In this document: in pieces, positions 1-23,731 of the stretch
Layout of the letters: the number at the start of each line of letters is the position of its first letter
Numbering within the stretch: the stretch's first letter is position 1
Source: a virus
Reading direction: 5' to 3' (one strand)
IMG/VR virus record: IMGVR_UViG_3300035254_000241
Span: 1-23,731 of that record
DNA: 23,731 nucleotides
Notes under the pieces: generated by a model
Told to the model about the DNA's origin: nothing
Seen by the model: the letters and a program-made list of their open reading frames with translations, nothing else
The model's database searches: none
Program-made: the position numbers and the translations under genes

Positions 1-127
1 CCCGATGCGCCAACTCTGCCGCAATGTCAGACTTTCTGTCCAAGCCTTCACCTGTCATGGCTGACGTATGACGAGAGTAGTAGTCTCCCTGCTCAATAAT
101 GTCGCGTTCTGTGTAAAGTTTACTCAT
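1..127 (-). CDS. Hypothetical phage protein, N-terminal part (runs off left edge)
   Basis: The ATG at 127 is preceded by a strong ribosome binding site (AAGGAG, 7 bases upstream), and 42 codons are open to the window edge. The visible residues begin MSKLYTERDIIEQGDYY and include MTGEGLDRKSDIAAELAHR. The stretch SDIAAELAHR is familiar from short phage proteins of unknown role, but I cannot name a family with certainty. It follows the exported protein gene by 11 bases and probably shares its transcript. The C-terminus is outside the window, so length and function are open. Confidence 0.75.
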   Translation of the reverse strand, partial: MSKLYTERDIIEQGDYYSRHTSAMTGEGLDRKSDIAAELAHR

Positions 128-138
128 TGTCTTGCTCC

Positions 139-429
139 TTATCGCGCCCTGTAGCACATTAGAAACCAACTTTCACCGTACTCCCTTACTGCTCTTTCCT
201 GTCGTGGGCCTGACTGATACGCACGCACCTCCCAGGCTTCCAAAATCATGGGCCGCAGGGTGTCCATGCCCTCTATGAGATTTAGAGCTTTTGACAAAGC
301 CATTCCGCGCTGACGGGCAGTCATAATCTGCTCTGCAAACGCTGCAATCTCATCACAGCTTGCCTGTTCTGCCTGCGCTGGGACTGAAAGTGCCATTAAT
401 AGGGCGACTGCTGTAATTAGTGTTTTCAT
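139..429 (-). CDS. Small exported protein with signal peptide
   Basis: This 96-aa protein starts at an ATG with GGAG 8 bases upstream. Residues 1-20 form a classical Sec signal peptide: a Lys at position 3, a hydrophobic core and a VPAQA cleavage site before Glu21. The mature part is about 76 aa and helical-looking, with one Cys near its start (SCDEI) and one near its end (MCYRAR), which could form a disulfide in the periplasm. The pattern CDEIA..AE.IMTARQ resembles small secreted proteins of gammaproteobacteria and their phages, of unknown function (recalled, not searched). A periplasmic product is unusual among T7-type accessory genes. A role in lysis, superinfection exclusion or envelope change is only inference. 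Confidence 0.8.
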   Translation of the reverse strand: MKTLITAVALLMALSVPAQAEQASCDEIAAFAEQIMTARQRGMALSKALNLIEGMDTLRPMILEAWEVRAYQSGPRQERAVREYGESWFLMCYRAR

Positions 430-452
430 TGGGATTTCTCCAGACGACTGTG

Positions 453-1046
453 TTAGTTTGTTTCTTCAGGCAGTGGCAGAATCGACGCGGTAATGACTGC
501 CCTCTTTTGTGCGGCATTAACCTTGTAGAGTCTAGCCTTCGCAGCCAATCGCAACTCGGCAACGCGGTAAATGTCGTTGGCCATCTCGTTAATTACTTCA
601 TACAACTCATCTCTTGCAACGCCATCCGCGCCGTAGTCCCACCCTTTGAAAACGTCAGTGATTGCGTCGGTCAGGCTGCGAGGACCCTTTCGCATCTTTG
701 ACAGGGCAACTGCTGCGCTTGAGTGGCGGTCGAACTTGTCTGTGTATGTTTGTGCGTCTTTCTCGATTACTTTCAGATCATAGAAGCTCATAACAAGCGC
801 CATTAGCCAAGGGATACCGGTTACCGCCAAAACAACGCCTAGAGCTTTCAAGAGACTTTTGGCAGTTTCGGCGAATTTTTTTGTCGCAGGGTAAAAACTA
901 TACTCGTAAAAATCGTGAGTATAGTGAATATATGGTTCCCTACTATTTTCCCAAGATAGCCTCAGAAGGCGATCTTTCTCAGGAGGGCGCTCAAAGTAAC
1001 GCTTCGCCAGCACTTCTTCAGGAAAAAAAAAAATCTTGTATTTCAC
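453..1046 (-). CDS. Unknown membrane protein, probably the downstream part of a frameshifted gene
   Basis: This 197-codon reading frame opens with GTG at 1046, but no ribosome binding site precedes it and there is no ATG nearby. A run of eleven T (1033-1023 on this strand) lies nine bases past the GTG. The overlapping frame of 1018-1248 enters the same run and stops right after it. One base fewer in the run would join them into a single protein, so I read this as the downstream part of one gene. The body has a hydrophobic helix around residues 62-90 (ALGVVLAVTGIPWLMALVM), suggesting a membrane anchor, followed by a charged helical C-terminal half. No family recognised. A separate GTG-started gene remains possible. 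Confidence 0.6.
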   Translation of the reverse strand: MKYKIFFFPEEVLAKRYFERPPEKDRLLRLSWENSREPYIHYTHDFYEYSFYPATKKFAETAKSLLKALGVVLAVTGIPWLMALVMSFYDLKVIEKDAQTYTDKFDRHSSAAVALSKMRKGPRSLTDAITDVFKGWDYGADGVARDELYEVINEMANDIYRVAELRLAAKARLYKVNAAQKRAVITASILPLPEETN

Positions 1047-1248
1047 TAAAGTCGATTGTTATTTCATAAGTAAGCCCACCGCATCGAAACCTGAAATCCC
1101 AATGGTGCAGTATGAAAGACGCAGCCATAAGGGACCCCCACTTTGTGCTTATATTCCCTAAACTTCTTGCCCAGTGGCCGCTGCCCAGCTGACGCTCGTT
1201 AAAAAACGAGTACGACAACACCCTGTCTTGAGCCGGTCCAAGTTCCAT
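1018..1248 (-). CDS. Upstream part of the frameshifted gene, stops just after the T11 run
   Basis: This frame is open from upstream of the ATG at 1248 and stops at 1018 straight after the homopolymer, reading DFFFS and stop. Its C-terminal residues (YEITIDFSEIQDFFF) would continue as PEEVLAKRYF of the 453-1046 frame if one T were skipped. The ATG at 1248 has no clear ribosome binding site. A better-supplied start is the in-frame ATG in MAASFILHHW at about 1128, which has GGGGGT about 6 bases upstream. Function unknown. It also overlaps a 40-codon alternative frame at 1158-1280, and I cannot tell which N-terminus is used. Confidence 0.45.
   Translation of the reverse strand: MELGPAQDRVLSYSFFNERQLGSGHWARSLGNISTKWGSLMAASFILHHWDFRFRCGGLTYEITIDFSEIQDFFFS
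1023..1033 (-). repeat. Homopolymer T11 at a frame junction
   Basis: Eleven consecutive T on the coding strand lie where the 1018-1248 frame ends and the 453-1046 frame begins. Runs of this length are known sites of transcriptional slippage and of sequencing or assembly indels. With ten T the two frames fuse; with eleven they do not. Confidence 0.8.
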
Positions 1249-1280
1249 CTGGTTGGCCGCAGCAGTGCAAAAGCCTTCAT
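1158..1280 (-). CDS. Possible 40-aa protein overlapping the frameshifted gene
   Basis: The ATG at 1280 overlaps the preceding stop in an ATGA arrangement and has AAAGGA about 10 bases upstream, the layout used by most genes in this window. The frame codes 40 residues beginning MKAFALLRPTRWN, is rich in Arg, Trp and Cys, and ends in TAG. It overlaps the 1018-1248 frame by 91 bases, so both cannot be under full coding constraint. It may be a tiny gene, or the true N-terminus of the neighbouring gene joined through a further shift. No function can be assigned. Confidence 0.35.
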   Translation of the reverse strand: MKAFALLRPTRWNLDRLKTGCCRTRFLTSVSWAAATGQEV

Positions 1281-1483
1281 AAGCTATTTCCTTTTACTTC
1301 GAAACAAACAAAGTTTTTTACAACTTCTGACCAGTACGAAAGTAAAACATTTTTATGACCTGGCTCGGTCCTTTCATACACTTTGATAGCCTGGTTACGG
1401 CTGTTCCCAATATACTTTACGGTGTTCATCCCACAGGGGACTTTTAAAGTTTCAGTCACGTCAACTCGGTACTTGTTTCTCAT
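1277..1483 (-). CDS. Hypothetical protein, 68 aa
   Basis: I start this gene at the ATG at 1483 (MRNKYRVDVTETLKVP) because GGAG lies 7 bases upstream; the frame stays open further upstream, but that stretch is covered by the 55-aa gene in another frame. The product is basic, with alternating hydrophobic residues suggesting a small beta-rich domain (YRVDVTETLKV, NQAIKVYERT, NFVCFEV). It overlaps the preceding gene by 23 bases and ends in an ATGA junction with the possible 40-aa frame. Family and function are not recognised. Confidence 0.65.
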   Translation of the reverse strand: MRNKYRVDVTETLKVPCGMNTVKYIGNSRNQAIKVYERTEPGHKNVLLSYWSEVVKNFVCFEVKGNSL

Positions 1484-1628
1484 GCGGTGGCTCCGTGCGA
1501 GTGAGGATGTCGTGGGTAATTTCGATATGTCGCACCAGGACATTTGAAACGTTCTCAAGTTGCGCCTGCGCATACGCTTCTTGCAGGCGTTCTACTGCTT
1601 TCCAGCGGTTTTCTTCTGTGCAAGTCAC
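1461..1628 (-). CDS. Hypothetical small helical protein, 55 aa
   Basis: A GTG at 1628 overlaps the stop of the preceding gene in a GTGA junction, the usual coupling here, with GGGA about 7 bases upstream. The 55 residues start MTCTEENRWKAVERLQEAYA and continue as an amphipathic helix (heptad-like hydrophobics in RLQEAYAQAQLENVSNVLVRH), so a short coiled coil is likely. It runs 23 bases into the next gene. No family recognised; support is the coupling, the clean codon content and the absence of any other gene in this gap. Confidence 0.6.
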   Translation of the reverse strand: MTCTEENRWKAVERLQEAYAQAQLENVSNVLVRHIEITHDILTRTEPPHEKQVPS

Positions 1629-1951
1629 GGTGATTCCCGCAAGTGCCCAGGGACTTCGATGCCTACGCTTTCCAGGAGCGTAACATAGTCGGCGTCTGAG
1701 TGATCGTACCAGTGATCACTCATCAGCAAAGAGCCATCAAGCCTACTCTTGTAGATGCCAAACTTGCACTGTCGACCTTTGCAGTAGTCCAGCGCAACGA
1801 CGGCTTCTCTTTCGAAATCGATCAAATGGTCAAGTTCGGCGTCTGTGAGGGGCTCGGGGGTGTAATGTAGAAACCCCAGGCCGACCGGTAGCGACATATC
1901 ATAAACGGCTGCAACTAACGTTCTTACTTGGTCTTCTTTGACTCTTATCAT
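1625..1951 (-). CDS. Conserved hypothetical phage protein, 108 aa
   Basis: The gene starts at an ATG with a weak purine-rich ribosome binding site (GTGAGA). The protein is acidic and has a characteristic middle section, ALDYCKGRQCKFGIYKSRLD followed by WYDHSDADY. The pattern DY..GR..K......DG......WYDH.D resembles a widespread small family of unknown function in podo- and siphophages (recalled, not searched). It lies between two other small unknown genes and ends in a GTGA overlap with the next. There are no membrane segments. Function unknown. Confidence 0.7.
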   Translation of the reverse strand: MIRVKEDQVRTLVAAVYDMSLPVGLGFLHYTPEPLTDAELDHLIDFEREAVVALDYCKGRQCKFGIYKSRLDGSLLMSDHWYDHSDADYVTLLESVGIEVPGHLRESP

Positions 1952-1958
1952 GACAATC

Positions 1959-2246
1959 TCACTGTGGGTTATACCGTTGATGGTTAAGCTTGCGGGACGC
2001 GCAGATACTTACGAATAGCTTCCTCGCCGGGGCGAGCGTTTTGAATCTCTCTCTATGGAGCTCCTTGTTTCCTTGCGACAATCTGACTGTGAAAAAATTG
2101 ACACCTTTGAAGCCGGCATGCAGTGAGGCGCTTATTGTAACCTGGAGATTGCCTCTCCAGGCCTTCTCAATAAACCCCTCCGCCAGCGCCGCTTCTGTAT
2201 ACCATCCGGAAACGGTATACCTGTACTCGTACGTCGTTCTCGACAT
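1959..2246 (-). CDS. Hypothetical protein, 95 aa
   Basis: The ATG at 2246 shares its A with the stop of the preceding gene (TGATG), so translation is probably coupled. The product is basic and beta-rich by appearance (YEYRYTVSGWYTEA near the N-terminus, LQVTISASLH and FFTVRLSQ later) with a Lys/Arg-rich C-terminal end. A nucleic-acid-binding role would fit the charge but is only a guess. No recognised domain. Confidence 0.65.
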   Translation of the reverse strand: MSRTTYEYRYTVSGWYTEAALAEGFIEKAWRGNLQVTISASLHAGFKGVNFFTVRLSQGNKELHRERFKTLAPARKLFVSICASRKLNHQRYNPQ

Positions 2247-2548
2247 CAGTGGATCTGATGGCCGTCCGAAGACTTTCGAAGGTAATCTTCTATTACAGCT
2301 TTCAGCTGCGTCCAGCCAACCGTTATGGTCTGCGTGTGTGGCACGAGTTTAATCAGTTTCACCGCATCTTCCCCCGAGGCTGTGTAAGCTCCCAGGAGTT
2401 TTGCATACAAAAAGACCATGTTTACGTTATCGTGTTCATAGCTAACTTCCACGTTATTTTCCGTAAAGAAGCTCTCCAACTCAGGCGCGATAATAAAAAC
2501 ATGTTCTTGTCGGCCTCCGTTAGGTCTAATAAACTCTGTTACATTCAT
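2246..2548 (-). CDS. Hypothetical protein, 100 aa
   Basis: The ATG at 2548 has CAGGAA about 7 bases upstream, and 55 non-coding bases separate it from the previous gene. The protein begins MNVTEFIRPNGGRQEHVFI, has an acidic middle with FFTENNVEVSYE, and a helical C-terminal part. It has no signal peptide, membrane helix or cysteine pair. It is translationally coupled to the following gene. I recognise no family. Confidence 0.65.
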   Translation of the reverse strand: MNVTEFIRPNGGRQEHVFIIAPELESFFTENNVEVSYEHDNVNMVFLYAKLLGAYTASGEDAVKLIKLVPHTQTITVGWTQLKAVIEDYLRKSSDGHQIH

Positions 2549-2603
2549 TTGAGTTCCTGCTTTATTATTGACAAGAGTGCTTCAACAGTTTCAACCTTTG
2601 CCC

Positions 2604-3071
2604 TCAGAGTTTTGGAACGGAAGGAATTGAAACTTTCGGGGGCGGGTTTGATGCCTTTTTAGGTTCCGCCTTTGGCGGCGGCACAGGCGTTGTTGCTGGT
2701 GGCGGCGTGACAGCAGCTTTCACGGCGGCGACGTCGTCGGGGTCGCCACCTTCTTTAAAAGGGATGTCATCGTCAAAGTCGTCATAGCCCTCCCCGTCAG
2801 CCGCTGTCTGTTTTTCGGCGGCTCGCTCTTCGAGAATTTCAACGTCGCGAACGTTCACAATCTGGAAAGCCCACCTGTACTGGAAGTTGCCTTTATCCTG
2901 GGGTGTCGCATGGACATTGCTTACTCTGACAATGCCGAGGCCGTTCGCGGCCTTCACTACCATGATGGTCCCTTCTTTCACACTGTCAACCAGCAGCCGC
3001 GGACACAAAAATGTGTACAGCTTGCTGTCACCCGAATAGTGCGCCTCTAACGTTCTATACCTAATCACCAT
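2604..3071 (-). CDS. Protein with internal bacterial SSB-tail-like motif and proline-rich end, 155 aa
   Basis: The reading frame extends to a TTG at 3098, but that lies inside the terminator hairpin; the ATG at 3071 with GAGG 6 bases upstream is the better start. Residues 1-80 look like a compact beta domain (KLYTFLCPRLL, GTIMVVKAANGLGIVRV). Residues 96-105 are acidic and contain DFDDDIPF (98-105), essentially identical to the C-terminal tip of bacterial SSB, the docking peptide for PriA, RecQ, exonuclease I and other partners. Here it is internal, followed by 50 residues rich in Pro, Ala and Lys. It is the first gene after a terminator. A link to replication is inferred from the motif only. 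Confidence 0.75.
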   Translation of the reverse strand: MVIRYRTLEAHYSGDSKLYTFLCPRLLVDSVKEGTIMVVKAANGLGIVRVSNVHATPQDKGNFQYRWAFQIVNVRDVEILEERAAEKQTAADGEGYDDFDDDIPFKEGGDPDDVAAVKAAVTPPPATTPVPPPKAEPKKASNPPPKVSIPSVPKL

Positions 3072-3083
3072 TTCGACCTCGTT

Positions 3084-3112
3084 AAAAAGCCCCAGCAAAG
3101 GATCGCTGGGGC
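3084..3112 (-). terminator. Rho-independent terminator
   Basis: On the minus strand an 8-bp perfect stem (GCCCCAGC with GCTGGGGC, 3112-3089) with an 8-base loop is followed by TTTTT. It sits seven bases after the stop of the 3119-3388 gene and before the next ribosome binding site. This is the clearest terminator inside the small-gene region. Confidence 0.85.
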
Positions 3113-3118
3113 AATTGG

Positions 3119-3388
3119 TTAGTAATCGTTAATTTCGTCGGCGCTAGAGTCAACGCTCTCAGGCTCTGAGGGGCTTTCAGCATCCTGTAAAACGGAGAAA
3201 CTTTCCGCCGTAATGCTCTCATCAATCTTGATTGCTTCGCCCTCTGTTTTGAGACTCTCGGCGATTTTGCGAATTTGCGCGGAAGCTACCAACTCCATTG
3301 TTTCACTGGCAGTCCCGTAATTTTTTAAGACGCGGCCATGCTGGTCTACGATGCATGACTCTCCTTCAATTTCACTGTACTTGTACAT
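3119..3388 (-). CDS. Acidic hypothetical protein, 89 aa
   Basis: The start ATG has a strong site AAGGAG 6-7 bases upstream. The product is very acidic in its last 40 residues (many Glu, Asp and Ser), with a short N-terminal portion beginning MYKYSEIEGESCIVDQHGRV that could form a small beta hairpin. Strongly acidic small phage proteins often mimic DNA, but nothing specific supports that here. It overlaps the preceding gene by 17 bases and is the last gene before a terminator. Confidence 0.7.
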   Translation of the reverse strand: MYKYSEIEGESCIVDQHGRVLKNYGTASETMELVASAQIRKIAESLKTEGEAIKIDESITAESFSVLQDAESPSEPESVDSSADEINDY

Positions 3389-3608
3389 CTTCTCTCCTTA
3401 AAAGTAGTATCGGGTCGTCACCGCCGTCTGTCGACACAACAATGGTTTTTCTTCTGCGGGACAAATTGATATAAACGTTGCCATCCAGTAGGAATTCAAA
3501 AGCTACCAAGTCCTGCGCAATCTGCCAACTAGGGTCTGATGTTCCGAGCTCGATAGAGCCCAAGTTGTGCAATTTTTCAAAAGAGATCGCTTGGACAGAG
3601 TAATGCAT
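3372..3608 (-). CDS. Hypothetical protein, 78 aa
   Basis: The ATG at 3608 has GAGGAG 7 bases upstream, inside the end of the preceding gene (32-base overlap). The sequence looks beta-rich, with INLSRRRKTIVVSTDGGDD near the end. No membrane helix, cysteine motif or recognisable fold. Strong ribosome binding and tight coupling make it a convincing gene despite its size. Confidence 0.65.
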   Translation of the reverse strand: MHYSVQAISFEKLHNLGSIELGTSDPSWQIAQDLVAFEFLLDGNVYINLSRRRKTIVVSTDGGDDPILLLRREDVQVQ

Positions 3609-3819
3609 CTTCTTTCTCCTCTAGTTTTTGATGACGGTTGTGTGCAGCCAGAAAAAGATTAAAGGCTTGCGGGGAAGACTGTCTGCAGGCGGCAGCCTGC
3701 TGTGCATAAGTAAGCTGACCGGAGCACTCAATTTCGAGAACACTGGCTTGCTTCCTAACCATAATATCCAACGTTTCTCTTTTGTGAGCTCTTCCAAAAA
3801 GGTCGTTGTAGTCAGTCAT
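3577..3819 (-). CDS. Hypothetical helical protein, 80 aa
   Basis: The ATG at 3819 overlaps the end of the preceding gene by 8 bases. The protein begins MTDYNDLFGRAHKRETLDIM, contains two Cys (IECSG and AACRQ) and looks mostly helical, with a charged C-terminus. The last 32 bases also carry the ribosome binding site and first codons of the next gene. No family is recognised. Confidence 0.6.
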   Translation of the reverse strand: MTDYNDLFGRAHKRETLDIMVRKQASVLEIECSGQLTYAQQAAACRQSSPQAFNLFLAAHNRHQKLEEKEDALLCPSDLF

Positions 3820-4195
3820 CAGTTAACTCCAGTACCGCAGCTCTAACTTTTATTGAGTTTTTTATAATATCTGCCGCAAAAATCTTACGCTCTGGTTGAT
3901 TCTTGCGAAAAAGGTAAGAAGTCATGAAACCGCCCATTAGCTCCTGCGTCAAGGCTTTGTAAGCGAGTCCGGCGTCCATGTGCTGCTTCAAATACTTATC
4001 ACCGCTGTGTCGGTGGATCATAAGGTCGTTGTCATCATTGATTCTGGGCTTGATTATGAGCGCGCCCGTAAGAACATCTGCAAGCAGCATGTCCCCGCGT
4101 CTTTCTACTGAAGTGAGTAAGTTGGAGTGGCGTAGCCGCCCCCTTGCTTCCACAATCAGGTACTCTGTCCCGTCGTAATCCACAAAGTAAGCCAT
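3812..4195 (-). CDS. Hypothetical protein, 127 aa
   Basis: I place the start at the ATG at 4195 (MAYFVDYDGTEYL), which has AGAGGA about 6 bases upstream. The frame is open further up, but that stretch contains a terminator and no ribosome binding site. The N-terminal half looks like a small beta domain (EYLIVEARGRLR, ADVLTGALIIKPR); the C-terminal half is helical and basic. It is first in a four-gene cluster bounded by terminators at 4218-4247 and 3084-3112. Function unknown. Confidence 0.65.
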   Translation of the reverse strand: MAYFVDYDGTEYLIVEARGRLRHSNLLTSVERRGDMLLADVLTGALIIKPRINDDNDLMIHRHSGDKYLKQHMDAGLAYKALTQELMGGFMTSYLFRKNQPERKIFAADIIKNSIKVRAAVLELTDD

Positions 4196-4217
4196 TTTAG
4201 TTCCTCTGAGTTGCGTT

Positions 4218-4247
4218 AAAAGCCCCCAACGGTACTCTGTCGGGGGC
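4218..4247 (-). terminator. Rho-independent terminator
   Basis: On the minus strand GCCCCCGAC pairs with GTTGGGGGC (9 bp with one G-U), with an 8-base loop and then TTTT. It separates the 4357-4923 gene from the 3812-4195 gene. The other bases of the 4196-4356 gap show no gene. Confidence 0.8.
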
Positions 4248-4356
4248 AGTGCGAGATGGAACGATTCGGGTCGATACCATCCCAGGCTCTCGCGGGCCTT
4301 CAAACTCAGTCGCATGAAGAAAGCATTACACCCGCTTCACGCGGCAGTGGTCACTT

Positions 4357-4923
4357 TCACTCAGCTTCGGCGGCTGCTTTCTTCGCCTTCTGCTCATCTT
4401 GATACTTCTTCAGGCCGTCAATAGCCGCTTGCGAAACTTCACGCTTCGGTTTGCCGGCTTCAAAGCATTCTTCAACTTTCTCGCGCTCGGCCACGATCCA
4501 ATCAGCCAGCTTTGTGTTGTCTTCGCCGACCAACTCAATGAGGCTCTCTTTGATTGCCGCATCTTTCTCTTCGCCTACGAGCCTCTTCTGGCCAGGCCAC
4601 TTAAAGCTCTTGGCGATTTCTGCTGCGTTCTCCACGAGAAAGGCATACTTTGGCTCACCGGTATGCGCTTCAACTACAGCGTCTAAGCCTTTTTTCAGCT
4701 TGTTGCGCTCAGCTTTGGTCACGCGTTTCACGGTACCTGTACCGAAAACATCAACCAGGTTGTCTTTGTTCCCAAGCAGCCAATCGGAAAGCTCTTGATT
4801 TGCTTCCGTCAAGGCCATCAGCGCACTGTGGACCTTCGGTAGACGCATGTGGTCTTCCGCTTCCTTCTTTGTGTTGAAGGTCGATCCGTCTTCTGCCTGA
4901 TATACTTGCTTAAGTTCTGACAT
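4357..4923 (-). CDS. Hypothetical protein with two internal repeats, 188 aa
   Basis: The ATG at 4923 has AAGGA about 9 bases upstream. Residues 5-26 (QVYQAEDGSTFNTKKEAEDH) match a short module, Y.A.DG..F.TK.EA..H, that I recall from many small phage proteins. After it come two related helical segments: about residues 33-83 (ANQELSDWLL then KRVTKAERNKLKKGL) and 124-177 (DNTKLADWIV then KREVSQAAIDGLKKY). Their shared pattern is LxDWx, a charged helix, then KRxV..A....LKK. The C-terminus is Lys/Ala/Glu-rich. It stands alone between the GC-rich gap and a terminator, so it probably has its own promoter. Function unknown. Confidence 0.8.
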   Translation of the reverse strand: MSELKQVYQAEDGSTFNTKKEAEDHMRLPKVHSALMALTEANQELSDWLLGNKDNLVDVFGTGTVKRVTKAERNKLKKGLDAVVEAHTGEPKYAFLVENAAEIAKSFKWPGQKRLVGEEKDAAIKESLIELVGEDNTKLADWIVAEREKVEECFEAGKPKREVSQAAIDGLKKYQDEQKAKKAAAEAE

Positions 4924-5258
4924 GCATCAATTCCTTAATCGTAATGAGTTATGAAGATATAGTTACCTTCACATAAGGTACCCGAATCCCCGCGAGGCAT
5001 CGCGGTTGATCTTATGGGTTAATTTAACGGGCTCAGCTGCGTTGCGGCCCAAGGGCTGCGCGAGCGTCGTCACCGCTTTTTCAGTTTTCCTCCTTGGGGA
5101 CACTCCCGGAAAGGTGTGCGCCCGTCACTCTCCTGCAAAAATTGCCGCGAGACGTACGCTGTCGGCCTCGCTGCGGTCGTTTTCGGGTGCGCTAATAGTC
5201 ACGCCTGCCACCGGCGGGCGTGTTGCACTGCAGCCCAGGCGGCTACTGGGAAATTGCC
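4924..5258 (-). other. GC-rich intergenic island without a clear gene
   Basis: This 335-base gap is the largest in the window. Bases 5041-5220 are 64% G+C by hand count (115 of 180), against 42% for a neighbouring coding line (4861-4920). On the minus strand it holds three short frames: a GTG frame ending at about 5126 whose last residues read RLAAIFAGE; a GTG frame overlapping it, read VTGAHLSGSVPKEEN; and a third with AAGGAGG upstream read VTTLAQPLGRNAAEPVKLTH. It also carries a palindrome (5016-5032) and a hairpin CCGCGA-TGCC-TCGCGG at about 4989-5004. It may be a gene remnant of foreign origin or a structured RNA; I cannot decide. The promoter of the 4357-4923 gene probably lies in its AT-rich left end. 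Confidence 0.5.
5016..5032. repeat. 17-bp palindromic element, copy 1
   Basis: GGGTTAATTTAACGGGC has an 11-base palindromic core (GTTAAWTTAAC). It differs by one central base from 20722-20738, which forms part of the terminator before SSB. Here no second stem arm or T run follows, so it is not obviously a terminator. It could be a protein-binding site. Confidence 0.5.
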
Positions 5259-5648
5259 TTACGTTTGATTGCCTAAAAGCTCTTTTATCCTGACTGCCTC
5301 TTGTATTTTTGTGTACTTGAAATCAAGGCAGCTCCTCATCCAACCCCAGCGACCGGATGTGAAGTCGCCGTCTTTAGGCTGAAAGAAACGCGGCTTGTGG
5401 TACTTCAGGCAACCCATGTGCATGTTAAACTCATCAGGTCTCCCAAATACGCATTCGTCGCAATGCCTAAGGAACGCTTGTTCCTTTTCAGGAAAGTGCT
5501 CCAATACTTCAATCTTGTACAGGAACCTTTGCGCTAAGTCCCTCATTGCGTTCGTTACGACGACTTTTTTATTAAACTCACAATCTGCGCAAAAATCATC
5601 GAAAGAGATTTGCTGGACAGAGTCGCCACATTCTTCACAAATAGGCAT
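5259..5648 (-). CDS. Zinc-ribbon-like hypothetical protein, 129 aa
   Basis: The ATG at 5648 shares a base with the preceding stop (TAATG). The frame runs on to a TTG at 5660, but coupling favours the ATG. Residues 4-23 carry two CxxC pairs (CEEC and CADC, 13 residues apart), a probable zinc ribbon. A second group, HCDEC then GCLKYH, may be another metal site in the middle of the protein. The C-terminal part is rich in aromatic and basic residues (GRWGWMRSCLDFKY). It is last in a gene run before the GC-rich gap. DNA or protein binding is inferred from the cysteines; family unknown. Confidence 0.7.
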   Translation of the reverse strand: MPICEECGDSVQQISFDDFCADCEFNKKVVVTNAMRDLAQRFLYKIEVLEHFPEKEQAFLRHCDECVFGRPDEFNMHMGCLKYHKPRFFQPKDGDFTSGRWGWMRSCLDFKYTKIQEAVRIKELLGNQT

Positions 5649-5992
5649 TAGAGGTGCCAACCATCGGCGGTTATCTCTCCTTTAACGTCAAGCTTGCCCG
5701 TCGTCACTTTCATCTTTCCTTTGAAAATAACTAATCGCTTTTGAAAGATGTCCCCTAAAAACTCTTGTTCGCCGCAAGCATTCAGGGCGGCATCATTCAT
5801 AAACCACTTGACTCCACCCATGTCGGTCACCTCGATCTCGCCGTCAACAATCAAGGGATCTGCGTAACACAAATAGCCTTCCACATACCTGTTCCGAATG
5901 TGTGCATTTCTTGCGGCTTCCGCAGGGGTATGACCTTTGCCCCAATAGCCTGTGTTGGTGACGACTGTGTATTTTTTGAGTTCTTCAGACAT
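5648..5992 (-). CDS. Hypothetical protein, 114 aa
   Basis: The ATG has GAGGAG 5-6 bases upstream and overlaps the previous gene by 8 bases. The N-terminal module YTVVTNTGYWGKGHTPAEAA, a beta strand followed by a G-rich turn and helix, recurs in small phage proteins of unknown role, as far as I recall. The rest is beta-rich, including LVIFKGKMKVTTGKLDV. No signal peptide or membrane segment. Function unknown. Confidence 0.7.
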   Translation of the reverse strand: MSEELKKYTVVTNTGYWGKGHTPAEAARNAHIRNRYVEGYLCYADPLIVDGEIEVTDMGGVKWFMNDAALNACGEQEFLGDIFQKRLVIFKGKMKVTTGKLDVKGEITADGWHL

Positions 5993-6551
5993 GTTGCTCC
6001 TCTACGCCTAAGATGTCGTTCATAGTTGTTATCTCATTGTCCCAAAGATAAGGTCCGGTTAAGCACCCTAAATTACCGCCTGTCTGGTGCATTTCTGTAG
6101 CTTCCAAGGGTTTTCCGAGGTAATACAAATAGCCACTGCACTGTTGCATGCCGTGGAGCGCAAGTGCAATAAACTCCCCCTCAGTTTTAGCAAAGACGCC
6201 GGTTTCCGGATCTTCAAAGAGCCCGCCAAGCTCATTGACTGGATCGTAAAAGATGCAATTGCCAAATTTCACGAAATTAGTAGAGAAAAACACTGGCACA
6301 CACTCTTTCTTATTTGCACCAGGGGCCTTAGCTTCCTTTTGAAAATTTTGCAGCTTTTGGTACTTGTTACGCCAGTGGTTTCTCTCGCGGCGGCACAACC
6401 GTTTTACTTTGTGTTTTACTAGTTGCTGATTTTTGTGAATTTCCTCACGGACAAGCTTATTCACTTCGGCACTGTAGTGCGGTTCGGCGAGGCTCATTAG
6501 GCTGTCGAGCATCTCATCGCTGACTTCATACCACTTGGGACTCAAGCTCAC
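5985..6551 (-). CDS. Hypothetical protein, 188 aa
   Basis: The start is GTG, overlapping the previous stop as GTGA, with GAGGAG 6 bases upstream. The first ~80 residues are helical and strongly basic (KHKVKRLCRRERNHWRNKYQ), a possible nucleic-acid-binding segment or coiled coil. The C-terminal ~100 residues look like a separate globular domain with FVKFGNCIFYDP and a Gly-rich stretch. Four Cys are scattered without a clear zinc pattern. It is not a family I know. Confidence 0.7.
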   Translation of the reverse strand: MSLSPKWYEVSDEMLDSLMSLAEPHYSAEVNKLVREEIHKNQQLVKHKVKRLCRRERNHWRNKYQKLQNFQKEAKAPGANKKECVPVFFSTNFVKFGNCIFYDPVNELGGLFEDPETGVFAKTEGEFIALALHGMQQCSGYLYYLGKPLEATEMHQTGGNLGCLTGPYLWDNEITTMNDILGVEEQHV

Positions 6552-7270
6552 TTCGACTCCTCATTGGCGTCAGCAATTGCAAGACTGACATCAAAGCCCG
6601 CGAGCCCGAGTTTTTCCATTGCTTGCCTGGCAGTAACTCGTCGATGTTCTTTTTGCAATGCAGCGGCTAGATGACGTTCTTTACCAGAGGCTTTCTCAAA
6701 ATCGTCTGTGCGTACGCGATCTACAATCCAAGTGTAGTCAAGATCATCGTACACGTCGACTTCGGGCGAGGCGTGAACAGTGCCAAGGATTGCAACTTTG
6801 TGGGGAGCCCCTGCTTGGTTGGCGACGACGACAAGATCACCTTTGCAAAGTTTCGCGGCCAACTCCCACGTGACTTTATAGATGTATTCTTCCATGTCCA
6901 ACCCAAAGGACACGGCAGCCGTTGTTACGGTAGCTTCGTTCGCCAGAGTTGCCAAAGTATTGTAGTTCATTTTAATTTTCCTTGTTTCTTCGATGAGTGA
7001 ATAAAATAAAGAATTAGCTTTCCACGTCTCGAACACTGACGCCTCTAGCTTTATCAGCGAGCCTTTCGCCCTACGCCCCCAATCTTCTGTCGTTTCAAGG
7101 TAGATCATGTGCCCACTGCACCGTACTTTACAGAGAACTACCTTCTGTTCTTCTTGATTTCCCATGAAAAGGATCGGGTCTCCTGACGCGATTCTATCAG
7201 AAAGAGCTTCAAGGGTTGTCAACGCTTCACCGTTGTGGTATACCCCTTTGTTTATACTTTTTAATTTCAT
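6548..7270 (-). CDS. Two-part hypothetical protein with internal start, 240 aa
   Basis: The ATG at 7270 is coupled to the preceding gene by a 4-base overlap. Residues 1-100 form one part (beta-rich, with SDRIASGDPILFMG). At residue 101 there is an in-frame ATG at 6970 with AAGGA 8 bases upstream, as good as any gene start in the window, so a 140-aa product from the second half is likely in addition to the full protein. The second part has ELAAKLCKGDLVVVANQ and DDLDYTWIVDRV, and ends in a basic helix. The arrangement could be a fusion of two formerly separate genes. Function not recognised. Confidence 0.75.
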   Translation of the reverse strand: MKLKSINKGVYHNGEALTTLEALSDRIASGDPILFMGNQEEQKVVLCKVRCSGHMIYLETTEDWGRRAKGSLIKLEASVFETWKANSLFYSLIEETRKIKMNYNTLATLANEATVTTAAVSFGLDMEEYIYKVTWELAAKLCKGDLVVVANQAGAPHKVAILGTVHASPEVDVYDDLDYTWIVDRVRTDDFEKASGKERHLAAALQKEHRRVTARQAMEKLGLAGFDVSLAIADANEESK

Positions 7271-8121
7271 TCTCCGGGTACCTTGAATTTAGGAACAGAC
7301 GCGGGCTTGCCGGATTTCGACTCAAGCCTTTTTAAAAGTTCAGATACTCCCTCCTTTTTAGCAATGATCTCATCGTTGTGCCTTTTGGCGTCTGCAGCGT
7401 GCACGATGTTTGCCGGAATACTATTACAGATAGCAAAGTCTGCTTCGGTGGGGACAGCCCCCGGTACTCTGAAGCTCGGAACAGCTTTTTTTGAGCCGCC
7501 GTAGGCCGCGACCATTTCCTCTTTAGTTATGGCCGGCCAGAGCGGCACCTTAGTCAGCCAGTCAGGTGTCACTGTTTCGAATTGCGCGGTGCGGAATGCA
7601 GGGAGAGTCATTTTGTGGTTGATGTGGGCCTGATAAGCGGCTGTTGTGGGAAGAATATCCCGAAATTCAGGATAGACTACTTTTGGGTGCGGGGTACCAC
7701 CTTCTGGTAGCGCCTCCGGAAAGTCAAAGAGAACGTCATAGAGCTTTGCATACTCATGAGGCTTGCCTCTGTTTCTTTCAAAGTTCTCTAGCATACGTTT
7801 CCAACAGCGAAAAAGCCACGTATAATTTTCGCGGCCTTCGCAAAGCCAGTCTAACGCCGGGTCCTCCATGTTGACGCCTGCGAGCATTACGTAGCCCATC
7901 AGCTGAATTCTTCGGCCACTGCTGTCGAGCGCGTCGGTGTGGTGAACCCACCACTTGCGGTCGTTCCCGTTGTGCTTCACCCACAGAGGTCCGAAGCCGT
8001 CCAATCTGCGGTGGCAGCAGCTCATTAACTGCGCAGCTTCCATCAGCATTTTTGTCAGGTGGATATCACAGAGCTCGTCGGCGGCTCTCTCTGGGTTTTC
8101 GTTTGTGTAGAAAATGTTCAC
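7267..8121 (-). CDS. Conserved phage protein, possible DNA glycosylase-like family, 284 aa
   Basis: The start is GTG at 8121, overlapping the preceding stop as GTGA, with AAGGAG about 6 bases upstream. The N-terminal half has the signature CDIHLTKMLMEAAQLMSCCH followed by RRLDG and later WVHHTDALD and ENYTWLFRCW. The pattern CD.H..KM..E.AQ..S..HR..DG fits a protein family common in phages and large viruses that I recall being annotated as pyrimidine dimer DNA glycosylase-like, without firm biochemical support. The C-terminal ~100 residues are Pro-rich and less ordered, ending FKVPGE. A DNA repair or processing role is inference. The family match is from memory. Confidence 0.65.
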   Translation of the reverse strand: MNIFYTNENPERAADELCDIHLTKMLMEAAQLMSCCHRRLDGFGPLWVKHNGNDRKWWVHHTDALDSSGRRIQLMGYVMLAGVNMEDPALDWLCEGRENYTWLFRCWKRMLENFERNRGKPHEYAKLYDVLFDFPEALPEGGTPHPKVVYPEFRDILPTTAAYQAHINHKMTLPAFRTAQFETVTPDWLTKVPLWPAITKEEMVAAYGGSKKAVPSFRVPGAVPTEADFAICNSIPANIVHAADAKRHNDEIIAKKEGVSELLKRLESKSGKPASVPKFKVPGE

Positions 8122-8339
8122 AAAAGCTCCTTTAAGTCACGAATATCGACGTTGATTCCGAAATACAGACACAGCTTCACAAACGTTGCAAGCCTGGGCT
8201 GGAAGATCATACCCGAGGCCCACCTGTCGTAAGTGCCAACAGAGATGTTTGCGCCAACCGCCACGTCAGTCCGGCACGAGTTTCTGAGCAGAAGCTGTAT
8301 GAGGTGAAAAGCTTCGTAGTAACTCATTTTAGTATTCAC
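8118..8339 (-). CDS. Small Cro/XRE-like helix-turn-helix protein, 73 aa
   Basis: I use the GTG at 8339 because GAGG lies 6 bases upstream; an ATG at 8327 is the alternative. The sequence VAVGANISVGTYDRWASG then PRLATFVKLCLYFGINVDI fits the Cro/XRE pattern: recognition helix around TYDRWASG, followed by a helix ending in YFGI. It would bind DNA and may regulate phage or host genes. The 73 residues leave no separate oligomerisation domain. It sits in the middle of an accessory cluster with 4- and 11-base overlaps. A regulator is unusual in a strictly lytic T7-like phage. Confidence 0.6.
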   Translation of the reverse strand: MNTKMSYYEAFHLIQLLLRNSCRTDVAVGANISVGTYDRWASGMIFQPRLATFVKLCLYFGINVDIRDLKELL

Positions 8340-8574
8340 GGCACACCTCTTTGTATGTGAATTGGGGAACTCCTTCAGTGTTTCTTCCTAAATATTCAGA
8401 AAACTCTGTTGAGCAGATCTCTCGCGGTTGTGAGAAAACGAGTCTTTCCATATGTGTGCCGACTGCAGGCGCAATCACAAAACAGCCAAAAAGAAGCACC
8501 AGGATGCCCCAGGAGTCTTCACTTGAAGGCTGTTTCTGCGCTTCCACCTCTGATAAGCCGCATGACAAACGCAT
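8329..8574 (-). CDS. Small single-pass membrane protein, 81 aa
   Basis: The ATG at 8574 has AAGGAG about 6 bases upstream, inside the end of the preceding gene (56-base overlap). Residues about 24-42 (WGILVLLFGCFVIAPAVG) form one membrane helix. The following ~40 residues are polar with two Cys (EICSTEF, KEVCREY) and would lie in the periplasm if the short acidic N-terminus stays inside. A role in lysis or exclusion is possible for such proteins, but there is no specific evidence. Confidence 0.65.
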   Translation of the reverse strand: MRLSCGLSEVEAQKQPSSEDSWGILVLLFGCFVIAPAVGTHMERLVFSQPREICSTEFSEYLGRNTEGVPQFTYKEVCREY

Positions 8575-9001
8575 CAAAGTCTCCTTCGTCTATTTTCTTA
8601 AACAGCCAGGTAGCGCTGTAACCGCGCGAGTCTGTTATTATCCATTCGGCGTCTTCATCCTCCGGTGCCTCACAGTCCCCCGGTCCCGCTCCAGGAAACG
8701 TGTGTTGCTTCCAGTCTTTCGCGGGAGTGTACTCACTGATGTGAACCCCGGCGGGTATCCCGCAGATTGTTACGTCGTAATGTATCTTTAGCTTTTTCGG
8801 GGGCTTGGTCTTGTAGACGTAGTGTCTCAGGGCGAGCAGAGCGTCTCTGTACTGTCCCAAAGCTGCACCACGACTTTTTAATTTCAGTTTATTCGCGGAC
8901 TGAAGCCGCCGGAGTCTTTTGTTGAGAGACAACCGCAGCTGATTTAATGGGCTATCCGGGCTACTGCTGATTTTAAACGGAATCCTTATTTTTTTGGGCA
9001 T
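8519..9001 (-). CDS. Hypothetical protein with basic N-terminus, 160 aa
   Basis: The ATG at 9001 overlaps the previous gene by 16 bases. Residues 1-50 are strikingly basic (LRLSLNKRLRRLQSANKLKL), then comes a region of aromatic and beta residues, then an acidic stretch (CEAPEDEDAEWIITD), and an ending with FKKIDEGDFDAFVMRLIRGG. The charge split suggests a nucleic-acid-binding arm on a small globular domain. Its last 56 bases are also the start of the membrane protein gene. Family unknown. Confidence 0.65.
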   Translation of the reverse strand: MPKKIRIPFKISSSPDSPLNQLRLSLNKRLRRLQSANKLKLKSRGAALGQYRDALLALRHYVYKTKPPKKLKIHYDVTICGIPAGVHISEYTPAKDWKQHTFPGAGPGDCEAPEDEDAEWIITDSRGYSATWLFKKIDEGDFDAFVMRLIRGGSAETAFK

Positions 9002-9300
9002 ACAAAAACCTCAGGGAGTAAAGACAGTTTTTCTAAGTAAAGGCTGACCTTGTCTGAGTCACACCATCCCAAAACTTTGGCATGATGCTTTTCTTCTTTT
9101 AGCAGAGCACCTGTTATGTTACCATTCCTGTCGATAGGCGCAATCTCAAAAAAGCCCTCTGCGCCGCCCATTGAGTTTGAGTCCCTTATAACACTGAGCG
9201 AATAACCGTTTTTGAAAGTGACGACAAAAGAAGTCTTGTCCCCGAGTGAATTGTCCCAGAGTCTGAGCACCCGCAACGCAACTTCGCTGTTGAGAATCAT
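8986..9300 (-). CDS. Hypothetical protein, 104 aa
   Basis: The ATG at 9300 overlaps the stop of the HD-domain gene as ATGA. The section TSFVVTFKNGYSLSVIRDSN followed by a Gly-rich loop and FEIAPIDRNGN resembles a small beta-fold module I recall from other podophage proteins of unknown role. The C-terminal third is helical and basic. Its tight coupling to the HD protein may mean they act together, but that is inference. Confidence 0.7.
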   Translation of the reverse strand: MILNSEVALRVLRLWDNSLGDKTSFVVTFKNGYSLSVIRDSNSMGGAEGFFEIAPIDRNGNITGALLKEEKHHAKVLGWCDSDKVSLYLEKLSLLPEVFVCPKK

Positions 9301-9851
9301 AGCGTAAATACCTCAGAAGTCACGTCACTCAGAAAAGTATGCGCGGTCTTTTTCTCTTCCAGGAAGAAAAATAGCGCATTTGCTGGCATGAGACCGCGTT
9401 CCGAGAGCCCATTCAGTATTTTCACACAATGTTGCTGCATGCCTGACAGCGAAGTGTTCCCCAGCGCAACTTCTTCGCGCGCCCACAACCAGAGGTCTAG
9501 CATGTCAACGGCTTTCAACCACTGCTTTTCTGCGCGGTTCAGGTCAAAGGCCGGCGTCAGCTGCTCAAGGAGTATAGTTTCGAATGCTGCCAATTTCTCT
9601 TTTATCTCCGGAAACTGCTGTTTGAGAGGCGTCGGAATGTCTCCTGTCCAACGCTCCGGCACGTCGTGCCAGAGAACTGCCCGGTAGAGCGTGGGGGAAG
9701 GGTTTGGATGCAGAATTGAGATTAATGCCGCCATGTTAAAACTATGGTGGCCAACCGAATATTCTCTGAAAAGCGTTTTAGCGTGGCACCTGCTAACAAA
9801 GGCTGCCTCGCGAATTGCTTTCACTCTGGTGCTTGTCTCAAGCTTTTTCAT
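9297..9851 (-). CDS. YfbR-like HD-domain 5'-deoxynucleotidase, 184 aa
   Basis: The ATG at 9851 has AAGGA 6-7 bases upstream; ten further codons upstream lack such a site. The HD signature is complete: VGHHSFNM (His36), LWHDVPERWTGDIPTPLK (His62-Asp63, plus the E..TGD.P.P.K motif typical of YfbR), and AVDMLDLW (Asp116). YfbR enzymes bind a divalent metal and hydrolyse deoxyribonucleoside monophosphates. The related phage enzyme DatZ instead cleaves dATP in phages that replace adenine. No PurZ is present in this window, so ordinary nucleotide salvage or pool control is the safer reading. It overlaps its upstream neighbour by 14 bases. Confidence 0.85.
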   Translation of the reverse strand: MKKLETSTRVKAIREAAFVSRCHAKTLFREYSVGHHSFNMAALISILHPNPSPTLYRAVLWHDVPERWTGDIPTPLKQQFPEIKEKLAAFETILLEQLTPAFDLNRAEKQWLKAVDMLDLWLWAREEVALGNTSLSGMQQHCVKILNGLSERGLMPANALFFFLEEKKTAHTFLSDVTSEVFTL

Positions 9852-10245
9852 CGGAGTTCCTTTTTTCGAAGTAATCTTCAAGAAGTTCGCAGAAGCGGTA
9901 TCGAGACTTGCTGAGAGTTTGTTCCACTACGCTAACAACAGCAAGCCCCTGTCGTGCTGGCTCTGAGCGCGCCCTCGAAAACTTTTCAAGAGAATCGGCG
10001 GCAAGATAATACACTGCATCTCCGGTGTCGACCTTAAATAGGGCGTAAGAGCCGTCTTTACCTTGCCCCAGAAAGACCGTGTCGAAAAACTCCTCGAGGT
10101 CTTCAGGCTCTTTCATAATTTCGCCGGTGTGTGACACTATGGCGTAGCTGATCCTCCCAAGAGGGGCCGGACCTAACTTGAGAGTGTCGTCGCTGCCGGC
10201 GGTAAGGTAGTACGTCCAGTTTCGTTCGTCGATCAGTTTAATCAT
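9838..10245 (-). CDS. Hypothetical protein, 135 aa
   Basis: I start this gene at the ATG at 10245, which overlaps the end of the membrane protein gene by 8 bases; the longer frame above it has no ribosome binding site. The N-terminal ~80 residues look like a beta-rich domain (WTYYLTAGSDDTLKLGP, GRISYAIVSHTGEIM, DAVYYLAADS). The C-terminal ~50 residues are helical and charged. No catalytic pattern or cysteine motif. Unknown family. Confidence 0.65.
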   Translation of the reverse strand: MIKLIDERNWTYYLTAGSDDTLKLGPAPLGRISYAIVSHTGEIMKEPEDLEEFFDTVFLGQGKDGSYALFKVDTGDAVYYLAADSLEKFSRARSEPARQGLAVVSVVEQTLSKSRYRFCELLEDYFEKRNSDEKA

Positions 10246-10468
10246 TAGCGAGCACCGCTTGGATATACTGTAAACAAATGTAGCGTCGGCCCTCAATCTC
10301 TGCGTCCATAGCGCACATAGCCGCAATTGGGTCTGCTCCTTCGGTCACCATCTGCAACATCACGCCTTTTGTTTTGAGGTTTGCTGCCAGAATTGAGCTG
10401 ACAATCACAATCATAACAGCGGCGAGAGTCACCCATATTACCGCATAAAGCTTATCTTCATTGGCCAT
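10238..10468 (-). CDS. Small single-pass membrane protein, 76 aa
   Basis: The start is the ATG at 10468, with GGAGA 5-6 bases upstream. The longer frame reaching further up crosses the hairpin 10492-10510 and has no ribosome binding site. After ~8 polar residues there is one strong membrane helix, residues about 8-29 (VIWVTLAAVMIVIVSSILAA), followed by a ~45-residue soluble tail with two Cys. It is the first gene after a possible terminator. Function unknown; a spanin, holin or exclusion role cannot be told from the sequence. Confidence 0.7.
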   Translation of the reverse strand: MANEDKLYAVIWVTLAAVMIVIVSSILAANLKTKGVMLQMVTEGADPIAAMCAMDAEIEGRRYICLQYIQAVLAND

Positions 10469-10491
10469 ATCTTTCTCCATTTTGATTTTAA

Positions 10492-10510
10492 AGCCCCTAT
10501 AAAAGGGGCT
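10492..10510 (-). terminator. Possible terminator hairpin
   Basis: AGCCCC pairs with GGGGCT (6 bp, AT-rich 7-base loop) between the 10518-10862 gene and the next ribosome binding site. On the minus strand only TT follows before AAAA, so the T run is poor. The position at a gene-cluster border supports termination or RNA processing. Confidence 0.5.
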
Positions 10511-10517
10511 GTGGTAT

Positions 10518-10862
10518 TTAAAGATCACTCTCGAATTTTTTCCACTCGCCTAAAAGAAACGACTCTCGTCCGAGCTTACTTGCTGGTTCATAAGCGCAGC
10601 GCTTGGCCAGTTCTGTCTGAATTTTTTTGTGCTGTTCAGGGTGAAGACGCTCCATAATTTGTCGATGCAGGTCCGCGTTTGTGTCCCACCAAAACTGCTG
10701 ATCAATCATTTGCCCTGGAGGCCCTTTTGCGGGGCGTTGGGAGGTTACAACCATTTTAGTGTAGAAGCGCAGCGCCTCAATTACGGCCACTTGTGCCATT
10801 GCCCCGTAGTCGCTGAATTCCATCAATTCTTCTACAAACTCTGTATTACTTTTTGGCTGCAT
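10518..10862 (-). CDS. Conserved hypothetical phage protein, 114 aa
   Basis: The ATG has AAAGGA about 8 bases upstream and overlaps the previous small gene by 17 bases. The stretch LMEFSDYGAMAQVAVIEALRFYTKMV is close to a motif I recall from a very widespread small phage protein (pattern M.FS.YGALAQ.FV..A...Y), always of unknown function, usually in the early or middle gene region. The rest has WWDTNADLHRQI and a basic helix. It closes the replication block before a hairpin. Confidence 0.75.
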   Translation of the reverse strand: MQPKSNTEFVEELMEFSDYGAMAQVAVIEALRFYTKMVVTSQRPAKGPPGQMIDQQFWWDTNADLHRQIMERLHPEQHKKIQTELAKRCAYEPASKLGRESFLLGEWKKFESDL

Positions 10863-11025
10863 TTAAGCTTCCTTTAGGTTGCGGCTTTAGTTCCATTAGC
10901 AGTGCGTCCATCGCCATGACGTCTAAGGGGTCTAAGCGGAGGTCTCTCTTATTTGCCTCAATATGAACATGGCCGTCAAGGCACACACTCCATAAATGGC
11001 CAGAAACGGTTTTATATGTTTGCAT
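10846..11025 (-). CDS. Hypothetical protein, 59 aa
   Basis: This short gene fills the space after the ligase. Its ATG at 11025 has GAGAGG 6-7 bases upstream. The 59 residues begin MQTYKTVSGHLWSVCLDGHV and include a helical part (PLDVMAMDALLMELK), ending in a basic tail. It overlaps the next gene by 17 bases. The strong ribosome binding site and fit between neighbours make it likely to be real. No family recognised. Confidence 0.65.
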   Translation of the reverse strand: MQTYKTVSGHLWSVCLDGHVHIEANKRDLRLDPLDVMAMDALLMELKPQPKGSLNAAKK

Positions 11026-11045
11026 TCTTTACCTCTCTTATTGCA

Positions 11046-12401
11046 TCATGCCATCGCTCTTATGCTGTCGAGTGTGTCGGTGTCGCCCTTGTCAAACCTG
11101 AAGTCACTGAATCTAGGCAGAAATAAAGAAAACGTTTCGCGGTTCTTTGCGTTGATCAGCTCGTTGAACGTCACTTCCATAACTTTTCCTTCGTAAATGG
11201 CGTCCCAGTTTCTGTGAATGTCTTCCCGCATCTTGTCGGTGAAGCCCGACACATCTACGTACACTAAGCCGTCGTCCGTTCCGCATCTCACGGAGCCAAA
11301 GAGTTTTTCGTTTTTGCCGGTGCCAGGCGTGAGCTCGATCATACGCAGGTCGGCTTCATGCTCTGCTTTGATCTTGACTTCGTGTCTTGATGTGCCTTTC
11401 TTCCAGAGCCCCCGAGGATGCTTAATGACAGTACCTTCCCCGCCATGCTGCATAACCTCCTCCGCGTGCCCTTGCGCGTCCTCGTAAGAGAAGACTGTGC
11501 GATACTCCACGAAAGAAACGACGGTCAGATTAACGGAGAGGAGATGATTTTGAAGGGTCTGCTTACGTCTAGTTTGAGGGTCTTCGTGAACACCTTCGGC
11601 GGCAGCGCTGAGAGGGATCGCATCCCAAAGGGTGTAAGTAATCGAGCAGCCTTCCGGCAATTCGTCACGGCCTTTCAGAAGACTATTGAAAATGCCGTTG
11701 CTGGCCTTCCTACGCATCAGAACGCCCCCACGCATTATTCCCAGCTCCCCCGAGTAACGCATGCTGTCTTTCAGGAATAGTAGCTCTCTTCTCAATGCCT
11801 GCCACGCGGGACCGGTCATGTCGAATTTCTGTCCCGCTCTAGTGTGCAGCTGCGGCAAAAGGTCTGGGTCCTTGGGAATGCTCAAATTAGCGAACATGCC
11901 GTCCATCTTGACTTGACTATCAACGCCTTCCTCCCAAGGCCACTCACCAAGGTTTACGTGCTTCGGTAAAGAGCAACGCATATACGGAAACGCCGGGATA
12001 ATCCCCTTTCCGAGAGCCTTCTTGGCAGCCTTGTTCACGATAGCCGCTCCAATTCCGGCGCGTAGGTCTTTGTTTAAGATCCTTTTGAGAAGTTCTTGCG
12101 AGGACGCTCTCAGCACCCTGAATTCGGCCTCCAGAACTTCATGTGCCACATGGCCTGTCAGCCGGCGAGTCGAGAGGTCGTCTAGCGTCCTCCAGGTGCC
12201 TTCGTCGAAGCACCCCTGGCCAGCCCCCACGAGCGGCGTTTGAAGGATGCCGTAGGTCACCAGAGGGTCCAGGGCAGCGACGAGCACGCGCCGAAACTCG
12301 TCCTGCGGCAGCATCGCCGCCAAGAGCTCTTCTTTTTGTTTTGTGGAAGAAGTTGAGTTGATATATTCAATAACATCAAAGATATCTTCGGAATTCTGCA
12401 T
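11046..12401 (-). CDS. ATP-dependent DNA ligase, 451 aa
   Basis: The enzyme seals nicks in duplex DNA through a lysine-AMP intermediate. The adenylation motif is QVKMDGM with Lys165 as nucleophile; motif III is GELGIMRGG (Glu219), motif IV EGTVIKHP (Glu322) and motif V EVKIK (Lys343/345). The N-terminal domain (residues 1-150) includes LLKRILNKDLRAGIG, closely like the T4-type ligase N-terminal region, so this is nearer in layout to T4 ligase (487 aa) than to the shorter T7 ligase (359 aa). The ATG at 12401 has AAAGG about 9 bases upstream and lies 4 bases after the zinc-ribbon gene. It would join Okazaki fragments for the phage replisome. Confidence 0.95.
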   Translation of the reverse strand: MQNSEDIFDVIEYINSTSSTKQKEELLAAMLPQDEFRRVLVAALDPLVTYGILQTPLVGAGQGCFDEGTWRTLDDLSTRRLTGHVAHEVLEAEFRVLRASSQELLKRILNKDLRAGIGAAIVNKAAKKALGKGIIPAFPYMRCSLPKHVNLGEWPWEEGVDSQVKMDGMFANLSIPKDPDLLPQLHTRAGQKFDMTGPAWQALRRELLFLKDSMRYSGELGIMRGGVLMRRKASNGIFNSLLKGRDELPEGCSITYTLWDAIPLSAAAEGVHEDPQTRRKQTLQNHLLSVNLTVVSFVEYRTVFSYEDAQGHAEEVMQHGGEGTVIKHPRGLWKKGTSRHEVKIKAEHEADLRMIELTPGTGKNEKLFGSVRCGTDDGLVYVDVSGFTDKMREDIHRNWDAIYEGKVMEVTFNELINAKNRETFSLFLPRFSDFRFDKGDTDTLDSIRAMA

Positions 12402-12405
12402 GAAT

Positions 12406-12603
12406 TTAGCCTTTAAGGTTTTTGATTAACAGCGAGGGCTGACCTCTGTCTAACGGCCAATGGCGCTCTTGACCGCAGTCAACGCAGATCTTCAAATTCT
12501 GCGAGCGGAGTCTCACTACAGTTTCACATTTACAGTATTTCAACGGGATCTCCTTGATCCCAGGGTAGGGTTTTTCCTCCAAGTTGTTTGAAGTCTTCTT
12601 CAT
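12406..12603 (-). CDS. Small zinc-ribbon protein, 65 aa, overlapping the primase-helicase end
   Basis: The ATG at 12603 has AAAGGA 7-8 bases upstream, and the gene overlaps the last 74 bases of the primase-helicase gene in another frame. The 65-aa product holds a CxC (Cys24, Cys26) and a CxxC (Cys40, Cys43) separated by 13 residues, in the context YCKCETVVRL and ICVDCG, a typical one-zinc ribbon. The tail WPLDRGQPSLL resembles the end of small T7-like phage proteins known to me only as hypothetical. It sits between helicase and ligase and is probably translated with them. Confidence 0.75.
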   Translation of the reverse strand: MKKTSNNLEEKPYPGIKEIPLKYCKCETVVRLRSQNLKICVDCGQERHWPLDRGQPSLLIKNLKG

Positions 12604-15235
12604 TGCTATCCTTTGATACTTTAGTGACGTTACTTTCTATAACCTCATCAATAGCCATGTATCGCCCCGTTTCAGGAATAAATCGGGCACCGGGGACGCG
12701 ACCGGTTAGTCCCATTGTTCTTGCTTTTAAAACTGACATTTTCAGGCAATTTTGTTCCGCTACGCTGTCGGCAGTCATCGGTCGAGCAAACGCAATAATA
12801 TCAAAAGGAATCTGTTTTGTCGAGCCTGAGTTATGGGTGATGGTGTGGTTGCCTAAAAGAAAGCGCCCATTGCCGTCAAGCACAAAACCATAGTAGTCTT
12901 GTACACCCAGCGCCTCAACAGTGATGCCTCTCTTTAACGCATTGGTCTGTCTATCAACTTTGTTAACCTTCTGCGTAGGGATTTTATCAATATTCCCAGA
13001 GATCATGACTTGAAATATCTCGGAGCCATTTGAAGAATAATCACTTGAAATTATCTGAGACCTCATGGTACTGTAGAGGCCAAGAGATCTTGCAATGCTT
13101 TTCACCGTTTTTGCAAGTTCTTGCTCTTTCTGGTAGAAATAAAAATGACTGTCACGTGTTGAGTAAGAGCCATCTGTATCAAGCAAGCCCGCAAGAAGCT
13201 CTAGTCGCTGCGCTCTGCTGGCATATTGGTAAGCTGAAGGGATATGTTTATTTTTAAACAAGGCGAGGTCTTTCAACTTGTTAAGCATTTCTCCTTTTGT
13301 TTCTGTTATGAAGTTGAAATATTCTTTGTTGACATCTTTTGGACTTTTCAAGACTACGCCAAGCTCATTAGCCACTCTTTCAACAATACCTAAGCGAGCT
13401 GCGTCCATGATTCTGAAAGCGGATTTAGAGCCATCGCCAAGCCAAGCGCCTAAAGAGTAAGGTGGGATAAGAAGCTCTTGATGAGGTAAATCATAACCCT
13501 CGCTGTAGTGTTGCTTACATCTGTGTTGAAAACTGTCACTTTTATTTAAGAAATCTTCTACAGAAATATCAAATAATTTGTCATTACGCGACACTGTCAA
13601 GACATGGTCTTCATTACAAATGAAAGAATCATTTGAGGTTTTTGTTGTCACTCTGTACATTTGCTGCGAGCCGCGCTTTAACTTTAAAATCTGCCTAGGC
13701 TGGCCGTTGTCACCAATTAGGCAATTTCCGACTTTTAAATTTTGGACTAGTTCAGAAGTACCGTCCGAAAGCAAGATTTTCGTGTCTCTAGCAAGGCAGC
13801 CTTTTATATCATCTAGAGAAGGCAATCTTCCGTCTTCGAATGATTTTTTGTCGTTTGGGGTCTTCCGCAAGTGTGACACAAGACCAATCCACACGTCTGG
13901 ATATTTCTTAACTAATCTTAAGAGATCATTCATTATCTTGTCTTGCGCCTCGTTCCCTTGCAGGTTGTCTGTGCCCTCTGAGACTAATATTGTTATGTGG
14001 TCTATGAAAAGTTTCTTACAGCCTACTAGACACATGTACTCTAATCGGTCCATCACACTGCCGTCACTGACAGAGCCTTGGTGATCTAGTACTTCTAAGC
14101 GATCACCCGCAAACACTTGATCAAATCCCACTTTCAATTCAGCCAAAGGTATCTCTTCTATGGCTCTGTTGCGACGCAACTGCATTCCTGCTAACGCTTT
14201 TCCTGTGTCTCCGGGAGACTCTTCTAAGCTCACTATGCCTACTCGCTCTTCAGAAGTCTCTAGCGTATGCAGTATTATTTCACGCATCAAAGTACTTTTG
14301 CCACTGCCTGTTCCGGAGATAAATAGCGCTATTTCGCCGCCGCGCATTCCCTTTATCTTCGAGTTTAAGCCTGCTAAGCAAGGGGGATAGGGAATAGAAA
14401 CAACTGTGTCTGCCGCTTCAATCGCTGCCCATATGGCATCTCTCTTGATTATCCCCGAAGGTGTGTAGGAGGCAGAGTCAAAAATGCAACTCATCAGGGC
14501 TTTCTCGCCTAAGTCCACTAACACTTCGTTTGCGTCGTTCTTGGGTAGTTTTGTGATGAGTGCCTTGTCGTAACCAACTATTTTTGCGGCTATTTTTTGA
14601 GCTTTGTGGCCTGCGTCGTCTTCATCAAAACAGATTACGACTTCTTTAAAAGAGCGGATCCAAGAGCGATGCTCGACTAGGTGCTCGGCCATGGCTGACG
14701 AAGAGATACCTACAATAGGGTAAAACTTATTGTAGCGCCGATAAGACGCTTCGGCTACGGCAAGTGTGTCGCACTCACCCTCGCAGATGATCAGCCTTTT
14801 GCCGCCCCCGTTAAAATGTTCCTGCCCAAAGAGCATCTTTGAGCCGCTGGGCTCCCAACTGAATTCTTTTGGAAGTTTTCGTATTTTATTCTTCTCTCCG
14901 CTCTCGTACGGATAGTAGTGGTGATCAATGTTTCCATCTTCGTTGTACGAAATGCGAACGCCGTAAAACGTAGTTATGTCTTTAGTTATAGCTCTTGCTT
15001 CAAACCCTCTTATTTTGTAGGTTAAAATTTCTGCAGCACTTCTCCGCTTCATTGTGAAATTTTTAGGGCTGGGTGGCGGCGGTTTTGGAACATCAACCTT
15101 TCCGCTTACAACTTGCTCTTTTGTAAATGCTTTTTCACAAGAGAAACACTTAGCGCCTCCGTCCTCGTAAATTTGCAGCGCATCTGATGACGTGCACGAT
15201 AGACAAGGACGGTTCTTTCCAACTATCCTGCCCAT
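12530..15235 (-). CDS. T7 gp4-like primase-helicase interrupted by an intein, 901 aa
   Basis: The host protein without its intein is 578 aa, close to T7 gp4 (566 aa). In order: a four-cysteine zinc finger (Cys11, 14, 30, 33) that reads the primase site; a TOPRIM primase core (CEGECDTLAV, Glu152; CFDEDDAG, Asp204/206); and a hexameric RecA-type helicase with Walker A GTGSGKST (Lys313) and Walker B LFIDH (Asp412). Residues 480-802 are an intein inserted after IKG and before SGSTKQ. The final extein is SGSTKQIPFDIIAFARP to the C-terminus, which ends WDQGDPVEIL. Activity should need splicing, since the insertion splits a conserved helicase motif. The start ATG has only a weak ribosome binding site. 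Confidence 0.95.
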   Translation of the reverse strand: MGRIVGKNRPCLSCTSSDALQIYEDGGAKCFSCEKAFTKEQVVSGKVDVPKPPPPSPKNFTMKRRSAAEILTYKIRGFEARAITKDITTFYGVRISYNEDGNIDHHYYPYESGEKNKIRKLPKEFSWEPSGSKMLFGQEHFNGGGKRLIICEGECDTLAVAEASYRRYNKFYPIVGISSSAMAEHLVEHRSWIRSFKEVVICFDEDDAGHKAQKIAAKIVGYDKALITKLPKNDANEVLVDLGEKALMSCIFDSASYTPSGIIKRDAIWAAIEAADTVVSIPYPPCLAGLNSKIKGMRGGEIALFISGTGSGKSTLMREIILHTLETSEERVGIVSLEESPGDTGKALAGMQLRRNRAIEEIPLAELKVGFDQVFAGDRLEVLDHQGSVSDGSVMDRLEYMCLVGCKKLFIDHITILVSEGTDNLQGNEAQDKIMNDLLRLVKKYPDVWIGLVSHLRKTPNDKKSFEDGRLPSLDDIKGCLARDTKILLSDGTSELVQNLKVGNCLIGDNGQPRQILKLKRGSQQMYRVTTKTSNDSFICNEDHVLTVSRNDKLFDISVEDFLNKSDSFQHRCKQHYSEGYDLPHQELLIPPYSLGAWLGDGSKSAFRIMDAARLGIVERVANELGVVLKSPKDVNKEYFNFITETKGEMLNKLKDLALFKNKHIPSAYQYASRAQRLELLAGLLDTDGSYSTRDSHFYFYQKEQELAKTVKSIARSLGLYSTMRSQIISSDYSSNGSEIFQVMISGNIDKIPTQKVNKVDRQTNALKRGITVEALGVQDYYGFVLDGNGRFLLGNHTITHNSGSTKQIPFDIIAFARPMTADSVAEQNCLKMSVLKARTMGLTGRVPGARFIPETGRYMAIDEVIESNVTKVSKDSNEEDFKQLGGKTLPWDQGDPVEIL
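12830..13798 (-). mobile_element. Intein with LAGLIDADG homing endonuclease, 323 aa
   Basis: The insert begins with the catalytic Cys in CLARDTKILLSDG (splicing block A), has block B with CNEDHVLTV (His), and ends HTITHN (block G, penultimate His, terminal Asn), followed by Ser as the +1 extein residue. Cys1, His-Asn and Ser+1 are all the residues needed for class 1 protein splicing. Two LAGLIDADG-type helices are visible, LGAWLGDGS (residues 116-124) and LLAGLLDTDGS (201-211), each with its acidic residue, so the homing endonuclease may be active. The region is AT-richer than the flanking exteins by eye, as expected for a mobile insert. Confidence 0.93.
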
Positions 15236-15239
15236 GAGG

Positions 15240-15425
15240 TTACTTCACTGCGTTGAGGATAAGAATATTAGTGAGCCCGAAAACTACTAACTTGAGGCCC
15301 AGAAGGCCTTGATCTGGGATAAGCCTTAGAAGCTCTGTCGCAATAACTAGGTTACCCGCAACTATGAAAAAGAACCCAATAACTGAGCCCAGGGCCGCGA
15401 GGGCGGTCAGGTATTTAGTTGCCAT
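15240..15425 (-). CDS. Two-helix small membrane protein, 61 aa
   Basis: The ATG at 15425 has GGAGG 7 bases upstream and overlaps the nuclease gene by 11 bases. Two hydrophobic segments fill nearly the whole protein: about residues 6-30 (ALAALGSVIGFFFIVAGN) and 41-58 (LLGLKLVVFGLTNILIL), joined by a short turn with Pro and Asp. Size and topology resemble a class II holin, but there is no endolysin next to it and it lies between replication genes, so a membrane anchor or exclusion role is equally possible. Confidence 0.7.
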   Translation of the reverse strand: MATKYLTALAALGSVIGFFFIVAGNLVIATELLRLIPDQGLLGLKLVVFGLTNILILNAVK

Positions 15426-15879
15426 TGGGTGCCTCCATATTTAGAATTCTATTGAGTCTCTCTTTATGTCTGTCAGTTATCATTTCTTTCACCTTCCAGG
15501 TTACTTTCTCAATTCGCTTGTTGTACCACATGTCTGTAGTAGGCGCTTCAACTAAACAAAGCGACCAAGTTTCAGCGTAGCCCACAGTTCCTTTGGTTTT
15601 GTACTCTTCTAAACAGAAGAACTCAAACTCTTCGCGCGGGCGATGCTCGAACATTTCGTTTAAGATATTGGAAGACGACGTGTATTTCCTCCAACCCGTC
15701 TCAACCCCTGACCTGGTTTTAAAACTCTTCTTACCTAGATAAAAGCGCTTAAGAAAGTTATCCCGAATCACGTAAACGAAACCGGAGCCTTTACCCATTT
15801 GCGCGGGAAACTGCCAGTGGCCGTTGTTGAAGTCCGGTAGAGCGCCTTTAAAACCTTGCGGGGGCTGTGGTAGTCGCAT
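15415..15879 (-). CDS. GIY-YIG-like putative endonuclease, 154 aa
   Basis: The ATG at 15879 has AAGGA 6 bases upstream. The core GFVYVIRD then RFYLGKKSF (residues 33-53) fits the two strands of a GIY-YIG nuclease, followed by GWRKYTSSSN, Glu103 in YAETWSL and Asn120 in WYNKRI, which match the expected positions of the catalytic Glu and Asn. This layout is seen in phage proteins often labelled as homing or hypothetical nucleases. T7 carries its Holliday-junction endonuclease I among the replication genes, so this could be a functional replacement; that is inference. It overlaps both neighbours (32 and 11 bases). Confidence 0.6.
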   Translation of the reverse strand: MRLPQPPQGFKGALPDFNNGHWQFPAQMGKGSGFVYVIRDNFLKRFYLGKKSFKTRSGVETGWRKYTSSSNILNEMFEHRPREEFEFFCLEEYKTKGTVGYAETWSLCLVEAPTTDMWYNKRIEKVTWKVKEMITDRHKERLNRILNMEAPNGN

Positions 15880-16168
15880 CTGCTTTCCTTTTTTCGATAA
15901 TTTTTTCTAATTCTTCCACAATGACGTCACCGTGGCAAGGTCGGGGTTTACAGAAGCAGCCCAACCGAAGCCCCAACAAATCAGCAATGTCACGATCTGT
16001 TATTTTAGTTCCCCTGCGGAGTTCTGCGAAGTACGCTCTAAACTTCTCAACAACGTCTTCGCGGGAGCCGTCTTTACCGATTATGAAAGGATTACCCCAT
16101 TTGGAGCCGCGCCCGATGTAGACATCATACGGCTGATAGTTCTTGTTGACCACCACAGTTTTCCGCAT
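15848..16168 (-). CDS. DUF4326 family protein, 106 aa
   Basis: The ATG at 16168 shares a base with the exonuclease stop (TGATG), with GGAG 8 bases upstream. The protein has both hallmarks of DUF4326: VYIGRGSKWGNPF (16-28) and LGCFCKPRPCHGDVI (69-83), with helices between. The fixed Cys-x-Cys and Cys-His could bind metal or form an active site. The biochemical role of this family is not established to my knowledge; it occurs in many phages near nucleotide or DNA metabolism genes. The last 32 bases overlap the next gene. Confidence 0.85.
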   Translation of the reverse strand: MRKTVVVNKNYQPYDVYIGRGSKWGNPFIIGKDGSREDVVEKFRAYFAELRRGTKITDRDIADLLGLRLGCFCKPRPCHGDVIVEELEKIIEKRKADATTTAPARF

Positions 16169-16983
16169 CAGCGCATCTCCATGACAAAGGGCCACTCTTT
16201 CAGCGTGAAGTAGTCGTTCCAACTTTTCTGTATATGAATTAGTTTACCATTCGCTAATAGGTAATCTTCCCACTCCCCATGATAGACCTCAAAGTACATA
16301 CCGCAGACAACTTCCTGGCACTGCTCAGGTGTGTCGCAGTGTTCGATAGCCTTAAGAGCTTTGACAGGGCCAATTCGAGGCAGTCCGGGGATATGGTCAG
16401 TAGGGTCGCCTGACAGCAGCTGTGAATAGTAGAGCTGCATGGCCGAGAGGTCAGTGACTTCTTCCAGCACTTTCTTCTTGAGGTTGTAGTGTTTTCCGGG
16501 AATGCATTTTAGGTCTTTGTCAATGGAAGCGACCACGAAAGGTATGTCGTAAAATCTACACTCTTCAGCCCAAATACGAAGTAAGTCGTCGGCTTCTTTG
16601 TCGCCAGCATGTAACGCTAACCCCTCTTTTACAGCGTAATCCCGGATCATCTGGACAAAAGGATTCGGAATGCGCCACTTACCGCGATCTCTTTTATACT
16701 CGTGGTATATTCGGTCTCTGAAGTTCTTTCCGTCTTTCATTGCCATCAACATGTTGTCGCTGAAAAGCGCCTCTGACAAATCTTTGAGAATGCTGTGAAA
16801 CAAGTTTACACACTTGCCCCAGGTTTTGACGTCGTCTCTTGGGCTGTAGCCGGGGATGCTTGCTGCGCCTTTGAACCGGTCCATGTCAATCCCGTGCAGT
16901 CTGAAATACTCCACTTTCTCGCCCCAGGCTCTTTCACAGGCCATATGGGCAACGACGTCTCCGTCGGTTAAAATTACTAACAT
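16168..16983 (-). CDS. 5'-3' exonuclease (FEN/T7 gp6-type), 271 aa
   Basis: I start at the ATG at 16983, with AGGAGA 6 bases upstream, rather than the GTG five codons earlier. Visible family motifs: LTDGDVVAH near the N-terminus (metal-binding Asp7 and Asp9), KEADDLLRIW, VVASIDKDLK, and SGDPTDHIPGLPRIGPVKA (helix-hairpin-helix-2 with the K+-binding loop). These define the PIN-like FEN superfamily that removes RNA primers and degrades DNA 5'-3'. At 271 aa it is slightly shorter than T7 gp6 (300 aa). It overlaps the previous gene by 7 bases and is in the replication block, consistent with primer removal and host DNA breakdown. Confidence 0.92.
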   Translation of the reverse strand: MLVILTDGDVVAHMACERAWGEKVEYFRLHGIDMDRFKGAASIPGYSPRDDVKTWGKCVNLFHSILKDLSEALFSDNMLMAMKDGKNFRDRIYHEYKRDRGKWRIPNPFVQMIRDYAVKEGLALHAGDKEADDLLRIWAEECRFYDIPFVVASIDKDLKCIPGKHYNLKKKVLEEVTDLSAMQLYYSQLLSGDPTDHIPGLPRIGPVKALKAIEHCDTPEQCQEVVCGMYFEVYHGEWEDYLLANGKLIHIQKSWNDYFTLKEWPFVMEMR

Positions 16984-17225
16984 GCTGTTCTCCTGCACAA
17001 TACTTCAATAAGCTCTTGAGCAATCTCTACGCTGGTTTGTAAAAAAGCGGCGAGCTCTTCGGCCTTTGCATTAGTCGTCACGCAGCGCCCCTCCAGGGTG
17101 GCCATCTCTACATCAGTGTCGCAGCAAGTAAGGCGATAGTCGTTAGCGTCTTCTCCGACGATATGTACGCAGTCATGCATCTTGTTGAAGTCCCATGTAG
17201 CATCTGTTACAACGTTCACTTTCAA
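16977..17225 (-). CDS. Hypothetical protein, 82 aa (TTG start)
   Basis: The TTG at 17225 is preceded by GAGGG 6 bases upstream, so I prefer it; an ATG at 17180 would give a 67-aa protein with a poorer site but a much shorter overlap with the gene before it. The product has VTDATWDFNKMHDCVHIVG near the N-terminus, a Cys pair in LTCCDTD, and a helical C-terminal half (AEELAAFLQTSVEIAQELI). The TTG choice makes a 53-base overlap with the cysteine-rich gene. Unknown family. Confidence 0.55.
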   Translation of the reverse strand: MKVNVVTDATWDFNKMHDCVHIVGEDANDYRLTCCDTDVEMATLEGRCVTTNAKAEELAAFLQTSVEIAQELIEVLCRRTAC

Positions 17226-17352
17226 CTGCGCCCTCTAACTCCTCCTCTGCCGTAACGCGCGCTGCGCAGATTACGCACTCGTAAGTTTGTACGCAGAACT
17301 CGCAAGGTGGGTTGATGTGGCAAGAGCAACCTTCATCTATGATTTCACTCAT
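17173..17352 (-). CDS. Cysteine-rich small protein, 59 aa
   Basis: The ATG at 17352 overlaps the preceding stop as ATGA. The 59 residues carry eight cysteines: CSCH near the N-terminus (Cys9, Cys11), then CEFC (17, 20), CVIC (26, 29) and CNRC (48, 51). Three CxxC pairs and a CxC suggest two zinc sites, a treble-clef or zinc-ribbon type. Such small zinc proteins in phages often bind host proteins or nucleic acid, but no target can be named. It lies between DNA polymerase and exonuclease. Confidence 0.7.
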   Translation of the reverse strand: MSEIIDEGCSCHINPPCEFCVQTYECVICAARVTAEEELEGAVESERCNRCYMGLQQDA

Positions 17353-17528
17353 TTGATTTTCCTTATAACTGTTTGTTGCGCCTTGCTTTGTACTGAGAGC
17401 GAGATGTCGCCTTCAGGCGTCCCAAATGTGAGCTTTACTTTCTTATCTGCGTCAGCATGGCAAATGGCCTGGAACGCCAGCTGCCACTCTACTTCAGTTT
17501 TGATGTTTACGAGAACGACTTGACACAT
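17349..17528 (-). CDS. Hypothetical protein, 59 aa
   Basis: The ATG at 17528 is two bases after the DNA polymerase stop, with GAGGT about 10 bases upstream inside the polymerase gene. The 59 residues begin MCQVVLVNIKTEVEWQLAFQ and continue with KKVKLTFGTPEG and a basic end (VIRKIK). It looks like a small mixed alpha/beta fold. It is coupled to the next gene by ATGA. No family recognised; position and spacing support it. Confidence 0.7.
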   Translation of the reverse strand: MCQVVLVNIKTEVEWQLAFQAICHADADKKVKLTFGTPEGDISLSVQSKAQQTVIRKIK

Positions 17529-17530
17529 GT

Positions 17531-19471
17531 TCAGTGTACCTCATACCAGTTGTCTCCGGTTTTGCCTTCGCCATCCATGATTGTGATTCCAAACAGCTTA
17601 GGGCCTTCTTGGAAAGCTTTTTGGCCTAGTTCAGCGGCTCTTTCAGCAAACTCTTCGGGTACTTGGAAGTCCAGTTCGTCATGCATGAATATGCATGGCT
17701 TGTAAGGGATTTTTTCTTCTTGTAAGTAGCGTCTCAAAAGCAAACAAGCGCCTGCACATGTTGCTTTTTCACACGACTGCAGAAGGTATACGAGCAGTTT
17801 GTGGAAGGAATCTACGTAGATTCGAACGCCGCCAATCGAGGGAATGTATCCATTATTGTTACCTCTTGTTGACGTCGCCCGATAAACTTTCGCCAGCTTC
17901 TCCAGCAAAGCTTTAAACCCTGGGACGGCTGCGGTAAAGCCTTTCTTGAGTGTGTTGCCTTGTTTGTCTTTCTGTACGCCAAAAATGTAACCCCAGAGTT
18001 TTCCGCCAGAGGCCCCGAAAAGGAAAGCATAGAGAATACGCTTTGCAGCACTTCTTTTCTTTCCGGCGAGGACTTCTTCAAGACTGTGTTCTGCGTCAGC
18101 CTTTGCACCTTGCATCACAAGGTACTGATCCCAGTCAATGCCCATGCTCCCCAGCACTTCTTCTAGCTTACTCGCATTATAAGTATGAATGTCCTCGTGT
18201 AGTAAAATTCGAGTAAATTCGTCATTATTCAAGTAATGCGCAAGGCCCCTTGCTTGGTTGCCTGAAGAATCACAGCCAACTACTTTCCAGCCCTTGTCGG
18301 CTTTAAACAGAGAACGCATTTCAGGGCCGTAAAGAGAGTCGCTGGAAGGTACATTTACAACAATCTTGTGACGGGCTCTCATACTGGGGGTGCCAAGGGT
18401 GAAGCAGGAACCGCGCAAACAGCCGTCTCCGCCTATGTTTTCAAGCCAAGTATTGAGGATGCTGTGACGTGATCTGATAGTGCGATATTCAGAATACAAC
18501 TTGCCGTCGCCGCCAAGAAACTCCAGAGAATCGTCGGTGATTTTTGGAGTTGTTCGGACTTTCTCAAACGTCACTGGGTTTTGCTTTGAATTGTACTGTG
18601 TTGGCACCCAGCCTTCTCTGAAGAGGAATATTTTGACGTCGGCGACGGAGCTCAGCTTGAGGTGATGAAACTCAACACGACTATAAGAACCGTCAACTAA
18701 TCGTCCTGCATCTTCCTGCCCCTCTTCGGGATCAATTCGAAACCAGTTTGCGGTGTGCTGATTGTAATCGCCGTTCTTTTTCCATTTAGGCTCTTTTGCG
18801 GGTACTTCGCCCTTGCAAGCATCGACGGCAACTGTCTTGATACCGAGCTTTGATTCCAAGAGTTCTGTTGTGCTCGCAATTTTGTCTGTCATCTCCGCAA
18901 ACAAGACTTTTGCGGATTCTTCATCAAAAGGCCATCCGTACCATTCTGCCTCTGCGCACCAACTTGAAATTGCATGTTCTGCCTGAAGATAATGAACTAC
19001 GTTGGCATTTTCACTGGCCAGGCCTGTAAACTCTTCAAGCAAATAGTTATAAACTTTTAAGTTCAAGTCTACGTCTCTTTCGCAGTACAGCAACATTTCT
19101 TCCGAGTACTCGTGAAAATCTTCAAAGTCAAGCTTGTCGTACTCAAAGTATAAACCCCAAACTTTAAGAGAATGGCCGGCATCCCCAAAACGCTTGTAAT
19201 TTAACACTTGGCTCATGAGCAGGGTGTCGTGTATTCTGCAGCTATGAGGCAAGTCAAAATCAAAATGTCGCTTCAACACTAGCAGGTCGAAGCCAATTAT
19301 ATTGTGGCCGATAACAACCTCAGCCTTGCCGAGCTTCTCACGCCAGCCTTCATCGCCTTCAAGATAGTAAAATTTTTCTTTTGTGTCAATGTCTTGAAGG
19401 TAAACTATCCAGCAGCGATCAAAAATCCAGAGATAGCCATTCGTTTCGATATCGAATACGTATTTTGACAT
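17531..19471 (-). CDS. Family A DNA polymerase (T7 gp5-like), 646 aa
   Basis: The replicative polymerase. Exonuclease motifs: FDIETNG (Asp7, Glu9), GHNIIGFD (Asp62) and YCERDVD (Asp133). Polymerase motif A is GCDSSGNQARGLAH (Asp401, Arg408), motif B RSAAKRILYAFLFGA (Arg473, Lys477, Tyr481) and motif C MHDEL (His597, Asp598, Glu599). It ends GKTGDNWYEVH, matching the T7 C-terminus in pattern. Odd points: the steric-gate Glu of motif A is Gln406, and Tyr481 (not Phe) is at the site linked to dideoxynucleotide acceptance. The insert where T7 binds thioredoxin is shorter and different, so processivity may not use thioredoxin. A hairpin precedes the start and the ribosome binding site is weak. Confidence 0.97.
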   Translation of the reverse strand: MSKYVFDIETNGYLWIFDRCWIVYLQDIDTKEKFYYLEGDEGWREKLGKAEVVIGHNIIGFDLLVLKRHFDFDLPHSCRIHDTLLMSQVLNYKRFGDAGHSLKVWGLYFEYDKLDFEDFHEYSEEMLLYCERDVDLNLKVYNYLLEEFTGLASENANVVHYLQAEHAISSWCAEAEWYGWPFDEESAKVLFAEMTDKIASTTELLESKLGIKTVAVDACKGEVPAKEPKWKKNGDYNQHTANWFRIDPEEGQEDAGRLVDGSYSRVEFHHLKLSSVADVKIFLFREGWVPTQYNSKQNPVTFEKVRTTPKITDDSLEFLGGDGKLYSEYRTIRSRHSILNTWLENIGGDGCLRGSCFTLGTPSMRARHKIVVNVPSSDSLYGPEMRSLFKADKGWKVVGCDSSGNQARGLAHYLNNDEFTRILLHEDIHTYNASKLEEVLGSMGIDWDQYLVMQGAKADAEHSLEEVLAGKKRSAAKRILYAFLFGASGGKLWGYIFGVQKDKQGNTLKKGFTAAVPGFKALLEKLAKVYRATSTRGNNNGYIPSIGGVRIYVDSFHKLLVYLLQSCEKATCAGACLLLRRYLQEEKIPYKPCIFMHDELDFQVPEEFAERAAELGQKAFQEGPKLFGITIMDGEGKTGDNWYEVH

Positions 19472-19481
19472 GTTCTTAATA

Positions 19482-19499
19482 GGGAGGTTTTCACCTCCC
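19482..19499 (-). promoter_or_regulatory. GNRA-loop hairpin upstream of DNA polymerase
   Basis: On the minus strand GGGAGGT, loop GAAA, ACCTCCC make a perfect 7-bp stem in the 39-base gap before the polymerase ATG. No T run follows, so it is not a terminator. It locks the only strong GGAGG in the gap inside a stem, 22 bases from the ATG. It may control translation, mark an RNA processing site, or stabilise the message. Confidence 0.6.
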
Positions 19500-19510
19500 C
19501 CCTCTTAGGC

Positions 19511-20107
19511 TTACATGCATTCGCCCGGCATGGAAGGCATGGCTGCTAGCCACGTGTGAACCAGGTCTGCTGTAATAGGCTGGCAATTGTTTTCCATGTA
19601 AAGTATTGCATACATTTTGTAAAACAAACTCTTTTTGCGCTCTTGCAGCGGACTGTCTTTTCTGCCCAGGCGCTCCATATACTTGGATTCTTGGAGATCA
19701 ACTGCGGCGAGGAAGACAACAGGGTTGCTGTATTTTTCTTTGCGGCTCTCGATGTCAAGCCAGCCAAGATCAGGCAGTCCTTTAAGCATCCCCCGGTAGT
19801 AATCCGGATTAACTGCTTTGTCTGTTGGAATGCTCTCAACCCCAGGCGGCATCTGTGTGCTGCTGCGATGCCACTGGTACCTTTCCAATGCTAGTATCCA
19901 ACTCTCGTAAGCGTCCAGATCGTGCATCGCAAAAGTTGTTTTTTCAGAGTGATCGGTCACATGCAAGATATAATTGTTGAACAAACCTAGTAAAGTCTGA
20001 CTTTTAAAGTCTGCCAAAAAATCAGTCAAATGCGGGTCTGTTGTGGTGGCAACTCTTCGGTATTCACCTGATTCGGTTTTTAACATCACATCAATTGTGT
20101 AGCGCAT
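19511..20107 (-). CDS. DUF3310-containing protein (T7 gp1.7-like), 198 aa
   Basis: The C-terminal part has NPDYYRGM (residues 100-107) and SKYMERLGRKDSPLQERKKS (141-160), the two ends of the DUF3310 pattern (NP.HY.G then KY..R...K....D..KA). DUF3310 is also the C-terminal domain of T7 gp1.7, a nucleotide kinase of 196 aa, and the length matches. Residues 1-95 are unlike gp1.7 and not recognised. A role in nucleotide metabolism is therefore plausible but not shown. The ATG at 20107 has AGAG 3-4 bases upstream and follows SSB by 5 bases. Confidence 0.65.
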   Translation of the reverse strand: MRYTIDVMLKTESGEYRRVATTTDPHLTDFLADFKSQTLLGLFNNYILHVTDHSEKTTFAMHDLDAYESWILALERYQWHRSSTQMPPGVESIPTDKAVNPDYYRGMLKGLPDLGWLDIESRKEKYSNPVVFLAAVDLQESKYMERLGRKDSPLQERKKSLFYKMYAILYMENNCQPITADLVHTWLAAMPSMPGECM

Positions 20108-20112
20108 TTCTC

Positions 20113-20676
20113 TTAAAACCTCGGAGTTTCTCTGGCTTGGTCTGAATCTGCTGTCGGCTCTTTCTTCAAGTCTTCTTTCTTTTCCGGAGGAGCTTCTTCA
20201 GGCTCAGGATTTACAACTGTGGTACCGCCTTCCTGCTCCTCGAAATCATCGTCGTGAACTTTTGGGACGTAAACAATGTGGTGTACCAGTTGAATACCCA
20301 TCAAGACTGAAACAATTTGAGTCCCGCCTTCGTCTTTCGGCGCTTCATATTGGTACACGCGGACGTGGCCGATAGAGCCGTTGCCGATTGACGTTGGATC
20401 CACGTCGTTGAGCTCGCCGTCGATAATTGTCGGCGGAGCGCCGTTGGAACCGTCAGCTTTGACACACTTTTTACGAAGATTCGCAGAGAAATATGTCTCG
20501 CCCTCGTCAGGCACAATAGCTTTCACTTTGATGTTTGCCGCTTCCCACTCTTTCTTTTGTACTTTATCTGTGGTGCGCAACTGAACGTCCCAAGAAGGTT
20601 TCACTCTGCTGAAGCGGGTGTTCGGTTTTTTCGGATTAACCTGGGGATACCAAATTTCACAGTTTCTGAGAATCAT
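20113..20676 (-). CDS. ssDNA-binding protein, T7 gp2.5-like, 187 aa
   Basis: The protein has MILRNCEIWYPQ, WDVQLRTTDK, SIGNGSIGHVRVYQY and VSVLMGIQLVHHIVY, the conserved strands of a family of podophage SSBs (OB fold, DUF2815/gp2.5 type). Beyond residue 140 the tail is acidic and Pro/Glu-rich (DDDFEEQEGG onward) and ends with Phe, as in gp2.5, where the acidic tail with its terminal aromatic residue contacts polymerase and helicase. It would coat ssDNA and coordinate the replisome. AAGG lies 9 bases before the ATG. It opens the replication block after a terminator and directly follows the 17-bp element at 20688-20704. Confidence 0.9.
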   Translation of the reverse strand: MILRNCEIWYPQVNPKKPNTRFSRVKPSWDVQLRTTDKVQKKEWEAANIKVKAIVPDEGETYFSANLRKKCVKADGSNGAPPTIIDGELNDVDPTSIGNGSIGHVRVYQYEAPKDEGGTQIVSVLMGIQLVHHIVYVPKVHDDDFEEQEGGTTVVNPEPEEAPPEKKEDLKKEPTADSDQARETPRF

Positions 20677-20687
20677 GTTATTACCTT

Positions 20688-20704
20688 AGTCATTTAACAG
20701 TCAT
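20688..20704 (-). promoter_or_regulatory. 17-bp repeated element before SSB, candidate phage promoter or operator
   Basis: On the plus strand AGTCATTTAACAGTCAT; 15 of 17 bases match 23588-23604. On the minus strand both hold two ATGACT boxes 11 bases apart. This copy starts right after a terminator T run and ends 11 bases before the SSB ATG. Confidence 0.5.
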
Positions 20705-20706
20705 TT

Positions 20707-20738
20707 AAAAAGCCCGTCGCCGGGTTAAATTAACGGGC
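20707..20738 (-). terminator. Rho-independent terminator between RNA polymerase and SSB units
   Basis: GCCCGT pairs with ACGGGC around a 15-base loop, followed on the minus strand by TTTTT. The 5' arm and loop contain the palindromic element GGGTTAAATTAACGGGC (20722-20738), nearly the same as 5016-5032. An alternative small hairpin with CCCG-GCGA-CGGG competes with it. Confidence 0.7.
20722..20738. repeat. 17-bp palindromic element, copy 2
   Basis: GGGTTAAATTAACGGGC, one base different from 5016-5032. Here it forms the 5' arm and part of the loop of a terminator. Confidence 0.5.
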
Positions 20739-20765
20739 AGTATCAAGCGAGATGCGCGAGAAAAA

Positions 20766-21173
20766 CTACGCGGCATCCCATTCGTCCAGCTCGCTCCGGA
20801 GCTCGGGCGGCATTTCTAGGTCATCGCTGAACAAGAAGATTCTGCCAAAGCCATCATTAACAAGTACCAGGACTTGCCAGATGTTACCCGACCTTTCGGC
20901 GTATTCCCATCTGACGAACTCTGTGCCAGATGGAAATTGAGCTAAATTGAGCATATGCCCACTTTCTTTCAGAAGTTCAACTTCCGGATAATCCTGCGTC
21001 AACTCTCCCGAAGACTCCATGTACACCAGATGGCCCATGTGGTCCATCGTAAGATCTTCTTCCGGATCATCCACAAAATTTCTGAAGCAGAGATCATATT
21101 GCTTCATTGCCACTTCTTTTATTTCAGGGTTTTCTAGGGCCTCAATGTCGGCCAGCGATTTCATTATGATCAT
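20766..21173 (-). CDS. Acidic hypothetical protein, 135 aa
   Basis: The ATG at 21173 overlaps the RNA polymerase stop as ATGA, with GGAG 12 bases upstream; a second ATG three codons later is also possible. The protein is strongly acidic throughout (FVDDPEEDLTMDHMG, SDDLEMPPELRSELDEWD) with a beta-like middle (WQVLVLVNDGFGRIFLF). It may be a protein or DNA mimic, such as an inhibitor of a host enzyme. That fits its position next to the phage RNA polymerase, but nothing specific identifies it. The gene is the last before the terminator at 20707-20738. Confidence 0.7.
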   Translation of the reverse strand: MIIMKSLADIEALENPEIKEVAMKQYDLCFRNFVDDPEEDLTMDHMGHLVYMESSGELTQDYPEVELLKESGHMLNLAQFPSGTEFVRWEYAERSGNIWQVLVLVNDGFGRIFLFSDDLEMPPELRSELDEWDAA

Positions 21174-23401
21174 GAAAAACAATACTCCGAGTCAAGTACT
21201 AAAGATAAGTCTAATGTGCCTTTGTTTAGCTGAGCGTCGTCTGCGCCAATGTCTTCAAAGATAGCAGCTAGGGGCTCTGTTTGGTAAAGCTCTAAAAAGG
21301 ACTCACGAACAATTGTGTATAAATCGTCCATGTCAGCCAGCAGCGCGCCAAAAGAGTCGTGAACGGTTGTCACGGGAAAATTGGCGCGGCAGCTTGTAAC
21401 AGTTAAGTGGGCTGCGTCAAGACTGTGAATAATGTTTGGGGATGCTCCTTGTGATTGTTTCCCTTTAGATGGTTTTGGAAGCTCCAGATAAGAGATACTG
21501 AGCTGGAGAGTGTTTTCGTAATAGCCGGTTTTCTTTTTCTCCCCCGACGGTGGTCCGTATTGTACCCAGGTCTTCTTAACTTCTCCTTCAACGTAATGTT
21601 GGACTACCGGGAAGTGCGTTAGCGGTACTGTCCAAGAAAGAAACTCACCGGCTTTTTCGGCAGCTTTGCCCGCTTGCTCAAAAGTAGACAGCAAACGCAT
21701 GGGCCTTTCCAGACAAGTTTCGCAAACTTTGAAGAGGCTTCTCCCCAGATAGGCACCCCAGGAGTGCTCCATAAAAGTCAGTAACTCTATGCCGTGCCGC
21801 CTTGAGTCATCGATAACCTGTTCGCCAAGACCGTAGGGCTTTGCTCCATACGGAAGAGTCATAGTTCCTCTTTTAACAACTTTCCGCTTGTGCTTTGAGT
21901 CGTGGATTCTTAACCAGAAAACAGGAGCGGCTCTCACTAATATGGCTCTGTACTTTTCTCGGTACGCTAAGAGTTCTTTGACTAGCTCTTTTCGCGTCTC
22001 GGTCCGGGGCTCCGTGGCATGCACTCGCTTTTTGATTTCAATGATCGTGTCTATGCATTTTTCGGCAGTCTTAATAGCCCTCCCCGACATCTCGGCTTTT
22101 GCGCGGTCTAGCTCTGCCCACATGTGGTGTGCCACAAACATATACAAGTCACCGGGAAGTTCTGAAGGCACAAGATTAACGTGAGGGGCGGTTATTTCGT
22201 CTAGCATTAAAGCTGAAAGATGCTGGCTTCCGTTGTTGGTTCCGTCTACAAACGCTTCTAAGTGGGATTCATAGGAGTAGTCGTCTGAATCCCCCATTTG
22301 GTGTAGCCGCAGCTTTAAGAATTCAACGCATGCCGCTAAAAACTGCCAAGGCTTGTCTGCATTCATCCAGTTCTGATTTACTTTCGGATTCTCGGCATAG
22401 GAGACAATTATCTCTTCGTTGTCAAGTACCCACATGTACCTGTCTTTCAAAGGTATCTTGTCTGTTTTTGCCTCGTCCTCTCTTCCGGCGTCACCTGCCC
22501 AATTGGAAGAGATACTCACGCACAGCCAAAAGAAGCCCTGTTTTCCGATAGCCTTCTTGTCATCTCGCAGTAGTAGCCCTTTGGCTAAGTCTGAGCCTTG
22601 CTCGTTAAGGTACGCTGTAGAAACATACTTGCGACCTCGAAAATCAAACGTGTACAAGTGGTAAAAAGTGCTGTGTAAGAACCTGGCGGCGATGTTGCTA
22701 ATTGCTCGCGTTTCTCTCATTTTAGTGGACCGCGCTTCAGAGCTGTGGGCGCGCCAGATATTATTGAACGCAGCTGCTCTGTTTCGGAAGGCCCATAAAT
22801 GGATCTCGTAAACGTCCCGGTTGATCCGCCAGCCTGTCTGCTGGGACTTGTTTACTGTTTCAAACACAAGCGGGTGGTCTTCTGGGGTTAGTGTTTCGCG
22901 TATCTTGTGGTTTGTTTTGACCAACAGAGCTCCTGTCTCGTGGCGGAAGCTCTCCCAATCAGCATAAGGGGTTTCTGAAGGTATTTTTTGAATAGTGGCC
23001 GGAGGTAACTGCGCCCAAAGTTTTTGGATGCCCTCGTCGTCGACAACTTCCACAAGATACGTGGCGTGTCGCCCTTTGCCACTCGGGCCTATTTTTACTT
23101 TGATATAGCCTAGCTGTTCGAAACTGTATAAAATAAACGCTCCGGTCTTCGCGGCTAGGGCAGTATCTTTTTGTTTACTTTCTTGGGAAAGCAGTTTGCG
23201 GCCAATCGCGCAAATCGTTTCGGTTAGAAATAAGGGTGCGGGGTTCAGCCCTTTTTTAGGTCTTGTATACAAGTAGACCGTTCCGATTATGTTCCCGATG
23301 TGGGCCTCTAAGTTTACTTCTTTGAGGTACTTCAATGGGTTTCGTGGGGAGATCTCTGTGGACACTCTATGATTCAAATTGCCCAGAATTCTCTCAAACA
23401 T
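21170..23401 (-). CDS. T7-type single-subunit RNA polymerase, 743 aa
   Basis: All key residues of this family are visible: FDFRGRKY (Arg255, Arg257, Tyr259), motif A FVDGTNNGSQH (Asp386), motif B RKVVKRGTMTLPYGAK (Arg506, Lys510, Tyr518), SPNIIHSLDAAHL, and motif C VHDSFG (His681, Asp682). The C-terminus ends EYCFS, corresponding to the FAFA foot of T7. It is 140 residues shorter than the T7 enzyme, and all of the loss is N-terminal: about 168 residues fewer precede the DFRGR motif, where T7 holds its promoter-binding and RNA-exit domain. AAAGGA lies 8 bases before the ATG, overlapping the end of a membrane-peptide gene in the same frame. It would transcribe the phage genome from its own promoters. 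Confidence 0.97.
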   Translation of the reverse strand: MFERILGNLNHRVSTEISPRNPLKYLKEVNLEAHIGNIIGTVYLYTRPKKGLNPAPLFLTETICAIGRKLLSQESKQKDTALAAKTGAFILYSFEQLGYIKVKIGPSGKGRHATYLVEVVDDEGIQKLWAQLPPATIQKIPSETPYADWESFRHETGALLVKTNHKIRETLTPEDHPLVFETVNKSQQTGWRINRDVYEIHLWAFRNRAAAFNNIWRAHSSEARSTKMRETRAISNIAARFLHSTFYHLYTFDFRGRKYVSTAYLNEQGSDLAKGLLLRDDKKAIGKQGFFWLCVSISSNWAGDAGREDEAKTDKIPLKDRYMWVLDNEEIIVSYAENPKVNQNWMNADKPWQFLAACVEFLKLRLHQMGDSDDYSYESHLEAFVDGTNNGSQHLSALMLDEITAPHVNLVPSELPGDLYMFVAHHMWAELDRAKAEMSGRAIKTAEKCIDTIIEIKKRVHATEPRTETRKELVKELLAYREKYRAILVRAAPVFWLRIHDSKHKRKVVKRGTMTLPYGAKPYGLGEQVIDDSRRHGIELLTFMEHSWGAYLGRSLFKVCETCLERPMRLLSTFEQAGKAAEKAGEFLSWTVPLTHFPVVQHYVEGEVKKTWVQYGPPSGEKKKTGYYENTLQLSISYLELPKPSKGKQSQGASPNIIHSLDAAHLTVTSCRANFPVTTVHDSFGALLADMDDLYTIVRESFLELYQTEPLAAIFEDIGADDAQLNKGTLDLSLVLDSEYCFS

Positions 23402-23404
23402 TTT

Positions 23405-23536
23405 CTAATCCTTTGTCAGCGTCTTGTAAAGTAAGAATACCGCCAAACAAATGCCTGCGATAAGTGCTGCCTTGATAAGTAAGGTCACTACGATAAGTAG
23501 CATGAGAAAACCCTCAAGACCGTTATTCTTCCGCAT
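23405..23536 (-). CDS. Small membrane peptide, 43 aa, in frame with the RNA polymerase
   Basis: The ATG at 23536 has GAGGG about 5 bases upstream; an internal ATG 11 codons later is also possible. After MRKNNGLEGF the peptide is one hydrophobic helix of about 24 residues (MLLIVVTLLIKAALIAGI, then CLAVFLLY) and a short basic tail (KTLTKD). It ends in TAG, then AAA, then the RNA polymerase ATG, and all three are in the same reading frame. The gene thus also supplies the polymerase's ribosome binding site. Function unknown; membrane location is clear. Confidence 0.7.
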   Translation of the reverse strand: MRKNNGLEGFLMLLIVVTLLIKAALIAGICLAVFLLYKTLTKD

Positions 23537-23587
23537 CAAGCCCTCTCTAATTGTCTCTGATCATAAATTCTCTCCTGTGTTAGTTAA

Positions 23588-23604
23588 AGTCATTTAGTAG
23601 TCAT
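23588..23604 (-). promoter_or_regulatory. 17-bp repeated element upstream of RNA polymerase unit
   Basis: On the plus strand AGTCATTTAGTAGTCAT, matching 20688-20704 at 15 of 17 positions. On the minus strand it comes straight after a run of 17 T and lies 51 bases before the membrane-peptide start. Candidate phage promoter, operator or processing site. Confidence 0.5.
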
Positions 23605-23621
23605 AAAAAAAAAAAAAAAAA
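23605..23621 (-). repeat. Homopolymer run of 17 T (17 A on plus strand)
   Basis: Seventeen identical bases with no interruption. It may be the U tract of the terminator whose hairpin lies 14 bases upstream, although the gap is larger than normal. The exact length is prone to sequencing error. Confidence 0.8.
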
Positions 23622-23635
23622 TAAAGGTACGTTAT

Positions 23636-23661
23636 GACCCTCAGCCCGAAGGCCAAGGGTC
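23636..23661 (-). terminator. Strong hairpin with UUCG loop, probable terminator
   Basis: On the minus strand GACCCTTGGCC, loop TTCG, GGCTGAGGGTC: 11 paired positions including two G-T wobbles, closed by C(UUCG)G, a very stable loop. It lies 7 bases after the stop of the gene at the right edge. The T17 run begins 14 bases later. Confidence 0.65.
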
Positions 23662-23668
23662 TGAAACG

Positions 23669-23731
23669 TTAAGCCGTTTCTGCACCTTTTTCTTCTTCCG
23701 GCTTTCCTTTGAAGAACCTGGGGAAAAGGCT
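23669..23731 (-). CDS. C-terminal end of a gene entering from the right edge
   Basis: Twenty codons are open from the window edge to a TAA at 23669, reading SLFPRFFKGKPEEEKGAETA. The Lys/Glu-rich end and the terminator-like hairpin directly after the stop support a true gene end. Too short to identify. Confidence 0.6.
   Translation of the reverse strand, partial: SLFPRFFKGKPEEEKGAETA

Follow-up and report, generated by a model that had tools for sequence, protein, structure and literature searches.

A GC-rich noncoding phage gap as the probable control region of an operon that begins with a gp9-family gene

The closest described systems are EBPR siphovirus 1 (JF412302), whose publication names no promoter of the kind considered here in its text (PMC3097231), and phages with RNA polymerases of their own. 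Promoters of T7-like phage polymerases are short conserved intergenic elements in gene sense, present in several copies per genome and coherent within a genome. Phage N4 possesses early promoters used by its virion RNA polymerase (PMC4496689). In Thermus phage P23-45, a polymerase fused to a virion protein is reported to be accompanied by an early non-virion polymerase (PMC10770324). The P23-45 virion polymerase is homologous to cellular enzymes and fused to the tail tape, whereas the polymerases considered below are T7-like, and in the relatives, the partner in the fusion is a head morphogenesis protein.

The analyzed DNA, hereafter the window, comprises positions 1–23,731 of the IMG/VR record IMGVR_UViG_3300035254_000241 (23,731 nt), and its gene strand is the minus strand. 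Within the gap at 4924–5258 (335 nt), the gene strand lacks ORFs of ≥60 aa, and no other gap of this kind in the window is as large. The features of the gap and the related elements of the window are as follows, where motifs A and B are the two conserved elements described below.

5259–5660, minus strand: upstream gene, 133 aa, cysteine-rich; its syntenic homologues are 65% (L134) and 54% (L136, L137) identical
5031–5258, minus strand: noncoding spacer of 228 nt with 64% G+C, which separates the upstream gene from motif B and corresponds to the ~140-nt GC-rich block that relatives have at this place
5016–5030, minus strand: motif B, CCGTTAAATTAACCC, promoter-like, an exact copy of the consensus, recognized by its recurrence in relatives
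4924–5015, minus strand: leader of the gp9-family gene, which contains a strong hairpin and folds on the gene strand with z of about −2 to −3
4990–5005, minus strand: predicted hairpin CCGCGA-TGCC-TCGCGG within the leader
4969–4994, minus strand: motif A-like element CGCGGGGATTCG-GGTACCTTATGTGA, with the core at 4982–4969 (2 mismatches to GGTATCTTATATGA)
4931–4936, minus strand: AAGGAA, the ribosome binding site of the gp9-family gene, ahead of its start codon and read from the sequence
4357–4923, minus strand: gene of the gp9 family encoding 188 aa, homologous to gp9 of EBPR siphovirus 1
20722–20736, minus strand: second copy of motif B, CCGTTAATTTAACCC, located downstream of the RNA polymerase gene in the gap that precedes the gene at 20113–20676
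21170–23401, minus strand: T7-like single-subunit RNA polymerase of 743 aa, the candidate enzyme for reading motif B

The gap is a real, GC-rich, noncoding intergenic region. The earlier note, made from the sequence alone, had given 64% G+C for positions 5041–5220; the value was 63.9% against a window mean of 47.9%, which is within the top 0.3% of 180-nt segments, the highest of which is a coding one (12142, 67.8%). Its description as the only large gap was roughly right: the segment 17226–17530 (305 nt) is occupied by two 59-aa ORFs. Searches for tRNA and tmRNA genes, as well as for host sigma-70 promoters in the gap region, returned none. The gene strand of the gap shows no GC hairpin with a T run behind it, as an intrinsic terminator would have; terminator-like sites are present on the plus strand only.

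Several short frames of 22, 28, and 44 aa with GTG or TTG starts overlap in the gap, and the opposite strand has a 95-aa frame, as could be the case if small coding genes had escaped detection. The earlier note had described the short frames as resembling coupled genes, one of them following a perfect AAGGAGG. This sequence exists (5095–5089, minus strand; another AAGGAGG is found in the window at 7356), but the closest GTG (5073) is 15 nt off, too far for a normal ribosome site. The G+C content is flat over codon positions in the gap (64/64/64 vs 54/37/52 in the window genes) and codon scores fall within the wrong-frame range; therefore, the gap has no coding signal, and the notion of coupled small genes is not borne out. 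The protein-family search of the short frames found no match, and the six frames of the GC-rich block in 46 relatives are open no more than by chance (open frames 30 and 36 vs 30.6 and 32.1 expected). The short frames look like chance, and undetected small genes are a highly improbable explanation of the gap.

The G+C content far above that of the neighbors, together with the lack of similar sequence in close relatives outside motif B, could also indicate a foreign fragment originating from a P4-type satellite, host DNA, or a prophage; the earlier note had proposed both a likeness to enterobacterial P4-type prophages and the capture of a piece of satellite or host sequence. Comparison of the gap with 50,697 phage records and 20,395 E. 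coli records by blastn gave no match, and tblastn against phages and plasmids gave nothing above chance; no similarity to enterobacterial P4-type prophages emerged. The peptide pattern ARH[S/T]PAKIAAR occurred in none of the IMG/VR contigs and once, as a chance match, in 84,980 genomes, while 398 genomes sampled from one bacterial phylum yielded a single 37-nt match, which is at chance level for that sampling. One IMG/VR match to the plus-strand translation (L004, 30 residues, antisense to a tail gene) was judged to be due to chance. Moreover, the spacers of syntenic relatives are likewise GC-rich: 69% vs 51% for the locus in L134, and 54%–57% vs 44%–45% in L136 and L137 (57% vs 44% in L137). 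This is nearly the situation, a GC-rich plain spacer in relatives, that the earlier note itself had named as speaking against its proposal. The same block is conserved in 46 relatives, and a foreign origin of the gap is scarcely credible.

The gp9-family gene downstream of the gap had one database relative, gp9 of EBPR siphovirus 1, with 42% identity. Comparison of gaps revealed the 15-nt element CCGTTAAATTAACCC (gene strand), designated motif B, in four gaps of EBPR siphovirus 1, in one of them directly before gp9, and twice in the window, at 5030–5016 and 20736–20722, with every copy in gene sense. With the motif taken from the window alone and ≤2 mismatches allowed, EBPR siphovirus 1 contains 4 copies, whereas permuted motifs average 0.09 matches in this genome. 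All four copies are intergenic and in gene sense. The motif is not annotated in JF412302. The arrangement in that phage is like that in the window, with the gp9 homologue directly downstream of motif B and a GC-rich spacer upstream; however, the spacer is shorter (67 nt upstream of motif B), and a copy of motif A was not found.

Further relatives were recovered by the motif scan and a ten-row alignment of the gp9 family. The exact scan of IMG/VR revealed motif B in at least 119 stretches, including many contigs with multiple copies, and many of these loci carry orthologues of the polymerase, DNA polymerase, primase-helicase, and other genes of the window in the same order. Whole contigs contain 1–8 copies, exclusively on one strand, with no copies on the other strand and none of the reversed pattern. 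Seventy-seven of 80 distinct copies are located outside ORFs of ≥100 aa, where 19% of random positions fall. With its conserved flanks, the consensus reads AMC-CCGTTAAATTAACCC-W. In genomes G442, G443, G444, and G445, the variant CGTTAAATTAATGA replaces the CCC form genome-wide, and the two forms are mutually exclusive between genomes, as expected if a factor encoded by the phage acts on the site in trans. Motif B was not found in phages DSS3_PM1 and Kolga. A literature search for the strings of motifs A and B, with most subscription journals outside its coverage, found no phage paper.

To avoid circularity, gp9 loci were also selected by the gp9 protein family alone. Motif B with ≤2 mismatches was present upstream of the gp9-family gene in 64 of these 77 loci, in 38 of them as an exact copy. 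Control windows contained the motif in 9 of 527 cases; all nine matches were exact and are probably other true copies of motif B.

A repeated element of the AAATGACT type precedes two genes of the window (20688–20711 and 23588–23611, minus strand), with one copy adjoining a run of 17 T, and the similar sequence AAAAAATGACTAAGG comes after motif B in L054 and L074.

The likely reader of motif B would be the phage's own T7-like RNA polymerase. The Pfam family PF00940 was matched by 38 of 44 contigs with motif B, and an orthologue of the window's 743-aa enzyme was found in 21 of 22 contigs of the protein-selected set, with 49%–70% identity where full length. Phages with more distant polymerases (27%–34% identity) lack the motif. 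In many genomes, including that of the window, a copy of motif B is located close downstream of the polymerase gene, and in several genomes, one copy lies 3–4 kb upstream of it. Several features by which promoters of a phage polymerase may be recognized are present: the phage encodes a single-subunit RNA polymerase, and motif B is recurrent, intergenic, in gene sense, coherent within a phage, and different or absent among phages with diverged polymerases. Motif B shares these properties with the promoters of T7-like phages, from which it differs in its near-palindromic core. Its sequence is unrelated to the T7 consensus.

The near-palindromic core (GTTAA-W-TTAAC), together with the finding that no conserved base that could mark a start site was seen 3′ of motif B, means that the motif could instead be an operator or another protein-binding site, recognized by a phage regulator such as a repressor, an anti-terminator, or a DNA-packaging protein. 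Tandem pairs of motif B spaced by ~46–156 bp, which are present in many genomes, would be consistent with such a site. On the contrary, the flanks of the motif are asymmetric and conserved (AMC before and CCCW after), and all copies within a genome have one orientation, which a symmetric operator does not need. We consider a regulator-binding site rather unlikely and a promoter read by the phage polymerase the preferred assignment of motif B.

Relatives also encode a giant protein of about 1,550 aa (L015:3642–8276; also L018, L050, and DSS3_PM1 42912–44033), which resembles head-morphogenesis proteins at its N-terminus and contains a T7-like RNA polymerase domain nearer the C-terminus. It may be a polymerase that is joined to a minor head protein and delivered with the virion. 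Tandem motif B pairs (L015:8623–8751, L036:4–174, and many others) often occur right after the gene of this giant protein, and in many of them, a C-rich stretch follows soon after the first copy. In EBPR siphovirus 1 (JF412302 25771–31144; L006/L007), the giant polymerase appears to be split: both gp47, annotated as "head protein," and gp49 match PF00940 and are located on either side of the HNH endonuclease gp48, with intron-like sequence within this region at 28930–29080. The gene of the free polymerase is interrupted in several relatives (G454, G456, G460, G446, G447, and G448), often near residue 519. The interruption takes the form of longer open frames (1022 and 926 aa) or of stops, which suggests that inteins or introns occupy a common site. 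In the window, the primase-helicase gene (12530–15235) harbors an intein (Hom_end_hint, LAGLIDADG) from residue ~480, while its homologues in L030, L034, and L054 are contiguous at this point.

A second element, motif A (TGCGSAAAAAnnGGTATCTTATATGAwA), is common to some of the leaders between motif B and gp9. Allowing ≤2 mismatches, it was detected in 11 of 46 gp9 leaders, as compared to 0 of 920 shuffles. Motif A was found in 34 of 39 contigs, mostly in 1–5 copies and nearly always with the same orientation as motif B, and 38 of 40 distinct copies are outside ORFs of ≥100 aa. A ribosome site and an ATG come after all 40 copies, the median distance being 45 nt (quartiles 36–54). The copy in the gap is degenerate (4982–4969, 2 mismatches) and precedes the start codon of gp9 by exactly 45 nt, while an exact copy is present in the window's phage upstream of the polymerase gene (L003:2166), and in relatives, motif A often occurs within a few kb upstream of this gene. 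Clustering upstream of the second polymerase gene, a GC-rich piece before the core, and the presence in relatives of another, giant polymerase that is part of a head protein fusion are points of likeness to the N4 early promoters (PMC4496689). The inverted repeats flanking motif A exceed permuted arms on average (mean stem 2.7 vs 2.1, sd 0.16) but, unlike in N4, are long in a minority of copies (≥5 pairs in 7 of 40), so that an N4-like hairpin promoter is possible rather than established.

The GC-rich block and its folding, the latter relative to dinucleotide shuffles, were measured in 46 non-redundant gp9 loci. From −140 to motif B, each 20-nt bin has a G+C content 11 to 24 points above the locus mean, while beyond −160 and 3′ of motif B the excess is near zero, which gives the block a sharp edge. 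Such a block is absent at 52 other copies of motif B. The RNA of the gene strand folds better than the shuffles (mean z −1.17, p = 4e-7), unlike the antisense RNA (mean z −0.29, p = 0.10), and the paired difference between the strands has p = 5e-6. Loci L134, L136, and L137 retain homologues on both sides of the spacer (the gp9 proteins are 60%–62% identical), but no sequence likeness of their spacers to that of the window was detectable except around motif B. Therefore, composition, place, and folding bias are kept while the sequence turns over. ORFs of >100 aa cover the GC-rich stretch in one clade, where it may be coding.

A stable small noncoding RNA, or a structured 3′ end of the upstream transcript, with a function of its own would account for the confinement of the sharp ~140-nt block to the gp9 locus and for the strand-specific folding, and would be compatible with motif B acting as a promoter. 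Sequence blocks such as AAGCGGCCCGAGG recur in subsets of relatives, as might be expected of an RNA, although they are not clearly above shuffles. The Rfam 15 covariance models gave no match in the window or the spacers of relatives, and no consensus fold with covariation was obtained either by RNAalifold on MAFFT alignments or with our own Sankoff-type structure-aware aligner, the alignments being possibly inadequate at such divergence. The block is possibly a noncoding RNA element, and we regard an independent function of this RNA as a tentative option. The structured RNA suggested in the earlier note is supported by the folding bias of the gene strand in 46 relatives and not by the covariance-model search it proposed or by a consensus structure. 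From its overall picture, the GC-rich gap and, in part, the structured RNA stand, while the coupled micro-genes and the foreign origin are not supported.

The reading we prefer, with a probability of about 0.68, is that the gap is the control region of an operon starting with the gp9-family gene. Motif B (5030–5016) would be a promoter for a phage-encoded factor, most likely the 743-aa T7-like RNA polymerase of the phage, and the operon, beginning at the gp9-family gene (4923–4357), would be transcribed from this region. The weak motif A of the gap may be what is left of a second type of promoter, or a weak version of it; in relatives, this type is clustered upstream of the polymerase gene. 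The GC-rich block would be a conserved noncoding element, which, folded in the RNA of the upstream transcript, may insulate or end this transcript or act as a small RNA. We infer promoter activity, the pairing of each motif with a polymerase, and any function of the block from sequence comparisons. A more speculative and doubtful scheme would combine a new, fast-evolving noncoding RNA at a fixed place with a division of labor between two polymerases, where motifs A and B would serve as promoters of the head-fused, virion-delivered enzyme and of the free T7-like enzyme, respectively.

Motifs A and B make gene control accessible from sequence in a large group of environmental phages, most of them uncultured, for which one closely related annotated record, a partial one, was found. 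They predict operon starts, allow a direct test of which polymerase uses which motif, and might be a source of new orthogonal pairs of polymerase and promoter. The GC-rich block is an example of how composition, place, and folding bias can be maintained while the sequence turns over completely, and it is a candidate for a new class of RNA.
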